DNA of 64,000 nucleotides from Anderseniella sp. Alg231-50 (GTDB lineage: Bacteria > Pseudomonadota > Alphaproteobacteria > Rhizobiales > Aestuariivirgaceae), in NCBI RefSeq assembly GCF_900149695.1, contig NZ_LT703003.1, forward strand, positions 248,001-312,000, written 5' to 3'. This document shows positions 1 to 64,000 of the stretch, one piece after another; position 1 is the stretch's first letter; each line of letters starts with the position of its first letter. The position numbers and the translations under genes are program-made. Under the pieces are notes generated by a model. It ran no database searches. It was not told where the DNA came from and worked only from the letters and a program-made list of their open reading frames with translations.

Positions 1-221
1 CCGGCGGAGCCATCACCTTTCAGGGTGATTTTCTCGATCCGCGCCTCGGCGGCTTTCAACTGCTTGTCGCAATGGCTCTTGAGTTTCTCGCCACGCTCAT
101 AGATGGCGATCGAGTCTTCCAGGGAGACCTTGCCGGCTTCAAGCTTTTCGACAATCGCTTCCAGTTCGGCCAGAGCGGCCTCAAACGTCATGTCTGCAAT
201 GGCAGGAGCTTTGTCAGTCAT
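1..221 (-). CDS. xseB: Exodeoxyribonuclease VII small subunit (partial, 3' end cut by window)
   Basis: XseB is the small subunit of exonuclease VII, which degrades single-stranded DNA together with XseA. The translation begins [20 protein letters not shown] and continues into the typical single-helix pattern ([19 protein letters not shown], then a [11 protein letters not shown] segment). About 73 codons are present; the family is about 80 residues, so only the last few codons are missing. The ATG shares one base with the TGA of the upstream deacetylase gene (TGATG), so the two are probably translationally coupled. This order is common in Rhizobiales. Confidence 0.93.
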
Positions 222-1186
222 CAGTATTCATCCTCATCAACCGGTTGCGCGGCCTCGCCTGTGCCATGCATCAATGCCTTGACATGCACACCGACCGAGC
301 TTGACAGCCCGGCCAGATCATAGCCGCCTTCCAGCATGGATACGATACGTCCGTCGCAGTGTTTTGCCGCAATGTCCATCAGCCTCAGTGTGACCCAGGC
401 AAAATCTTCTTCTTTCAACTGCAGTGAGCCGAGCGGGTCGCGTTCATGGGCATCAAAGCCCGCAGAAATCATCACAAGGTCGGGCTGGAAGGCATCAAGC
501 GCCGGGAAAATGCGCGACAGCATGGCTTCACGAAACACGTCCCCGCCGTCGCCGGCGCTCAGGGGCGCGTTGAAGATATTACCCTCACCGGTTTCCGACA
601 CTGCACCCGATCCCGGAAACAACGGCATCTGATGGGTGGACCCGTAGAACAGGTCTTCATGCGACCAGAAAACATCCTGCGTCCCGTTGCCGTGATGCAC
701 GTCAAAATCCACCACCGCCACCCGGTCAAGATCGTAGATTTCGCGGGCATAGTGAGCCGCAATGCCGATAGAGCCAAACACGCAAAAGCCCATGGCGCGG
801 GCTGCTTCGGCATGATGGCCGGGCGGGCGGACAGCGCAAAAAGCATTGTTGACTTCCATGTTCATGACCGCGTCGACGGCGCGCGTGCCGGCACCGATTG
901 CTCGATAGGCGGCTTCAAGCGTGGAGGCATTCATCCAGGTGTCCGCATCCAGCGCAATCTCGCCTTCGGTCGGGCTCGATTGCTCGATGGAATGGACATA
1001 GTCTTCCGGATGCACCAGCAGCGCATGGTCACGCTGGCCCATGGGGGCTTCTTCACGGCGCAGATCCTCAAAGTGAGGATGAGACAGAATGCGCTCCACC
1101 GCCCGCATCCGGTCGGCGCGTTCGGGATGGCCTTCGGGCGGTTCGTGCTCGGTGAAAACATCGTGGTGCAGAAGCAGTGTACTCAT
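221..1186 (-). CDS. Histone deacetylase family protein (HDAC/acetoin-utilisation-like)
   Basis: This is a 321-residue zinc amidohydrolase of the arginase/deacetylase fold, presumably removing acetyl groups from lysines or small acetyl-amides such as acetylpolyamines. Visible motifs are GHH at residues 123-125, the zinc-binding DFDVHHGNG segment (D162, H164) and [13 protein letters not shown] (D245). An upstream in-frame start would add 22 residues without deacetylase features; I chose the ATG of MSTLLLHHD because the family starts there. The stop overlaps the xseB start. The substrate cannot be read from sequence. Confidence 0.9.
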
Positions 1187-1301
1187 GAGGGTGGAAGCCT
1201 TCCCCGGCAAGTTTGTTGTGAGGCTGAGTGTTGCGGGAAACCGGTGGCACAATCAAGTCCACAGGCCGGTTTCATGTCCCTCATTTCGCACCGGAACGCC
1301 G

Positions 1302-3059
1302 TCAGCGCACTGCCAGCAGGTCAGGCGTAACCTCGGTAATGGCTTGCGATCCATCACGCACCATTGCGGCGAGGCCGGCCACCTGCGGCACGTGCATGGC
1401 CGAGAAATAGGCAAGCATCCGGGCGCTTGCCTCGGCCTGCGGTGCATTGCGGCCACGTGCAGCAAGCGCGGCCCTGGCAAGGCCGAAGGCGCCCGCCGTC
1501 AGGCCGAACAACCGCAAGTAAGGTGTTGCCGATGCCAAAGCGCGCTCGTCACCGCTCGCCAGCCAGCTGCCGACCTCACGTGAAGCGGACTCCAGTGCCT
1601 CGATTGCCTGCGACAGACCGTCTGCATCACTACCAAGCGCAGATGCGGTTTTACGCATTTCGCCGATCAGCTTTGAAAGCGTTTCGCCGCCGCGCAGGGC
1701 AACCTTGCGCGTCACCAGGTCAAGTGCCTGTATGCCATTGGTGCCCTCATAGATCGGGGTAATGCGGGCATCGCGCAAATGCTGGGCAGCGCCGGTTTCC
1801 TCGATATAGCCCATGCCGCCGTGCACCTGCACGCCGTCGGACGCCACCTCGACGCCGATATCGGTACTGAATGCCTTGGTAACGGGCGTCAAAAGCGCCG
1901 CCAGGTCGGCATTGTCTGCGCGTTCTGCTTCAGACGCCGCCAACCGGGACATATCGATGGCACGTGCGGTGAGATAACAGATCGACCGGGCGGCCTGGGT
2001 TTTCGCCTTCATGTCCATCAACATGCGGCGCACATCCGGGTGCTCAATGATCGGCATGGGCTCAGCATCGCCCTTGTTGCGGCCCTGACGGCGTTCATGG
2101 GCATAGGCAAGCGCCTGCTGGTAGGCGCGTTCGGCAATGGCGACACCCTGCATGCCGACGTGAAGACGGGCATTGTTCATCATGGTGAACATGCAGTTCA
2201 GGCCACGGCCCTCGTCTCCGACAAGCCAGCCGACTGCGCCGCCGTCATCGCCAAACCGCATGGTGCAGGTCGGCGAGGCATGGATGCCCAGCTTGTGTTC
2301 GAGGCCGATGCATTTGACGTCGTTGCGCCGGGTCGGATTGCCTGCTTCATCGACGAGGAACTTCGGCACCAGGAACATGGAAATTCCACGTGTGCCCTCA
2401 GGTGCGTCCGGCAGGCGTGCCAGCACCAGATGAATGATGTTCTCCGTCAGGTCATGCTCGCCATAGGTGATATAGATCTTGGTGCCGGTGACGGCATAGC
2501 TGCCATCGTCCAGGGCTTTCGCCTGTGACCTGACGCCCGACAGGTCCGATCCTGCCTGCGGCTCGGTCAGGTTCATTGTCCCGGTCCAGTCACCGGCCAC
2601 CATCTTGGGCAGGAACTGCTGCTTCAACCGGTCGGATCCATGCGCTTCTATGGTTTCCACTGCCCCCTGGGTCAGCAGGGTACCGATACCGTAGGCATTG
2701 GATGCGGTGTTCCACAGTTCCTGCACCGCAAGCGACACCATGATCGGCAGGCCCTGCCCGCCGAGAGCCTCGTCACACGGCAGCGACGCCCAGCCTGCCT
2801 CACACCATTGTTTGTAAGCGGCCTGCCATCCCGGTGCGGTTGCGACCGAATTGGTGTCGGGGTCCAGCGTGCATCCGTGCTGGTCACCGTCGCGGTTCAG
2901 CGGCGCGACGACATTGGCCGCGAACTTGCCCGCCTCCTCCAGGATCGCCGCGACGACATCATCGGACAACTCGCCGAACACGCCCGATGACATCAGGGTC
3001 GAAAACCCGGCCACGTCGTTGAGAGTATCGTGCAGGGTTTGTGTGTGCGGCGAAAACAT
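1302..3059 (-). CDS. Acyl-CoA dehydrogenase, long form with extra C-terminal domain
   Basis: A 585-residue flavoprotein that would introduce a 2,3-double bond into acyl-CoA and pass electrons to ETF. It has the acyl-CoA dehydrogenase middle domain (MNLTEPQAGSDLSGVRSQA region), the FAD/active-site segment IYEGTNGIQALDLVTRK, which carries the expected catalytic glutamate, and a C-terminal extension of about 130 residues, as in the AcdB-like ~590-residue subfamily. The start at MFSPHTQTLHD matches family N-termini; a reading frame extending 57 codons further upstream has no family-like sequence. ETF-ubiquinone oxidoreductase, its likely electron sink, lies at 50-51.7 kb. Confidence 0.9.
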   Translation of the reverse strand: MFSPHTQTLHDTLNDVAGFSTLMSSGVFGELSDDVVAAILEEAGKFAANVVAPLNRDGDQHGCTLDPDTNSVATAPGWQAAYKQWCEAGWASLPCDEALGGQGLPIMVSLAVQELWNTASNAYGIGTLLTQGAVETIEAHGSDRLKQQFLPKMVAGDWTGTMNLTEPQAGSDLSGVRSQAKALDDGSYAVTGTKIYITYGEHDLTENIIHLVLARLPDAPEGTRGISMFLVPKFLVDEAGNPTRRNDVKCIGLEHKLGIHASPTCTMRFGDDGGAVGWLVGDEGRGLNCMFTMMNNARLHVGMQGVAIAERAYQQALAYAHERRQGRNKGDAEPMPIIEHPDVRRMLMDMKAKTQAARSICYLTARAIDMSRLAASEAERADNADLAALLTPVTKAFSTDIGVEVASDGVQVHGGMGYIEETGAAQHLRDARITPIYEGTNGIQALDLVTRKVALRGGETLSKLIGEMRKTASALGSDADGLSQAIEALESASREVGSWLASGDERALASATPYLRLFGLTAGAFGLARAALAARGRNAPQAEASARMLAYFSAMHVPQVAGLAAMVRDGSQAITEVTPDLLAVR

Positions 3060-3156
3060 GGACGGCTCCAGCGTGGTTTGACTTGACGAGACAGGTGTTA
3101 TAGCGGCAAGGCATGCATCCTGACCCGCAACAGCTTTATCATTGATACTATCCAAC

Positions 3157-4101
3157 ATGAGCCACGTCACTAAAGACATTGCTGCCGCCGCTGCAGCCTT
3201 GCGCGACGGCGCCCTGGTCGCCTTTGCCACCGAGACCGTTTACGGCCTCGGCGCCAATGCCTGTGACGGACAGGCCGTGGCGCGCATTTACGAGGCCAAG
3301 GGCAGGCCTTCGTTCAACCCGCTGATCGTTCACGTGCCTGCGGCCGAGGACGCCTTCAAGCTGGGCAGGTTCAACGCCGATGCCATGAAGCTGGCGGAAG
3401 TCTTCTGGCCCGGTCCGCTGACAATCGTGGTCGAGCGCGCCGATGACTGCCCGGTGAGCAAACTGGCCAGCGCCGGGCTGTCTTCACTGGCAATCCGTGT
3501 GCCGGGACGGGAGAGTGCGCGCGAATTTCTGCAGCTGGCGGGTTGCCCGGTCGCGGCACCCAGCGCCAACATATCCGGGCAGATCAGCCCGACCATGGCG
3601 CAGCACGTGGTCACCGGGCTGGGCGAGCGCATCTGGGGTGTCGTGGACGGCGGCACTTGCGAAGTGGGACTGGAATCGACCATCGTCAGTTGCCTCGGTG
3701 AAACACCGGTGATCCTGCGCCCCGGCGGATTGTCACGGGAAAGGATTGAGGAAGGCCTGGGCAAACCTGTCGATTTCCAGACCGGATCGACCAATGACCC
3801 GATTTCACCGGGCCAGCTGGCCAGCCACTATGCGCCGAACGCCGCAGTCCGGCTGAACGCAAAGGACGCCCGGCCGGGTGAAGCCTACCTGGCCTTCGGC
3901 AAACGCGAACCGGAAGCGCACATTGTGCGCAACCTCTCCCCGACGAAGAACCTCAACGAAGCAGCGGCAAACCTGTTCGCCATGCTGCACACACTCGACA
4001 TGCTGGGTGCTGAAACCATAGCCGTTGCACCAATCCCGGACGAAGGGCTGGGAGTGGCGATAAACGACCGTCTGGAGCGAGCCGCCGCACCACGCGACTA
4101 G
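3157..4101 (+). CDS. tsaC: L-threonylcarbamoyladenylate synthase, Sua5-type
   Basis: This makes threonylcarbamoyl-AMP from threonine, bicarbonate and ATP for the tRNA t6A37 modification. The 314-residue protein has the YrdC domain first (TVYGLGANA, KGRPSFNPLIVHV, SANISGQISPT, VGLESTIVSC) and then the Sua5 C-terminal domain (LASHYAPNA), so it is the long Sua5 form rather than short TsaC. It is transcribed divergently from the acyl-CoA dehydrogenase. I chose the second ATG (MSHVTKDIA), which fits the family. Its final 17 codons (GVAINDRLERAAAPRD) recur at 15609-15659 as the tail of an unrelated gene; see findings. Confidence 0.93.
   Translation: MSHVTKDIAAAAAALRDGALVAFATETVYGLGANACDGQAVARIYEAKGRPSFNPLIVHVPAAEDAFKLGRFNADAMKLAEVFWPGPLTIVVERADDCPVSKLASAGLSSLAIRVPGRESAREFLQLAGCPVAAPSANISGQISPTMAQHVVTGLGERIWGVVDGGTCEVGLESTIVSCLGETPVILRPGGLSRERIEEGLGKPVDFQTGSTNDPISPGQLASHYAPNAAVRLNAKDARPGEAYLAFGKREPEAHIVRNLSPTKNLNEAAANLFAMLHTLDMLGAETIAVAPIPDEGLGVAINDRLERAAAPRD
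4051..4101 (+). repeat. 51-bp direct repeat, left copy (3' end of the sua5 gene)
   Basis: This stretch and 15609-15659 are direct repeats. They share an uninterrupted GTGGCGATAAACGACCG core and encode VAINDRL-RAAAPRD in both places. I count about 42 of 51 identical bases. Nearly all differences are at third codon positions (six synonymous changes, one replacement E to A, and TAG versus TAA as stop). Confidence 0.85.
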
Positions 4102-4484
4102 ATCAGGATGACATTGGCTGTAACGACCAGCGCCCACGGGTCACCCAGCGAAGGCTGGCGGCTGTAATGATATCGCTATTAACGCAATGGTTTGACCACA
4201 GGTGCGGCTTTCATCTTCCGCGCTTTTAAAATACAAACCTCAAGATGGCTGCGTGACACCCGTCCCGAAAACCTGCTGTAGTGTACTCAATGGCGCAGAT
4301 GGACGGAGAACGGTCGTTCGTTGCGGCGCAGCACCACGATAGTTTCACCTTCGAAACCGGACTCTTTTGTTCTGTGCTTCGCATGTCCGTTATGTGCCAA
4401 GAGGCACCGTGTGGTTGCGCTGGCGCTACGGGCGAATATGCCCCTCACAGAATTGATGAACTCTGCTCGATGACGACAGCCCTT
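4102..4484. other. Intergenic, 383 bp, no gene recognised
   Basis: This lies between the sua5 stop and the stop of the convergent LysR gene. Short open frames exist (for example one of 85 codons starting near 4281), but their translations have no recognisable motif, are cysteine- and methionine-rich in an unprotein-like way, and run into the LysR 3' end. I see no terminator, tRNA or integrase remnant. Confidence 0.5.
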
Positions 4485-5366
4485 CTAATCCTGACAATGT
4501 CCGAGCAACCAACTCTTAAAAACACGTGCGGGTTTTGAGAGGGAGATTCCGTATGGAACCGCTAAATGATAGGCAAAGGACGTGTCAAATGCGCGCCCAA
4601 ATGGGTTGACCAGGACCCCACTTTCAAGCTCACTTTCAATCATGCTATGGGGGAACAACGAGACACCCAGACCGTTAATCGTCGAACTCAGTTGAAAATG
4701 GGGCTCCTGGGGGATCATTTTCACTTGGGACGGATAAAACTCCAATTGGTTTTTGGTGAACCACTCCTGCCACCTTAGTTCGTCGTCTACGTGAAATAGC
4801 GTGCAGTTGTTCAGGTCTATTGGTTCAGTGATCGAATTTTCGCGCAGATAATCGGGACTACAGACGACAACCATTTTCTCCGTCCATAGGCGCGTGGCGT
4901 GAAATTCTTCCCAATCTCCGAGACCCCATAGAATGCCCAAATCAGCAAAATCACCCGGGCGTTCTTTTGTTGCGTAGGTGTTGTTATGGTTGTGAAACGA
5001 CAGCTGTATATCTGAGTGTGCCTCCCAGAAACTCCCCAGCCGGGGCGATAACCACCGACTGGCAAACATCGGCAAAATCGCCACGCGCACCACTCCCGTT
5101 TGACCCGATGCCTTTTCCAGTCCGGTTTGGATTGACCTCAAGCCGCTTTCCACGTGTGTTGCAAGAACCTCTCCGTGAGAGGTTAGGGCCAGACCGTCGC
5201 GTTTTCTCTCAAACAGAGGGGCGTGCAGTTCGTCCTCCAGTTTTTTGATGTGGTAGCTCACCGAGCTCTGACTGATGCTCAAAAACTGCGCCGCGTGTGT
5301 AATATTCTTCAGGCGGGAAACGACGCTAAACACCTGGATTGAATTGAGGTTTCGGATCTTATTCAT
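4485..5366 (-). CDS. LysR-family transcriptional regulator (GcvA-like)
   Basis: A 293-residue LTTR with an N-terminal winged helix (residues about 5-65, ITHAAQFLSISQSSVSYHIK, then LEDELHAPLFERKRDGLALT) and a type-2 periplasmic-binding-protein-like effector domain. It is divergent from the amino-acid ABC operon beginning at 5587 and is the obvious candidate regulator of it. A short palindrome overlaps its start codon (5362-5377). The gene is A+T-richer than the housekeeping genes to its left, like the rest of the 4.4-15 kb segment. The effector is unknown, perhaps the transported amino acid. Confidence 0.9.
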   Translation of the reverse strand: MNKIRNLNSIQVFSVVSRLKNITHAAQFLSISQSSVSYHIKKLEDELHAPLFERKRDGLALTSHGEVLATHVESGLRSIQTGLEKASGQTGVVRVAILPMFASRWLSPRLGSFWEAHSDIQLSFHNHNNTYATKERPGDFADLGILWGLGDWEEFHATRLWTEKMVVVCSPDYLRENSITEPIDLNNCTLFHVDDELRWQEWFTKNQLEFYPSQVKMIPQEPHFQLSSTINGLGVSLFPHSMIESELESGVLVNPFGRAFDTSFAYHLAVPYGISLSKPARVFKSWLLGHCQD

Positions 5367-5377
5367 TGAGAAATGAA
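5362..5377. promoter_or_regulatory. Short palindrome overlapping the LysR start, possible operator
   Basis: TTCATT-GAGA-AATGAA is a perfect 6-bp inverted repeat that contains the regulator's ATG. In LTTR systems an autoregulatory site near the divergent promoter is usual, but this repeat is short and could be chance. Confidence 0.3.
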
Positions 5378-5586
5378 ACTTTCTGCTCGGTCAGCAACAC
5401 AATCAATCATCTAATTATTCGATGGTCCAGCGATTCTTTAGATGGGCATTCAAGTCAAATACCGTTGAACAGGCACTCAAGTTCCGTCAACTTTATCGCG
5501 TCGCTTTTGCGACTATGGGCAACCTCCCAGCCCGTTCAAACGTAGCTGACGCCTATGAATTGAAAAGAAATCAACAGGAGAGAGAG

Positions 5587-6441
5587 ATGAAGACAGTTTT
5601 TGCAAACTTACGTATGTGTGGATTGCTCATCGCGTCCGTCTTGACGGTGGGAATTTTTGCGACAGCGGCGTCTGCGGAAACCACGCTTGAAAAAATAAAG
5701 CGGACTGGAAAAGTAACTGTGGGGACGGAGGCTGCCTTTCCTCCGTTCGAATTCGTCGAGGATGGCAAGATCGTCGGTTACGGCAAGGATATTCTCGACA
5801 CCATCGTTGCAGATCTCGGCGTTGAATTGAACCAGCTTGACCTGCCCTGGCAGGGAATTCTGCCTGGAATTCTGGCGGGCAAGTTCGATTTCGTCGCAAC
5901 AAGTGTGAGCGTCCGTCCAGAGCGAGCAAAAAAGTACGCCTTTACAGTGCCAATCGCAGAAGGCACGACCTGGATTATGAAACGCAAGGGCGACACCTCT
6001 GTGATGAAAGTGGATGACATGGCAGGAAAAATTGTTGGCACACAGCTCGGCTCGGGAAACGAAAAAGCAGCAAAAGAATTCGAAACAGACATGAAATCCA
6101 GAGGTGTAAAGGGTTATGGCGAACTAAAACTCTTTACGTCTTATCCGGAAGTGACACTTGCATTGGCAAATGGCACATTGGATGTAGCTGTTCAGAACCT
6201 TCCAAACTTGGCGGTAATCATCAAAAATCAACCGGGCGTGTTCGAACTAGTCGGACCCATCACCGACAAGAGCTATATGGGCTGGGTAACACGCCCTGAA
6301 GACACCGACTTACGCGACTACTTGAGTAAAAAAATTCTTGAAATGCGCGACAGTGGAAAAATTGATGAGCTCCAGGACAAATGGTTTGGTTTCCGGATGA
6401 AGATCCCCAGTGAAGGGTATTTGCCAGACGGCGCACTCTAA
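5587..6441 (+). CDS. Polar amino-acid ABC transporter, periplasmic binding protein
   Basis: A 284-residue extracytoplasmic solute receptor with a Sec signal peptide (hydrophobic residues 11-28, predicted cleavage after ATAASA at about residue 30) followed by the family-3 binding-protein fold (GKVTVGTEAAFPPFEF, then GILAGKFDFVATSVS and RPERAKKYAFT). The start was chosen at MKTVFANLRM because AGGAG lies just upstream and a signal peptide follows; a frame extending 55 codons upstream is not signal-like. It heads an operon with two permeases and an ATPase. The ligand is probably a polar or cationic amino acid or guanidino compound, judging by the ureohydrolase downstream; this is inference. Confidence 0.92.
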   Translation: MKTVFANLRMCGLLIASVLTVGIFATAASAETTLEKIKRTGKVTVGTEAAFPPFEFVEDGKIVGYGKDILDTIVADLGVELNQLDLPWQGILPGILAGKFDFVATSVSVRPERAKKYAFTVPIAEGTTWIMKRKGDTSVMKVDDMAGKIVGTQLGSGNEKAAKEFETDMKSRGVKGYGELKLFTSYPEVTLALANGTLDVAVQNLPNLAVIIKNQPGVFELVGPITDKSYMGWVTRPEDTDLRDYLSKKILEMRDSGKIDELQDKWFGFRMKIPSEGYLPDGAL

Positions 6442-6458
6442 GCGCGGAGACGTACAGA

Positions 6459-6493
6459 CTACACCGCCCCTGACTGAAGTTAGGGCGGTGTAG
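6459..6493 (+). terminator. Hairpin after the binding-protein gene, likely partial terminator/attenuator
   Basis: CTACACCGCCC pairs perfectly with GGGCGGTGTAG (11 bp), extended by a 4-bp inner helix around a TGAA loop with one bulged C. It is followed by only three T residues. It sits 17 bp after the binding-protein stop and before the permease gene, the place where ABC operons often reduce downstream expression so that the binding protein is made in excess. Confidence 0.75.
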
Positions 6494-6558
6494 TTTCCGA
6501 ACCTATTAGTTGGCCTTGGAGTATGCGGCTGGCTGCGTTCTCATGAGGAATTGCCTCC

Positions 6559-7221
6559 GTGAAGTTCGATATTTCCTATACACTCGATGCGTTTCCTCGT
6601 CTCTTTGAAGGGGCGCTGATTACACTCGAGGTTGCACTGATCGGATTTGCGCTCAGTGTCACGTTGGCAACTCTTTTGACCGTTGTGCGGACGGCCCTAA
6701 ATTCTCGCGTTCTCAACGTCGCAATTGCTGTTTACATAAGTTTCATTCGTGGAACCCCACTACTGGTTCAAATTTTTCTTGTTTACTATGTGCTCCCGGT
6801 GTTCGGCCTCAATATCGGCCCGGTAACGGCTGGCATACTGGCGTTAACACTCAATAGCGCTGCGTTTGTGATCGAAATTTTGCGAGGTGGCTTGGCATCG
6901 ATACCCAAAGGCCAATCTGAGGCCGCGCGCTCGTTGGGATTATCGGGATTTGCGCTTTGGGGCAAAGTTATACTGCCACAGACCTTTATGTCTTCGGTTC
7001 CACCACTCGTGAATGAATTTACCCAGGTGCTCAAAGCTACAGCCCTGCTTTCTACCATTACTGTTGTCGAGCTGATGCGTGTTTCTCAACAGATATTCAG
7101 CAGCAATTATCATCCCGTCGAAGTGCTTTCTGGCGCCTTTGTGATGTATTTTTTGATGTGCTTTGTCGTAAGCCGGTGTTCGTCGCTGCTTGAAGCTAAC
7201 TTTGCAATCAGGCGGGCTTAG
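6559..7221 (+). CDS. Polar amino-acid ABC transporter permease (HisMQ family), first
   Basis: A 220-residue inner-membrane permease with about five hydrophobic segments and the cytoplasmic EAA loop that docks the ATPase (EAARSLGLSGFALWGKVILP, around residues 121-140). The RGTPLLVQIFLVYYVLP motif is typical of the HisM/HisQ/GlnP family. It is separated from the binding-protein gene by the hairpin at 6459-6493 and followed after 7 bp by a second permease, so the membrane part is probably a heterodimer. Confidence 0.92.
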   Translation: MKFDISYTLDAFPRLFEGALITLEVALIGFALSVTLATLLTVVRTALNSRVLNVAIAVYISFIRGTPLLVQIFLVYYVLPVFGLNIGPVTAGILALTLNSAAFVIEILRGGLASIPKGQSEAARSLGLSGFALWGKVILPQTFMSSVPPLVNEFTQVLKATALLSTITVVELMRVSQQIFSSNYHPVEVLSGAFVMYFLMCFVVSRCSSLLEANFAIRRA

Positions 7222-7228
7222 AGAAACA

Positions 7229-7939
7229 ATGAGTCTCGATTTCTCAATTTTTGTGAACTACGGCCCGCAGCTGGTTCTCGGTTTCTGGATGACCATAAAA
7301 ATTGTCGTTTGTGCGATCATTCTCGGCATGCCGTTCGGGCTGATCCTCGCACTCGGGCGACGATCCAGGTTTTTGGTGTTCCGAGCAGTCTGCGCCTGCT
7401 TTATCGAAGTATTTCGAAATACACCGTTCATAATTCAGGTGTTTTTGTTTTTCTACGTGCTGCCGTTTTATGGTGTCCGGCTAGCCGCTGAATATGTCGG
7501 AGTGCTGGCGTTGGCGGCATTCGGGAGTGCTTATTTTGCAGAGGTTATTCGCGGCGGCATTGAAGCTGTCGCCAAGGGGCAACTGGAGAGCGCGCGTGCA
7601 ACCGGAATGACAGACTGGCAAGCCATGCGCCATATTATTTTGCCGCAAACACTGCCGATCATCTTGCCCCCGCTTACCAACCAGACACTTTCTCTGGTCA
7701 AGGAATCTGCCATCTTGTCCACGATTACCGTCCGCGAACTCACGATGGCCGGTATCACTGTGCAGGCCGAGACCTTTCGCCCGTTCGAAGCGTTTATCAT
7801 GATTGCCCTGTTGTATTGGGGACTGAATGAGACGATCGCCACGCTTATGCGCCGGATCGAGCGCAAGGCGTCCAGGCGTCCCGGGTCTGATCCAACGGCT
7901 ACAGCGACGCGTTCAGCCCCTGCTGTGAACAGAGGTTGA
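7229..7939 (+). CDS. Polar amino-acid ABC transporter permease (HisMQ family), second
   Basis: A 236-residue partner permease. It has the family motif [17 protein letters not shown] and the EAA loop beginning [21 protein letters not shown] chose the ATG at 7229 (MSLDFSIF), 7 bp after the previous stop and preceded by GAGAAA; an earlier in-frame start lies inside the upstream gene. The C-terminal tail after the last membrane helix is basic, then Ser/Thr-rich ([13 protein letters not shown]). The next gene begins 4 bp downstream. Confidence 0.92.
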
Positions 7940-7943
7940 GGAT

Positions 7944-8762
7944 ATGGTTTCCAGCTCCACAGCCCCCGGCAATTTTCTCGAACTGATCGGCTTGCACAAA
8001 ACTTTCGTGGACATCGTTGCATTGAAGGATGTTTCGCTCTCTGTCGCCAAGGGCGAAGTGGTTTGCATCATCGGCCCAAGCGGTTGCGGTAAAAGCACCC
8101 TGTTGCGCGCCGCCAACTGGCTGACCCCGCCAGATGCTGGCGAAGTTCGATTAGGCGGCGAAACAGTCGGCTCAGCGCCGGAGGGTCGCGCGACATCAGA
8201 GCGATTGAGAAACCTCAATAGCTTACGGGCTCGCATCGGAATGGTATTCCAACAGTTTAACGTCTGGCCACATTTGAACGCCTTGGAAAATGTGATCTGC
8301 CCGCAGGTAGTTGTTGCAAAGCGCTCGCGCGAAGTGGCGGAAGAGAACGCACGTAAAATGCTCTCCGAAGTCGGCCTTAATGACAAGATATCTGAATGGC
8401 CGGACAATCTTTCAGGGGGGCAAAAGCAACGGTTGGCGATTGCCCGGGCGCTCGCGATGGATCCCGTCTTGATGTTGCTCGATGAGCCCACGTCTGCGTT
8501 GGATCCCGAATTGGTGGCCGAAGTTTTAACCGTCCTGCAACGTCTTGCCGAAAAAGGCATGACGATGATCGTTGTTACACACGAACTCGGCTTCGCTTCC
8601 AGGGTGGCTGACAGAGTTGTGTTTATGGAAGGTGGCCAGATCATCGAAGAGGGAGCGCCGGAGATTATTTTGCGGAATCCGAAAACCGAACGGCTCCAAC
8701 TCTTTTTGGAAAAGCTTAGCATTACGGCCTTCATGCCGAACCCGGATAATCCCGGTAAATAG
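7944..8762 (+). CDS. Polar amino-acid ABC transporter ATP-binding protein
   Basis: A 272-residue cytoplasmic ATPase that drives the transporter. Walker A is GPSGCGKST (44-52), the signature LSGGQ (156-160), Walker B LMLLDE (176-181) followed by PTSALDPE, and the H-loop VVTHE. These are hallmarks of the GlnQ/HisP family. GAGGAT immediately precedes the ATG, 4 bp after the permease stop, so it is in the same operon. The next 125 bp before the ureohydrolase contain no clear terminator, so the enzymes may be co-transcribed. Confidence 0.94.
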
Positions 8763-8887
8763 ACGACGAAATGAAGTCAGGGACTCCACAATCGAGGTCG
8801 ATGTCGAGCTCCATGGCAAGTTTAAGAATATCAGGTCTGTTTCCAGGATGACCTGGCTCATCAATGTCTAGAAAGGAAACGTAGTAA

Positions 8888-9847
8888 ATGGCACGAAATC
8901 TCACAGCGGCACCCAAGAGAGAATTCCAAAGTTTCCATGATTTTCCCATTGTCACAGACTTGGACAACCTGGAAGCAGACATTGCAATATTGGGGATTCC
9001 GTTTGGCGATCCCTATTCGATGGGTGAGGCCAGCAACGATCAGTCGAACGCACCAACCCACATACGGCGCTATTGTGAACGCGCTCTTCGCGGCCTTGAC
9101 CGGTATGACTTTGACATTGGCGGCACCCTGTTGGACGGGCGTGACATCAAGGTTGTCGATTGTGGCGATGTCACTGCTGAGGCCAAGGATGTTGCGGGGA
9201 ACCATGACCGCTCTGAACAAGTGGTCCGCAAAATACTCGCATCTGGAGCACTTCCGATCATCCTGGGCGGCGATCATGGCGTTCCGATCCCGGTTTTTCG
9301 TGCGTATGAGGGGCGTGGACCGATCACTTTGGTCCAGGTCGATGCTCACGTCGACTGGCGGGATGTTTTTCATGGTGTGAGCTACGGCCTGTCGAGCGTT
9401 ATCCGACGCGCTTCGGAGATGGACCACATCGGCGACATCTATCAGATTGGTTTGCGGTCCGCCGGCAGCGGGCGGCCAGAAGAGGTCGAGGCGGCTCTTG
9501 CCTACGGCTCAAACCTCATCTCAGACGTGGAACTTCAAGAAGTCGGCATGAAAGCGATTTTGGACCGCATTCCGGCTGGAGGTGACTATTACCTGACAAT
9601 AGACGCCGACGGTGTTGATCCAACCATCATGCCAGCGGTAGCTGGTCCTGCCCCTGGCGGCGTCAACTACTCACAAATGCGAACTTTGATCCAGGGTTTG
9701 GTCAAGAAGGGCAATGTTGTGGGGATGGATATCGTTGAGATTACGCCAAGCCGTGATGTCAACGGCATTACAGCCATCACTGCCGGCAGATTTATGTGCA
9801 ACCTGATCGGTACCGCCGTTAGAGCCGGTTATTTTGATAAGAAATAG
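8888..9847 (+). CDS. Ureohydrolase (agmatinase/arginase family), substrate unknown
   Basis: A 319-residue manganese hydrolase that would release urea from a guanidino compound. All six family metal ligands are visible: H130 in GGDHG, D152, H154 and D156 in VDAHVDWRD, and D239 and D241 in TIDADGVDP. The region after the second motif (FHGVSYGLSSVIRRA) is in the position of the substrate loop and is not identical to canonical agmatinase or arginase loops, so the substrate cannot be named. AAAGGAA precedes the start. It follows an amino-acid ABC transporter, suggesting uptake and hydrolysis of a guanidino acid or agmatine-like compound. Confidence 0.88.
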   Translation: MARNLTAAPKREFQSFHDFPIVTDLDNLEADIAILGIPFGDPYSMGEASNDQSNAPTHIRRYCERALRGLDRYDFDIGGTLLDGRDIKVVDCGDVTAEAKDVAGNHDRSEQVVRKILASGALPIILGGDHGVPIPVFRAYEGRGPITLVQVDAHVDWRDVFHGVSYGLSSVIRRASEMDHIGDIYQIGLRSAGSGRPEEVEAALAYGSNLISDVELQEVGMKAILDRIPAGGDYYLTIDADGVDPTIMPAVAGPAPGGVNYSQMRTLIQGLVKKGNVVGMDIVEITPSRDVNGITAITAGRFMCNLIGTAVRAGYFDKK

Positions 9848-9925
9848 GGTACGCCGTTCGGATCGCTTGCCTGTTTGACAGGCGGCCGTTTCATGGCGAC
9901 TGCAGCGCGAGGCAAGAGGTTATCA

Positions 9926-11293
9926 ATGACGGCACACAATCATGCGATACAAACACTAGCGGACGCAGTGCTGTCGATGGAGATCGAGAATGTTCCTGAT
10001 GATGCGGTGAACAACGCCAAGCGATGTTTGATCGATGTATGCGGTGTGACACTTGCAGGGGCGAAGACAGATTCAGCAAAAACACTTTATGAAACTGCGG
10101 TAGAAACCTATAAGCCAGGGTGCTGCAACATCCTGGGAACTTCACACGTATTGAATGCACCCGGGGCGGCGTTTGCCAATGGTGCAGCCGCGCATGCACT
10201 TGATTTTGATGACAACTGCTATGCAGGTATCGTGCATGGATCGGCGGTGGTTTTCCCGTCAGTGTTGGCGATTGCGCAGCAGCGAGGTGCAACAGGCGCT
10301 GAGTTGTTGCTTGGTTTCGTTACAGGTCTGGAAGTTGAATTTGCCGTCGCCAAAGCCCTGTCCAATTCTATTTATGACAGGGGGTGGTGGACAACCTCGG
10401 TGCTCGGGACAATAGGTAGTGCCGCCGGTGCCGCCAAAATCGCCCGCCTCGACAATGAAACGACAAGAAATGCGCTTGCCCTTGCTGTGGTTGGCGCGGG
10501 TGCAACACGCGCTGTTCGAGGAACCACTGCAAAACATTACTATTGTGGACGCGCCGCTGAAAGTGGTGTTTTAGCGGTGATGGCAGCCGAGCGAGGCGCC
10601 ACCGGGCCCATCAACGCATTTGAAGATCAATCCGGGATTGCACGTGTACTAAATGGCGCCGAATTTGATCCCAAAGCAATCGAGGCGTTGGGAGTGGAGT
10701 TTGGTATTTCTCAGCCTGGCGTTGATATCAAGAAGTACCCGGTCTGCTACGCAAGCCACGCCGCTGCTGATGCGACCAAGGAAATCATGAATTCCAACGG
10801 TTTAACTGCCAATGACGTAGCCGCCGTCACATGTACGGTGCCGCCCCTCGTGGCATCCAATTTGACATATTCCACCCCGAAGACCGCTGCTGAAGCCCAA
10901 TTCAGCTTGGAGTTTGCGATCTCATCAATCATTGAGCACGGAGACATAGAACTCAAGCATCTTGAGACTGCCATACTGACGAGCCCGCCAATCGAGCGGC
11001 TTTTGGGGAAGATTGTGGTGAAGGTGGGCGATGTTCCAGAGCGATACAGATCTGCGGAGTCGATCTGTCCCGAATGGGGGAGTGTCGAGTTGGTGACACA
11101 TTGCGGGGCCCGCAAACTCGCCTTTGCCGCATCGCCAATTGGGTCTGCGTCGAGACCACTATCAGATGATATGTTACAGAAAAAATTTAACTCGTGCGCC
11201 GAGTATCGCAACAGCGCGAACGCACCTCTTTTTCTGTATGGCAGAATGCGCAACATTGAGCTCATTGGGAATGCTCAAGAGCTGTTTACATAA
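9926..11293 (+). CDS. MmgE/PrpD family protein
   Basis: A 455-residue protein of the 2-methylcitrate-dehydratase-like fold (PrpD, cis-aconitate decarboxylase, iminodisuccinate epimerase relatives). Typical features are AAHALDFDD near residue 85, an HGSAVVFPSVLA segment, and the KYPVCYASHAAADA stretch in the C-terminal half. I start it at MTAHNHAIQTL, preceded by CAAGAGG; an in-frame start 17 codons upstream has no better ribosome site. It lies 78 bp after the ureohydrolase gene on the same strand. The family is functionally diverse, so the reaction is unassigned; dehydration, epimerisation or decarboxylation of a di- or tricarboxylate are the known possibilities. Confidence 0.88.
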   Translation: MTAHNHAIQTLADAVLSMEIENVPDDAVNNAKRCLIDVCGVTLAGAKTDSAKTLYETAVETYKPGCCNILGTSHVLNAPGAAFANGAAAHALDFDDNCYAGIVHGSAVVFPSVLAIAQQRGATGAELLLGFVTGLEVEFAVAKALSNSIYDRGWWTTSVLGTIGSAAGAAKIARLDNETTRNALALAVVGAGATRAVRGTTAKHYYCGRAAESGVLAVMAAERGATGPINAFEDQSGIARVLNGAEFDPKAIEALGVEFGISQPGVDIKKYPVCYASHAAADATKEIMNSNGLTANDVAAVTCTVPPLVASNLTYSTPKTAAEAQFSLEFAISSIIEHGDIELKHLETAILTSPPIERLLGKIVVKVGDVPERYRSAESICPEWGSVELVTHCGARKLAFAASPIGSASRPLSDDMLQKKFNSCAEYRNSANAPLFLYGRMRNIELIGNAQELFT

Positions 11294-11294
11294 C

Positions 11295-12527
11295 TCAAGC
11301 GTTCCAGGCCAAAGGCAGTTCGCTAACACCTATATGGTCGAAAATGTGCTGTGCAATTTTCAACAATGCTTCATCCTGTCCGAAGCGCCCAACGATCTGG
11401 AGGCTGTAGGGCAGATTTCTATCATCGATCCCGGTTGGAATCGCGATGATTGGCAGCCCGGTGTAACTCCAAATCGCATTCATACGAAAATCACCCGTAG
11501 AACTGAGGCCTTCCGGCGCCAGATCCGGCGCCACCGGCGAAACCCAGGCATCGATAGCTTGTGCTTTCATAAGATCCTGCATCCAGAGCTGCACGCCCCT
11601 GGCTTGCTTCAGGCTTCGCGCCAGAGTCTGCTCGGATATGGATTGTCCAAACTCCAGAATGGCGCGAGCCATGGGTCCGTATACGTTTCGGAACTCTGCA
11701 AACCAGGCTTCATGGACCCGATAGAGTTCAGCATTGGCGATCAGGTCATGGTTGTCATTGTGGATGGATATGTCTTCGCACAAAACGATGGGCTTCAGTC
11801 CGGCGCCCAAGCGTTCCAGCACCTGAATTTTTTCCCGAAACTGAGCAAGGAGACGCGGGCGTGCAAGATTGAGGTAAGATCCTTTCGGCACCCCGATGGA
11901 CAGATTGACCGCAGGCCCTTCTTCAACCCGCTGCCAGTCGCTCACCAGAACTGGCAGCGCGGCAGCAAGCGTCGACATATCTTTTGCAAACAGCCCGATA
12001 TGATCCATGGATTTCGAAAAAGGCAACACCCCGTCCAGCGCCACGCGTCCAAAACTCGGTTTGTAACCAACGGTCCCACAATAGCCGGCAGGCCGTATCA
12101 CAGAGCCTGATGTTTGGGTTCCGAGGGCGATATCACAAAACCCGGCAGCGACAGCTGCAGCAGATCCGCTGGACGAGCCACCTGGTGTGTGAAGCAAATT
12201 ACGGGGGTTTCGCGTTGGGCCCGGATCTGACACCGCGAACTCTGCCGTAACGGTTTTACCCGCCATGACCGCCCCGGCGTTGACCAGACGTGTTACACAA
12301 CTCGCTTGCGGCCCCTCAAACAGTTGGGCGGGCAGTTCAGAGCCACATCGCGTGCGATATCCATCGACGTTTATGATATCCTTGACACCAAGCAGCAGGC
12401 CGGCGAGTGGCAGATCTTGATCGATTCCCGAACTCGCTTCCAAAACACGGTCGCCATCAAATGTACCTTCGACAAAAGCCTGCACGCTGGGTTCGTACCG
12501 TTTGATGAAATCAACACGCTTTTTCAT
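11295..12527 (-). CDS. Amidase (amidase-signature family), N-terminally short
   Basis: A 410-residue serine amidase convergent with the MmgE/PrpD gene (1-bp gap). The Ser-cisSer-Lys triad is present: K49 in GVKD, the cis-serine in PGGSSSGSAA (about 118-120) and nucleophile S142 in TSGSVIRPAGYCG. Family members usually have 40-60 more residues before the segment RYEPSVQAFVE. The ATG used here overlaps a TGA in another frame (TGATG), and upstream frames carry only fragments resembling an amidase N-terminus (ANHIVQLREGR), so the gene may have lost or frameshifted its first helix. An 82-codon in-frame extension upstream is not amidase-like. Activity is uncertain. Confidence 0.8.
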   Translation of the reverse strand: MKKRVDFIKRYEPSVQAFVEGTFDGDRVLEASSGIDQDLPLAGLLLGVKDIINVDGYRTRCGSELPAQLFEGPQASCVTRLVNAGAVMAGKTVTAEFAVSDPGPTRNPRNLLHTPGGSSSGSAAAVAAGFCDIALGTQTSGSVIRPAGYCGTVGYKPSFGRVALDGVLPFSKSMDHIGLFAKDMSTLAAALPVLVSDWQRVEEGPAVNLSIGVPKGSYLNLARPRLLAQFREKIQVLERLGAGLKPIVLCEDISIHNDNHDLIANAELYRVHEAWFAEFRNVYGPMARAILEFGQSISEQTLARSLKQARGVQLWMQDLMKAQAIDAWVSPVAPDLAPEGLSSTGDFRMNAIWSYTGLPIIAIPTGIDDRNLPYSLQIVGRFGQDEALLKIAQHIFDHIGVSELPLAWNA

Positions 12528-13043
12528 CAGAGCAGGTCGTCTTCTTTGACGATAAACATGGGATGTTCCTTGCGTCCTTCGCGAAGTTGGACAATGTGAT
12601 TTGCCGTTGCCAACCGCTAAACCATTCCCTATCTCAACGTTTCGCTCATAATCAGAAATCTCATGATGAAGGTCGTGCGCAGCAGCTGGGGAACAGGCGG
12701 GGCTGGGGAGGGTACTTATTATTCTCCAGATGCGAGATCGGGCAGCTTGACTGAACTGCCCTTCCTTATGCAATTGGCAGTTCGATAAGTTTGACGAAGC
12801 GGGTTGATTAATTCAACGGTTTTATCACGCATTGCTATCCAGATAATCTCGCAAGGCATCGAATTGTTAGATGCAAAAATGACCCTTGTCCTGTGCTACC
12901 ATGTTGCGGTGAGAAGCGCTGGGGTCGAACAAATGGCGCACTAGTTTGATGATACACTGATATGTCTGCAACGGGTCTTTGCCGTGTCGAAACGGCTGTT
13001 GATTGTTTGCTCACGGCCTACCCGAGCGCTGATCGCTGCCGCA
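12528..13043. other. Intergenic region upstream of amidase and DSD1 gene
   Basis: About 500 bp between divergent genes. On the minus strand at about 12528-12615 a short frame ending in REGRKEHPMFIVKEDDLL stops exactly at the amidase ATG; it may be a remnant of the amidase N-terminus or a leader peptide. The rest, roughly 12620-13043, is A+T-rich with no open frame I can recognise; it probably holds the two divergent promoters. Confidence 0.4.
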
Positions 13044-13105
13044 GGTTCCTGCAGTTCCTGATCCATGGTAAATCTTGGCGATTGAGATTATGAACTGCAG
13101 GAACC
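13044..13105. repeat. 14-bp perfect inverted repeat upstream of the DSD1-type gene
   Basis: GGTTCCTGCAGTTC (13044-13057) is the exact reverse complement of GAACTGCAGGAACC (13092-13105), with a 34-bp loop. It ends 24 bp before the ATG of the PLP enzyme, so it could be a regulator site pair or an mRNA leader hairpin. A related palindrome, GTTCCTGCAGGAAC, occurs at 61513-61526 ahead of rnhB. Confidence 0.6.
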
Positions 13106-13129
13106 CTGCCCCTATAACCGGTATGGCTC

Positions 13130-14278
13130 ATGTTTGAGACAGATCCCCGTCTAAGTGCTTTACCAACGCCTGCGTTGGTCCTTGATGAGTTACGGATGCG
13201 CCGCAATATCCAACGGTTGGCGGATCACATCACCGGCAAGGGCGCCACTCTCCGGCCACATCTGAAAACGGTCAAATCGATCGACATTGCCAAGTTGCTT
13301 CTCACGGAAGGTGCGGGTCCAGCAGTTGTTTCGACTTTGGCGGAAGCCGAGGTATTCGCCGGTGAGGGCATTCGCGACATCACCTATGCGGTTGGGATTT
13401 CTCCCCAAAAACTCGACCGCGTAGCCGCAATTCGTGCCGGTGGTTGTGACTTGTCAGTCATTCTCGACAGTATTGAACAGGCTGAGACAGTGAATGAGGC
13501 TTCGCGCCGTCATGGTCAGGCCATTCCGGCCCTCATCGAATTCGATTGTGACGGCCATCGTGGCGGTGTGGGTCCCACCGACCCTGTGCTTGTGGAGATC
13601 GGCCGCACCCTGCACGAGGGCAAGGCCGAACTGCGGGGCGTGTTGACCCATGCGGGCGAAAGCTACTCAGCCGTCGGCAGAGACGCTCACGTGGCCTTTG
13701 CGGCGCAGGAATGCAAGGCAGCCGTGGCTGCAGTCAAAAATCTAAGGACGGCGGGCCTGCCTTGTCCGGTTGTCAGCATCGGTTCAACGCCAACAGCCCA
13801 CGCGGTAGAGAACCTGGATGGCGTCACGGAGGTGCGGGCCGGCGTGTATGTCTTTTTCGACTTGGTGCAAGCCGGCATTGGTGTGTGCGAACTGGAAGAC
13901 ATCGCCTTGTCTGTTTTGACTACGGTAATCGGTCATCAGCGTGAGAAAGGCTGGATATTGATTGATGCAGGATGGATGGCGCTTTCTCAGGATCGGGGCA
14001 CTGCTCAGCAGGAAGTAGATCAAAGATATGGTGTTGTCTGCGACGATGCTGGCAATGTCTTACCAGACCTGATTGTCATCAAGGCCAATCAGGAGCATGG
14101 CATTGTAGCGGTCAGGTCCGGGAGAAGCACCCCTCTGCCTGACATACCGCTGGGTACGCGGCTGCGAATTCTGCCCAACCATGCCTGCGCCACGGCCGCA
14201 CAATTCAACCACTACAATGTCATAACGCCTGAGCCGGATGCGCCGCTAAAAATGTGGCGCCGTTTCGGCGGATGGTGA
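13130..14278 (+). CDS. DSD1-family PLP enzyme (D-threonine aldolase / hydroxyaspartate aldolase-like)
   Basis: A 382-residue alanine-racemase-fold enzyme. The Schiff-base lysine is K46 in LRPHLKTVKS and the C-terminal metal site is H351-x-C353 in NHACATAAQFNHY, the pair used by D-serine dehydratase and D-threonine/3-hydroxyaspartate aldolases. The family includes BhcC, the 3-hydroxyaspartate aldolase of the beta-hydroxyaspartate cycle. The next gene is a wrecked ornithine-cyclodeaminase-family gene, the family of BhcD, which makes a BhcC-like role worth considering; bhcA and bhcB homologues are absent from the window. The choice between aldolase and dehydratase is open. Confidence 0.85.
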   Translation: MFETDPRLSALPTPALVLDELRMRRNIQRLADHITGKGATLRPHLKTVKSIDIAKLLLTEGAGPAVVSTLAEAEVFAGEGIRDITYAVGISPQKLDRVAAIRAGGCDLSVILDSIEQAETVNEASRRHGQAIPALIEFDCDGHRGGVGPTDPVLVEIGRTLHEGKAELRGVLTHAGESYSAVGRDAHVAFAAQECKAAVAAVKNLRTAGLPCPVVSIGSTPTAHAVENLDGVTEVRAGVYVFFDLVQAGIGVCELEDIALSVLTTVIGHQREKGWILIDAGWMALSQDRGTAQQEVDQRYGVVCDDAGNVLPDLIVIKANQEHGIVAVRSGRSTPLPDIPLGTRLRILPNHACATAAQFNHYNVITPEPDAPLKMWRRFGGW

Positions 14279-14289
14279 GGAAACAAAGA

Positions 14290-14791
14290 ATGAAATTTGT
14301 CCCGGAAGAGATTTCGGCTGAAATTGCTTTTCACGAACTGGCATACAATGCGATGTGCGATGCGCTGATTGCCGCTAGCGAGAAAGGTACGGCGATCTTC
14401 CCGGTGGTTCAGGCTCATGGCAGCGATGCATTCGGAACACCGCAGTGTAATTCGATTATCATTCTATTCGATCAAAATTGCGGGCGCACGGGTGTCGCGG
14501 TCGAAGCGGGACAGCTGAACGCCTATCTCACTGCGGCGGCAGATGCCGTTGCAGCGGATGTTCTGGCACACCCTGACGCTTCCCCCTTTGCGATCTCCCG
14601 AACCAGCCCCGAGTCATTTGCGAACTCCAACATACCTCTGCAACGACGGAACTATCCGCAATCGGCGATGTGCCTACTGGCCGTGCTGAAGGGCGTACAA
14701 CACAAGACGACATTGCAAATACGGCAGTTCCGGATTGCCGGTACAGGACCTGTTCGTGGCACAAGTGGTTCTTGAGCGCCTTCGGCCTTGA
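14290..14791 (+). pseudogene. Decayed ornithine cyclodeaminase/mu-crystallin family gene (BhcD-like)
   Basis: Three fragments of one family occur in order but in different frames. 14290-14580 reads MKFVPEEIS..., FPVVQAHGSD, then jumps straight to CNSIIILFDQNCGRTG and LNAYLTAAADAVAADVLA, with about 25-30 residues missing between them. About 14610-14735, in another frame, reads CELQHTSATTELSAIGDVPT and GRAEGRTTQDDIANTAV. 14741-14791, in the third frame, reads VQDLFVAQVVLERLRP and a stop. The NAD-binding Rossmann core is gone. The whole span is about 500 bp against about 960 for an intact gene. It starts 11 bp after the DSD1-type gene, so it was probably its operon partner. Confidence 0.8.
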
Positions 14792-15101
14792 GCAATTTGT
14801 CAATACGACTCGGCTTCCGAAGTCATTTGCTCGCTCAACCCATGTCGCGTAGTGGGTGTTCGTGGCGGCCCGCAACACCGGTTTTGTCCGCATAGCCGGT
14901 ATCCCGCCATATCTACCCATGTCCAATATGGGTCAAAAGCGGCCGGTTTGGGATTGCGCCTAAGATGACTGCTTTGCCCCAATAACGGACCCTTCTTGGT
15001 GATTGAAAGGACGGCGGCTTTGGGCTGAAGACGTCAGGCATTCGAGAGTGCAGATGCCATTCGATGCTCGTTTTTTGAACGATGCTCCCTATATTATGGT
15101 C
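14792..15101. other. Intergenic, 310 bp, nothing recognised
   Basis: This lies between the cyclodeaminase remnant and the Tat-signal gene. A frame open from 15003 joins the next gene, but its first 31 codons (MKGRRLWAEDVRHS...) do not resemble a signal peptide. No hairpin with a T-run or RNA gene was seen. Confidence 0.4.
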
Positions 15102-15659
15102 ATGAACAGACGTAGGTTTATCCAATCGCTGGTTGCGGTGTTTTCTCTGCCAGCCAGTCCAGCATTGTCATTGCAGTCCGTCACAACTGCCCTTCCAGCG
15201 GCTGCGGCGGTTCCGGCGCAGGCCCGGTCATGGGCTGTTTACATGTCTACTCTTCACGGAGAATGCACGCCGCGGGCTTTGCAAAGCTTGCTGAACATCC
15301 CTGAAATCGATGCAAAAAGATATGTCAGCCACCTGATTGCAGACGGCGTACTCAAGCCGAACCCGCTTTTGCAGAAATCCGTCTCCGAAATTGTAAAGAC
15401 CATCGAAAACAGCCCTTTGGATAAGGTCAAAGGACGTTTGGAGATGAAGGCGCGGGCTGAACCGGAACAGCTGGAAAACCGAGACCCGGCCGATGCAGTC
15501 GAATGTCCGGATAACGGGGAAGAAATGCCGGAGGAGCTTCCCGAGGTTGATCCGGCAGTTCTCGCTGAAGATGAATTTGCGGAAGAGCAAACCCAGGCAC
15601 CAAAAGAAGGGGTGGCGATAAACGACCGCCTGGCCCGGGCCGCTGCACCGCGCGATTAA
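15102..15659 (+). CDS. Tat-signal hypothetical protein carrying a Sua5-like C-terminal tail
   Basis: A 185-residue protein. It starts with MNRRRFIQSLVAVFSLPASP, a twin-arginine-type signal, followed by an Ala-rich stretch and a conserved-looking domain (YMSTLHGECTPRALQSLL, RYVSHLIADGVLKPNPLLQK). Residues about 125-170 are acidic and low-complexity (DNGEEMPEELPEVDPAV). The last 17 residues, EGVAINDRLARAAAPRD, match the end of the Sua5 protein encoded at 3157-4101, with mostly synonymous DNA differences. I know relatives of the Tat domain as uncharacterised alphaproteobacterial proteins; the tail is foreign to them as far as I can tell. An ATG two codons upstream is also possible. Confidence 0.65.
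   Translation: MNRRRFIQSLVAVFSLPASPALSLQSVTTALPAAAAVPAQARSWAVYMSTLHGECTPRALQSLLNIPEIDAKRYVSHLIADGVLKPNPLLQKSVSEIVKTIENSPLDKVKGRLEMKARAEPEQLENRDPADAVECPDNGEEMPEELPEVDPAVLAEDEFAEEQTQAPKEGVAINDRLARAAAPRD
15609..15659 (+). repeat. 51-bp direct repeat, right copy (sua5-tail sequence)
   Basis: Right partner of 4051-4101, same orientation and same reading frame. It encodes GVAINDRLARAAAPRD and a TAA stop. Sequence beyond the stop codons no longer matches. The two copies bracket the A+T-rich 4.1-15.6 kb segment. Confidence 0.85.
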
Positions 15660-15699
15660 ACACGACTTGCATCCTGGTCTTCGCGTCCAGCCAGGCGGT

Positions 15700-16581
15700 T
15701 TAGAACTTCTCCAGGTGCTCCAGCAACAGCGCGATGAATTTCCGGCACGGCAGACTCAGCATCTGCGTGCGCGAGGTTATCATTGCGGTTTCATGATAGA
15801 TTGCCGGCTTGAAAGGCCGCCACGTCACGCCGTCGGACAGGTTCGCCTTGCCGTTGATGGGATCGACGATGGCAACGTCGGCACCCAGCGCCACGACGTT
15901 GCGGACAATGGCAAAATAGTAGGTCGATACAGTCCGCCTGATATCGACGTTCGCCTTTGACACCAGCGCGTCAAGTTGCCGGTCGACCATGTGATCACCG
16001 GTGATATGCACCACGGACCTGCCTTCGAGATCAGCCGACGTAATGACCTTCTTCGCGGCAAGGGGGTCGTCTTCATGCATGATGCAGACACACTCCAGCC
16101 GGAACAGTTTGGCGTTAAGGCCGGCCACCGGAACGGGCGTATCGATAAACCCTATGTCAATCTGACGACCGCTGATCCATGACGCAATGCGGCGCGAACT
16201 GTGCATGACAACATCGATCTTGATGCCGGGGTTGCGGCGCTGAAATTCCACGATGATCTTTGGCAGGAAGTTCACGGCCAGGGTGCCGTTCGTGGCGATG
16301 CTGATGCTGCCTGTCGAGCCGGTTCTTATTTCTTCAGCGCGCTGTTCGATCCTTGAGAAGGCAAGCAAGCCCTGCGAAACCTCGCTGCTCAGTTGAAGCG
16401 CCTCCTTGGTCGGTGCAAAGAAGCCTTTTTCGCGGTGGAACAGCTTGAAGCCGAGCTCGGTTTCAAGTTTGCCCAGTGCAATGCTGACAGCGGGCTGGGT
16501 CAGGTTCAGCCGTTCAGCCGCCCGGGATACCGAACCGGCCTCGATCAGGGCATCGAATACTTCCAGATGTCGTGTTTTCAA
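15700..16581 (-). CDS. LysR-family transcriptional regulator
   Basis: A 293-residue LTTR with an N-terminal helix-turn-helix (VSRAAERLNLTQPAVSIALG, KLETELGFKLFHREKGFFAP) and an effector domain. It is divergent from the FAD-oxidase/polyamine-type ABC operon starting at 16694 and is the likely regulator. A perfect A+T palindrome (16635-16650) lies in the shared promoter region. The effector is probably the substrate or product of the adjacent oxidase; this is inference. Confidence 0.9.
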   Translation of the reverse strand: MKTRHLEVFDALIEAGSVSRAAERLNLTQPAVSIALGKLETELGFKLFHREKGFFAPTKEALQLSSEVSQGLLAFSRIEQRAEEIRTGSTGSISIATNGTLAVNFLPKIIVEFQRRNPGIKIDVVMHSSRRIASWISGRQIDIGFIDTPVPVAGLNAKLFRLECVCIMHEDDPLAAKKVITSADLEGRSVVHITGDHMVDRQLDALVSKANVDIRRTVSTYYFAIVRNVVALGADVAIVDPINGKANLSDGVTWRPFKPAIYHETAMITSRTQMLSLPCRKFIALLLEHLEKF

Positions 16582-16634
16582 TGGCCGGCCTGCCTTCCTT
16601 GCGCATAAGCAAAATGAATAAACATATAACAGAA

Positions 16635-16650
16635 ATTAAATTGATTTAAT
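16635..16650. promoter_or_regulatory. Perfect A+T palindrome between LysR and oxidase genes, candidate LTTR operator
   Basis: ATTAAAT-TG-ATTTAAT is a perfect 7-bp inverted repeat with a 2-bp centre, and it fits the T-N11-A LTTR box. It is 53 bp from the LysR start and 43 bp from the oxidase ATG, so a bound regulator could control both. Confidence 0.5.
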
Positions 16651-16693
16651 CCGCCGTGCTGCCTAGCGTCAATAGCGGGCAAAAGGGTCAGTC

Positions 16694-18091
16694 ATGTTGC
16701 AAGCCACCGGTACCGAAGACAGTCGTTGCGATAACGGAAGGACCAAGCTTCCAGAGACGTCCGTTGCCGGAAGTGATGGCCGGTTTGCTGCCGGACTGAA
16801 CACCTCATCCTATTGGCTGGAAACTGCAGAACCTGCGCCCGGCCTGCCTGCCGATCCTTTGGGAAAAGTCGATTGTGTCGTGGTCGGCTCAGGTTATACG
16901 GGCCTGAGTTCCGCGATCGAAATTGCGCGCGGCGGCCGCTCCGTCATGGTTCTGGAGTCCGGAGACGCCGGCCATGGTTGCAGTACCCGCAACGGCGGCC
17001 AGATCAGCACCAGCATCAAGCCTTCGCTGAACGCTCTTGCGAAAAAGTACGGCCTGGAAAAGGCCAGGGCCATCCGGTCTGAGGGGCAAGCCGCCCTGGA
17101 CTGGATAGAGGATTTCGTCACCCGCGAACAAATTGACTGTGACTTCAGCCGGTGCGGCCGGTTTCATGCAGCGCATGCACCAGATCAGTTCGAGCAATTG
17201 GTGCAGCAGACCAGAGAACTGCGCAGTGAAGGTATCGAGGCGGACATCGTCACCCGCGCTGAACAACACAGCGAACTGGGCACGGACGCCTATTTCGGCG
17301 GAGTGGTTTTCCCTAGGCATGCCAGCGTAAACCCGGCGAGACTGCATCGTGGTTTCCTGCAGGTTGCACTTGATGCAGGTGTACACGTGACCCCACACTG
17401 CACTGTGACCGAAATTTCGAAGAACCAGGACAGTTTCCACATCAAGACGGAACGAGGCGACGTGACCGCGCGCGATGTGGTCGTGGCGACAAACGGATAC
17501 ACCTCGACGCTGACCCCTTGGTTGCAGCGTCGCGTCATACCGATCGGCAGCTACATCATTACGACGGAAGAGCTGCCGACACAGCTTGTCGACAAGCTGT
17601 TCCCGACCAATCGCATCGCCAGCGATACCTGCAAGGTTGTGTATTACTATCGTGCAACACCGGACCGAAAGCGGATCATGTTTGGCGGCCGGGTGACAGC
17701 TTCCGAAACCGATCCGGTCAAGAGCGCCCCAAAGCTGTGTGACGACATGTGCAGGATATTCCCCGAACTGGCAGAGTATCGGATTTCCCACGCATGGCAG
17801 GGCACGGTGGCCTACAGTTTTGACGAACTGGCCCATACCGGTGTGCATGATGGCATCCACTACGCCATGGGGTATTGCGGTTCTGGTGTGTCCATGGCCG
17901 GGTATCTTGGCATGCGTCTCGGGCAAAAGGTGCTGGGCATGAAGGAGGGCCGTACCGCCTTTGACGACCTGCGGTTTCCCACCCGCCCGCTTTACTCCGG
18001 AAAGCCGTGGTTTCTGCCTGCCGCGGTCGCCTGGTATCGCTGGCAGGATCGCCGGCAACACAAAAAGGCGGCCGGGATGGCCTGGAGTTAG
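16694..18091 (+). CDS. FAD-dependent amine oxidoreductase (DAO family, PuuB-like)
   Basis: A 465-residue flavoprotein that would oxidise an amine or amino acid with FAD. The dinucleotide-binding motif VVGSGYTGLSSAIEIARGG is at residues 63-81, after an N-terminal WLETAEPAPG segment typical of gamma-glutamylputrescine oxidases. A DAO C-terminal part ends with YAMGYCGSGVSMAGYLGMRL, the second FAD contact. The next genes encode a spermidine/putrescine-type ABC transporter starting 55 bp downstream, consistent with polyamine or related amine use; the glutamylation enzymes of the Puu pathway are not in the window, so the exact substrate is open. Confidence 0.9.
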   Translation: MLQATGTEDSRCDNGRTKLPETSVAGSDGRFAAGLNTSSYWLETAEPAPGLPADPLGKVDCVVVGSGYTGLSSAIEIARGGRSVMVLESGDAGHGCSTRNGGQISTSIKPSLNALAKKYGLEKARAIRSEGQAALDWIEDFVTREQIDCDFSRCGRFHAAHAPDQFEQLVQQTRELRSEGIEADIVTRAEQHSELGTDAYFGGVVFPRHASVNPARLHRGFLQVALDAGVHVTPHCTVTEISKNQDSFHIKTERGDVTARDVVVATNGYTSTLTPWLQRRVIPIGSYIITTEELPTQLVDKLFPTNRIASDTCKVVYYYRATPDRKRIMFGGRVTASETDPVKSAPKLCDDMCRIFPELAEYRISHAWQGTVAYSFDELAHTGVHDGIHYAMGYCGSGVSMAGYLGMRLGQKVLGMKEGRTAFDDLRFPTRPLYSGKPWFLPAAVAWYRWQDRRQHKKAAGMAWS

Positions 18092-18146
18092 CGCAGAGGA
18101 TTGGACTGGCCGAAAAACTAAATCAAAAACTCAGGAGAGGAGAACT

Positions 18147-19205
18147 ATGATGAGAATTAAACAACTGGCTATGGGTTCTGCCATGGCACTGGCGATAACC
18201 GGCACTGCCTACGCAGACCCGGTAACCGTGGTTTCATGGGGCGGCAGTTACGGAGAAGCGCAAGACAAGGCATTGTTCACCGATGCGTCGAAAAACAGCG
18301 GCATCGAAATTGTCCGGGAATCCGGTGCCAGCATGTCGAAAACCTGCCTGCAGGTTGAGTCCGGTTCGGTCACCTGGGACCTGGTGGTAACCGGTTCGGG
18401 TGGCGCAGCAGCCGCTGCTGCCAAGGGCTGCCTGGAAAAGATTGACTACGGTGTGGTTGATGTCAGCGACTTCTATGACAACCTGTATACCGACTACTGC
18501 GTCGGGTCCGATGTCTTCGCGACCGTCATGTCCTGGAATACGGACAAGTACGGTGAACCCGGCAGCGACGGCGCCCCCAAGTCCTGGGCAGACTTTTTTG
18601 ACGTGAAGAAGTTTCCCGGTACCCGGGCCTACCGCGCCAACAATGTGGACGGCGCGCTTGAGCCGGCACTGATGGCGGACGGCGTGCCCGCAGACAAGGT
18701 CTACGAAGTGCTGTCCACCAAGGAAGGCAAGGAGCGGGCAATCAACAAGATCCGCGAACTGAAGCCGCATATTGCCGTGTTCTGGGGGTCCGGCGCGCAG
18801 CAGGCCCAACTGATGAAAGATGCCGAAGTGGACATGACCACCGGCTGGAACGGCCGCTTTGACAATGCCAAGAAAGACGGCGCCAAGGTCGGCTACACCT
18901 TCAACCAGGCACTGCTTGATTATGACTGCTTCGCCATGCCAAAGGGAGCGCCGAACAAGGATACGGCAATGAAATTCCTGGCGGAAATTTCCAAGCCCCA
19001 GTATCAGGCGAACCTGCCGTTCCACATCACCTACGGGCCGACCAACAAGAAGGCCTATGAGCTGACGACGGCACCGAAGGAACTGATCGAGGCCCTGCCG
19101 TCGCATCCCAACAATGTGCCGAAGATGCTGCCGGTCAGCCTGGCCTGGTATGCCGAACATCGCGCAGAAGCACTTGAAATGTACATGGAACTTCTGAGCG
19201 AATAA
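18147..19205 (+). CDS. Spermidine/putrescine-type ABC transporter, periplasmic binding protein
   Basis: A 352-residue solute receptor. The signal peptide is residues 1-23 (cleavage after AYA), then TVVSWGGSYGEAQDKALF, the PotD/PotF-like family start. Other family-like stretches are DLVVTGSGG, KSWADFFDVKKFPG and VDMTTGWNGRF. GGAGAGGAG lies at ideal distance before the ATG. It follows the FAD oxidase and precedes the ATPase and two permeases; an attenuator-like hairpin separates it from the ATPase gene. The ligand is probably a polyamine or another small cationic compound. Confidence 0.9.
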   Translation: MMRIKQLAMGSAMALAITGTAYADPVTVVSWGGSYGEAQDKALFTDASKNSGIEIVRESGASMSKTCLQVESGSVTWDLVVTGSGGAAAAAAKGCLEKIDYGVVDVSDFYDNLYTDYCVGSDVFATVMSWNTDKYGEPGSDGAPKSWADFFDVKKFPGTRAYRANNVDGALEPALMADGVPADKVYEVLSTKEGKERAINKIRELKPHIAVFWGSGAQQAQLMKDAEVDMTTGWNGRFDNAKKDGAKVGYTFNQALLDYDCFAMPKGAPNKDTAMKFLAEISKPQYQANLPFHITYGPTNKKAYELTTAPKELIEALPSHPNNVPKMLPVSLAWYAEHRAEALEMYMELLSE

Positions 19206-19222
19206 GCATTAACGTTATCGGG

Positions 19223-19257
19223 TGCCGGGTGGCCGATGCCGCCCGGCAGTCATTTTT
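19223..19257 (+). terminator. Strong hairpin plus T-run after the binding-protein gene (attenuator)
   Basis: TGCCGGGTGGC (19223-19233) pairs with GCCGCCCGGCA (19238-19248): 11 bp with one G-T wobble and a CGAT loop. It is followed by TCATTTTT. This is a Rho-independent terminator shape, 17 bp after the binding-protein stop, and should leave only part of transcription for the ATPase and permease genes. Confidence 0.82.
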
Positions 19258-19270
19258 GGGGTTTTTTGTT

Positions 19271-20392
19271 TTGGCTGACAACAACACAATCGGGTCGCGA
19301 GATACTGCAACGGCCCTGCCCATCCATATCAGCAGCCTGACTAAAAAGTACGGCGACCTTTATGCTCTGGATTCCGTCGACCTGGAGATAAAAAGCGGTG
19401 AATTCCTGACACTTCTGGGGCCTTCCGGTTCAGGCAAAACCACATTGCTGATGGCGATTGCCGGCTTCAACAGACCGGACAGCGGCAGTATCCGGTTTGG
19501 CGACCAGGAGGTCATTCTCACACCGCCCCACAAACGAAATGTCGGCATGGTGTTTCAAAGCTATGCCCTGTTTCCGCACATGTCGGTTGCCGGCAATATC
19601 GGATTTCCGCTGAAACTTCGCGGGGTCAGTGCCAGCGAGATTGAAGAGCGGGTTACCGAAGCGCTTGAGACGGTGCAGTTGTCAGGCCTTGGGGAGCGCG
19701 GCATCGACCAGTTGTCCGGCGGACAGCGCCAGCGGGTTGCACTGGCACGCGCATTCGTTTTCGGCCCGCGCATTCTTTTGATGGACGAACCGCTGTCGGC
19801 CCTGGACAAAAAGCTCCGGGAGCGAATGCAGATCGAGCTCAAGATCCTGCACAGGAAGCTGGGCGTGACGACCGTATATGTTACCCATGATCAGCGTGAG
19901 GCCCTGACCATGTCTGACCGCATCGCGGTGATCAATCATGGCAGGCTTGCCCAGGTGGACACACCGGAAGTCATCTACAATCATCCCGCCAATGCATTCG
20001 TTGCGGATTTTATCGGCGAGTCCACCATGCTGCCGCTGGATCAGGACACAGCTGGAAACCTCACCTACAAGGGCAGTAAGGTCGGCAAGAAGCCGTCAGG
20101 CGATGGCGCCAACGGCTGGTCACTGGTGGTCCGGCCGGAACATCTGTCCATCATGGCGGATAAGAAATCCGGCACGGACCAGACCATCGCGTTCAAGGGA
20201 ACGGTGACCGAAACGGTATTCCAGGGGGAAACGGCATTTTCCATCGTTGCCATCGATGATGAAACCGAGCTTGTGGTCCGGTTTGCAACCGGGTCGAAAG
20301 CCAAGTCGAGCTACCCGCAATCCGGAGAACAGGTAACACTCGGCCTTGGCAGGGACGATGTGATCCTGATCCCTCAGGAAGACCGGCAATGA
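19271..20392 (+). CDS. Spermidine/putrescine-type ABC transporter ATP-binding protein
   Basis: A PotA-like ATPase of about 373 residues with Walker A GPSGSGKTT, Q-loop MVFQSYALFPHM, signature LSGGQRQR, Walker B LLMDEPLSALD and H-loop YVTHD, then a C-terminal TOBE regulatory domain (SLVVRPEHLSIM onward). The start is uncertain. The longest frame begins at a GTG at 19229, inside the hairpin stem of 19223-19248; I prefer the TTG at 19271 (LADNNTIGS), which lies beyond the hairpin. The next good methionine is within the nucleotide-binding domain. The 3' end overlaps the permease start by 4 bp (ATGA). Confidence 0.9.
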   Translation: MADNNTIGSRDTATALPIHISSLTKKYGDLYALDSVDLEIKSGEFLTLLGPSGSGKTTLLMAIAGFNRPDSGSIRFGDQEVILTPPHKRNVGMVFQSYALFPHMSVAGNIGFPLKLRGVSASEIEERVTEALETVQLSGLGERGIDQLSGGQRQRVALARAFVFGPRILLMDEPLSALDKKLRERMQIELKILHRKLGVTTVYVTHDQREALTMSDRIAVINHGRLAQVDTPEVIYNHPANAFVADFIGESTMLPLDQDTAGNLTYKGSKVGKKPSGDGANGWSLVVRPEHLSIMADKKSGTDQTIAFKGTVTETVFQGETAFSIVAIDDETELVVRFATGSKAKSSYPQSGEQVTLGLGRDDVILIPQEDRQ

Positions 20393-21303
20393 CGGCAATC
20401 GGCATGGAGAAAACCGGGCGATCAGAAGCGCCCCTGCACGCGGAAGAGCTGCACCGGCAACAGGCACGCGAACAGTGGACCCTGCTGGGCCTCGCAGTCC
20501 CGGCCATGATTATAGTCGTGCTGATCATCCTGATCCCCGTTGGATGGCTGTTCTACCTGTCCTTTGTCGGCAGCGACGGCGAACTGTCCCTGCAGCACTA
20601 CGCCAAGATGGTACAGTACAAATCCTATGCACGGGTGTTTGTGACGACCTTCCAGGTGAGCGTGCTGACAACACTGATCTGCATTCTGATCGGCTATCCA
20701 CTGTCGTATTTCCTGGCGCTTTTGCCGCCGCGATGGGTCGGCTTTTTCATGCTGGCGGTGTTGCTGCCGTTCTGGACATCGCTGCTGGTGCGCACCTATG
20801 CCTGGCTGGTCCTGCTGCAAAAGAAGGGACTGCTCAACGATTTTGCCATGCAGATCGGATTGTGGGACACACCGGTCAAGCTGGTTCACAACATGACCGG
20901 CACCCTGATCGGCATGGCCCATATCATGCTGCCGTTTCTGGTGCTGCCGCTCTACAACGCCATGAAAAAGATCGACCGAGACCTGATGTATGCGGCGGGA
21001 AACCTGGGCGCATCTCCGGTCAGTGCTTTCTGGCGGGTGTATTTCCCGCTGTCCCTGCCCGGCATGGTCGCCGGCTCTTTGATTGTCTTTGTTCTGTGCC
21101 TGGGGTTCTACGTCACGCCCGCCGTTCTCGGCGGCGGCCGGGTCATCATGGTGGCAACGCAGATCACCGCGATACTGGAAAACCAGTTCGACTGGGGCGC
21201 GGCCAGTGCGCTTGGCGTTGTACTGCTGATCGCCACGCTGGCGTTCCTGTATATTGCAGGCCGCCTGTTCAAGTTCGACGCCGCACTTTTCGGGAAGAAC
21301 TGA
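20389..21303 (+). CDS. Spermidine/putrescine-type ABC permease, PotB-like
   Basis: A 304-residue inner-membrane permease with six hydrophobic segments. It has a basic N-terminal tail (residues 1-35) before the first helix, FWTSLLVRTYAWLVLLQKKG in the middle, and an EAA-like loop (YAAGNLGASPVSAFWRVYFP). The ATG overlaps the stop of the ATPase gene, so translation is coupled. A second ATG five codons on is equally possible. It pairs with the next gene. Confidence 0.9.
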   Translation: MTAIGMEKTGRSEAPLHAEELHRQQAREQWTLLGLAVPAMIIVVLIILIPVGWLFYLSFVGSDGELSLQHYAKMVQYKSYARVFVTTFQVSVLTTLICILIGYPLSYFLALLPPRWVGFFMLAVLLPFWTSLLVRTYAWLVLLQKKGLLNDFAMQIGLWDTPVKLVHNMTGTLIGMAHIMLPFLVLPLYNAMKKIDRDLMYAAGNLGASPVSAFWRVYFPLSLPGMVAGSLIVFVLCLGFYVTPAVLGGGRVIMVATQITAILENQFDWGAASALGVVLLIATLAFLYIAGRLFKFDAALFGKN

Positions 21304-21304
21304 T

Positions 21305-22120
21305 ATGAGTTGGTGGTGCAGTCCCGCATCGGATACCCAGGTCACGCACGGCGACCGGTTCTGGTTGTATGTCGTGGCCTCGGTCATCATGCTGCTGCTG
21401 GTGCTGCCGACATTCATTGTCATTCCGATGTCGTTCTCAGATTCCCAGTATCTCGAGTTTCCGCCGGAAAACTGGTCGAGCCGCTGGTACGAAGTCTATT
21501 TCGGCTCAACAAAATGGATGCGGGCCACCGCAACGTCGGTGCAGGTCGGCATAATCACCATGCTGGTTGCGACGCCGCTTGGCACGATGGCGGCCTATGC
21601 GCTTTTCGTGTCCGGCCACAGGGCAACCAGGGCACTGTTCCTGTTTCTGATCACGCCAATGATCGTGCCGGTGATCCTGATTGCCATAGGGGTTTTTTAC
21701 GCCTACGGGCGCGCAGGCCTGAACAACACCATTACCGGCCTGGTTCTCGCGCATACGGCAATGGCGATACCACTGGTGATGATCGTGATCACCGCCGCGC
21801 TGCGCTCCTATGACCTGAACCAGGAACGCGTTGCACGAAGCCTGGGCGCGACACGGGTGAAGGCGTTTTTCCTGATCACGCTGCCGCAGATCAGGTTTTC
21901 CGTCATTACCGCCGCCCTGCTGTCGTTCCTGACATCGTTTGATGAAGTGATTATCGCGATTTTCGTTTCAGGCGGCGTCAATGCCACGCTGACCAAGCAC
22001 ATGTTCAGCGCCCTGCGGGACTTCATAGACCCGACGATTGCGGCAATCTCGACGATCATGGTGCTCGTCTCGACAGTTCTCCTGCTGATGACCCAGTTCA
22101 TAGGCGCCAAGGAAAAATAG
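21305..22120 (+). CDS. Spermidine/putrescine-type ABC permease, PotC-like
   Basis: A 271-residue permease with six membrane segments. It has an SFSDSQYLEFPPENWSSRWY periplasmic segment typical of PotC, the EAA loop (VARSLGATRVKAFFLITLPQ), and FDEVIIAIFVSGG near the C-terminus. The ATG at 21305 begins one base after the previous stop codon. It is the last gene of the operon; a hairpin follows at 22132-22177. Confidence 0.9.
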   Translation: MSWWCSPASDTQVTHGDRFWLYVVASVIMLLLVLPTFIVIPMSFSDSQYLEFPPENWSSRWYEVYFGSTKWMRATATSVQVGIITMLVATPLGTMAAYALFVSGHRATRALFLFLITPMIVPVILIAIGVFYAYGRAGLNNTITGLVLAHTAMAIPLVMIVITAALRSYDLNQERVARSLGATRVKAFFLITLPQIRFSVITAALLSFLTSFDEVIIAIFVSGGVNATLTKHMFSALRDFIDPTIAAISTIMVLVSTVLLLMTQFIGAKEK

Positions 22121-22131
22121 GACGTCATCTT

Positions 22132-22177
22132 CAGACTTGGAGGTCAGTAGGGTTTGGGCCGAAAGGTCCCAAGTCTG
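22132..22177 (+). terminator. Hairpin at the end of the polyamine-type operon
   Basis: CAGACTTGG (22132-22140) pairs with CCAAGTCTG (22169-22177), 9 bp perfect with a 28-nt loop. No T-run follows, so intrinsic termination is doubtful. It may be an mRNA 3'-end stabiliser. Confidence 0.4.
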
Positions 22178-22209
22178 GAAATGAAGCGGCAGTCTGAGTA
22201 AACTTGCGC

Positions 22210-22998
22210 ATGCCCACCAATCAAAGAACCAGATTCAGGTCACTTGTGTGTGCGCTGTTTCTGGTTTTGTCGATGCTCAAGGGTGCGGCACCTGCTGCAG
22301 GACAAGACCGCCAGACAGCCGGCCTCGAACTCGTGCTGTTGATCGACGTGTCCGCGAGCGTCAGCAAGCTTGAATATCGGCTGCAGATCGAGGGCCTTGC
22401 CGCTGCATTCCGAAACCCGGTCGTGCACGAAGCCATCCAGGCATCCGGCGGCATCGCGGTTTGTGTCGTTCAATGGGCTCAACGAACTTATCAGTATAAA
22501 TCTGTAGATTGGACATACCTGCGTCTGGACACCGATGCGCTGCAACTGGCGCAGCAGATAGCGTCAATGCCCAGACAGACCCCCAGTGGCCAGACAGCGA
22601 TCGGCAGTGCGCTGATATTTGGGTTGAATGAACTCAACACAAATTCCTATGCGGGCCTGCGGCGGGTGATCGATGTTTCCGGAGACGGTCGCTCAAACGA
22701 TGGTTTTCCGCTGGAACAGGCCCGGGAGACCGTGCTGCAACACGGCGTTACGATCAACGGGCTGGCGATACTCAACGAGGTCTCCGATCTTAAAGAGTAT
22801 TTTCACAGCGAGCTGATCGGCGGGCACGGCGCTTTCGTAATGACAGCGGACAATTACGCCGACTTTCCCCGTGCGATGCGCGAGAAACTGATACGGGAAA
22901 TCCATACAACACCGGTAGCCGGCAACACGAACTCCAGTGTAACCGTCAAAGCACAGGTAGGGATGACACCGGAATTCCAGCCGGGTTCCGTTCGTTAA
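22210..22998 (+). CDS. DUF1194 domain protein (VWA-like, exported)
   Basis: A 262-residue protein of a family common in Rhizobiales. An N-terminal signal (residues about 12-32, SLVCALFLVLSMLKGAAPAA) precedes a von Willebrand A-like domain: LVLLIDVSASVSKLEY carries the metal-site DxSxS, and RRVIDVSGDGRSNDG follows. It is probably periplasmic. Its biochemical role is unknown. I chose the ATG (MPTNQRTRF); a TTG two codons upstream is in frame. Confidence 0.88.
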   Translation: MPTNQRTRFRSLVCALFLVLSMLKGAAPAAGQDRQTAGLELVLLIDVSASVSKLEYRLQIEGLAAAFRNPVVHEAIQASGGIAVCVVQWAQRTYQYKSVDWTYLRLDTDALQLAQQIASMPRQTPSGQTAIGSALIFGLNELNTNSYAGLRRVIDVSGDGRSNDGFPLEQARETVLQHGVTINGLAILNEVSDLKEYFHSELIGGHGAFVMTADNYADFPRAMREKLIREIHTTPVAGNTNSSVTVKAQVGMTPEFQPGSVR

Positions 22999-23019
22999 GC
23001 GGCGAGTAGTCAGGCCTTC

Positions 23020-23229
23020 TTTCGCAGTTTCGATTGTGAACAGGCCGTGCGGCTCGAACCAGCCGAAACGCATAAAAATCGCGACATGGAAAATATTGCG
23101 CACGCCATGCAGCCGTAATTAGTTCTTGTGAGATGCCAGCCGTTCGGTTCCCTCATGATGGTACAGGGTGTCGAATGCGCCCATCGCAGCCTGAACGGCG
23201 ATAACGGTCCATAATACAGGATTGTCCAT
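23020..23229 (-). pseudogene. Broken small membrane-protein gene (nonsense mutation and 3' loss)
   Basis: Frame: MDNPVLWTVIAVQAAMGAFD, then TLYHHEGTERLASHKN and TAA at 23119-23121. The same frame continues after the stop as LRLHGVRNIFHVAIFMRFGW and FEPHGLFTIETAKEGL before losing likeness. The pattern FDTLYHHE-TERL ... LHGVRNI ... GWFEPHG fits a conserved uncharacterised alphaproteobacterial membrane protein, with what was probably a glutamate codon now TAA. It starts 5 bp after the stop of the DUF4166 gene, so it was once in that operon. A 36-residue product could still be translated. Confidence 0.6.
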
Positions 23230-23233
23230 GTGT

Positions 23234-23908
23234 TTACTCCTTTGCGTCTCTGAAAACGGCTTCCTGCGAAATGAGCTCGCCAAACCGGCGGCTGCGCAGT
23301 GACAGGGTGAAGGTGAACCGGTTGTTGCCCAGTTCATGGTGTCCAATGACCAGGGCACCCGGGCTCAGCCAGCCCGGCAGTCTCATGCGCATGCCAAACA
23401 GCTGCAGGAAGTAGTGATCGCTCTTGAACAGCAGCGCGGTTGGCGTTGCCTCGATGTTCAGGGCCATGCCGATGCCGAAACCGATGTATTCTTCAAGCCC
23501 GGTCGGCCCCTGAAATCGTTTTGAACTGTGAACCGTCTGGGGAAATTCACCCCGGCGCCCGTACTGGCGGATCCAGAATTGCCCGTTGGTGGCGACATCC
23601 TCGGTCACTACAACGACAGCCGGCTGGTCAACGGACCTGATATCGTAAGGCAAGGGCGCCCCGACCAGGCGGGCGGCGTGGGCGAGACAGAACCCGGGCC
23701 CGCTCATCTGCATGCGGGTCACCACACCCTGATAGGCATTGCTCCTGCCCTGCCGCAGCCGCTTGCTGAACCGTGTGCGGATGGCAACGGGCAGCATGTC
23801 CCATGCATGCGTTCCCAGGAGTTTACGAAACCGTCCGTCAAAGACGTCATCACCTGCGAGCGGGAGAGGTGCCTCCGTGCGGGGTCTTCTGAGTTGTGTC
23901 AATCTCAT
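23234..23908 (-). CDS. DUF4166 domain-containing protein
   Basis: A 224-residue protein. The family signature regions are visible: MLPVAIRTRFSKRLRQG near residue 38, FQGPTGLEEYIGFGIGMAL in the middle, a FKSDHYFLQLFG segment, and a C-terminal GNNRFTFTLSLRSRRFGELI stretch ending in F-RDAKE. Its function is unknown. GGGAGC precedes the ATG. The gene follows a GbsR-type regulator on the same strand, with a perfect 12-bp palindrome between them (23942-23971), so it is probably repressed by that regulator. Confidence 0.82.
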   Translation of the reverse strand: MRLTQLRRPRTEAPLPLAGDDVFDGRFRKLLGTHAWDMLPVAIRTRFSKRLRQGRSNAYQGVVTRMQMSGPGFCLAHAARLVGAPLPYDIRSVDQPAVVVVTEDVATNGQFWIRQYGRRGEFPQTVHSSKRFQGPTGLEEYIGFGIGMALNIEATPTALLFKSDHYFLQLFGMRMRLPGWLSPGALVIGHHELGNNRFTFTLSLRSRRFGELISQEAVFRDAKE

Positions 23909-23941
23909 CGTACTGCTCCCTATGAGCGTTTTCTTTTAAAT

Positions 23942-23971
23942 CTGTTATTTCTGTATAAACAGAAATAACAG
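23942..23971. promoter_or_regulatory. Operator palindrome upstream of DUF4166 gene
   Basis: CTGTTATTTCTG-TATAAA-CAGAAATAACAG is a perfect 12-bp inverted repeat with a 6-bp spacer. Its inner half-sites ATTTCTG-N6-CAGAAAT are repeated exactly at 24544-24563 over the regulator's own start, which points to binding by the adjacent GbsR/MarR-type protein. Confidence 0.75.
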
Positions 23972-23993
23972 GGCAAATAAAAAGACGCCCGGG

Positions 23994-24554
23994 TTACTGC
24001 GTCCTTTTTCCGGTGAACTTCAACACCGAGAGAACCTTGTCGCCCATTTTCATCAGCCTGTTCAGTTGCGACTTCGGAACACCCAGCATCTGGACGTACC
24101 AGCGGTTTGTCGTATCCATGAATTCCTGCATGTCGTGCAGCCGCTGCAGGACAACCGGATCGATACCGGTTTCCGCCTCTGCCTTTGCAACACACTCCTT
24201 CAAGGCGGCAGCCGCAGGATCAATCTCACGCTCCTTGCGGCCCTGGGCGATACGCATCGCCATTTCCCAGACATCGGTTTCGGCTTCAAAGTGCTCGCGC
24301 CGCTCACCGTGTATCGGAACCCGCCGGATCAGTTTCCAGCTGACCAGTTCCTTCAGCGAATTCGAGACATTCGACCGGGCGATACCGAGCGTTTCGGAAA
24401 TCTGCTCGGCATTGAGCGATTTTGAACTGAGGAACAGCAAGGCGTGGATCTGCGCAACAGAGCGGTTGACGCCCCACTGCCCGCCCATGTCACCCCAATA
24501 GAGAATGAACTGGTCAACGGCTTTGGCGGTTTTTATTTCTTTTATTTCTGTCAT
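23994..24554 (-). CDS. GbsR/MarR-type transcriptional regulator
   Basis: A 186-residue winged-helix DNA-binding protein. The N-terminal FILYWGDMGGQWGVNRSVAQ and HALLFLSSKSLNAEQISETL segments are characteristic of the GbsR family. The recognition helix is about GIARSNVSNSLKELVSWKLI, and the helical C-terminus likely mediates dimerisation. Its start codon lies in the spacer of an operator-like palindrome (24544-24563), and a matching site precedes the DUF4166 gene downstream, implying autoregulation plus control of that gene. Confidence 0.88.
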   Translation of the reverse strand: MTEIKEIKTAKAVDQFILYWGDMGGQWGVNRSVAQIHALLFLSSKSLNAEQISETLGIARSNVSNSLKELVSWKLIRRVPIHGERREHFEAETDVWEMAMRIAQGRKEREIDPAAAALKECVAKAEAETGIDPVVLQRLHDMQEFMDTTNRWYVQMLGVPKSQLNRLMKMGDKVLSVLKFTGKRTQ

Positions 24555-24563
24555 AACAGAAAT
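24544..24563. promoter_or_regulatory. Operator palindrome over the GbsR-type gene start
   Basis: ATTTCTG-TCATAA-CAGAAAT: same half-sites and same 6-bp spacer as the site at 23942-23971. The regulator's ATG (minus strand) lies inside the spacer. Confidence 0.7.
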
Positions 24564-24692
24564 TTATGATATCTGCCCGGTAAAGTCAAGCCGGAACAAA
24601 CCGCAGTGCATGGCCCGCACACCGGACGACCGCCTTCCGGGCTTCGGCAAAAGGCCTAGACTGCATCAGATGCCCACACTATCGTCCGGCCC

Positions 24693-26093
24693 ATGCTGAC
24701 ACCTGATCTCATCAAAAAGTACTCCGCAATTGTTGGTTCGCAACACGCGCTGACGAACGAGGCTGACATAGCTCCGCACCTGCTGGAACCGCGCGGCAAA
24801 TTTTCAGGCCATTCACCACTGGTCCTGCAACCGGGCAGCACAGAGGAGGTCAGCGCCATCCTCAAACTTGCCAGCGAAACCGGTACGGCCGTCGTGCCGC
24901 AAGGCGGCAATACCGGGCTGGTTGGCGGACAGATGCCGGCCGGAGAAATCGTCCTGTCACTAAGCCGGATGAACCGCGTCCGCGATCTCGATGCTGCCGA
25001 CAACTGCATGACCGTCGAGGCCGGCGTGACACTGCACAATGCCCAGGAGGCAGCCAGCGCCAAGGGCCTGATTTTTCCGCTGTGGATCGCGTCGCAAGGC
25101 ACCTGCCAGGTGGGTGGCAACCTGGCGACCAATGCCGGCGGCATCAATGTGCTGGCTTACGGGAGCACCCGTGACCTGTGCCTGGGACTCGAGGTGGTGC
25201 TGGCATCGGGCGAGGTGTGGAACGGCCTGACTTCCCTGCGCAAGGACAATACTGGTTATGACCTGAAACACCTGTTCATCGGCTGTGAGGGCACGCTCGG
25301 TGTCATTACCGCCGCCTCCATGAAACTGCTGCCGGCACCGGTTGACCGTGCCACCGTGTTCGCATCTGTGCCGTCACCGCGCGACGCGCTCGAACTGTTG
25401 TCCCTGGTGCGCCGGATGAGCGGCAATGCGGTTGTGGCGTTTGAAATCATGCCGCGCAGTGGCGTTGAAATGTCCATAAAGCATGGCGGTTGCCGTGATC
25501 CGCTGCAGGCGCCGTCAGACTGGTATGTGTTGTTCGAACTGGCAGGCTTTGACGCAGAAGGTGACATGAACGGCAAGGCAACCGGCATCCTGGAAGTGGC
25601 CTTTGAAGAAGGCCTGGTCAGTGATGCAACGATTGCCGCCAGTACCCGGGCCGCGCAGGATTTATGGCGCATCCGCGAAGCCATGTCGGAAGTGCAGCGG
25701 CTGGAAGGCGGTTCAATCAAGCATGACATTTCAGTGCCGGTGTCAAAAGTACCCGCCTTTCTCGACGAGACGATTGCGCTGGCCGAAGACATGCTGCCCG
25801 GCTGCAGGCCGGTACCGTTCGGACACATTGGCGACGGCAATATTCACTTCAACATTTCACAACCGGTCGACGCAGACAAAGATGCCTTTCTGGCAAAGTG
25901 GGAAGAGGTGAGCGCACGCGTGCATGACACGGTGCGCAAGTATGGCGGATCGATCAGCGCGGAACATGGCATCGGCACCTTGAAGCGGGTCGAGCTGGCA
26001 GCGACCAAGCAGCCGGTGGAAATGACCATGATGCGCGGCATCAAGCAGTTGCTTGACCCCAACAACATTCTCAATCCGGGCAAGGTCCTCTGA
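24693..26093 (+). CDS. FAD-binding oxidoreductase (D-lactate/D-2-hydroxyglutarate dehydrogenase type)
   Basis: A 466-residue flavoenzyme of the GlcD/D2HGDH family that oxidises a D-2-hydroxyacid. The PCMH-type FAD domain comes first (VVPQGGNTGLVGGQMPAG at about 70-87, VGGNLATNAGGINVLAYG, LFIGCEGTLGVIT), then the FAD-oxidase C-terminal domain with metal-site motifs PFGHIGDGNIHFN and AEHGIGTLK. There is no iron-sulfur partner gene next to it, so the D-2-hydroxyglutarate/D-lactate type is likelier than glycolate oxidase. A GNAT gene starts 2 bp downstream. Confidence 0.9.
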   Translation: MLTPDLIKKYSAIVGSQHALTNEADIAPHLLEPRGKFSGHSPLVLQPGSTEEVSAILKLASETGTAVVPQGGNTGLVGGQMPAGEIVLSLSRMNRVRDLDAADNCMTVEAGVTLHNAQEAASAKGLIFPLWIASQGTCQVGGNLATNAGGINVLAYGSTRDLCLGLEVVLASGEVWNGLTSLRKDNTGYDLKHLFIGCEGTLGVITAASMKLLPAPVDRATVFASVPSPRDALELLSLVRRMSGNAVVAFEIMPRSGVEMSIKHGGCRDPLQAPSDWYVLFELAGFDAEGDMNGKATGILEVAFEEGLVSDATIAASTRAAQDLWRIREAMSEVQRLEGGSIKHDISVPVSKVPAFLDETIALAEDMLPGCRPVPFGHIGDGNIHFNISQPVDADKDAFLAKWEEVSARVHDTVRKYGGSISAEHGIGTLKRVELAATKQPVEMTMMRGIKQLLDPNNILNPGKVL

Positions 26094-26094
26094 C

Positions 26095-26529
26095 ATGGCA
26101 AGTATTGAATTCAGGCCCGCTCAAGATGCGGAAGTTGCCGGTGTCATTGCGCTGTGGGAAGCCTGCGGCCTGACACGGCCCTGGAACGACCCTGACAAGG
26201 ATATCGCCTTTGCCCGCTCCGGTCCGGCGTCCGACCTGCTGGTCATGGTCGACAATAAAACCGTCATTGCATCCGTCATGGTCGGCCATGACGGCCACCG
26301 GGGCATTGTCTACTATGTTGCCACCCATCCGGATTTTCGGCGCCAGGGCCTGGGCGCGGCTGCCATGCGGGCGGCTGAAAGCTGGCTCACTGAACGCGGC
26401 GTGTGGAAACTCAATTTGCTGGTCCGGGCAGAAAACGAGGCGGTGCGGTCCTTCTACGAGAAACTCGGCTATGAGGTGGAGCCGCGACTGTGCATGGCCC
26501 GCAAGCTTATCCCTGAGCCTTCAGAATAG
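26095..26529 (+). CDS. GNAT family N-acetyltransferase (YpeA-like)
   Basis: A 144-residue acetyl-CoA-dependent acetyltransferase. It has an N-terminal EFRPAQDAEVAGVIALWEAC, the acetyl-CoA loop RRQGLGAAAMRAAE, and a C-terminal LNLLVRAENEAVRSFYEKLG with the conserved N-x-x-x-x-x-FYEKLGY end. It resembles the YpeA subfamily. It starts 2 bp after the FAD-oxidoreductase stop, and its 3' end overlaps that of the convergent SRAP gene by 9 bp. Substrate unknown. Confidence 0.87.
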   Translation: MASIEFRPAQDAEVAGVIALWEACGLTRPWNDPDKDIAFARSGPASDLLVMVDNKTVIASVMVGHDGHRGIVYYVATHPDFRRQGLGAAAMRAAESWLTERGVWKLNLLVRAENEAVRSFYEKLGYEVEPRLCMARKLIPEPSE

Positions 26530-27213
26530 TTTCAGCTGATCATCGGTTGTTTTTGCAGGCGCCGGTTTCGGTTCCGGCGGTTTGCGTTTGCGGCCTGGCA
26601 ATTCCGTCTCCCGGGCCACGAAAAACGCATCTTCAACCGGCCTCATCAAATCGGCAACCTGCTTGCCGTCGGGCCGGGAATGATCGAGCCAGAGGGTGAA
26701 ATCTTCAGGCTTGATGACCACCGGCATGCGGGTGTGTATCTGCGCCATCATGGCGTTGGGTTCGGTGGTCAGGATGGCGGCGCTTTCAAGTTCCGAGCCG
26801 TCCGGGGAGGTCCAGTGTTCCCAGATACCGCCAAAGGCAAACAGGCCATCGTGCGATCCGGTGATATGAAACGGCTGCTTGCGGCCGGGCACGTCGCCCT
26901 TCCACTCGTAAAACCCGTCAGCCGGAATCAGGCAGCGCCGCCGCCGGATGGCATGCCGGAAAGACGGCTTTTCAAAAACCGTCTCCGAACGGGCATTGGT
27001 GAGCGGCTTGCCGGCTTTCATTTCCTTGGTCCAGGACGGCACAAAGCCCCAGCGTACCAGTGCAAAATGCCGGTTGGCCTTTTCACCCTTCACAATGGCG
27101 ATGGGCTGGCCGGGCGCGACCACGTCGCGCGGCGGGAAGTTGGGCTGTTCTGGATAGTCGAACAACGCCTTGACCTCTTCGGGCGACTTGCGAAAGCTGT
27201 ATAGATTGCACAT
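26521..27213 (-). CDS. SRAP-domain abasic-site processing protein (YedK/HMCES-like)
   Basis: A 230-residue protein that crosslinks to abasic sites in single-stranded DNA through its N-terminal cysteine. Catalytic residues are all visible: C2 (after Met removal), N73 and E77 in TNARSE, E103 in FYEW and H160 in HTRMPVVI. The start is fixed by the requirement for Met-Cys; two extra upstream codons would block it. The C-terminus is Pro/Lys-rich (KRKPPEPKPAPAKTT). Confidence 0.93.
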   Translation of the reverse strand: MCNLYSFRKSPEEVKALFDYPEQPNFPPRDVVAPGQPIAIVKGEKANRHFALVRWGFVPSWTKEMKAGKPLTNARSETVFEKPSFRHAIRRRRCLIPADGFYEWKGDVPGRKQPFHITGSHDGLFAFGGIWEHWTSPDGSELESAAILTTEPNAMMAQIHTRMPVVIKPEDFTLWLDHSRPDGKQVADLMRPVEDAFFVARETELPGRKRKPPEPKPAPAKTTDDQLKLF

Positions 27214-27258
27214 GGTCGGCAATCTGCCACGACACTTTCAGGATTCAAACTGTTAGTC

Positions 27259-27684
27259 ATGACAATTGCACGTGTAAAACCGCTCCCGGGCGTCAGCACC
27301 ATGACACTGCGCGATGGCAAGGTGCTGCTGGCCAAGCGTGCCAAGCGGGCCGGTTACGGTCTGTGGAGCCTGCCGGGCGGGCATATCGAAACCGGCGAAC
27401 TGGCCCGTGACGCCGCCCTGCGCGAATTAATGGAGGAAACCGGCGTCACGGCACGCCTGGACAGGCTGATCGAATGCCAGGACATCATTCACCGCGATGC
27501 GCAAGGCGCAGTGATCTTTCACTACGTGATTTCGGTGTTTTTGTGCCACTGGCAGCGCGGGGAAGCCATCGCGGCAACAGACGTGTCCGACGTCATGTGG
27601 GCACAAGTTGCCGATCTGGACAACCTGGACATGACCCATGGCACGGCGCAACTGATCAGAAACACCCTGAAAACCCTCACATAA
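27259..27684 (+). CDS. NUDIX hydrolase
   Basis: A 141-residue pyrophosphohydrolase. The Nudix box runs from the GGHIETGE at about residues 37-44 to RELMEETGV at about 53-61, with the REx2EE metal-binding glutamates present. The protein begins MTIARVKPLPGVSTMTLRDG and resembles ADP-ribose/CTP-type or MutT-like small Nudix enzymes. The substrate is not readable. It is divergent from the SRAP gene, and a DUF3179 gene follows after 44 bp. Confidence 0.9.
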   Translation: MTIARVKPLPGVSTMTLRDGKVLLAKRAKRAGYGLWSLPGGHIETGELARDAALRELMEETGVTARLDRLIECQDIIHRDAQGAVIFHYVISVFLCHWQRGEAIAATDVSDVMWAQVADLDNLDMTHGTAQLIRNTLKTLT

Positions 27685-27728
27685 AACTGATTGGCGTGTG
27701 ACCGGCCGATACGTCACCCTTTGTCTTG

Positions 27729-28724
27729 ATGAAACTGGTAACCGGCATAATCGCTGCATTTTTCCTTGCGAGCCTGGCTGTGACCTCGCTGGCAAGCGAC
27801 GAGGCCGAGCGGTTTGTCCGCATGGGCTGGTCGAATACCGATTTTTCCAGGACCACGGTACCGCTGTCGGAAGTGATGTCCGGCGGACCGCCGCGCGACG
27901 GCATCCCTCCGATCGACAATCCGCAGTTCCAGCCTGCAAGCTCACAGAAGGACCTGTCGGCCAAGGACCCGGTTATCTCCATCGAAATCAATGGCGATGC
28001 ACGGGCTTACCCGTTGCGCATCCTGATCTGGCACGAAATCGTCAATGACACGGTTGGCGGCAAGCCGGTTGCCATCACCTATTGCCCGTTGTGCAACGCT
28101 GCGATCGTGTTTGACCGCATGGTCGATGGCGAGTTGAAGGACTTCGGCACGACAGGCCTTTTACGCAACTCAGACCTCATCATGTATGACCGGCAAAGCG
28201 AAAGCTGGTGGCAACAGTTCACCGGCAAGGCCATCGCCGGATCACAGGTCGGCAGCAGCCTGAAATTCATGCCGGCAAGGCTGGAAAGCTGGGCGGACTT
28301 CACCAACCGGTTTCCCGATGGCCGGGTTCTGGTGCCCAACAATCCCGGTTTTCGCAATTATGGCCGCAACCCGTATGTGGGTTATGACAGTGCCGCCTCC
28401 CCGTTCCTGTATCGCGGCAAGATGCCCGAGGGCATCAGTCCCATGGCCCGGGTGGTGGTCTATCGCATCAACGGCAAGGTGAATGCCATTGCCCTGTCAA
28501 TGCTGAGCAAAGCCGAAGAATTGATGCACGGCAACGTGACACTGAAATGGAAGGCTGGCCAGGCATCCGCGCTGGACACCGGCGAGATTGCCGAAGGGCG
28601 CGATGTGGGCAGCATTATCGTTCAGAAAAAGAATGCCTCGGGCAGCTATGAAGACATCCCCTATGATGTGACATTTGCTTTCGTTGTCGAGGCATTCGAG
28701 CCGGGCACCGTCATCAAGAAATAG
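27729..28724 (+). CDS. DUF3179 domain-containing exported protein
   Basis: A 331-residue protein with a Sec signal peptide (residues 1-23, FFLASLAVTSLA), then the DUF3179 region with its characteristic RAYPLRILIWHEIVNDTVGG, VAITYCPLCNAAIVF (conserved CPLC motif), FGTTGLLRNSDLIMYDRQ and ESWWQQFTGKAIAG. The role of the family is unknown; the CxxC suggests metal binding or redox. The ATG at 27729 was chosen over a TTG one codon upstream. Confidence 0.88.
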   Translation: MKLVTGIIAAFFLASLAVTSLASDEAERFVRMGWSNTDFSRTTVPLSEVMSGGPPRDGIPPIDNPQFQPASSQKDLSAKDPVISIEINGDARAYPLRILIWHEIVNDTVGGKPVAITYCPLCNAAIVFDRMVDGELKDFGTTGLLRNSDLIMYDRQSESWWQQFTGKAIAGSQVGSSLKFMPARLESWADFTNRFPDGRVLVPNNPGFRNYGRNPYVGYDSAASPFLYRGKMPEGISPMARVVVYRINGKVNAIALSMLSKAEELMHGNVTLKWKAGQASALDTGEIAEGRDVGSIIVQKKNASGSYEDIPYDVTFAFVVEAFEPGTVIKK

Positions 28725-28947
28725 CCCTGTTCCAGGCAATTTCACCCTGCAAGCCGGACCCCATTTTACCTCGCACAACGCTAACCATGACGCGTTAACC
28801 TTTTGCCAACTATCAGCGTGTGTCTCGCATGCCACATGTTAGTGTAAGGGTTCGAGCGACGCATCCGACAGATTGGAAAAGCAGTCGCCGGGTGGGGTAA
28901 TAAAAAGACGACTGGACGCCAAGGTGAAACAATCGCCGGAATTCCGA

Positions 28948-29196
28948 ATGCCGGAAGAAGACAACGGAGAAGAAGCGCAACGCAGCCGCCAGGCCGCCCT
29001 GCGCTATATTCTCGATGCGTGGGAAGAAGCTGTCTATGACGGACTGGATCCGGACTGCGTGGCCACGGCGGCCATTTTCGCGGCCCTGTCAGACATGATC
29101 GCAAGCTATGGCGAAGAACCGGTCGCCATCATGGCCGAGCGCCTGCCGGAACGCATTCGCAACGGTGAGTTCACCGTCATCCGCACATTGCAGTAG
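28948..29196 (+). CDS. Small conserved hypothetical protein
   Basis: An 82-residue, mostly helical and acidic protein (MPEEDNGEEAQRSRQAALRY start, then LDAWEEAVYDGLDPDCVATA, AIFAALSDMIASYGEEPVAI, LPERIRNGEFT). Similar small proteins occur in Rhizobiales, but I cannot name a function. The frame extends up to 25 codons further (TTG at 28873); I chose the first ATG, and the start is uncertain. No membrane segment or signal peptide. Confidence 0.6.
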   Translation: MPEEDNGEEAQRSRQAALRYILDAWEEAVYDGLDPDCVATAAIFAALSDMIASYGEEPVAIMAERLPERIRNGEFTVIRTLQ

Positions 29197-29233
29197 TTCC
29201 GGCAACAGCGACTGGACCCGGGCCAGTATCGGC

Positions 29234-30223
29234 TCAGGCGATATCCACAACAATACGGCCGCGCACCTTGCCGGACATGATGTCGGCACCGGCAGCGATT
29301 ACATCGTCCAGCTTGATATGCGATGTCAGGCTGTCCAGCTTGGCCATGTCAAGGTCCTGCGCCAGCCGCGCCCAGGCCTGCTCGCGCCTCGGCTTCGGGC
29401 ACATGACCGAGTCCACTCCCAGCAGCTTGACACCACGCAGAATGAACGGTGCGACCGAAGCCGGCAGATCCATGCCCTGCGCCAGGCCACAGGCGGCGAC
29501 CGCGCCGCCATAATTCATCTGCGACAGCACATTGGCCAGCGTCGTTGATCCGACCGCGTCGACACACCCTGCCCAGCGTGACTTGGCCAGGGGTTTCGGC
29601 GGCGTATTGAACTCCTCGCGATCCACAATGCTGGTGGCGCCAAGACCTTTCAGGAAAGCTTCCTCGGATGTCCGCCCGGTAGAGGCGGTTACCGAGTATC
29701 CCAGCTTTGACAGGATGGCGATTGCCACCGACCCAACGCCGCCGGCAGCACCGGTGACAAGTATTTCACCGCTGTCAGGCGTGATGCCGGCATCTTCAAG
29801 CGCCATGACGCACAGCATTGATGTATAGCCTGCTGTTCCAATTGCCATTGCCTGGGCGGCGGTCATGCCGCCGGGCATTTTCACCAGCCAGTCGCCCTTG
29901 ACCCGGGCGCGTTCGGCGAAACCGCCGGAATGGCCTTCACCAACCCCCCAGCCGTTGAGGATAACCGCATCGCCGGGCTTGTAGTCCGGATTGTCGGAGG
30001 CTGAAACCGTGCCGGCAAAGTCAATGCCGGGTGTCAGCGGAAACTTGCGGATAATCGGTGCTTTCGCCGTCAGGGCAAGACCATCCTTGTAGTTGAGCGT
30101 GGAATGACTGATATCTACAGTCACGTCACCGTCCATCAGGTCTGCATCGCTCAGTTCGACCAGCGCAGCTGTCTGTTTGTCATCGGTCTTGTTGATCTGA
30201 ATTGCGCGAAAAGTGCCCGACAT
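29234..30223 (-). CDS. acuI: Acrylyl-CoA reductase-type MDR oxidoreductase (AcuI/YhdH)
   Basis: A 329-residue zinc-independent medium-chain reductase that would reduce acryloyl-CoA to propionyl-CoA with NADPH. The AcuI-type features are the N-terminal FRAIQINKTDD, STLNYKDGLALT, PGIDFAGTV, GWGVGEGHSGGFAERARVKG and the nucleotide-binding VTGAAGGVGSVAIAIL. The C-terminus MSGKVRGRIVVD is family-typical. CAGGAGAG lies upstream of the ATG. In marine alphaproteobacteria this enzyme detoxifies acrylate and works in DMSP use, but no dmd gene is in the window. Confidence 0.9.
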   Translation of the reverse strand: MSGTFRAIQINKTDDKQTAALVELSDADLMDGDVTVDISHSTLNYKDGLALTAKAPIIRKFPLTPGIDFAGTVSASDNPDYKPGDAVILNGWGVGEGHSGGFAERARVKGDWLVKMPGGMTAAQAMAIGTAGYTSMLCVMALEDAGITPDSGEILVTGAAGGVGSVAIAILSKLGYSVTASTGRTSEEAFLKGLGATSIVDREEFNTPPKPLAKSRWAGCVDAVGSTTLANVLSQMNYGGAVAACGLAQGMDLPASVAPFILRGVKLLGVDSVMCPKPRREQAWARLAQDLDMAKLDSLTSHIKLDDVIAAGADIMSGKVRGRIVVDIA

Positions 30224-30359
30224 GGAATTCTCTCCTGTTATGGTAATCCGGCATCCGCACCATTTGGCGTGGACACTTTTTGATGATGGCCATTGGCTTA
30301 TACCAAACGAAGTAATTATGTAAATCTGTTCACTCAAGCAAGACAGAGAATCGCACCAA

Positions 30360-31229
30360 ATGACAGTTTTCATTGCAGGCCTGCCCGATCGCGCCGTTAT
30401 CGAGATCAAGGGCGAAGACACCTTGCCGTTCCTTCAGGACCTGGTCACGGCCAACGTGGCTGACCTGACCAGCGGGCAGGCGGTGCACAGCGCCCTTCTG
30501 ACACCGCAGGGCAAGATACTGTTCGACTTTTTCATTCTGGCCATCGACGGCGGTGTACTGCTGGACTGCGCTGCGGAAAACGCCGCCGCTCTGGTCCAGA
30601 GGCTCACCATGTACCGGCTGCGCCGGGCGCTGAGCATTGAACAGGCCGATGACCTGGCCGTTGCGGCCGGCTGGGGTGACGCAGACCTTTCATCCTTGAG
30701 CGATGGTCACGTATTTCCGGACCCGCGCAATACCGGGCTGGGTTCGAGAGTGATCGCACCAATGGCCATGATCGATTCAATCTCAAACCAGCCGCCCGAA
30801 ACCTACCAGGACCACCGCTACAAACTGGGCGTCGGGGATGCTGCCGAGATCGGCTCCGGCGACCTGTTCCCGCATGAGGCGTGTTATGACCAGTTCTCGT
30901 CAGTGGATTTCTCAAAAGGATGCTATGTGGGCCAGGAAGTCGTTTCCCGCATGCAGCATCGCGGCACTGCCCGGTCCCGCCTGGTACCGATCGATGCATC
31001 TGCCGCCCTGCCCGCACCCGGTGCAAAAGTGATGGCCGATGACAGGCAGGTCGGTACGCTGCTGGGTGCACGGGGACCGAACGGCCTTGCACTGATCAGG
31101 CTTGACCGGGTTGCAAAGGCTGAAAGTGCTGGCAAGGCTCTGTCAGTTGACGGTCAGCAGATCACCGTGCACAAACCGGCCTGGGCGCACTGGGCAGACA
31201 CGGCTGATACGGCAGGAGATAATGACTGA
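30360..31229 (+). CDS. ygfZ: Folate-binding protein YgfZ (Fe-S cluster assembly factor)
   Basis: A 289-residue GcvT-fold protein that supports repair or assembly of certain iron-sulfur enzymes. The diagnostic KGCYVGQEVVSRMQHRG is near residue 190; GCVT-like features include LTPQGKILFDFFI and FPHEACYDQ. It is divergent from acuI, and its stop overlaps the tag start by one base (TGATG), so the two are coupled. Confidence 0.93.
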   Translation: MTVFIAGLPDRAVIEIKGEDTLPFLQDLVTANVADLTSGQAVHSALLTPQGKILFDFFILAIDGGVLLDCAAENAAALVQRLTMYRLRRALSIEQADDLAVAAGWGDADLSSLSDGHVFPDPRNTGLGSRVIAPMAMIDSISNQPPETYQDHRYKLGVGDAAEIGSGDLFPHEACYDQFSSVDFSKGCYVGQEVVSRMQHRGTARSRLVPIDASAALPAPGAKVMADDRQVGTLLGARGPNGLALIRLDRVAKAESAGKALSVDGQQITVHKPAWAHWADTADTAGDND

Positions 31230-31837
31230 TGGGCTGGGAACATTCACTGATCACCCATGAAGACGGCATTGACCGGTGCGGCTGGTCCGGCACCGCACCG
31301 GACTATGTGACCTATCACGACGAGGAATGGGGCGTGCCGGAGTATGACAGCCGGGCACTGTTTGAAAAACTGCTGCTTGACGGGTTCCAGGCCGGTCTTT
31401 CCTGGATTGCCATCCTGCGCAAGCGTGATAATTTCCGCGCCGCATTTGACGATTTCAATCCGGTCGTCATGGCGCGCTATGACGAGGCCAAAAGGGCCGA
31501 CCTGATGCAGGATGCCGGTATCGTGCGCAACCGGCTGAAGATCGAATCCAGCGTCACCAACGCGCAAGCCTACCTGGAAATCGAGGCGGCACAGGGTTTC
31601 GACACCTATCTGTGGGATTTCATGGACGGCAAGCCGCTGGTCAACCGGTTCACTCGCCTTGAGGACGTGCCGGCGGCAACACCGCTGGCTGAAAAAATCT
31701 CCAAGGACCTGAAAAAACGCGGATTCCGCTTTGTCGGCCCCACCATCGTCTATGCGTTCATGCAGGCGGTCGGCATGGTCAACGACCACCTGGTTCAGTG
31801 CCACCGGCACGAGCCGTGCAAAAAACTGGCGCGTTAG
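31229..31837 (+). CDS. tag: DNA-3-methyladenine glycosylase I
   Basis: A 202-residue base-excision-repair enzyme removing 3-methyladenine. Typical motifs: CGWSGTAPDYVTYHDEEWG, EKLLLDGFQAGLSWIAILRK, FRFVGPTIVYAFMQAVGMVN, and zinc ligands (C near the start, HxxxxC near the end, QCHRHEPCK). The length is normal. It is translationally coupled to ygfZ and followed 4 bp later by an HD-domain gene. Confidence 0.95.
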   Translation: MGWEHSLITHEDGIDRCGWSGTAPDYVTYHDEEWGVPEYDSRALFEKLLLDGFQAGLSWIAILRKRDNFRAAFDDFNPVVMARYDEAKRADLMQDAGIVRNRLKIESSVTNAQAYLEIEAAQGFDTYLWDFMDGKPLVNRFTRLEDVPAATPLAEKISKDLKKRGFRFVGPTIVYAFMQAVGMVNDHLVQCHRHEPCKKLAR

Positions 31838-31841
31838 CTCA

Positions 31842-32459
31842 ATGGCGTCACGACCAAGACAACCGGAGGCACCACGTGCCTGGCAGCGCATGCTGTCGGG
31901 ACGCAGGCTGGACCTGCTGGAACCGTCGCCGCTGGATGTCGAGATCGAAGACATCGCCCATGGGCTGGCACGGGTGGCGCGCTGGAATGGCCAGACCCAT
32001 GGCGCGCACGCATTTTCGGTCGCCCAGCACTGTGTTGTCGTCGAGCAGCTGATGGGAGAGTTTTATCCGGATACCGACCCGCGCTGGCGGCTGGCAGCCT
32101 TGCTGCACGACGCTTCGGAATATGTGATCGGAGACATGATTTCGCCGTTCAAGGCTGCCCTCGGCCTCGACTACAAGGCATTCGAAGCCCGGCTGATGGA
32201 GGCCGTGCACGTGCGTTTCGGACTACCGGCGCATTTGCCGGACAAGGTCGAAACCAGGATCAAGCGGGCGGACAAGGCGTCGGCGTTTTTCGAGGCGACC
32301 GTGCTGGCCGGATTTGATGACGGCGAGGCCGCGAAATTTTTCGGCCGACCCCGCGGGCTTGAGGCGTCCACGGTTTCAGCCCTGCAGAAACTGACACCGC
32401 AATCCGCCGAGCAGGCCGGTGCAACTTTCATGAAGAAGTTTGCGCAGTTGCGGATCTAG
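31842..32459 (+). CDS. HD-domain phosphohydrolase (YfbR-like)
   Basis: A 205-residue metal-dependent hydrolase with an HD motif: HAFSVAQHCVVV, LLHDASEYVIGDMISPFK and a downstream acidic metal ligand in RADKA. It resembles YfbR-type deoxynucleotidases, but the substrate is not certain. It lies 4 bp after tag, in one operon with ygfZ and tag. The 3' end overlaps that of the convergent aminotransferase gene by 4 bp. Confidence 0.83.
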   Translation: MASRPRQPEAPRAWQRMLSGRRLDLLEPSPLDVEIEDIAHGLARVARWNGQTHGAHAFSVAQHCVVVEQLMGEFYPDTDPRWRLAALLHDASEYVIGDMISPFKAALGLDYKAFEARLMEAVHVRFGLPAHLPDKVETRIKRADKASAFFEATVLAGFDDGEAAKFFGRPRGLEASTVSALQKLTPQSAEQAGATFMKKFAQLRI

Positions 32460-33304
32460 CCTGTTTTTCCCGTGGCGTGAGCATAGGCCCAGTACAGTTC
32501 GCGCGCCCTGGCATACATCGGACCGGGTTGCAGGTCACGGTCCTCAATCCGGATGACGGGAGAAACCTTGGCCCAGTTGCCGGTTGAGAAAACCTCATCG
32601 GCCGCCTGGAAATCAGGCCATTTCAGCGATCCCTCATGCACCTTGATGCCATCTTCGCGCAACAGGCTGATGATGCGCTGCCGGGTAATGCCGTTCAGGA
32701 ACGTGCCGTTGGGAACCGGTGTGAAAACCTCACCGTCCTTGGCGTACCAGATGTTTGCCGTTGCCAGCTCAGACACATTCGACAACGGATCGAGCATCGC
32801 CGCATTGTCGAACCCGCGCGCCCGGGCTTCGCGCATGGCACGGGCTGAATTGGGGTAGTGGCACGCTGCCTTGGCATCCGTCGGTGCATATTCAAGCGAT
32901 GGCCGGCGAAACGGCGAACAGGTAACGGAAAACCCGCCGGTCGCGGGCATTGGCGCGTCATAAACCGCCAGGGCAAACCGCGTCGTGTCGGGGTCCACAT
33001 CCACGAAACCTTCGTCAGCCCAGTACATCGGGCGAATATAGAGTTCGGCATCATCGGCAAACTTCGCGATGCCTTCCCGCGCCAGTGCCTCGATGGCACG
33101 CGCGTCATGCATCGGCTTCAGGCCAAAGGTTTTGGCAGATGCAACCACCCGGTCGCAATGCTGGCCCAGGTCAGGTGCCGTGCCTTCAAACGCGCGGGCG
33201 CCGTCAAACACGCAAGAACCCAACCACATTGCATGGGTCATGGGGCTGGCCACCATAGGCGGAGTGTCATGCCAGTCACCGTTCATCCACGTCCATGTAG
33301 CCAT
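32456..33304 (-). CDS. Class IV PLP aminotransferase (branched-chain aminotransferase-like)
   Basis: A 282-residue aminotransferase of the IlvE/D-amino-acid transaminase fold. SCVFDGARAFEG is the family's early signature, AKAACHYPNSARAM holds the PLP-lysine region, and NVSELATANIWYAKDGEVFT followed by FLNGITRQRII is the PLP-phosphate pocket. Many alphaproteobacterial genomes annotate this short type as a branched-chain aminotransferase, yet the specificity could be different. CTAAGGAGG precedes the ATG. Confidence 0.85.
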   Translation of the reverse strand: MATWTWMNGDWHDTPPMVASPMTHAMWLGSCVFDGARAFEGTAPDLGQHCDRVVASAKTFGLKPMHDARAIEALAREGIAKFADDAELYIRPMYWADEGFVDVDPDTTRFALAVYDAPMPATGGFSVTCSPFRRPSLEYAPTDAKAACHYPNSARAMREARARGFDNAAMLDPLSNVSELATANIWYAKDGEVFTPVPNGTFLNGITRQRIISLLREDGIKVHEGSLKWPDFQAADEVFSTGNWAKVSPVIRIEDRDLQPGPMYARARELYWAYAHATGKTG

Positions 33305-33439
33305 GTTTCGCCTCCTTAGGTCAGGTTTTTGGGGTCGCTTGAACCCATGTTGTTCGGTGCGTGTTCCTGCAAAACTCAATATGCTGACGACCAGATCGAA
33401 ATGTGCGTGATGAACCGTTGTCGCGTCCAGCCCCAAATG

Positions 33440-33465
33440 AAAAAACCCCGCAAAATCATGCGAGG
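33440..33465 (-). terminator. Rho-independent terminator for the SleB-like gene
   Basis: On the minus strand: CCTCGC, a loop of eight, GCGGGG (one T-G pair) and then a run of six T. It lies about 35 bp after the stop of the hydrolase gene at 33501. Confidence 0.8.
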
Positions 33466-33500
33466 TATCGGAAAATTTCCAGCAGATGAAATTGAGCGGA

Positions 33501-34433
33501 TCAGACGCCGTTATAGAAAATATGCCGCCCGATCTTGATCAGCCGCTTCATGGTCCCCGACCAGCGCGGATTTACATAGTCGGCATGGTAATGGGTTGCC
33601 GTTGATACAACGCGGACATAGGCATCACCCGCCATTGCGCGGGCCGCCAGTTTCTTGGCCTTGGACCATTCCTTCGGTCCGCGTGGTGCGTCCTGCTTGC
33701 CGTCACAGGCGAACGAGAACTGGCAGGAATTCAGCCGGTGCGCCCCGTCATAGACCACGCCGCAAATGGTGTTGGGATACCGCTTCGACTTGACCCGGTT
33801 CAGAATGACGTTGGCTACTGCAATCTGGCCTGCTTCCGGTTCGGACCTGGCCTCGAAGTAGATGGCACGTGCCAGGCAGTTTTTCTCGGCAAGCCGCGCT
33901 TCGCGCTTTTTGAGAACCTTGCGCTTTTCTCCGCGACCCAGGCGGAAACCTGATTCAAGCTGGGAGATTGACGGCGAAGGCGGGATTGAAACCAGTTGTA
34001 TGCGGGACTGCGGCTGATAGGCCGCCGGAGTAATTATCTGTTTTTCGGCGCCCGGTACGGTCAGCTCAATCTCGTCACTGACAAAATCTGACTTGCCGAG
34101 GCTTGCCACAACGACCTGATTGTCGGTCGGCACAACACGGAAATCCTCCGCCACGGAATCGTCAAGCAATGATCCCTTGCTGGCGATGGTCGTTGCAGGA
34201 GACACAACATCGCGCCAGTGCGCAGATGCAGATGAGCTGCCCGAGGCGACATTGTACTGACTGTTGATTTCAACGAGGTTGTTTGAAGCCGTGGCCTTGG
34301 ACATGTAGTGACTGGCGACCGCGACGGCACCGACAAAAGCAAAGCCTGCACAGGCATATGACAGGATATCCGACAACCCTATTGATTGATCAGCATCATC
34401 CCACCGGGTGTCGTGCTGTGCACGCATCCGCAT
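33501..34433 (-). CDS. Cell-wall hydrolase, SleB family, membrane-anchored
   Basis: A 310-residue protein with one N-terminal membrane helix (YACAGFAFVGAVAVASHYM, about residues 25-45), a long variable linker and a C-terminal hydrolase_2 (SleB) domain: LARAIYFEARSEPEAGQIAV, NVILNRVKSKRYPNTICGVV, CQFSFACDG. It would cleave peptidoglycan (amidase or lytic transglycosylase type). The ATG at 34433 (MRMRAQHD) was chosen over a GTG 22 codons upstream. It has its own terminator. Confidence 0.87.
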   Translation of the reverse strand: MRMRAQHDTRWDDADQSIGLSDILSYACAGFAFVGAVAVASHYMSKATASNNLVEINSQYNVASGSSSASAHWRDVVSPATTIASKGSLLDDSVAEDFRVVPTDNQVVVASLGKSDFVSDEIELTVPGAEKQIITPAAYQPQSRIQLVSIPPSPSISQLESGFRLGRGEKRKVLKKREARLAEKNCLARAIYFEARSEPEAGQIAVANVILNRVKSKRYPNTICGVVYDGAHRLNSCQFSFACDGKQDAPRGPKEWSKAKKLAARAMAGDAYVRVVSTATHYHADYVNPRWSGTMKRLIKIGRHIFYNGV

Positions 34434-34536
34434 ATGTCTGTCGTATTTACTCAAACAAGCGGGCCTTTCCCTGCAAGGTCCGTAAGAATTAGTCGTCACT
34501 CATCCCCAAAGGATAGTCTCTCTGCGTTTATCATAG

Positions 34537-34561
34537 GTTAACCATGCAAGCAAGTTAACCA
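34537..34561. promoter_or_regulatory. Two GTTAACCA direct repeats upstream of the hydrolase gene
   Basis: GTTAACCA occurs at 34537-34544 and 34554-34561, with starts 17 bp apart. TTAACC is a CtrA half-site in alphaproteobacteria; the spacing is not the canonical TTAA-N7-TTAA, so a regulatory role is only a possibility. Confidence 0.3.
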
Positions 34562-34625
34562 GTGCCGAAAAACTGCAGCATACACAGGCTTTGAGTCTGC
34601 ATCGTTAATGACGAAACTATCCGGT

Positions 34626-37301
34626 TCAGGCATCCTTTATCGCGGCCTGTGCCGCAGCCAGGCGGGCGATCGGCACCCGGAACGGCGAACAGGACACGTA
34701 ATCCAGGTCCGTTGCATGGCAGAAATGCACGCTCGCAGGGTCACCACCGTGCTCGCCGCAGATGCCAAGCTTGATGTCGGGACGCACGGAACGTCCGCGC
34801 TCAACCCCTATTTTCACCAGTTCGCCGACCCCGTCCACATCAATGGACACAAACGGGTCACGCTCCCAGATGCCCTTGTTCACATAGTCGTTCATGAACC
34901 GGGCCGAATCATCGCGGCTGATGCCGAACGCCGTTTGGGTAAGGTCATTTGTGCCGAACGAGAAAAATTCAGCCGCGCCGGCAATATCATCAGCCTTCAG
35001 GCACGCCCGCGGCAATTCAATCATGGTGCCGCACAAAAACTCGATTTTCTGGCCGGACTGGGCCTCCACTTCGGCATGCACCGCAGAAATGCTCGCCGCC
35101 ACTAGGTCATATTCGGCGCGGCCGGCAATCAACGGGATCATAACCTCCGGGATCGGCGCCGTACCGGCCTTGCCGGTTGCCTCCACCACGGCCTCAAAGA
35201 TCGCCCGCGCCTGCATTTCGGCAATTTCGGGATAGGTCACCGCCAGCCGGCAACCGCGATGGCCCAGCATCGGGTTGAATTCGTCCAGTTCCGCAACCCG
35301 GGCGCGCAAGACTTCCGGATCAATGTCCATATTGCTGGCAACCTCGAGTATTTCCTCCTCGCCATGCGGCAGAAATTCATGCAGCGGCGGATCCAGCAGG
35401 CGAATGGTCACCGGCAGGCCGGCCATGATCTCAAACAGTTCCACAAAATCGGCACGCTGCATGGGCAACAGCTTGGCAAGCGCTGTGCGGCGTTGTGTAT
35501 CCGTGTCGGCAACGATCATTTCACGTACAGCCGCAATACGTTCGTTCTCGAAGAACATGTGCTCGGTACGGCACAGGCCGATGCCTTCCGCTCCAAACTC
35601 GCGGGCCATGCGTGCATCGGTCGGGGTATCGGCATTGGCGCGAATACCCAGCCGGCGAACCTCGTCCGCCCACTTCATGATATGGCCGAAATCACCGGAC
35701 AATTCCGGCTTTATGGTGGGAATTTCACCCCGCATCACCTGGCCGGACGCGCCATCAATGGTGACAATGTCACCGGCCTGGACGGATTGTCCCATGACGG
35801 TGAACTTCTGTTCGTCATAGTTGACATGAATAGCGCCGGCACCCGACACACATGGCTTGCCCATGCCGCGCGCCACCACGGCTGCATGCGAGGTCATGCC
35901 GCCGCGTGTGGTCAGGATACCTTCTGCGGCATGCATGCCGTGAATGTCTTCCGGGCTGGTTTCAACGCGCACCAGGATAACCCTGCGGCCCTGCGCCTTG
36001 GCCTGTTCGGCCTCGTCACTGTCGAACACCACTTCGCCGCAGGCAGCACCAGGCGACGCGGGCAGGCCGGACGCGATGATATCGCGCTCCGCTTTCGGAT
36101 CGAGGGTCGGGTGCAACAACTGGTCCAGCGACCCGGGATCGATGCGGGCCACAGCTTCCGATTTCGTGATCAGGCCATCCTCAGCCATATCGACGGCGAT
36201 TTTCAAGGCAGCCTGCGCGGTACGCTTGCCCGACCGGGTCTGCAGCATCCACAGCTTGCCGTCCTGGATGGTGAACTCCAGATCCTGCATGTCGCGATAA
36301 TGCGCTTCCAGCCGGTCAAAAATACCGGTCAGTTCCTTAAAGGTTTCAGGCATCAGCTGTTCCAGTGACGGATCACTCATGCCGGCTTCAATGCGGGCTG
36401 CCTCGGTGATATTTTGCGGTGTACGGATACCGGCCACCACGTCTTCGCCCTGGGCGTTGACCAGAAATTCGCCATAGAGTTCCCTGGTACCGGTGGACGG
36501 ATTGCGTGTGAACGCCACGCCGGTGGCCGATGTATCGCCCATATTGCCGAACACCATGGCCTGCACGTTGACGGCTGTTCCCCAGCCGTCGGGAATTTCA
36601 TTGAGCTTGCGATAGGTGATGGCACGTGCCGACTGCCACGACTTTATGACGGCACCAACGGCACCCCACAACTGGTCATTGACGTCCTGCGGAAACGGTT
36701 CGCCCGACTCTTCCTCGACCAGCGCCTTGAACCGTTCGATCAGTGTCGCCCATTCATCAGCGGTCACGTCGGTGTCGAGTTCATGGCCGTTTTCATCCTT
36801 GAACTCGCCCAGCATGTCCTCGAAGGCGTCGTGATCGAGGCCGAGCACCACATCGGAGTACATCTGGATGAAGCGGCGATAGCTGTCATAGGCAAAGCGC
36901 TTGTCACCGGCGCGTTCGGCAAGTCCGCGCACCGTCTCGTCGTTGAGCCCCAGGTTCAGCACCGTATCCATCATGCCGGGCATGGAAACACGGGCGCCGG
37001 AACGAACCGACACGAGCAGCGGATTGGCCTTGTCGCCAAAACCGGCACCGACTTTTGCACCGACCCATTTGACGGCGGCTGCGACATCAGCCTCCAGTCC
37101 GTCGGGATAAGCGTTGTCGTTGTTGTAATATCCGGTACAGACTTGCGTGGTGATGGTAAACCCGGGCGGAACCGGCACGCCAAGCTGGCACATTTCAGCA
37201 AGGTTGGCGCCCTTGCCGCCCAGCAGTTCCTTGTCCTTCGCCGTGCCGTCCGCCTGGCCGTCACCGAATTGATAGACCATCTTGCCGGAAGAAGTGCTCA
37301 T
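34626..37301 (-). CDS. ppdK: Pyruvate, phosphate dikinase
   Basis: An 891-residue enzyme converting pyruvate, ATP and Pi to PEP, AMP and PPi (reversible). The N-terminal ATP-grasp domain begins with ELLGGKGANLAEM and PPGFTITT. The swivelling phosphohistidine domain carries LTTRGGMTSHAAVVARGMGK with the catalytic His. The C-terminal PEP-binding barrel has GLCRTEHMFF, MLGHRGCRLAVTYPEI and a CGEHGGDP. The full family length is present. ATG at MSTSSGKMVYQFG. Confidence 0.96.
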   Translation of the reverse strand: MSTSSGKMVYQFGDGQADGTAKDKELLGGKGANLAEMCQLGVPVPPGFTITTQVCTGYYNNDNAYPDGLEADVAAAVKWVGAKVGAGFGDKANPLLVSVRSGARVSMPGMMDTVLNLGLNDETVRGLAERAGDKRFAYDSYRRFIQMYSDVVLGLDHDAFEDMLGEFKDENGHELDTDVTADEWATLIERFKALVEEESGEPFPQDVNDQLWGAVGAVIKSWQSARAITYRKLNEIPDGWGTAVNVQAMVFGNMGDTSATGVAFTRNPSTGTRELYGEFLVNAQGEDVVAGIRTPQNITEAARIEAGMSDPSLEQLMPETFKELTGIFDRLEAHYRDMQDLEFTIQDGKLWMLQTRSGKRTAQAALKIAVDMAEDGLITKSEAVARIDPGSLDQLLHPTLDPKAERDIIASGLPASPGAACGEVVFDSDEAEQAKAQGRRVILVRVETSPEDIHGMHAAEGILTTRGGMTSHAAVVARGMGKPCVSGAGAIHVNYDEQKFTVMGQSVQAGDIVTIDGASGQVMRGEIPTIKPELSGDFGHIMKWADEVRRLGIRANADTPTDARMAREFGAEGIGLCRTEHMFFENERIAAVREMIVADTDTQRRTALAKLLPMQRADFVELFEIMAGLPVTIRLLDPPLHEFLPHGEEEILEVASNMDIDPEVLRARVAELDEFNPMLGHRGCRLAVTYPEIAEMQARAIFEAVVEATGKAGTAPIPEVMIPLIAGRAEYDLVAASISAVHAEVEAQSGQKIEFLCGTMIELPRACLKADDIAGAAEFFSFGTNDLTQTAFGISRDDSARFMNDYVNKGIWERDPFVSIDVDGVGELVKIGVERGRSVRPDIKLGICGEHGGDPASVHFCHATDLDYVSCSPFRVPIARLAAAQAAIKDA

Positions 37302-37425
37302 TTTCCTGCCCCTGTCCTGATTCCGCACCGTGGGATGATGTGCGGGTGTTTAAGGCCACAACCAGACAGGTTTTTCAAGTCGCAGCATTGCCACATCAAC
37401 ATTTGATTTTGGAAGAACTGGGTTT

Positions 37426-37510
37426 CGCTCACGCAAGCAGCCTCCGGCTGCGCTCCGCCAGGGCGGGCCTGACCGGCCCGAGGCCCGTCGGGCCTAGTTG
37501 GAGTTCATCA
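37426..37510 (-). repeat. Partial inverted copy of dispersed hairpin-rich repeat
   Basis: 37426-37458 is the reverse complement of 37675-37707 in 32 of 33 positions (arms start CGCTCACGCAAGCAGCCT). Likeness continues more weakly to about 37510. With the fuller copy at 37544-37710 it makes a long inverted-repeat unit filling the ppdK-glyS gap. Confidence 0.75.
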
Positions 37511-37543
37511 CACACGCGGGTGTGAGCTGTTAGGCATTATTCT

Positions 37544-37710
37544 GGTCGAACAGCTTTACTCAGCACTGCGTGCTTCGCGCCGTTCTCCGACCCTGAACAA
37601 CCATGGCGATGAACTGCTCCGAGGCACGAAGTGCCGAGGCAAGGCCAACCGGCCGTCGCACGAAGTGCGCCCTAGCGGAGCGCAGCCGCAGGCTGCTTGC
37701 GTGAGCGGGA
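37544..37710 (+). repeat. Dispersed intergenic repeat, copy 1
   Basis: About 167 bp, from GGTCGAACAGCTTT to TTGCGTGAGCGGGA. It matches the reverse complement of 53491-53653 along its length, with shared blocks such as CCGTTCTCCGACCC, CGCACGAAGTGC, CCCTAGCGGAG and GGCTGCTTGCGTGAGCGG. It contains small palindromes (GGCACGAAGTGCC, GCACGAAGTGC). No open frame of note. Confidence 0.8.
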
Positions 37711-37755
37711 TAAAAGGTCGAGCGAGACCGACTCGGCCTTGCGCAACAACCCTCT

Positions 37756-39870
37756 CTACCCCTCGATTTTCGAGAAGTCGGCCACGGCCAGCGTTGCCTC
37801 GCGGATGCGGTTGAGCAGTTTCAGACGGTTTTCCCGGAACGTCGGATCGTCGGCGTTGACCGTTACCTTGTCGAAGAACTGGTCCACCGGACCGCGGAGC
37901 TTGGCGATATGGCCCATGGCGGAAACGAAGTCTTCCGCCTCCACGGCCCGCTTGGCATTGGCTTCCGACTGGGACACGGCCCGGTTCAGGTCCTTTTCGT
38001 CGCCCTGCAGCAACAGTTTGGTTTCCGGCGCGCCGGTGAAACTGCGGCCGTCCTTCTTTTCCTCGATCTTCAGGATATTGGACGCCCGCTTGACACCGGC
38101 CAGCAGATTCTGGCCGTCGTCGGTCTCTAGGAAACCCGACAGGGCCTCGACGCGCCTGACGATCATCAGCAGGTCGTCCTGATTGCCGAGCGCAAACACC
38201 GCATCGATGAGATCATGCCGGGTACCGCCTTCCCGCAGGTAGACTTTCAGGCGATCGGCGAAGAATGACAGCAGGTCGGCTGCCGTGTCGCCTTCGGCCC
38301 TGCTGGAGACAGTCACGTCGCCCTCATGGTCTTCCGCATCGCTATGCAATGCGTCAAGAATCGGCTGCAGGCCCGCATTTGTCAGGGACAGCAGCTTCAA
38401 ACGCAGTTCGCCCTCAAGCACAGTGCGGATAACCCCCAGTGCGGCGCGTCTCAGGGCATAGGGGTCCTTCGATCCGGTCGGCTTTTCATCAATCGCCCAG
38501 AACCCGACCAGCGTGTCGATCTTGTCGGCCAGCGCCACGGCCTGGGCCACTTTGCCGGACGGCACGTCGTCCGATGGACCTTGCGGCTTGTAATGGTCTC
38601 GGATGGCGGTCTGGACATCTTCATCCAGCCCTTCAGCCCGGGCATAATAGCTTCCCATCAGGCCCTGCAGCTCCGGAAACTCGCCGACCATCTCGGTCAC
38701 CAGGTCGGTCTTGGCCAGCCTCGCCGCCAGTCGGGCCTGGGCCTCATCGGCCCCGATGGTTTTGGCAATATTGCCGGCCAGCGCTTCAATACGCGAAACC
38801 CGTTCAGCCTGCGTGCCAAGCTTTGCATGGAAGGTAATCTTCTCAAGCTGCGGCAGGCGGTCTTCAAGTGCAATCTTCTTGTCCTGCTCCCAGAAGAAGC
38901 GGGCATCAGACAATCGTGCCGCGATCACCTTGTTGTTGCCTTCGGTGATTTTCCGGCCGCCGTCCCTGGCGATCAGGTTCGATACCAGCAGGTAATTGTT
39001 AGACAGGTTGCCCGACTTGTCGGTGAGTGCAAAGCACTTCTGGTGGCTCTTGATGGACGTGACGATCACCTCGGCCGGGACATCCAGGAAGCTCTTGTGA
39101 AACTCGCCCATCAGCACAACCGGCCATTCCACAAGACCGGACACTTCGGCCAGCAGGCCCTTGTCCTCGATCAGTTCCAGGCCCTTAGCGAACGCCAGGT
39201 TGCCGGCCTCGGTGCGAATGGTCTCCATGCGCTCAGCGGCATCCAGCATGACATGGGCAGAGCGAAGGGACTGCTCGTAATCGTCAAACGCGGTGACCGT
39301 GATCTGATCCGGGTTGAGGAAACGATGGCCGCGTGTGGTGTTGCCCGACCGGATGCCGTCAATTTCAAACGGCACGACCTCACCGTCAAACACACACAGG
39401 ATGGACTGCAACGGCCTGACCCAGCGCAGGCTGCCGGAGCCCCAGCGCATGGACTTGGGCCACGGGAACTTGCGCACCACATCCGGCACAATGGCAGCAA
39501 CCACATCGGTGGTTTCCTGCCCGGGCTTGTTGATGCGGACCACATAGAAGGCGCCCTTGCCCTTCTTGTCTTCTTCAACATCGCATTGGTCGAGTGTGAC
39601 GCCGGCAGATTTGAGAAATCCCTGGACAGCCTGCTCCGGCGCATCAATGCGCGGTCCCTTGCGGTCTTCCTTGTGATCTGCGGTGCGCACGGCCAGCCCG
39701 TCCACACACAGAGCCAGGCGGCGCGGCGTGACGTGGGCCTTGGCGCTTTCATAGGTCAGGCCCTGGTCGACGAGCGCGTCGGTGACCAGTTTCTGCAAAT
39801 CGGCAGCGGCACGGGCCTGCATGCGGGCCGGAATTTCTTCCGAGAAAAGTTCGAGCAGGAGTTCAGCCAT
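37756..39870 (-). CDS. glyS: Glycine--tRNA ligase beta subunit
   Basis: A 704-residue subunit of the bacterial alpha2-beta2 glycyl-tRNA synthetase, providing tRNA recognition. The start [20 protein letters not shown] is diagnostic, as are [20 protein letters not shown] and PHQKCF-like [10 protein letters not shown], with a C-terminal DALR-type anticodon-binding region. It overlaps glyQ by 8 bp, so the two are translated as a coupled pair. Confidence 0.96.
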
Positions 39871-40792
39871 TGTCTTGCGCGCTCCCGCCAGCGGTTTTGG
39901 CCCAGGCCTCGCAACAGCCCTTGGCCAAGTCGCGGACCCGCAGAATATAGGCCTGGCGCTCTGTTACCGAAATCACGCCGCGCGCATCGAGCAGGTTGAA
40001 TACATGAGATGCCTTGATGCACTGGTCGTAGGCAGGCAGCGCCATGAGATGCTTTTCGCCCTTGTCGCCTGCCGCCAGCAGTGCCTTGCATTCAGCTTCG
40101 GCAAACCGGAACTGCTGCAGCAGGGTTTCGGTGTTGGCGTGATCGAAATTGTGCCGGGAGTATTCCTGCTCCGCCTGCAGAAACACATCACCGTAGGACA
40201 CGCGCTCCTCACCGTCACCACCATTGAAATTCAGGTCATAGACATTGTCGACGCCCTGCACATACATGGCTAGGCGCTCAAGGCCATAGGTCAGTTCGCC
40301 TGAAACGGGCGCGCAATCGATACCGCCGACCTGCTGAAAGTAGGTGAACTGCGAGACTTCCATGCCATCGCACCACACTTCCCAACCCAGGCCCCAGGCG
40401 CCCAGCGTCGGGCTTTCCCAATCATCCTCGACGAAACGAATGTCATGGTTTTCACGATCAATGCCGATGGCATACAGGGATCCGAGATACAACTCCTGCA
40501 AATCCGGCGGGGATGGTTTCAGGATCACCTGATACTGGTAGTAATGCTGCAACCGGTTGGGATTTTCGCCGAAGCGGCCATCCTTGGGCCGGCGCGACGG
40601 CTGAACATAAGCAGCCTTCCACGGGTTTGGGCCGACGGAGCGCAGCGTGGTTGCCGGGTGAAACGTGCCGGCACCCACTTCCATGTCATAGGGCTGCAGA
40701 ATGACACATCCCCTGGCTGCCCAGTAATTGTGCAGCGTGAGGATCAGATCCTGAAAGGATTTTTTCGGATTTAGGCCGGATGGCGCAGTCAT
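39863..40792 (-). CDS. glyQ: Glycine--tRNA ligase alpha subunit
   Basis: A 309-residue catalytic subunit. Class II synthetase motifs typical of Gly[61 protein letters not shown], and [20 protein letters not shown]. The length is normal. Downstream glyS overlaps. Upstream on the same strand lie a 59-residue small membrane-protein gene and an S49 peptidase gene. Confidence 0.97.
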
Positions 40793-40923
40793 TACAAAGA
40801 TTCTTTGAAGGGCCCCTGTATCGTCAGAGGCAGTGAATCGCTGGCCGGAACCTATTGCGCAGACCGAAGTTGGTCAAGCGGCCAGCCGCATGATACCTGC
40901 ATTCGGGCCGGAACCGGAATCAA

Positions 40924-41103
40924 TCAGTCTTCCGGGTAATATACGCCGGTCTCGGGGTCCTGACGCAAACGGCCTGTCCTGACACGATGCGCATCGTTTG
41001 TCTTTACCTTGACGGCGGACTTTGCCTGCAGGTCCGAGAGCCTGCGCGCCACAGTATATGACAAGGCAATTCCAACGCCAGCCAACAACAGTTTGTAGAT
41101 CAT
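40924..41103 (-). CDS. Small conserved protein (59 aa) between sppA-like gene and glyQ
   Basis: Reads MIYKLLLAGVGIALSYTVAR, then RLSDLQAKSAVKVKTNDAHR and ends TGRLRQDPETGVYYPED. It has one N-terminal hydrophobic helix (residues 3-18) and a basic middle. The acidic end (DPETGVYYPED) looks like a conserved linear motif. It is in line with the sppA-like gene (42-bp gap) and glyQ (131-bp gap), as I remember from other Rhizobiales, which supports it being real. No known function. Confidence 0.7.
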   Translation of the reverse strand: MIYKLLLAGVGIALSYTVARRLSDLQAKSAVKVKTNDAHRVRTGRLRQDPETGVYYPED

Positions 41104-41145
41104 CTTGTCTTCATTCCTTCAAACAGGTCCCGCCCGTTTCGCCTC

Positions 41146-42045
41146 TCATAGTCCGTAACGAGACCACAAAGCGCGCTCTTCTGCAAGCGCAAGAGCGCTG
41201 GACGCGACTCCTTGTCCTGCTGCCCTGGCCGCACCATCGACAGACGATCCACCGCCCGGCATCAGGAGTTTGCGTAAGGAAAACCCGCTCTTCGGCTCCA
41301 CGGTCTTGATGATCACGTCCTCGCCGAACCTGGCCTGCAGTATCTCGTGCATAGTGCCGAGGCCGTCCACAAGGCCACGTTCCAGGGCCTTGTCTCCGGC
41401 CCAGAACAGGCCGGAAAACAATTCGTCTTCGCTGCCCTTGAGCTGTTCCTGCCGGCGTGACCGCACAATGTCCTTGAAGGCTTCGTGCACATCAAGCTGC
41501 AGGGATTTCAAATGGGCGACATCTTCCTTCTTTTCAGGCAGGAACGGATCCAGCACGGATTTGTTGGTGCCCGCCGTGTGCACACGACGTTCCACACCGA
41601 GCTTCTTGATCGCACCGGCAAAGCCGAAGCCTGTGGATATGACGCCGATAGAACCCACCACGGAGCTGCGGTCGGCAAATATTTCATCGCCCGACACAGC
41701 CAGCAGATAACCGCCGGATGCTGCCACATCCTCACAAAAAACCAGTACCGTGACTTCATGCTTCTTTGCGAGCTGGCGGATGCGGTTGAAGATCAGGGTT
41801 GACTGAACCGGTGACCCGCCGGGCGAATTGATCGACAAGGCCATGGCGGCGAGACCGGGAATGGCAAACGCCTGCTCCAGTGTTTCCTCGACCCCGGCCA
41901 TGGAAAGTGCCTGGCTCATGGGCGCCGACATGCCGATGGCCCCTCTGAGGCGGACGTGGGCGACAAACTTGCGCTTGCCGCGCAACAGTCTTGTCAGCCA
42001 TCCGGCCTTCTTTTTCTTCTTCTTGTTAGATGTGCGCGAGACCAT
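41146..42045 (-). CDS. S49 family serine peptidase (SppA-like)
   Basis: A 299-residue signal-peptide-peptidase-like protein. The Ser-Lys dyad is S110 (EDVAASGGYLLAV) and K162 (GTNKSVLDPF), with SINSPGGSPVQS and SSVVGSIGVI between them. It has no clear N-terminal membrane helix but a very basic start (KKKKKKAGWLTRLLRGKRK), so it may sit peripherally on the inner membrane. It heads a run with the 59-residue protein, glyQ and glyS. Confidence 0.88.
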   Translation of the reverse strand: MVSRTSNKKKKKKAGWLTRLLRGKRKFVAHVRLRGAIGMSAPMSQALSMAGVEETLEQAFAIPGLAAMALSINSPGGSPVQSTLIFNRIRQLAKKHEVTVLVFCEDVAASGGYLLAVSGDEIFADRSSVVGSIGVISTGFGFAGAIKKLGVERRVHTAGTNKSVLDPFLPEKKEDVAHLKSLQLDVHEAFKDIVRSRRQEQLKGSEDELFSGLFWAGDKALERGLVDGLGTMHEILQARFGEDVIIKTVEPKSGFSLRKLLMPGGGSSVDGAARAAGQGVASSALALAEERALWSRYGL

Positions 42046-42142
42046 TGTGGAGCTGCCTTTTCGGTTATTGGGACGTGCATGGGCCAGTTGCCGCTGCCTA
42101 CATGGTGGCCGCGCGGGAAAACCTCAAGGGAGCGCCGGAAGT

Positions 42143-42946
42143 TCACGTGAATTCAAGAGCTTCCCCGTCCCGCAATACGGTGTTCACTTCATCCACAAAT
42201 GAGTTGGATTCTGCCTCGTGCAGCACCAGCCCGGGCAAAAGCCGCAGTGGCGCCTTGGAAGCTTTTGTACCGCGCACGATAATCCGCGAGGCGGCATCCT
42301 TGCGATGTGCCCGCAGCGGCAGGACAGTCAGTCCTCCCAGTTTCGGCTCCATGGCCGCCAGTAATGTGAGCAGCGAGCTTGCCGGATGGATGATTGAGAC
42401 GGTTCCCCTGGGTCTGACCGCGTTGGTCATGACCTTGACCCAGTTTTCAAGTTCACCGGCTTTCAGCATGTGGGCCTGCGCGCGCAGGCCATCAGCGGGA
42501 GCCTGCACTGCATGGTCTTCGAAAAACGGCGGGTTTGCATAGGCATGTGAGACACTGCCCGGCGCAGGCCAGTCCAGCTGATCGTGGCGCATGGAATCGC
42601 ACAAGTCACCTTTCAGCACCATGACACGTTCATGCAGCTGGTTGCGCTTGAAGTTTTCTTCCGCAATCAGCGCATAACGCGAGGCAATTTCCACACCGGT
42701 TATGATGGTACCGGGCACCCGCTTTGCCAGGCAGGCCGCCGCGACGCCTGTGCCGATACCTGCTTCAAACAGCGTGTCACCGTCCATTGCAGGTATGGAT
42801 GCAGCCAGCAATACCGCATCAATACCGGCGCGATAGCCCTTTTCAGGTTGCAGTATCTGCAGTTTACCCCCCAGAAAGGCATCGTCCGACAAGCCGGTCT
42901 TGCCCTCTTGGCCGCCTTCGCGGCCACCTTGAAACTCATCCTCCAT
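42143..42946 (-). CDS. tRNA1(Val) adenine-N6-methyltransferase-like (TrmN6/YfiC family)
   Basis: A 267-residue class I SAM methyltransferase. It has the early QPEKGYRAGIDAVLLAASIP segment, the SAM motif FEAGIGTGVAAACLAKR, and AYANPPFFED, the NPPF/Y catalytic motif of N6-adenine methyltransferases. I chose the ATG at 42946 (MEDEFQGG) because GGGAGAGG lies just before it; in-frame starts 8 and 16 codons upstream are possible. It follows the DUF2007 gene on the same strand. Confidence 0.85.
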   Translation of the reverse strand: MEDEFQGGREGGQEGKTGLSDDAFLGGKLQILQPEKGYRAGIDAVLLAASIPAMDGDTLFEAGIGTGVAAACLAKRVPGTIITGVEIASRYALIAEENFKRNQLHERVMVLKGDLCDSMRHDQLDWPAPGSVSHAYANPPFFEDHAVQAPADGLRAQAHMLKAGELENWVKVMTNAVRPRGTVSIIHPASSLLTLLAAMEPKLGGLTVLPLRAHRKDAASRIIVRGTKASKAPLRLLPGLVLHEAESNSFVDEVNTVLRDGEALEFT

Positions 42947-42990
42947 CACAGCCTCTCCCGCCTTTTTCATCAGCGCGCACATCCGCACAT

Positions 42991-43215
42991 TCAACCATCC
43001 GCCAGATGCTCCCGCAATCCTGCCTCATTCAGCAGCCTGCGGGCACGCATCTCATCATCTTCATCGACCATCACCCGGCGCGGAAACGCACCTATAGATC
43101 CTTCCAGAACACTCATATGACCGTCAAACACCGCCGCATTCAGGCCTTCCTGGCCAAGCAAATCAACAACATAGGAAACCAGCACAACATCGTTGGACCG
43201 TAGTAATTCACGCAT
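42991..43215 (-). CDS. DUF2007 domain protein (putative signal transducer)
   Basis: A 74-residue protein: MRELLRSNDVVLVSYVVDLL, then an AFPRRVMVDEDDEMRARRLL segment with the family's final VxxxDxxxARRLL pattern. The DUF2007 fold is ferredoxin-like and of unknown function. It lies directly upstream of the methyltransferase gene and divergent from the polyprenyl synthase gene. Confidence 0.85.
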   Translation of the reverse strand: MRELLRSNDVVLVSYVVDLLGQEGLNAAVFDGHMSVLEGSIGAFPRRVMVDEDDEMRARRLLNEAGLREHLADG

Positions 43216-43321
43216 GGATACCAACTTACCTTTCGGCAGTTAACAAAATGATCTTGCAGCAGTCTAGTTCAACGCGTCACATGCGGCCATAGTGCTCTTG
43301 CTGGCAACCTGAACGCCGCTT

Positions 43322-44383
43322 ATGTTCACTCATGTAGACAACAAAGACAGCGGTGGAGTTTATTCCGTGGGCGTGGTGGTTCCGTTAAGTGCAGCAGAAG
43401 CTAAGGATGCAAGTCTGTCTCCTCTGCTTGATCTCGTGGCAAATGACATGGAGAAGGTGAACGCACAGATTCTGTCGCATGCGCAGTCCCATGTGGAGTT
43501 AATTCCGGAACTTGCCCAGCACCTGATTGATTCCGGTGGCAAGCGGCTGCGCCCGATGCTGACGATCGCGGCAGCACGCATGTGCGGCTATGACGGAAAT
43601 CATCATGTTGACCTGGCCACCGCGGTCGAGTTCATGCACACCGCCACCCTGCTGCACGACGACGTGGTTGACGAAAGCGATCTCAGGCGCGGACGGCGCA
43701 CCGCGCGATTGATCTGGGGCAACCAGGCAAGCGTGCTGGTAGGCGACTACCTGCTGGGCCAGGCGTTCCGCATCATGGTCACGACAGGGTCGCTGGCAGC
43801 GCTGAAGGTATTGGCTGACGCGGCCGCCGTCATTGCCGAAGGCGAAGTGATGCAGCTGGCCGCGGCGCACAATACATCGACGACGGAAGATGCCTACCTC
43901 AAGGTGATCAACGCGAAGACCGCCGCACTGTTTTCGGCGGCGGCCGAGGTCGGCGCCATCATTGCCGGACGCAATGAGGCAGAACGCGAAGCCCTTGAAT
44001 CCTATGGCCGCAATCTTGGCGTGGCATTCCAGCTGGTTGACGACGCACTGGATTACTCGGGCAAGCAGGCACAGCTTGGGAAAAGTGTCGGTGACGATTT
44101 CCGCGAAGGTAAAATCACCCTGCCGGTGGTTTTGTCATACCGGCGCGGTGATACCGAACAGCGCAAATTCTGGAAGCGCGTAATGGAAGAAGGCGACCAG
44201 CGCGATGGCGACCTGGAACGCGCCATTGCCCTGATGGCGCAGCATGGCGCGCTGGAAGCGACCGCTGAACGTGCCCGCCATTACGGCGCCATTGCGCGGG
44301 ATGCGATGGAGATATTCCCGCAGAGCCGCTACAAGTCCGCCCTGGTGGATGCAATCAGGTTCTCCGTCGCCCGCGCGCACTAG
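43322..44383 (+). CDS. ispB: Polyprenyl diphosphate synthase (octaprenyl type)
   Basis: A 353-residue trans-prenyltransferase making the ubiquinone side chain. The first Asp-rich motif is DDVVD (113-117) in LLHDDVVDESDLRRGR, with GGKRLRPML before it, and the second is LVDDALDYSG. The residues just upstream of the first motif (EFMHTATL) lack bulky blockers at -4/-5, consistent with a long chain; the exact length (C40-C50) cannot be set. A start at GTG 43370 (16 codons later) is also plausible. Confidence 0.92.
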   Translation: MFTHVDNKDSGGVYSVGVVVPLSAAEAKDASLSPLLDLVANDMEKVNAQILSHAQSHVELIPELAQHLIDSGGKRLRPMLTIAAARMCGYDGNHHVDLATAVEFMHTATLLHDDVVDESDLRRGRRTARLIWGNQASVLVGDYLLGQAFRIMVTTGSLAALKVLADAAAVIAEGEVMQLAAAHNTSTTEDAYLKVINAKTAALFSAAAEVGAIIAGRNEAEREALESYGRNLGVAFQLVDDALDYSGKQAQLGKSVGDDFREGKITLPVVLSYRRGDTEQRKFWKRVMEEGDQRDGDLERAIALMAQHGALEATAERARHYGAIARDAMEIFPQSRYKSALVDAIRFSVARAH

Positions 44384-44395
44384 GGACACAGCAAT

Positions 44396-45268
44396 CTAGA
44401 CCAGGGCAGTGTCAACAACCCACCATTCGGGGTGCTGCCGGGCAATATCTGCGGCTGCGGCGGCAGCGCTGCCGGAATCCTCGAACAGGCCGAAGCAGGT
44501 GGCGCCGGAACCGCTCATGCGAGACAGCCGGCACCCGGACAACCGAGCAATGGCGCTCAGCACATCACGAATGACGGGTTCCAGATGACACGCTGCCGGT
44601 TCCAGGTCATTGCGGCATTCTGCAAGCCAGCCCAGTACAGCGCCGGTGTCATGTACGTCCGCAAACCTGTCGCTGATTTCCGAGTTGGCAGCACTGCCCG
44701 GTGACAGGCCCAAATGACGAAAAATGCCTGCCGTCGATACGCCGACCAGCGGGTTTACCAGAACTCCATACAGCGACGGCGCAGGTGTCCAGCTATCGAT
44801 GATCTCTCCTATGCCACGCATGCGGCAAGCCGTTGAGGAAACACAGACCGGCACATCCGCACCCAGCTGCAGTGCAAGTCCCGCCAGTGTCTGCGGTTCA
44901 ACGGACAAGCCGTTGAGACGGATAATCGCGCGCAGCGCAGCTGCTGCATCAGCGGATCCCCCGCCGATCCCCGAAGCAACGGGAAGCGCCTTGTGCAGGT
45001 TTATGGCGCAGGGACGGACGTCATCGGGATAATGGTGCTGCAAAGCGGCAAAGGCCCGGAGCACCAGATTGCCGGAATCCGTTTCCAGCCCTTGCGAAAA
45101 GGGTCCGGAAACCGTCAGGGAGGTTGCATCGGCAAACGATACTTCCAACACGTCGCCGGCGTCGGATGCAAACATCACGGCGCTGTCAAGCAGATGGTAG
45201 CCGTCCGCCCGCTTGCCGGTAACATGCAGGGCAAGATTGATTTTCGCTGCGGCGAACTCGGTGATCAT
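44396..45268 (-). CDS. ispE: 4-diphosphocytidyl-2-C-methyl-D-erythritol kinase
   Basis: A 290-residue GHMP kinase of the MEP isoprenoid pathway. N-terminal AAAKINLALHVTGKRADGYH, the ATP-binding LPVASGIGGGSADAAAALR (about 95-113), GADVPVCV and a C-terminal RMSGSGATCFGLF. It is convergent with the polyprenyl synthase gene (12-bp gap), a sensible metabolic neighbour, and lies 21 bp after the TPR gene stop. Confidence 0.95.
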   Translation of the reverse strand: MITEFAAAKINLALHVTGKRADGYHLLDSAVMFASDAGDVLEVSFADATSLTVSGPFSQGLETDSGNLVLRAFAALQHHYPDDVRPCAINLHKALPVASGIGGGSADAAAALRAIIRLNGLSVEPQTLAGLALQLGADVPVCVSSTACRMRGIGEIIDSWTPAPSLYGVLVNPLVGVSTAGIFRHLGLSPGSAANSEISDRFADVHDTGAVLGWLAECRNDLEPAACHLEPVIRDVLSAIARLSGCRLSRMSGSGATCFGLFEDSGSAAAAAADIARQHPEWWVVDTALV

Positions 45269-45289
45269 CGCAATACCGGAAAGGCCTGG

Positions 45290-47047
45290 TCAGGACTTGT
45301 TGGGCTTTTCTGTGCCGGAAGCCGTCGGTGCCGAAGCTGGCTTCGGGTCCGGCAGTCCTTGCCTGAGCTTCTTGCGGATCTTGACTGCGTTTTCGTCGGT
45401 CGGATTCGAGTCAAGCGCGTACTGCCACTGGAACTTGGCTTCCAGCTTACGGCCAACCCGCCACAGCGCATCACCCAGATGATCATTGATCACGGCATCT
45501 TCGGGACGCAAGCCAGCTGCCCGTTCAAGCAGCTTGGCAGCCTCTTCATACCGCCCCAGCTGGTAGTGTCCCCAACCGAGGCTATCAACGATGTAGCCGT
45601 CATTGGGACGCAGTGAAACGGCCTTTTCAACCATTTCAAACGCCTCGGTCAGATTGATGCGCTTTTCAATCAGCGAGTATCCGAGATAATTCAGCACAGA
45701 TGCCTGTTCAGGCTGAAAACGCAGTGCCTTGCGGAAATCCGGCTCGGCGCTTTCCCAACGCCCGGCCCGCTCGTAGGCAATGCCGCGGAAATAATAAACC
45801 GACCAGTTTTTCGCGCCCGGCTCGTCAACCCGCGCAAGCGCCTGGGTGTATGAATCGGCAGCATCGAGCCATTTCTCATTCAGGCGGTACAGGTTACCAA
45901 GCGACAGCAGAGCATTGTAGTTCTCAGGTTCGCGGGCAATCAGGGACTTCAGCACCTTCACCGCATCATCGAACCGGTTCAGCTGGTTGAGATTGGTGGC
46001 TGTCTGAATATCCGCGCTGGAGCGCAACGGGGAGTCTGCTTCAATCCTGTCATAGGCCGCGATGGCCTGCTCGTGCAGTTTCATCTGGGTGTAAACCTCA
46101 CCCAGCAGTGTCTGGCCCTCGGAAAACTCCGGATGGCTGGACAGCGCCAGCCGGGCATAAACCAGTGCAATATCGATGGAGCGCTCGTCGGTCAGCGCCC
46201 CGGCAATGGAGTACAGCGCTTCGGCTGAACCACCGGCTGCGGTGTCAATAAAGGGTTCGGCCTGTTTTCCAGCCTTCAGGGCATCCAGCGCACTGCGCAC
46301 CAGTGGATTGTTCTGGGTCGAATTCAGGAACAGTTCGTATATCTGAACCGCCTGGTCGCCTCGGCCGGTGCGTTCAAGGAAATTGCCATAGGCCTGGACG
46401 ACCCGCAGCGAGGTGCCGGCCTTTTCATAGGCTGACTTGTAGAACACTTCCGCCCGGTTGCGGTTTTTGACCATGTCGGCAATCAGGCCGGCGTGGAACA
46501 GCCGAAAGTTTTCGAACGCCTGATTGCGCTTCAGCTTGTCAAGCTCAGCCAGGGCTTCTCTGAGATTGTTTTCCGAGGCATAGGACCAACCGGTCAGCAG
46601 CGCAGCGGACAACTCTCCAATAGGCGTGTAGGCCGATTTCTGGAAATACTGGCGAGCAAGCGCAGCCTTGCCGTCACGCATCGACTTGAGGCCCAGAACC
46701 AGCAGTGACAATCTGTGCTGATCGTTGAACTTGAGAACCCGCTCAGCAAACTTTTCAGCGGACGTGATATTGCCTGACGACACTTCCAGCGTGAAAGCGC
46801 GCTCAATCAAAAGCGGGTTGTTGGGATCGTTTTCCAGGGCACGGGCAATGTACCGCGCGGCAATCCCGGTATCGCGCTGACGACTGGCGAACCGCCCGGC
46901 AAGATAGCTGCCCGATGGAGATGCCTTGTCAATCCGCAAGGCGGCGTACGGGTCGGCATTTTGTGACTGCGCGGCATGACCAGGAATAACTGCCATCGAA
47001 CTCGCCAACACAAATGCTGCACCCAGGGTCCTGATGGTCAATGTCAT
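45290..47047 (-). CDS. Exported tetratricopeptide-repeat protein
   Basis: A 585-residue protein with a Sec signal (residues 1-26, ending GHAA) and about ten TPR-like helical repeats; the last ones are the clearest (LGYSLIEKRINLTEAFEMVE, DSLGWGHYQLGRYEEAAKLL, DHLGDALWRVGRKLEAKFQW). The C-terminal tail is Pro/Ser/Lys-rich. No lipobox cysteine is seen, so it is probably periplasmic. Role unknown; such proteins are scaffold-like. It is followed by ispE on the same strand. The start was set at MTLTIRTLG, where the signal peptide begins. Confidence 0.87.
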   Translation of the reverse strand: MTLTIRTLGAAFVLASSMAVIPGHAAQSQNADPYAALRIDKASPSGSYLAGRFASRQRDTGIAARYIARALENDPNNPLLIERAFTLEVSSGNITSAEKFAERVLKFNDQHRLSLLVLGLKSMRDGKAALARQYFQKSAYTPIGELSAALLTGWSYASENNLREALAELDKLKRNQAFENFRLFHAGLIADMVKNRNRAEVFYKSAYEKAGTSLRVVQAYGNFLERTGRGDQAVQIYELFLNSTQNNPLVRSALDALKAGKQAEPFIDTAAGGSAEALYSIAGALTDERSIDIALVYARLALSSHPEFSEGQTLLGEVYTQMKLHEQAIAAYDRIEADSPLRSSADIQTATNLNQLNRFDDAVKVLKSLIAREPENYNALLSLGNLYRLNEKWLDAADSYTQALARVDEPGAKNWSVYYFRGIAYERAGRWESAEPDFRKALRFQPEQASVLNYLGYSLIEKRINLTEAFEMVEKAVSLRPNDGYIVDSLGWGHYQLGRYEEAAKLLERAAGLRPEDAVINDHLGDALWRVGRKLEAKFQWQYALDSNPTDENAVKIRKKLRQGLPDPKPASAPTASGTEKPNKS

Positions 47048-47322
47048 GTTTGCCTTGTCCGATCTTCGGAAAAATTGTTTGCGCTGCAGAAGCTGCCCCT
47101 GAAAGACCGCCAAACTATAACGCATCACTGATACAGTGCAATGTGATGGTTTTTGGACCGAACCGCAAGCTACACACGGTCACAGATGTGCTATTGCAAC
47201 CGGTAACCGCCGCGAGTGCCGGCACGAATGAAAGTTCACGCGATCGCGTACCGGCCGGCGCAGTTGCAAAATCTGCAGCCAGCGCCTTGAAAGCGCAATC
47301 TGCCACCCGCATCATGCCCGGC

Positions 47323-48618
47323 ATGAAAAACCAACTGATTCGAATTCACAAACGTTATCGCATCACCGGAGCTGCCCTTGTGTGCGCTGTGTCGGTTCTG
47401 TCGGGCTCTGTGGACGGCAATGCGCTGGAAGTGTCGGCAAGTTACCGGAAAAATGCGGAAAAAGCCTTTGACGGATTTCTGCAAAGCCTGTGGCCAGAGG
47501 CTCGGCAACGCGGCGTTTCACGCAAGGTTTTCGATGCGTCGGTAAGACGGATGTCCCTGCAGTGGAAAATCCCGGACCTGGCGCCACCGAAGATTGCTGG
47601 CGAACAACCGGCCGCTTCGCGCAAACGCCAGGCAGAGTTTGGTTCGCCCGGCAGGTATTTCAGAGACAAGTCCCTCAACCAGCTGGCTCAAATCGGGCGC
47701 AGGAACATCCGCAAATACGCATCGACCTTTGCCCGGATTGAAAAGACCAGCGGGGTTCCCAAAGAGGTCGTCGCCGCCATCTGGGGCCGGGAAACTGCCT
47801 TTTCCGGCGCAAAAATCCCGCACAGCGCAATGTCGGTGCTGGCGACGCAAGCCTTTCTCGGGCGCAGGCCGGATTTCTTCCGACCGGAACTTCTGGCCAT
47901 CATGGAGATTGCCCAGCGCGGCGTCGTGCCGGTGTCGCAGTTGAAAAGTTCATGGGCAGGCGCGATGGGCCATACCCAGATGCTGCCTGGGCTGTACCTG
48001 AAATATGCCACTGACGGCGATGGTGACGGCAAATCGGATATCTGGAATTCAATTCCGGACGCGCTGGCCACCACGGCAACATTTTTGAAAGCAAGCGGCT
48101 GGAAGCCGGGCCTGAGCTGGGCGTACGAGGTCGAACAGTCGAGAGTGCTGGACTGCACGCTGGAAGGACCTGATGAGGGCAGGCCGGCGGCAGACTGGAT
48201 TGCCGCGGGAGCCAAAAGGGTAGCCGGCCGCAAATGGCCTTCCCGGCTCAACAGTGTCAAAAGCTATGTCATCATGCCCGCAGGCCGGTTCGGCCCCGCG
48301 TTCATTGCCACTGACAATTACTACGCGATCAAGAACTACAATGAATCCGATCTCTATGTGCTGTATGTCGGCAACCTGGCGGACCGGATTTCAGGCGGCG
48401 GAGCCTTCAAGACCGGATGGCGCAAGGTCGATACGTTCACCCGCCCGGCCATGAAGAAGGTTCAGTCCAGGATGGTGGCACTGGGCTACAATGTCGGTGA
48501 CAGCATTGACGGACTGATCGGTTTCCGCACCCGCACGGCCACCGGCATGCACCAGAAAAAACTGGGCATGGCAGTGGATTGCTGGCCAAACAGGCCGTTT
48601 ATTGGGCGGTTGAAGTAA
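47323..48618 (+). CDS. Lytic murein transglycosylase (MltB family)
   Basis: A 431-residue exported peptidoglycan-cleaving enzyme. Signal-like residues 10-32 (YRITGAALVCAVSVLSGSV) precede the MltB domain: FDGFLQSLWPEARQRGVSRK, AAIWGRETAFSG with the catalytic Glu, and WAGAMGHTQMLPGLYLKYA. The protein ends in a peptidoglycan-binding domain (VQSRMVALGYNVGDSIDGLI, IGFRTRTA). I start it at MKNQLIRIHK; the frame extends much further upstream with no sense. The 3' end overlaps the convergent gene by 20 bp. Confidence 0.9.
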   Translation: MKNQLIRIHKRYRITGAALVCAVSVLSGSVDGNALEVSASYRKNAEKAFDGFLQSLWPEARQRGVSRKVFDASVRRMSLQWKIPDLAPPKIAGEQPAASRKRQAEFGSPGRYFRDKSLNQLAQIGRRNIRKYASTFARIEKTSGVPKEVVAAIWGRETAFSGAKIPHSAMSVLATQAFLGRRPDFFRPELLAIMEIAQRGVVPVSQLKSSWAGAMGHTQMLPGLYLKYATDGDGDGKSDIWNSIPDALATTATFLKASGWKPGLSWAYEVEQSRVLDCTLEGPDEGRPAADWIAAGAKRVAGRKWPSRLNSVKSYVIMPAGRFGPAFIATDNYYAIKNYNESDLYVLYVGNLADRISGGGAFKTGWRKVDTFTRPAMKKVQSRMVALGYNVGDSIDGLIGFRTRTATGMHQKKLGMAVDCWPNRPFIGRLK

Positions 48619-49714
48619 CCTTCTGCTTGATGACCGAAACACCCGTCGCGCGAATTGCGGTGACCCGTTTCTCAATCGCGGGACGGTAATTGTCGGAAAT
48701 TGCCGCGCGCATGCGTTCAGCCTGTGCGGACGGGCTGTGCGGGTAGACGGCAAACAGGCGTTTGAAAAAGGCCCTTGTGTTGCCGCTGCATTCCAGCAGC
48801 ACATTGTCCACAACCGCATCAACAGGCTGGTTCGACTGCGGCGCGGTACGGTCGGCGGCATCGCGGTAACAGGAAAACATTTCTTCCTTGGCGAGTTCCA
48901 GTTCGGCTTCCACGCTGATCGGGTCGGGCTGCGCCTGGACCGAGGGCACCAGAGAGGCGGTTGTCGGCTCGGCGGCCTGGGTGGCAGGTGCCACTGCAGG
49001 CACAGCCGGCGTGGCCGCGGCGGCAGCCAGCTTCTGTTCTTCCCGCACCTTCAGGACAGCTTTGCGTACGGCCGGCACGAAGGTCGATCCGGTCAGCTCC
49101 TTGGCGATCTTGCGTGATTTTCTGGTCCCGAACCTTGAGGCGAGGACTTTCGACATGGAGGAAAACGACTTGTCGCATTCCCGCTTGATGGACCGTGCCA
49201 CAACGGACCGCAGGTTCAGCTTGGGAATTTTCTGGGCGCGGCTGCGGGCATAGGCCGAAATACAGTCGCGGAACGCAAACACCTTCGGGTTTCCGCTGTC
49301 ACGCCACCACTTGGCTTCGCTCACACGTGACTTTTTCTTCCGGCGCTTGCGGGACGAGGTCCGTTTCTTGCGCTTGACAGGCTTAAGTGCCGGCTGGGCG
49401 GCCTGCAATTGCCGCGGTCCCGGTCGCGTCGCGGGTTGTTGCACCTGCTGCTGGGCCTGAGCCGGTTGCGCACCACCCGGTGCAGTCGGCTGGGCGATAT
49501 TGATGGTGCGCCCACCTACCGAGTTAATCGTCTGCCTGGCCGGAATCTCGTTGATCCCGGTTGGCTTGGTACCGGTGAAAACCTGTATACCACGCGGTTT
49601 CACCGTATTGATCCGCTCGTCACTGGAGCGTTCAATGCTTTCTGCCCATGCGCCTGTCGTGCCTGCAAGACAGGCAATTGTCATAATCGCAATGGCTGAG
49701 ATTTTGTAATTCAT
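48599..49714 (-). CDS. Exported hypothetical protein with basic low-complexity region
   Basis: A 371-residue protein not recognised as a known family. A signal peptide (residues 1-24, ending GAWA) is followed by a Gln/Pro/Ala-rich linker (about 75-110), a strongly basic block (KRKKRTSSRKRRKKKSR, about 113-130), then a region with spaced cysteines (FAFRDCISAYARSRAQ; KRECDKSFSS; MFSCYRDAADR; LLECSGNTR) and an Ala/Pro/Thr-rich linker. The cysteines could form disulfides in the periplasm. GGGAGCC precedes the ATG. It is convergent with the MltB gene. Confidence 0.75.
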   Translation of the reverse strand: MNYKISAIAIMTIACLAGTTGAWAESIERSSDERINTVKPRGIQVFTGTKPTGINEIPARQTINSVGGRTINIAQPTAPGGAQPAQAQQQVQQPATRPGPRQLQAAQPALKPVKRKKRTSSRKRRKKKSRVSEAKWWRDSGNPKVFAFRDCISAYARSRAQKIPKLNLRSVVARSIKRECDKSFSSMSKVLASRFGTRKSRKIAKELTGSTFVPAVRKAVLKVREEQKLAAAAATPAVPAVAPATQAAEPTTASLVPSVQAQPDPISVEAELELAKEEMFSCYRDAADRTAPQSNQPVDAVVDNVLLECSGNTRAFFKRLFAVYPHSPSAQAERMRAAISDNYRPAIEKRVTAIRATGVSVIKQKVTSTAQ

Positions 49715-50034
49715 ATAAAGGGCTCCCTTTTGGCTCCCCGACATCCGTTCAGCATGACTAACAAACAGGCAACAAAATGACGCCAATTTGACCAACTCAA
49801 TCAATTCTTTAGCTGCTTCGAAACAGCACAGAAAATGCCTTTGCAAACATCATGCCGAAAACATTAATCCATGGCTGGACAAGCGTCCTTGACGGCGATC
49901 AATCCCGGCGGAACACATTACCTTTCGGCAGGTGCGGCAAAAAACCGTAAACCTGTTTTATTCCAGAGTGTTAGAGAAGTTTCAGGTGTTCGTATACACT
50001 GAGTTTCCAGTGTCGACCCGACGCCTGAGTCTGG
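49715..50034. other. Intergenic, 320 bp
   Basis: The region between the exported hypothetical gene and the end of the ETF-QO gene, both on the minus strand. It must hold the promoter of the hypothetical gene near 49730-49830 (A+T-rich). I found no good hairpin with a T-run for ETF-QO and no RNA gene. Confidence 0.4.
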
Positions 50035-51708
50035 CTACATGTTGGGGTAATTCGGTCCTTCACCACCTTGCGGCACTGTCCAGTTGATATTCTGTGCCGG
50101 GTCCTTGATGTCGCAGGTCTTGCAGTGCACGCAGTTCTGGAAATTGATCTGGAACTTGTCGCTGCCGCCTTCATCCTTGACGATTTCGTACACGCCTGCA
50201 GGACAGTAGCGCTGCGCCGGTTCTGCATAATCGGGCAGGTTGCGGCTCACCGGTATCGATGCATCCTTAAGGTGCAGGTGTGCCGCCTGGTTCTCATCAT
50301 GATTGGTCGCCGAGTAGGCCACATTGGTCAACCTGTCGAATGACAGCACACCGTCGGGCCTGGGATACTCGATCTCAGGGTAATCGGCCGCCTTGCCGGT
50401 TGAATCCGCATCGTTCTTTTCATGTTTCATGGTGCCCAGGAACGAGAACCCGAACAGCTGATTGGTCCACATGTCCAACCCGCCAACGGCAAGCCCGCCG
50501 AGCAGGCCGAGTTTCGACCACAGCGGCTTGACATTGCGCACTTTCTTGAGGTCTTCGGCAATGGGAGACTTGTCCCAGGCCGCCTGGTACCCGGTCAGTT
50601 CGTCGCCTTCGCGGCCGGCCGCGATGGCAGCGGCAGCCGCATCGGCAGCCAGCATGCCGGACAGCATGGCGTTATGGGAGCCCTTGATGCGGGGCACATT
50701 CACCATCCCGGCAGAACATCCGATGAGGCAACCGCCCGGAAACGCCAATTTCGGCACCGACTGGTAACCGCCTTCGGTAATGGCGCGCGCGCCATAGGCA
50801 ACACGGCGGCCACCTGCCAGCACATCGGCAATCATCGGGTGATGCTTGAAGCGCTGAAACTCCATGTAAGGGAACAGGTGCGGGTTCTTGTAGTTGAGAT
50901 GCACCACGAAACCGATCGAAACCAGATTGTCTTCCAGGTGGTACATGAACGAACCACCACCGGTCTTGGTGTCAAGCGGCCAGCCCATTGTGTGGGTGAC
51001 CTGGCCGGGCTTGTGGTTTTCCGGCTTGATTTCCCACAGTTCTTTCATGCCAAGGCCGAATTTCTGCGGGCTCTTGCCTTCCGACAGGTTGAACTTGTCG
51101 ATCAGCACCTTGGCCAGCGATCCACGCACACCCTCACCGATCATGACATATTTGCCATGCAGTTCCATGCCGGGTTCGTAGTCCGGGCCGGGCTTGCCGT
51201 CCTTGCCGAGGCCGAAGACACCGGCAACGACACCCTTGACCGAGCCGTCGTCGCGGTAAACCAGATCGGAACAGGCAAAGCCCGGGTAGATCTCGACACC
51301 AAGGCCTTCTGCCTGTTCGGCAAGCCAGCGGCACACATTGCCCAGCGACACGGCATAATTGCCATGATTGTTCATCAGCGGCGGCATCATGAAGTTCGGC
51401 AGGCGCAGGGCCCCTGAATGGCCAAGCATGTAGAAGCGGTCTTCCTTGACCTCTGTCTTCAGCGGAGCGCCCTTTTCCTTCCAGTCAGGGATCAGTTCAT
51501 TCAGGGCAACCGGATCGATCACCGCCCCGGACAGGATGTGTGCGCCGACCTCGGAGCCTTTTTCCAGCACGCAGACCGAAATCTCTGTTCCGGCCTTTTC
51601 CGCCAACTGCTTGAGGCGAATGGCGGCCGACAGACCTGCAGGGCCCGCGCCGACAATCACGACATCAAACTCCATGGATTCGCGTTCCACTGCTGCTGCC
51701 TCATTCAT
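50035..51708 (-). CDS. Electron transfer flavoprotein-ubiquinone oxidoreductase
   Basis: A 557-residue inner-membrane-associated enzyme passing electrons from reduced ETF to ubiquinone. The FAD motif DVVIVGAGPAGLSAAIRLKQ is near residue 16. ETF-QO features include AHILSGAVIDP, GGSFMYHLEDNLVSIGFVVH and GGCLIGCSAGMVNVPRIKG. The C-terminal 4Fe-4S ferredoxin-like site has cysteines in RYCPAGVYE and QNCVHCKTCDIKDPAQNINW. It serves acyl-CoA dehydrogenases such as the one at 1302-3059. ATG at MNEAAAVERES. Confidence 0.95.
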   Translation of the reverse strand: MNEAAAVERESMEFDVVIVGAGPAGLSAAIRLKQLAEKAGTEISVCVLEKGSEVGAHILSGAVIDPVALNELIPDWKEKGAPLKTEVKEDRFYMLGHSGALRLPNFMMPPLMNNHGNYAVSLGNVCRWLAEQAEGLGVEIYPGFACSDLVYRDDGSVKGVVAGVFGLGKDGKPGPDYEPGMELHGKYVMIGEGVRGSLAKVLIDKFNLSEGKSPQKFGLGMKELWEIKPENHKPGQVTHTMGWPLDTKTGGGSFMYHLEDNLVSIGFVVHLNYKNPHLFPYMEFQRFKHHPMIADVLAGGRRVAYGARAITEGGYQSVPKLAFPGGCLIGCSAGMVNVPRIKGSHNAMLSGMLAADAAAAAIAAGREGDELTGYQAAWDKSPIAEDLKKVRNVKPLWSKLGLLGGLAVGGLDMWTNQLFGFSFLGTMKHEKNDADSTGKAADYPEIEYPRPDGVLSFDRLTNVAYSATNHDENQAAHLHLKDASIPVSRNLPDYAEPAQRYCPAGVYEIVKDEGGSDKFQINFQNCVHCKTCDIKDPAQNINWTVPQGGEGPNYPNM

Positions 51709-51741
51709 GTGCCTGATAACTCCCGAATTCAAAGGCCACTA

Positions 51742-51789
51742 GATCAGTATGGTTTTTGATTGCTTCAATCAAAAACCATAAAACTGATC
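51742..51789. repeat. Large palindrome upstream of ETF-QO and UDG genes
   Basis: GATCAGT-ATGGTTTTTGATTG-CTT-CAATCAAAAACCAT-AAA-ACTGATC: a 14-bp perfect inner stem plus a 7-bp outer stem separated by a 3-nt bulge, preceded by CTA. It can fold as RNA from either strand or as a cruciform. It lies in a divergent promoter region, not at a gene end. Confidence 0.75.
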
Positions 51790-51801
51790 GTTTCTAAAGT
51801 G

Positions 51802-51844
51802 CTAGAGCAACTTTATGGGTTCAGTTGAACCCATGTCGCTCTAG
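51802..51844. repeat. Second palindrome, CTAGAGC-bounded
   Basis: CTAGAGC (51802-51808) and GCTCTAG (51838-51844) enclose the perfect stem ATGGGTTCA-GT-TGAACCCAT (51815-51834). It is 12 bp from the previous palindrome. The CTAGAGC ends are also the ends of the 57276-57542 element and resemble the CTAGAGC palindromes common in Rhizobiales intergenic regions. Confidence 0.7.
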
Positions 51845-51910
51845 TCCGTTTCCGGTGTTATAGTGAACTTGTTGAAAGACGCAATCTGTTCCTGAAAGGA
51901 CATTTGCAAC

Positions 51911-52807
51911 GTGGTTGAGGACGCTGAAAGCACACAAATACCATCTGCACGTGCCGCAGCCGCGGCCGCCCTGCAATGGTATGCCCATATGGGCGTCGAC
52001 GAGGCGATCGGTGATGTTTGCGTGGACGGGTTTGCCCGGTCTGCCGAACTGGCGGCGCGCAGAGCGTCTGCCCCTGCCCGGACAGAGGTTGATTCCGGTG
52101 GCGGAACGCGCGCGCCGCTCAACAGGCCCGCTGCTCCTGCCAGCCAGGCACCGCGGCCGGTTCCGCGGCAACCGGCAGCCGCGCCATCCATGGCGATGGA
52201 CGAAGTCGAGCAACTTGCCCAGTCCTGCAACAGCCTCGACGAACTGGCCCGCACACTGGATGAGTTTGACGCCTGCCCGTTGAAACGCACGGCGACGCAG
52301 CTTTGCTTTGCCGACGGTTTGCCGGGTGCACATGTGATGATCATAGGCGAGGCACCGGGACGCGACGAGGACGAACAGGGCCGCCCGTTCGTCGGCAAGT
52401 CTGGACAGTTGCTGGACAAGATGCTGGCCTGCATAGATCTCGACCGGACCAGCGATGATCCGGCAAAATCGGCGTTTGTCAGCAATATCGTGTTCTGGAG
52501 GCCGCCGGGAAACCGTAAACCGTCGACATCGGAAGTGACCATGTGCCTGCCGTTCGTCAGGCGCGCAATCGAGCTGGCGAAACCGCGCATCGTCATTGCC
52601 GCAGGTGCCACTCCGGCCCAGGCCCTGCTGGAAGCACCGACCGGCATTACCCGCATGAGGGGAACCTGGAAAACCATTGCCACCGGCAATGGCGAGGTAG
52701 ATGTCATGCCGACGCTGCATCCGTCTTATCTGCTGCGGTCTCCGGAAGCCAAAAGGTTTGCATGGCGCGACCTGCTTGCGGTAAAGGCAAAGCTGCTGGC
52801 CATGTAG
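51911..52807 (+). CDS. Uracil-DNA glycosylase (family 4/5-like)
   Basis: A 298-residue base-excision-repair enzyme. The glycosylase domain starts at about residue 100: CPLKRTATQLCFADG, then motif 1 GEAPGRDEDEQGRPFVGKSG at about 146-165 and motif 2 HPSYLLRSPEAK near the end. The preceding 95 residues are an Ala/Pro-rich linker usual in alphaproteobacterial members. The start is GTG with AAAGGA upstream. Its promoter region is shared with ETF-QO and holds two palindromes. Confidence 0.9.
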   Translation: MVEDAESTQIPSARAAAAAALQWYAHMGVDEAIGDVCVDGFARSAELAARRASAPARTEVDSGGGTRAPLNRPAAPASQAPRPVPRQPAAAPSMAMDEVEQLAQSCNSLDELARTLDEFDACPLKRTATQLCFADGLPGAHVMIIGEAPGRDEDEQGRPFVGKSGQLLDKMLACIDLDRTSDDPAKSAFVSNIVFWRPPGNRKPSTSEVTMCLPFVRRAIELAKPRIVIAAGATPAQALLEAPTGITRMRGTWKTIATGNGEVDVMPTLHPSYLLRSPEAKRFAWRDLLAVKAKLLAM

Positions 52808-52872
52808 AATTTGTAACTTTGAACATCAGAATAATGTGTGAAACTAGCATCTTAAGGATGCAGGAGATTTCG

Positions 52873-52914
52873 ATGAATTTTCACGATTGGTGGCACGTCC
52901 ATGTCGAAAATTGA
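52873..52914 (+). CDS. Possible 13-residue leader peptide overlapping moaB
   Basis: MNFHDWWHVHVEN and TGA. It has a better ribosome site (CAGGAG, 7-12 bp upstream of the ATG) than moaB itself, whose ATG lies inside this frame in another phase. It could couple translation to moaB. It is too short to be sure. Confidence 0.3.
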   Translation: MNFHDWWHVHVEN

Positions 52915-53449
52915 CAAAACCAGGCCGTTCATCCCGGTTCGGATTGCAGTTCTGACAATATCCGACACACGTACCCTGGACGACGATAAATCCGGCAACA
53001 CACTGTCTCAGCTGTTGGCCGATGCAGGCCATGACCTGTCCGCACGGGCAATCTGCAAGGACGACATCCGCGCCATCCGCACGACTTTGCGGAAATGGTT
53101 CAAGCGCAGCGATACCGATGCGATTATCACCACCGGCGGCACCGGACTGACGGGCCGCGACGTCACCATCGAGGCGGTCCGGCCGCTGCTCGACAAGGAA
53201 GCCGACGGCTTTGCCACGGTGTTTCACATGATGTCATTCGGCAAGATCGGCACATCGACAGTGCAGTCGCGCACCATGGCCGGCATTGCGGCGGGCAAAT
53301 ACGTGTTCTGCCTGCCCGGATCACCGGGGGCGTGCAGGGACGGCTGGAACGAGATCTTGTCCAAGCAACTGGATTACCGGCACATGCCGTGCAATTTCGT
53401 GGAAATCATGCCGCGGCTGGACGAGCATCTGCAGCGCAGCAAGGGGTGA
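52901..53449 (+). CDS. moaB: Molybdenum cofactor biosynthesis protein B
   Basis: A 182-residue MoaB/MogA-like protein acting in molybdopterin adenylylation. VRIAVLTISDTRTLDDDKSG at the start, DAIITTGGTGLTGRDVTIEA (the molybdopterin-binding motif) and CLPGSPGACRDGW near the end. The ATG has a weak ribosome site and overlaps a small leader frame. The uracil-DNA glycosylase gene lies just upstream; the gap is only 93 bp. Confidence 0.93.
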   Translation: MSKIDKTRPFIPVRIAVLTISDTRTLDDDKSGNTLSQLLADAGHDLSARAICKDDIRAIRTTLRKWFKRSDTDAIITTGGTGLTGRDVTIEAVRPLLDKEADGFATVFHMMSFGKIGTSTVQSRTMAGIAAGKYVFCLPGSPGACRDGWNEILSKQLDYRHMPCNFVEIMPRLDEHLQRSKG

Positions 53450-53490
53450 AAGAGTGAACAACATTGCTCGGCAGTTGCTGCTTGTCTTAT

Positions 53491-53653
53491 TCCGCTCACG
53501 CAAGCAGCCCGCGGCTGCACTCCGCTAGGGTGCACTTCGTGCGTCGGCCCGTCGGCCCTGCCTCGGCACATACCGCGCTTCGGAAGAGGTTCATCACGAC
53601 GGTCGTTCTGGGTCGGAGAACGGCCTGAGCGAAGCGAAGAAAGCAGTTCGACC
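53491..53653 (-). repeat. Dispersed intergenic repeat, copy 2
   Basis: About 163 bp after moaB (convention: minus strand equals the orientation of copy 1 at 37544-37710). It begins CCGCTCACGCAAGCAGCC and ends GCAGTTCGACC. Strong blocks are shared with copy 1. Together with 53654-53788, where I see nothing else, it fills the gap between moaB and the exported hydrolase. Confidence 0.8.
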
Positions 53654-53788
53654 ACTAACAAGCAGCGCCATTATGTGAATTCAACTCAACTGAATGTGAT
53701 CTGTCCCGCCATATCATCGTTATACGGTGCATGCATGCTCCCACAGAGTATGCCTTCCTAAATCCTCAACAAAACAGGGGTAAGACCG

Positions 53789-54778
53789 ATGACCAATTCC
53801 AATATTTCCCGGCGAAACGTTCTTGCAGGGGCAGCGGTTGCCACTGCCGCTGCACCATTTGCAGGTTCGCTCGCGGTATCTCCGGCAGCCGCAAAGGCGC
53901 CGATGGCCAAGGTGGACCATCCGACCCACCGCCGTTTCAAGCTTGGCGAGTTTGACGTCACCACCATCAATGACGGCGCCATCAACCTGGAAAATCCGCA
54001 AGGCATTTTCGGCACCAACGCGTCAAAGGAAGATTTTGAAGCCCAGGCAAAAGCCAACTTCCTGCCCACCGACAAGCTGCAGATCGGCTTTACACCGGTG
54101 ATCATCAATACCGGCAGCGAGCTGGTGCTGTTCGACACCGGTAATGGCGAGGCCCGTATGCCGGCTGCCGGCCAGCTGATCCACTCCACGTTGCAAGCTG
54201 CAGGCTATACGGCTGACCAGGTCGACAAGGTGGTTATCACCCACTACCACCCGGACCATATCGGCGGGCTGATGATGGGCGGCAAGCCGACCTTCGCCAA
54301 TGCAACCTATGTGGCAAGTGCTACCGAACATGATTTCTGGTCAGCGCCGGACCGCATGTCCGGCGGCACGGGACGCGTCGCCAAGCTGACCGCCAGCAAT
54401 GTCACCCCGCTGGCTGAGAAGATGACATTCGTGAAAGACGGCGATGACGTCGCAGCAGGCATTCGCGCCATGGCGACCAATGGTCATACGCCCGGCCATA
54501 CGGCATATTCCATCGAAAGCGCCGGCAAGCGCATCATCGTGGCCGGTGACTTCGCCAACCAACCGGCACTGTCGATCGCAAAGCCCGACTGGCATGTGAA
54601 ATTCGACATGGACAAGGACGCAGCTGTTGCCACGCGCAAGAAGATGCTGGACATGCTGGCTGCCGACCGGGTGCCGTTCACCAGTTACCACATGCCGTTC
54701 CCGGCAGTGGGATACATCGATAAAACCGCTGACGGCGGCTATCACTACGTACCGGTGAGCTACCAGCTCGACGTTTAA
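53789..54778 (+). CDS. Tat-exported metallo-beta-lactamase-fold hydrolase
   Basis: A 329-residue periplasmic metallohydrolase. The twin-arginine signal is SRRNVLAGAAVATAAAPFAG (residues 7-27), then a MBL fold with HYHPDHIGG at 152-160 (H152, H154, D156, H157), DTGNGE at 116-121, and the HTPGHT and AGDF motifs further on. It resembles lactonase-like or quorum-quenching-like exported MBL proteins of proteobacteria, but the substrate is unknown. Confidence 0.9.
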   Translation: MTNSNISRRNVLAGAAVATAAAPFAGSLAVSPAAAKAPMAKVDHPTHRRFKLGEFDVTTINDGAINLENPQGIFGTNASKEDFEAQAKANFLPTDKLQIGFTPVIINTGSELVLFDTGNGEARMPAAGQLIHSTLQAAGYTADQVDKVVITHYHPDHIGGLMMGGKPTFANATYVASATEHDFWSAPDRMSGGTGRVAKLTASNVTPLAEKMTFVKDGDDVAAGIRAMATNGHTPGHTAYSIESAGKRIIVAGDFANQPALSIAKPDWHVKFDMDKDAAVATRKKMLDMLAADRVPFTSYHMPFPAVGYIDKTADGGYHYVPVSYQLDV

Positions 54779-54788
54779 CGTCCGGTTT

Positions 54789-55385
54789 TTATCGGCCACG
54801 CAACCAGTTGCGATAGCTTGCAGCGTCATCGACGTCTGCGAGCTGTCGCAACAGCTTTACCGAGCCACCTTCGAGATTTGTCATGGTGTCTGCCAGTGCG
54901 TGCTCGCTTGACCAGCGCACATTGTCGAACATCTGCAGCACCGTGCGCCTGCGGGACTGGCCGACGAGCCAGTAACCGCCGTCCGGCGCGGGCCCGAATA
55001 CCGCATCATGACGCCCGAGCTGATGAAAGGCATTTGCGATGTCAGCGCGTTCAATGTTGGGAATGTCGCTGCCGATGATCACCACCGGACCGGTGGGCAG
55101 CGTATTGAACATGCGCTGCATGCGGTCGCCGAGATCGCCGGTTCCCTGGTCGACCAGATGGACATCTTGCGGCCAGACACGGGCATTGAGTTCATGCACG
55201 CCCGATACGGCGATCCAGGTCTGCCAGCGCGGGTCACGTGCCAGCGTGTTGAGGGTTTCCGCCAGCATGACGCGATAGGCCCGGGTTGCCTCCATGGCGC
55301 CAATACCCGCGCCGAGCCTCGTCTTGACCCGGCCGATGCGAGGCTGCTTGGCCATGACCAGCAGGTGTTGGGGCCGCGGGCTCAT
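54789..55385 (-). CDS. TIGR04282-family glycosyltransferase-like protein (arsenosugar family)
   Basis: A 198-residue protein of the GT-A-like family annotated as arsenosugar biosynthesis glycosyltransferase. HLLVMAKQPRIGRVKTRLGA near the start is the nucleotide-binding signature; VVIIGSDIPNIERADI and FGPAPDGGYWLVG follow. I set the start at MSPRPQHLL, whose ATG overlaps the stop of the upstream glycosyltransferase gene by 4 bp. The family name comes from genomic context in cyanobacteria; the function here is not shown. Confidence 0.85.
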   Translation of the reverse strand: MSPRPQHLLVMAKQPRIGRVKTRLGAGIGAMEATRAYRVMLAETLNTLARDPRWQTWIAVSGVHELNARVWPQDVHLVDQGTGDLGDRMQRMFNTLPTGPVVIIGSDIPNIERADIANAFHQLGRHDAVFGPAPDGGYWLVGQSRRRTVLQMFDNVRWSSEHALADTMTNLEGGSVKLLRQLADVDDAASYRNWLRGR

Positions 55386-56047
55386 TTGTAAAATCGCCTG
55401 ATGCGCTCGGGCGACACGCCGACCGACCACATGGCAAGGCAGGTCAGATTGCGGATGATGCGTGCGGCATACCCATCGCGGACATAGCGTTCAGCACTGG
55501 TGATGGCGGGAACGTCCAGATAGGCCAGACGCGACCTGCCGATGCGGCTGACCAGGTCGACATCCTCCATCAGGGGCAGCGGGCGAAAGCCGCCGGCCTC
55601 TTCATAAAGGCTGCGTGACACCAGCAGGCCCTGGTCGCCATACGGCATGGCAAACACCCGGCAGCGCAGGACAACAAGCTTTTCGAGAATTCTTGCCTTG
55701 ATACTCGCATCATCCATTTCAAAGCGAAACACTGCGGCCTTGCGGCTTCCTGCCATGTGAGCGCGAACCGCCCGGGCCCAACCCTTGCCGAGCACAGTGT
55801 CTGCATGCAGGAACAGCAACCAGTCGCCCGTTGCCGCTGTCGCACCGTGCGCCATCTGAACCCCTCGCCCCGATTGTCCCCGCAACAACACAGCGTCGAA
55901 CTCGCTGACATCAGGCGCCGTCACGGACCCGCCGTCAGCGACGATGATTTCAGCGATACCCGCCTCATCCCTGCCTGCGGCCAGACAGGCAAGCGTGCGC
56001 GGCAGACTGGCATTGGCGTTGCGGGTTGGAATGATGACCGACAGCAT
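55382..56047 (-). CDS. TIGR04283-family glycosyltransferase (arsenosugar family)
   Basis: A 221-residue family-2 (GT-A) glycosyltransferase. MLSVIIPTRNANASLPRTLA opens it, IVADGGSV follows, and LLFLHADTVLGKGWARAV holds the DxD-like metal site. GDQGLLVSRSLYEEAGGFRP is typical of the family. The 4-bp ATGA overlap with the next gene shows coupled translation of a two-gene unit. The acceptor is unknown. Confidence 0.87.
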   Translation of the reverse strand: MLSVIIPTRNANASLPRTLACLAAGRDEAGIAEIIVADGGSVTAPDVSEFDAVLLRGQSGRGVQMAHGATAATGDWLLFLHADTVLGKGWARAVRAHMAGSRKAAVFRFEMDDASIKARILEKLVVLRCRVFAMPYGDQGLLVSRSLYEEAGGFRPLPLMEDVDLVSRIGRSRLAYLDVPAITSAERYVRDGYAARIIRNLTCLAMWSVGVSPERIRRFYK

Positions 56048-56106
56048 GATGGCCGGACAATAACGTCCGCATGATTGAGTTGGAACATGTGATTTTCATG
56101 TTTTTT

Positions 56107-56121
56107 GTTCTTGTTATGTTC
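56107..56121 (+). promoter_or_regulatory. LexA (SOS) box, alphaproteobacterial type
   Basis: GTTC-TTGTTAT-GTTC matches GTTC-N7-GTTC, the direct-repeat operator of alphaproteobacterial LexA. It is followed by a -10-like TATAGC (about 56134-56139) and the radical SAM start at 56149, a position from which LexA would block transcription. Confidence 0.65.
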
Positions 56122-56148
56122 TATTTTCTGATATAGCATTCCCCAATC

Positions 56149-57279
56149 ATGAACGTATACCCCAATCCCTCCCGGCTTGACCTGTCCAGCGCGCCCGCAA
56201 CAGCGCCTGCAATACCGCAGGTCAAGGCGCGCGGACGTGGTGTCGGCAGTAATTCAAGCGGACGCTTTGAAGCCTTCAAGCGATCAGGCATCGATGATGG
56301 CTGGTACCGTGAAGATGAAGACCTGCCGGTCCTGAAAACCCATGTAACGGAAGAGGCTGCGCGCTCCATCATTGCCCGCAACATTTCGCCGGATATCTCG
56401 TTTGACCGTTCTATCAACCCCTATCGCGGTTGCGAGCATGGCTGTTCTTACTGTTATGCTCGGCCCAGTCACGCCTATATGGGCCTGTCTGCCGGGCTCG
56501 ACTTCGAGAGCCGGCTGTTTGCCAAGACCAATGCGGTCGAGTTGCTGCACAAGGAACTGGGCGCAAAGGGCTATGAGCCGGCGACCATTGCCCTGGGTGC
56601 GAATACCGACCCTTACCAGCCGGTTGAGCGGCAGTACCGTCTGACCCGCGAAATCCTGAAAATGCTGAACGAGTGCAATCACCCGGTCGGCATTGTCACA
56701 AAGTCCGCGCTGGTGACCCGCGACATCGATATTCTGAAACCCATGGCCGAGAAAGGCCTGGTCAAGGTTGCCGTGTCGATCACCACGCTGGACCACAAGC
56801 TCTCGCGCCAGATGGAACCACGCGCCTCTACACCGGGCAGAAGGCTGCAGGCACTTGAGCTTCTGTCGGCTGCGGGTATTCCCACTGTCGTCATGACGGC
56901 GCCCGTCATTCCGGCGATCAACGACATGGCAATCGAGAAACTTCTCGGCGCGGCACAGGCCGCGGGTGCGAGCGAGGCAGGCTATGTGCTGCTGCGCCTG
57001 CCGCATGAGTTGAAAGACCTGTTTTGCGAGTGGCTGGAGCGTGAATTTCCCGACCGGGCAAAACACGTGATGAACCTTGTGCGCGACATTCGCGGCGGCC
57101 GCGACAATGATCCCGAATTCGGCGCGCGCATGACCGGTCGCGGACCCTATGCCTGGCAGATCGGGCGGCGGTTTGAACTGGCCTGCAAGCGACTGGGCCT
57201 GAACAAGGTGAAACTGAAACTGCGCGCCGACCTGTTTGAACGGCCCATTCAGCCGGGAGAACAGCTGTCGCTGCTCTAG
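56149..57279 (+). CDS. PA0069-type radical SAM protein (SplB-related)
   Basis: A 376-residue radical SAM enzyme of the family related to spore photoproduct lyase. The cluster motif CEHGCSYC is at C95, C99 and C102 in NPYRGCEHGCSYCYARPSH; RGVGSNSSGRFEAF and LGANTDPYQPVE are family features. A LexA-type box overlaps its promoter, which suggests induction by DNA damage and fits a DNA-repair function, although none is proven. The TAG stop lies in the end of the element at 57276-57542. Confidence 0.88.
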   Translation: MNVYPNPSRLDLSSAPATAPAIPQVKARGRGVGSNSSGRFEAFKRSGIDDGWYREDEDLPVLKTHVTEEAARSIIARNISPDISFDRSINPYRGCEHGCSYCYARPSHAYMGLSAGLDFESRLFAKTNAVELLHKELGAKGYEPATIALGANTDPYQPVERQYRLTREILKMLNECNHPVGIVTKSALVTRDIDILKPMAEKGLVKVAVSITTLDHKLSRQMEPRASTPGRRLQALELLSAAGIPTVVMTAPVIPAINDMAIEKLLGAAQAAGASEAGYVLLRLPHELKDLFCEWLEREFPDRAKHVMNLVRDIRGGRDNDPEFGARMTGRGPYAWQIGRRFELACKRLGLNKVKLKLRADLFERPIQPGEQLSLL

Positions 57280-57542
57280 AGCCTATTACACCTGAATATA
57301 TGCGTTTGATGGCATCAAATCAGTTCATTCGGCTAGGCGCAAAACGAAGCGCGATGCGGAGCATCGGGCAAGGTTTGCAACAACGCAGATGGACTGATTT
57401 GGTTCACCGAAGGCCGGTTTTCTGCGCTCACTGGACAGCGTTACGCCTCCCTTGTGGTCACCAGACCAAGGCGGGAGCCGTGCCTTGCCAGCAAACGCAG
57501 AAAACCGGTCAAATGCCTATATTCAGGTGTAAAAGGCTCTAG
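57276..57542. mobile_element. 267-bp MITE-like element with 25-bp inverted ends
   Basis: The 25-bp ends, 57276-57300 and 57518-57542, match at 24 of 25 positions when one is reverse-complemented (outer CTAGAGCCT, inner TTACACCTGAATATA). Inside are two further stem pairs: AAATCAGTTCAT (57317-57328) with ATGGACTGATTT (57389-57400), and CCGGTTTTCTGCG (57414-57426) with CGCAGAAAACCGG (57496-57508). No protein is encoded. Both flanking convergent genes use the element's terminal CTAG as their TAG stop codons. Confidence 0.8.
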
Positions 57543-58561
57543 ACCACCCAGTCGAAGGCATATCCGGCAGCCAGGGATCCGGACAGCGCCAGCACGAGAT
57601 AGAGAACAAACGGCTTGAGCCTGAGCACCGGGAAGATGGCCATTGCCCCCCAGATGCTGACCACGCCGCCGGAAACCAGAAAGGCCATGGCAGCGCCCGG
57701 TGACATGCCGTGATCCATGAGCCCGCGCGTCAGCGGCAGGGCGGCATAGCCGTCCAGATAAGCAGGCGCGCCGACAAATACCGCAAACGGTATCGCCCAC
57801 CATACGTCACTGCCGACATAGGCGGACAGCGCATCCGGCTGCAAAACCGCGTTCAGGGCATATTCGGCTGCAAACGCCGGGATGAGGCAAATCAGGATCA
57901 GCCTGGTCGTCGCGGCGAAGTTTTCACGAAAAATATCCTTGCGCTGCCGGTCTTTCCAGATGCGGGCATCAAACGGCAGGGCAGCGCCGCAATTGCGCTG
58001 CGACAGTTTCCCGACGATCCGGTTGCTGCGCAAGGAGACCATCGCCCAGTCGCGCCGGGCAAAGACCGAGGTGATGGCACCGCCCCACAATCCGAGACCA
58101 AAGGCAGCCACGGTCTTGCCGACCGCAAACCCGACACCCAGGGTCGCCGCGGTCGTTGCCAGCATGGCCGGGTCGGTCACCGGCGACGACAACCAGAATG
58201 CCATGACCGGGGCCAGCGGCACCCCGGCGGCCAGCAATCCGGCCATCAGCGGCAATACGGTCACGCCGCAAACAGGCGTAATCGCGCCGATCGCCGATGC
58301 CGCAACAATGGAATAGAGTATGCGCCCTTCAAAAACCCCTGCGATATGACTGCCCGCGCCGCTGGCCATGATCCAGGCCGCAAGTAGAATGCCGGGAATG
58401 ACGATCGGCGCCACCACCACAAGGCCCCAGACTACAAATCCAGCCATTTCCAGCAGGGTTTGCGGCCATAACAGAGCGAAAGCCAGGCCACACACCGCCG
58501 CCAGACCCAGCAGAAACTTCAGTGAGGTGGGACGTTTGGCCGTTTGACTGTGGTCAGACAT
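57539..58561 (-). CDS. Membrane permease, DUF318/ArsP-type
   Basis: A 340-residue integral membrane protein with about eight hydrophobic segments in two halves. GAITPVCGVTVLPLMAGLLA and SPVTDPAMLATT in the first half and FVGAPAYLDGYAALPLTRGL in the second are typical of the PF03773 permeases, which include ArsP organoarsenical exporters. The nearby arsenosugar-family glycosyltransferases and the ArsN1-like gene make an arsenical substrate worth testing, but the family also contains unrelated transporters. The start is ATG at MSDHSQTAKRP; a LysR gene is divergent. Confidence 0.82.
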   Translation of the reverse strand: MSDHSQTAKRPTSLKFLLGLAAVCGLAFALLWPQTLLEMAGFVVWGLVVVAPIVIPGILLAAWIMASGAGSHIAGVFEGRILYSIVAASAIGAITPVCGVTVLPLMAGLLAAGVPLAPVMAFWLSSPVTDPAMLATTAATLGVGFAVGKTVAAFGLGLWGGAITSVFARRDWAMVSLRSNRIVGKLSQRNCGAALPFDARIWKDRQRKDIFRENFAATTRLILICLIPAFAAEYALNAVLQPDALSAYVGSDVWWAIPFAVFVGAPAYLDGYAALPLTRGLMDHGMSPGAAMAFLVSGGVVSIWGAMAIFPVLRLKPFVLYLVLALSGSLAAGYAFDWVV

Positions 58562-58657
58562 GAACTGTGCTCCGTCTTTCAAGGACTGCTTGGAAAATGC
58601 GCTTGAATGGGCCATATGTAAAACGGGTAATACAAAACTCAGCTATGAGAATTTCCG

Positions 58658-59512
58658 ATGGATCAATTGAACAGTGAACTGTTGCGCACCTTCCTGGCGG
58701 TGGCCGAGACCGGCAGCATGACGGAAGGCGCTGCCCGCATTTTCAGGTCGCAGTCGGCAGCCAGCCTGCAGATCAGGAAGCTGGAGGAATTGCTCGGCCA
58801 ACCGGTTTTTGACCGGCACGGGCGCGGTGTCGCCCTGACGGCCACCGGTGAGAGGCTGCTGCCCATCGCGCACGACGTCACCCGCACCCTGTCGTCCGCC
58901 ATGCGCGAACTGACATCGGACGGCCTGCGCGGTAAACTGCGCCTCGGCATACCGGACGACCAAAACCAGCAGATGTTGTCCCAGATCATCAGCGAGTTTG
59001 CCCAGTCCCATCCCCAGGTCGAACTCGAAGTGTCATGCGCACTGAGCGCCGGATTTCCCGGCGCCCTTGCGTCCGGCGATCTTGATATTGCCGTCTACGA
59101 AGTCGAGCAACCCGGCAGTGAGCACGAGATACTGCGGGAGGAACAGACCTTCTGGATGATGTCGCGACACCATGACCTGCTGCAGCGCGACCCGCTGCCG
59201 GTTGCGCTGTTTGACCGTGAGTGCTGGTGGCGGGATGCGGCACTTGCAGCGCTGCACGGCTCAGGACGCCGGTTCCGGATTGTCTATTCCAGCCAGAGTG
59301 TCACAGGCGTCTCCGCTGCCATCGAGGCGGGCGTCGCAATCGGGCTTTTGGGACAATCATCGCTGACCGGCAACCTGACATGCCTGGGACAAGAGCACGG
59401 CTTTGCCGGCATGCCGACATCAAAGCTTGTCCTTGGCACCCGGGGCGGTGGCGATGATGCGCCCATGCGGGCGATGAAATCGGCAATCCGGCAGGCGTTT
59501 TCCACGGCATGA
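58658..59512 (+). CDS. LysR-family transcriptional regulator
   Basis: A 284-residue LTTR: HTH with GSMTEGAARIFRSQSAASLQ and IRKLEELLGQPVFDRHGRGV, followed by an effector domain (LRLGIPDDQNQQMLSQIISE). It is divergent from the DUF318/ArsP-type permease gene (97-bp gap) and upstream of an AEC transporter gene. Either may be its target; the divergent arrangement favours the permease. Confidence 0.9.
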   Translation: MDQLNSELLRTFLAVAETGSMTEGAARIFRSQSAASLQIRKLEELLGQPVFDRHGRGVALTATGERLLPIAHDVTRTLSSAMRELTSDGLRGKLRLGIPDDQNQQMLSQIISEFAQSHPQVELEVSCALSAGFPGALASGDLDIAVYEVEQPGSEHEILREEQTFWMMSRHHDLLQRDPLPVALFDRECWWRDAALAALHGSGRRFRIVYSSQSVTGVSAAIEAGVAIGLLGQSSLTGNLTCLGQEHGFAGMPTSKLVLGTRGGGDDAPMRAMKSAIRQAFSTA

Positions 59513-59603
59513 CCCACGCGTCGCCTCAAGCCTAGCCAACATGACCGTATTCATCGTATTGCTGGTCTGACAACCTTTCACGCTGCGAAGAAAAGGCCAT
59601 TAA

Positions 59604-60536
59604 GTGGGCAGTACAACCATCAACATCGTACTGCCGCTGTTCGGCATTCTGCTGGCCGGGTATTTCGCCGGCCGTTCCGGCCTGTTCGGAGACACCAGCA
59701 GTGCTGTCCTGAACCGCTTTGTGTTCGTGGTTTCGCTGCCTGCCCTGGTCTTCGTTTCCCTGTCCCGGGTCACGGTGGACCAGTTCTTCAACTGGCCGTT
59801 CCTGGGCACCCTGGGCGGCGGCATGCTGGCGACATTCCTCATCTCCATGGCGGTAGCCCGGGTGGTGTTTCCCGGCGGCCTGGCGCAACTTGGCCTGCAC
59901 GGGCTGACCGCGATGTACTCCAGCACCGGGTATATCGGGTTGCCAATCCTGCTGATCGCATACGGCAATGAAGCACTGGTTCCCGGCATCATCGGTGCAG
60001 TGATCACCGGAGCCGTGTTCCTGCCGCTTGCGATCATTCTTGTCGAAATCGGCAATGCTGACAAGGGCCGGGCCTTCAGCCTGGCACCGCTTATCAATGT
60101 AGCACGCACGCCTGTATTCATGGCAACCGCGGCGGGCCTGCTGGTATCGGCTTCGGGCTTTGAACTTCCCAAACCCGTCGGGATGTTCTGTGACCTTCTG
60201 GGTGGCGCATTCACCCCGTGTGCCCTGTTTTCGGCAGGGCTGTTCATGGTCGGATGTTCCGTCAAAGGCGATGGCCGGGAGATCGGCTGGCTGGTCATGA
60301 TGAAGCTGGCCATCCATCCGCTCATCACCTGGTGGCTGGCCTATCACGTATTTGAGCTGGACGGCATACTGCCTGCGGTCGCGGTCTTACAGGCGGCTTT
60401 GCCCAGTGGCGTGCCGGTTTTCGTGCTGGCCCAGCAATACGGAATCTTCGTTGCCCGCGCCAACGCTGTCGTGGTGATTTCGACGGTGTTGTCGGTTGTG
60501 ACACTGTCGGTTCTGCTTGGCGTGCTGGTTGCATGA
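59604..60536 (+). CDS. AEC (auxin efflux carrier) family transporter
   Basis: A 310-residue membrane protein of ten predicted hydrophobic segments in two five-helix halves: LFGILLAGYFAGRSGLF at the start, YSSTGYIGLPILLIAYGNEA with the family's conserved N-x-x motif in the middle and AALPSGVPVFVLAQQYG near the end. The start is GTG, preceded by GAAGAAAAGG. The family moves organic acids or amino-acid-like compounds; the substrate is unknown. Confidence 0.87.
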   Translation: MGSTTINIVLPLFGILLAGYFAGRSGLFGDTSSAVLNRFVFVVSLPALVFVSLSRVTVDQFFNWPFLGTLGGGMLATFLISMAVARVVFPGGLAQLGLHGLTAMYSSTGYIGLPILLIAYGNEALVPGIIGAVITGAVFLPLAIILVEIGNADKGRAFSLAPLINVARTPVFMATAAGLLVSASGFELPKPVGMFCDLLGGAFTPCALFSAGLFMVGCSVKGDGREIGWLVMMKLAIHPLITWWLAYHVFELDGILPAVAVLQAALPSGVPVFVLAQQYGIFVARANAVVVISTVLSVVTLSVLLGVLVA

Positions 60537-60547
60537 ACGCGGCCGGG

Positions 60548-61489
60548 TCAGGATCGCTTCCTGCCGGTAAACGTGGCACCGATGGCAGCGGACATGACCG
60601 CGGCAGCAGCAAGCAGACCGCGCGCCTCGATGGCTTCGCTGAGCAGCATGGCGCCAACTATCATGGCCACAACGGGTTCAATCGCCAGGATGATGCCATG
60701 CCTGCGCAGCGGCATGGTTTTCAGGGCTTCAAACTCCAGAACCGTTGGTATGGTCGTTGACAGAACCGCGACGCCCAGCACAAGCAGCAGCACAGTAGGT
60801 GCGACCTGAAGAATGTCAGCGTTGACAACGGCCAAAGGTGTCAGCATCAGGGCTGCTACAATCATTGCCGGCGACAGACCGCTGCCGCCCGGGAAAATAC
60901 GTCCGACCCGGACACTCAGAAGAATGAAGGCGGCCCAGGCACACCCGGTGATGGCCGCAAACAGAACGCCCCACGGGTCCAGCCCGCTGCCTATGTCCGG
61001 TGTGAGCAAGGCAAGACCAAGCCCGGCAAGCGCAATCCACAGAAAGTCAACCGGCCGCCTGGAACTGAAAACCGCCACCGCGAGCGGTCCCATAAACTCG
61101 ATCGTTACTGCGGTACCCAGGGGAATGCGGGCAATTGCATGGAAGAAGCACAGGTTCTGGATGGCAATGACGCAGCCAAACAGCACAATGAGCCCGGCAT
61201 TCCTGCGCAATGTCGCGTCGAACACCGGCGGGGCTGCGACCGCCACCAGAAGCGCGCCGAACGCCACTCTCAGAAACACGGTGCCGCTTGGCCCCAGTGT
61301 CGAGAACAGATGAATTGCCAGCACGGAGCCGAGTTGCACTGAAATAATTGCCAGCAGCAGCAGGCCCGTCGGCGGGATCGTGCCGAGTACCCGCGACATG
61401 GTGCGGGTCAGGGACTTCCAGTCCGGCGGACCTGGAAAACCGCAACTGGAAACGGTTGCTCCAGCCAGTGCCTGTCGAGTGTCTGTCAT
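60548..61489 (-). CDS. EamA family transporter (RhtA-like)
   Basis: A 313-residue membrane protein with ten predicted helices and two EamA repeats: [19 protein letters not shown] and [20 protein letters not shown] in the first, [18 protein letters not shown] in the second. It resembles the RhtA-type threonine/homoserine exporters. It is convergent with the AEC gene (11-bp gap). Substrate by similarity only. Confidence 0.87.
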
Positions 61490-61632
61490 CGGTTACGGTT
61501 CCCGCCCACTGTGAGTTCCTGCAGGAACCAGCAGACCATGAAATGCGAGAACCTGGCAACGCTGCATCGTCAGAATGCCGGCTGGCGGCCTGGCCGGGGC
61601 AAACAGCTATCGCATCTGCGGCCGCATTCGCT

Positions 61633-62280
61633 ATGATCACGGCAATGGCGATTCGATCAGCAATACAACCTGACTTCATTCTTGAACGTGCTGCGCTTGA
61701 CGGCGGCGCGCGTCATGTCGCCGGCGTGGATGAAGCCGGCCGTGGCCCGCTTGCCGGTCCGGTGGTGGCGGCTGCGGTCATCCTCAATCCCGGTCATGTT
61801 CCCGACGGCCTGAACGACAGCAAAAAGCTTTCCGAACCGGCCCGCGATGCCCTGTTTGCGGAAATCCTGGCAACGGCGGATATCGGGGTCGGCGTGGCCG
61901 ATGTTGCCCGCATCGACGAGATGAACATCTTGTGGGCAACCATGTGGGCCATGAGCGAAGCAATCGGTGACCTCGAGCAGCAACCCGACCTGGCACTGAT
62001 CGACGGTAACCGGTGCCCGAAACTCGACTGCCGCGCCGACGCAATCGTCAAAGGCGATGCAAAGTCCATGTCCATCGCGGCGGCATCGATTGTCGCCAAG
62101 GTCACGCGCGACCGGATCATGGCGACGCTTGACCGGCAACTGCCCGAATACGGCTTTGCCCGCCACAAGGGCTATGGCACGGCATTTCACCTTGAAATGC
62201 TGAAAGCTCACGGGGCTACACCACACCATCGCAACTCGTTTGCACCGGTACGCAAGGTGCTCGCCACAGCAGCGCGTTAA
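61633..62280 (+). CDS. rnhB: Ribonuclease HII
   Basis: A 215-residue RNase H cleaving RNA in RNA-DNA hybrids. The catalytic carboxylates are in [19 protein letters not shown] (DEAG), DGNRCPK and [18 protein letters not shown]; ends with [11 protein letters not shown] and [13 protein letters not shown] second ATG, four codons later, is equally usable. Its TAA stop lies inside the CtrA-type box of the ccrM promoter. Confidence 0.94.
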
Positions 62281-62291
62281 CCATTCATTAA
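62277..62291 (+). promoter_or_regulatory. CtrA-binding box in the ccrM promoter
   Basis: TTAA-CCATTCA-TTAA is an exact TTAA-N7-TTAA site, the CtrA consensus. It lies about 150 bp before ccrM, whose Caulobacter homologue is activated by CtrA late in the cell cycle. Confidence 0.75.
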
Positions 62292-62297
62292 GAATTT

Positions 62298-62323
62298 GAT
62301 TCACCTCGGAGTCCGGGTGATTC
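62298..62323 (+). promoter_or_regulatory. Three phased GANTC sites upstream of ccrM
   Basis: GATTC (62298-62302), GAGTC (62309-62313) and GATTC (62319-62323), start-to-start spacing 11 and 10 bp, all on one DNA face. GANTC is the target of the CcrM enzyme encoded just downstream. Confidence 0.8.
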
Positions 62324-62344
62324 AACATGTGCCTCAAGCCATGA

Positions 62345-63544
<1,200 letters not shown>

Positions 63545-63547
63545 GCC

Positions 63548-64000
63548 ATGGGCATCACGGTGCGCGCAGCAGTTCCCGACGACGCGCCCGGCATCTGTAT
63601 TGTCTATAATCAGGGTATCGAGGATCGCGTCGCCACTTTCGAGACGCAGACGCGCACGCCGGATGATATCGCCCACTGGTTCGGCGACGATGCCTATCCT
63701 GTGCTCGTTGCGGACGAAGGCGGCCGGGTTCTTGGCTTCGCCTCGACCAGCGCCTACGGCACGAGGGAATGCTATGCAGGCATCCGGGAATTTTCCATCT
63801 ATGTGCACCGCGAGGCAAAACGGCGCGGCATTGCGCGCATGCTGCTCATCGCCCTGTTCGACGTTGCTGCCAAAGCGGGATGCTGGAAGATCACATCGCG
63901 GATTTTTCCGGAAAACACGGCCAGCCTGGAACTGTGCAAATCACTGGGTTTCCGGGTTGTTGGAACCCATGTCCGCCACGCCAGGCTTGATGGCGAATGG
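63548..64000 (+). CDS. ArsN1-like GNAT acetyltransferase (partial, 3' end beyond window)
   Basis: At least 151 residues of a GNAT enzyme of the phosphinothricin/arsinothricin acetyltransferase type. ITVRAAVPDDAPGICIVYNQ, then RVATFETQTRTPDDIAHWF and CYAGIREFSIYVHREAKRRG (acetyl-CoA loop start), and FPENTASLELCKSLGFRVVG. This pattern fits the ArsN1 group, which acetylates arsinothricin, a natural arsenical antibiotic, though other amino-acid antibiotics are possible. The start is 3 bp after the ccrM stop, so it may be cotranscribed. Confidence 0.85.
   Translation, partial: MGITVRAAVPDDAPGICIVYNQGIEDRVATFETQTRTPDDIAHWFGDDAYPVLVADEGGRVLGFASTSAYGTRECYAGIREFSIYVHREAKRRGIARMLLIALFDVAAKAGCWKITSRIFPENTASLELCKSLGFRVVGTHVRHARLDGEW

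Follow-up and report, generated by a model that had tools for sequence, protein, structure and literature searches.

The window, a 64,000-nucleotide stretch of the Anderseniella sp. Alg231-50 genome, carries between two convergent genes a short element that is very probably a non-autonomous, MITE-like DNA transposon and a member of a family spread across the Hyphomicrobiales; this confidence is placed in the explanation as a whole, with the steps of movement proposed below.

The element and the ends of its neighbours

The two ends of the element mirror each other (Table 1). Read as its reverse complement, 57518-57542 agrees with 57276-57300 in 24 of 25 bases, and ungapped extension takes the arms of the terminal inverted repeat (TIR) to 57272-57309 and 57509-57546, at 89% complementarity. 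Internal inverted repeats lie at 57316-57343/57374-57401 (71%) and 57414-57434/57488-57508 (86%), and the helices of the predicted fold of the element span 57276-57308/57510-57542, 57311-57408 and 57413-57509. As RNA, the 267 nt reach -139.6 kcal/mol, where shuffles average -80.6 (z -13.1) and none of 200 did as well. Sequence comparison and fold both reproduce the 25-bp TIRs and the two long inner stems described in the sequence-only reading, which had delimited a 267-bp element at 57276-57542; its structure stood, and its limits were refined to an element proper of 261 bp. At each end, the terminal C-TA-G consists of a host base, then the TA of the duplication, then the first base of the element. 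The same reading had found no gene in the element, and we agree, as the sole ORF of at least 60 aa within 57276-57542 is one of 80 aa (57300-57542, plus strand) that has no Pfam match; it is overlapped by a 120-aa antisense ORF (57441-57803).

Table 1. Features at the locus of the element (coordinates of the window)
Feature	Coordinates	Strand	Remarks
Radical SAM protein gene	56149..57279	+	PF04055; ends ...GEQLSLL*
Left TA, target-site duplication	57277..57278	.	start of the radical SAM stop TAG, completed by G57279
Mobile element proper	57279..57539	+	261 bp, GAGC...GCTC
Left TIR	57279..57308	+	GAGC tip conserved, middle hypervariable but self-complementary, inner TTTGA conserved
Internal hairpin A	57311..57408	+	basis of covariance model R1
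Internal hairpin B	57413..57509	+	
Right TIR	57510..57539	+	
Right TA, target-site duplication	57540..57541	.	with C57539 forms the minus-strand TAG stop of the permease gene
ArsP_1 permease gene	57539..58615	-	PF03773; ends ...FDWVV*

Both convergent genes terminate on the TAG of the element's terminal CTAGs, as first noticed and as found again in the ORF listing and by a sequence check. The suggestion that insertion had created or replaced these gene ends finds no support in the relatives. The radical SAM protein ends in GEQLSLL* in the window, in G001 (and L024), G002, G003 and G004, and G005 reads likewise; the element is absent at this gene end in all five genomes, and therefore the end was not made by the insertion. 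The two best listed homologues of this protein, at 93 and 94% identity, come from MAGs labelled Anderseniella (L024, L036). The permease adjoins the radical SAM gene in G001, G003 and G004, which are of the same genus and element-free at that pair, and this occurrence without the stem also removes the other reading that had been raised, a conserved terminator at the same place. G002 and G005 match the window locus on the radical SAM side only. The permease, which ends in FDWVV* in the window, has the same length in G003 (FDWLN*) and is longer in G001 (...FEWIML*) and G004 (...FDWVHIRL*), and its end may have been shifted slightly by the insertion. In G004 the two stop codons overlap within TTAG, and in G001 and G003 they are separated by 10 bp, so that these relatives offer no base-exact empty site at the window locus. 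Judged by these comparisons, both gene ends predate the element and the insertion kept both stops; the symmetry of the two ends would arise because an element starting with G was inserted into a palindromic C-TA-G.

A dispersed family and its target site

Copies were looked for in the own genome and found at 13 independent places with E 5.8e-17 or better, a count that leaves out two TIR self-matches and eight weak matches at E 0.3 or more. Ten of the 13 places match along the core; L012 and L013 keep the whole element and have additional bases between their hairpins, and in L011 the right part is gone. Copies are present in 13 of 60 relatives, and in G004, where 40 of 82 candidates were scored, there were 45 matches, some of which are fragments of a single copy. 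With the hairpin-A covariance model R1, 58 of 397 genomes of the order, counting the own genome, and 38 of 141 genera were found to carry the family; at most nine candidates per genome were scored in this survey and the copy numbers are lower limits. The plasmid and phage records searched gave no match to the element. A typical member of the family measures ~265 bp, has no recognised gene and consists of TIRs of ~26-30 bp round two conserved hairpins, with the common anatomy TTTGATGG... hairpin A ...CCACC, hairpin B ...CGGTCAAA. The tips divide the copies into two clades, (C)TA-GAGC (also GACC and GATC) and TNA-TACCAA. Among 39 copies taken with 1.5-kb flanks, with genes called by ORF length only, as throughout, 18 lie between convergent, 16 between tandem and 2 between divergent genes, 2 are apparently in an ORF and 1 is undetermined. 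The MITE-like character seen in the first reading is thus borne out by dispersed copies, TIRs, and the target duplications and empty sites in relatives described next.

After removal of the repeats of the window copy (L014, L015), there were 91 full-core loci, of which 86 were kept and five at contig ends left out. In the TACC clade, identical 3-mers (TAA, TTA or TGA) stand on both sides in 16 of 25 copies and nine are without a match; these 16 direct matches compare with 2 inverted ones and with a shuffle mean of 6.7, and none of 10,000 shuffles was as high. The remaining 61 copies have the TA-containing end motif on both sides in 45 cases and not in 16. The targets reconstructed for 67 TA-typed copies, which were chosen by end motifs that themselves contain TA, are CTAG (34), CTAA (11), TTAA (6), TTAG (6) and others (10). 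Because TA is self-complementary, a duplication and a TA owned by the TIR are not separable from copies alone in the GAGC clade, where the TA duplication rests on element-free sites. At L004, the second double-stop locus, G003 reads GACGCC-TA-ACG and the own genome GACGCC-TA-element-TA-GCT; in this clean site, CTAA holds both stops and both neighbour genes end at equivalent residues. The L004 site is also element-free in G004 and G002, and that of the TACC copy L009 is so in G001 and G002. These data show that insertion occurs at Y-TA-R, C-TA-G being the best site, and leaves TA on either side, or 3-bp TNA duplications in the TACC clade.

Two of these loci have features of their own. The L009 copy (C1:61574-61786 in the own genome) separates a GGAG from the start codon ATG of the gene downstream, in contrast to the compact, element-free arrangement of G001 and G002. 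In the G001 orthologue of the L004 site (L425/L429), a different insert of ~227 bp, TAGAGC...GCTCTA, occupies the same stop codon, which thus has two different inserts, the own-genome element and that of G001.

The sharing of stop codons extends to the family. From 122 copies we retained 110 with both sides, sides with less than 400 bases of flank or with a repeated flank being dropped, and 67 of these have both ends typed GAGC. Among GAGC-type sides that face a gene 3' end, 49 of 102 stop exactly on the junction TAG; TACC-type sides stop on the duplicated 3-mer in 5 of 24 cases and untyped sides at the same offset in 2 of 13. At least one side stops on the junction TAG in 38 of the 67 copies and both sides do so in four, namely L001 (the window copy), L004, L395 and L421. 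The reconstructed targets at junction stops were already TAG (31) or TAA (9) in 40 of 42 cases, and TAT in the other 2. The gene end survives because a G-starting element inserted at the TA of TAG or TAA regenerates TAG, and a CTAG or CTAA common to the stops of two convergent genes would survive insertion on both strands. At gene-sparing sites of 80 loci from the whole order, 30 of 85 CTAG and 96 of 490 YTAR lie at stops, and 38/67 exceeds this null (p 2.8e-4 for CTAG, p 2e-11 for YTAR). It is also above the window null (6/19 CTAG and 16/61 YTAR at stops, the element's own ends counted), and not above a same-genus null that is small (12 overlapping loci; 6/8 CTAG, 16/39 YTAR). We do not claim stop-codon targeting beyond YTAR, as there is no excess over this small same-genus null; the location at stop codons would mostly reflect target preference together with the loss of gene-disrupting insertions.

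Some variants and other palindromes were also observed. A small protein was considered for the sub-family whose two hairpins have ~35 bases more between them (L012, L013, L224-L229) and dropped; read by eye, L227 and L229 have frameshifts and L226 has no ATG at that place. In G004, compound elements (L230-L237, L152, L155, L156) have an additional palindrome at the A/B junction, and L152, L155 and L156 yet another one within hairpin A. Since the compound form recurs in both clades, each time with other flanks, it seems to move as a unit. A different palindromic repeat with two hairpins, CTAGATCAG...TGCTAGAGC...GCTCTAG, lies in the window at 51740-51845; its relatives occur in 20 of the loci retrieved, among which there are overlapping places, and many of them are nested at the A/B junction in G004. 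In the window, this relative of the junction palindrome stands alone. A 10-base seed scan placed the longest perfect inverted repeat of the window (18 bp, followed just inside by 14 bp) at 37426-37707, 282 bp overall with arms of ~33 bp, which encloses further palindromic stretches and is possibly another foldback element.

Terminal inverted repeats that vary together

The middle of the TIR behaves differently from its tips. In an alignment of 84 copies, which omits L012 and L013, the variable 16 bp of each arm have a mean complementarity within the copy of 94.7% (lowest 43.8%), against 39.9% for the same bases between copies, and they fall into 26 types. The identity of TIR arms drops to 0.33 where cores are still 70-80% alike. 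The alignments A1 and A2 took in 47 of the 84 copies, <93% alike; on a 47-copy alignment, 96.0% of 1361 TIR cells are paired, compared with 64.0% in shuffles and 33-45% in slides; changes on both sides are seen in 25 of 29 TIR pairs, and several pairs show all four Watson-Crick types. As read from these alignments, the TIR middle is shown to be hypervariable across copies and self-complementary in each, both arms changing together. Several genomes have a prevailing TIR type of their own (G006, G014, G074 and G176).

The closest copies give an indication of how this may come about. In 72 pairs with cores >=95% alike, paired and single changes number 60:136 in the TIR, 1:118 in hairpin A and 1:150 in hairpin B, a paired/single ratio of 0.44 in the TIR against 0.01 in the internal stems, counted over pairs of copies, which are non-independent. 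The rates of single change are similar among these copies, 0.070 in the TIR, 0.048 in hairpin A and 0.072 in hairpin B. The next three distance classes have ratios for TIR/A/B of 1.14/0.07/0.19, 2.06/0.11/0.29 and 2.35/0.15/0.45, so that at greater distances the ratio in the TIR exceeds that in the internal stems 5- to 19-fold. These counts lead us to infer a copying step at the DNA level, in which one arm serves as template for the other. Conversion of the core between unlike copies is a weaker account, because none of the 72 close pairs has arms less than 50% alike, the identity of the TIR middle in these pairs being 0.89-0.91; L148 is an exception.

Two single loci stand apart from the bulk of the copies. 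L148 (G004) has a core ~90% like the TACC clade, and both of its arms are largely replaced by new matching sequence. L321 (G074) is a solo hairpin of ~36 bp made of the family TIR alone, TAGAGCCTTTCACC...GGCTCTA.

Movement, rival explanations and known repeats

A DDE transposase acting in trans, perhaps one of the IS5 type (IS427/IS1031), would move the element and would need mainly the terminal 4 bp. The arms would be kept alike by fold-back copying of one from the other, through template switch or conversion, and by such arm copying the TIRs would drift fast yet stay paired. A bolder version, which we consider rather doubtful, is that the ends are recognised by pairing and not by sequence: each round of transposition or replication could rewrite one arm through a fold-back intermediate, the hairpin core and the terminal 4 bp would carry recognition, and stop-regenerating insertion would make gene ends safe harbours.

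TNA duplications are made by the IS1031 group. The TA and TNA duplications of the family fit the IS5 family, and identification as IS5-type is a weak guess, further weakened because 5 of 9 copy-bearing genomes in one search and 5 of 20 in another have no PF13586 match at E 0.001. In the portion consulted of PMC3281130, members of the IS427 group have 2-bp duplications, and one has 4. A profile search of the own genome gave no match to DDE_3 (PF13358), DDE_Tnp_1 (PF01609) or DDE_Tnp_1_2 (PF13586), and a MITE mobilised by IS630 (RUP-like) was discarded on the lack of a PF13358 match there. In the complete genome G074, the TIR (<=3/25 mismatches) occurs 38 times, with 13 opposed pairs at spacings of 182-278 bp and no pair spaced by 1-5 kb. 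Terminal repeats were searched for round 38 PF13586 loci and ends were recognised by eye at 5 of 8 in a first set (L198, L199, L201-L203) and ~9 of 30 in a second (L334, L342, L344, L345, L351, L352, L354, L355, L358); at the remaining loci, including the three of G074, the repeats were mainly of the kind expected by chance. The IS427-type elements with recognisable ends have the C-TA-G target in common with the family, those of relatives beginning C-TA-GGCTC or similar, but their TIR matches that of the family only at the first base, and the family element has no transposase. By its TIR, no autonomous partner was found in G074, the one complete genome searched, or at the IS5-type loci with recognisable ends. 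Derivation of the MITE from IS5/IS427 found no support, in that no co-resident IS427-type element with recognisable ends has the family TIR.

Other accounts of the paired arms have to be weighed against copying. The TIR middles might be binding sites of different transposases and the terminal 4 bp the cleavage site, whole TIR pairs being acquired or selected and no arm copied. This would suit the conserved terminal GAGC, GACC, GATC or TACC beside a variable inner 16 bp, the types prevailing in the four genomes named above, and the single core that the TA and TNA clades have in common. We hold it somewhat unlikely, since no IS with any family TIR was found in a non-exhaustive search and since close copies differ by scattered paired changes and not by wholesale swaps, with L148 as a counter-example. 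Near-identical copies also speak against compensatory selection alone, in which second mutations would repair single-arm ones as the pairing of the ends is needed: they already have the many paired changes counted above in the TIR, and hairpins A and B, which are paired too and have similar single rates, have one each. This account, which would explain the pairing kept at 96.0%, is unlikely.

Two further readings concern the place of the element between genes. A conserved bidirectional terminator or RNA-processing hairpin, kept between convergent genes for the benefit of the host, would agree with the very stable fold and with the 18 of 39 copies in convergent contexts, but the tandem and divergent copies (16 and 2 of 39) do not fit it, and as an origin it is refuted by the element-free gene pair in G001, G003 and G004. 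Beyond the hairpins, nothing points to a bidirectional terminator: a terminator scan gave one weak terminator-like match against 0.6 expected, which is chance level, and a search of window 57000-57800 against Rfam returned two matches, both far under the cut-off, with no family at gathering score. Over all columns paired by RNAalifold, a program that favours G-U columns, G-U outnumbers A-C by 237 to 30 in hairpin A and by 217 to 64 in hairpin B. In well-paired columns, the G-U/A-C counts lean opposite ways in the two hairpins (72/27 for A, 31/57 for B) and are balanced in the TIR (48/40), favouring no one RNA strand. An RNA-level function was set aside on this inconsistent bias, and the analysis gave no indication of a host function; the element may have a side effect on transcripts, and the terminator reading itself is very improbable. 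The idea that insertion truncated both genes, the ends of the element giving them new stop codons, takes its appeal from the two TAGs within the terminal CTAG. It is extremely improbable: the identical stop in element-free genomes refutes it where the radical SAM gene is concerned, and it is opposed by the same-length permease in G003, by the L004 genes with their equivalent ends in G003 and by junction targets that were nearly all stop codons already. The preferred reading is a mobile element that spares the gene ends at which it inserts.

Among known systems, the bacterial MITEs ERIC, Correia/NEMIS and RUP are, like the family, short, gene-poor, dispersed and long-stemmed, with target duplication and TA termini (Table 1 of PMC2229807, in the portion consulted); they belong to other hosts and are set apart from the family by description only. 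Unlike these, the family has a varying TIR of 26-30 bp round a two-hairpin core, a TNA clade and a recurrent use of stop codons. Some MITEs are reported at gene 3' ends in PMC10969869, the main text of which, in the portion consulted, does not contain the words 'stop codon'. REP/REPIN sequences are palindromic and often intergenic, as is the family. REPs are given as 20-40 bp and GTAG- or CGTC-tagged in the part consulted of PMC3733652, in contrast to the ~265 bp and the target duplications of the family. Integron attC sites keep structure and not sequence; this resemblance was set aside because the family has target duplications. RIME, Sm and Bru-RS are near 100 bp in length. Like the family, they are intergenic sequences, palindromic or repeated, in related bacteria; the first two are named in the portions consulted of PMC2573895 and PMC2245857, and Bru-RS in the title of a reference; the family is set apart from all three by their descriptions, not by sequences. 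In the literature searched, which covered few subscription papers and no RIME sequence, we found no description of the family.

By its behaviour, the family is a MITE, and what is new in it is the freely varying, self-matching ends and the stop-regenerating insertion. The rule of a C-TA-G target and a G-starting element explains how two genes can end inside one element and how host genes are spared, and it can be sought in other MITEs. A conserved core with freely varying matched ends is the reverse of what is expected for a MITE tied to one transposase, and the paired changes between near-identical copies make directly testable the question of how inverted repeats stay alike.
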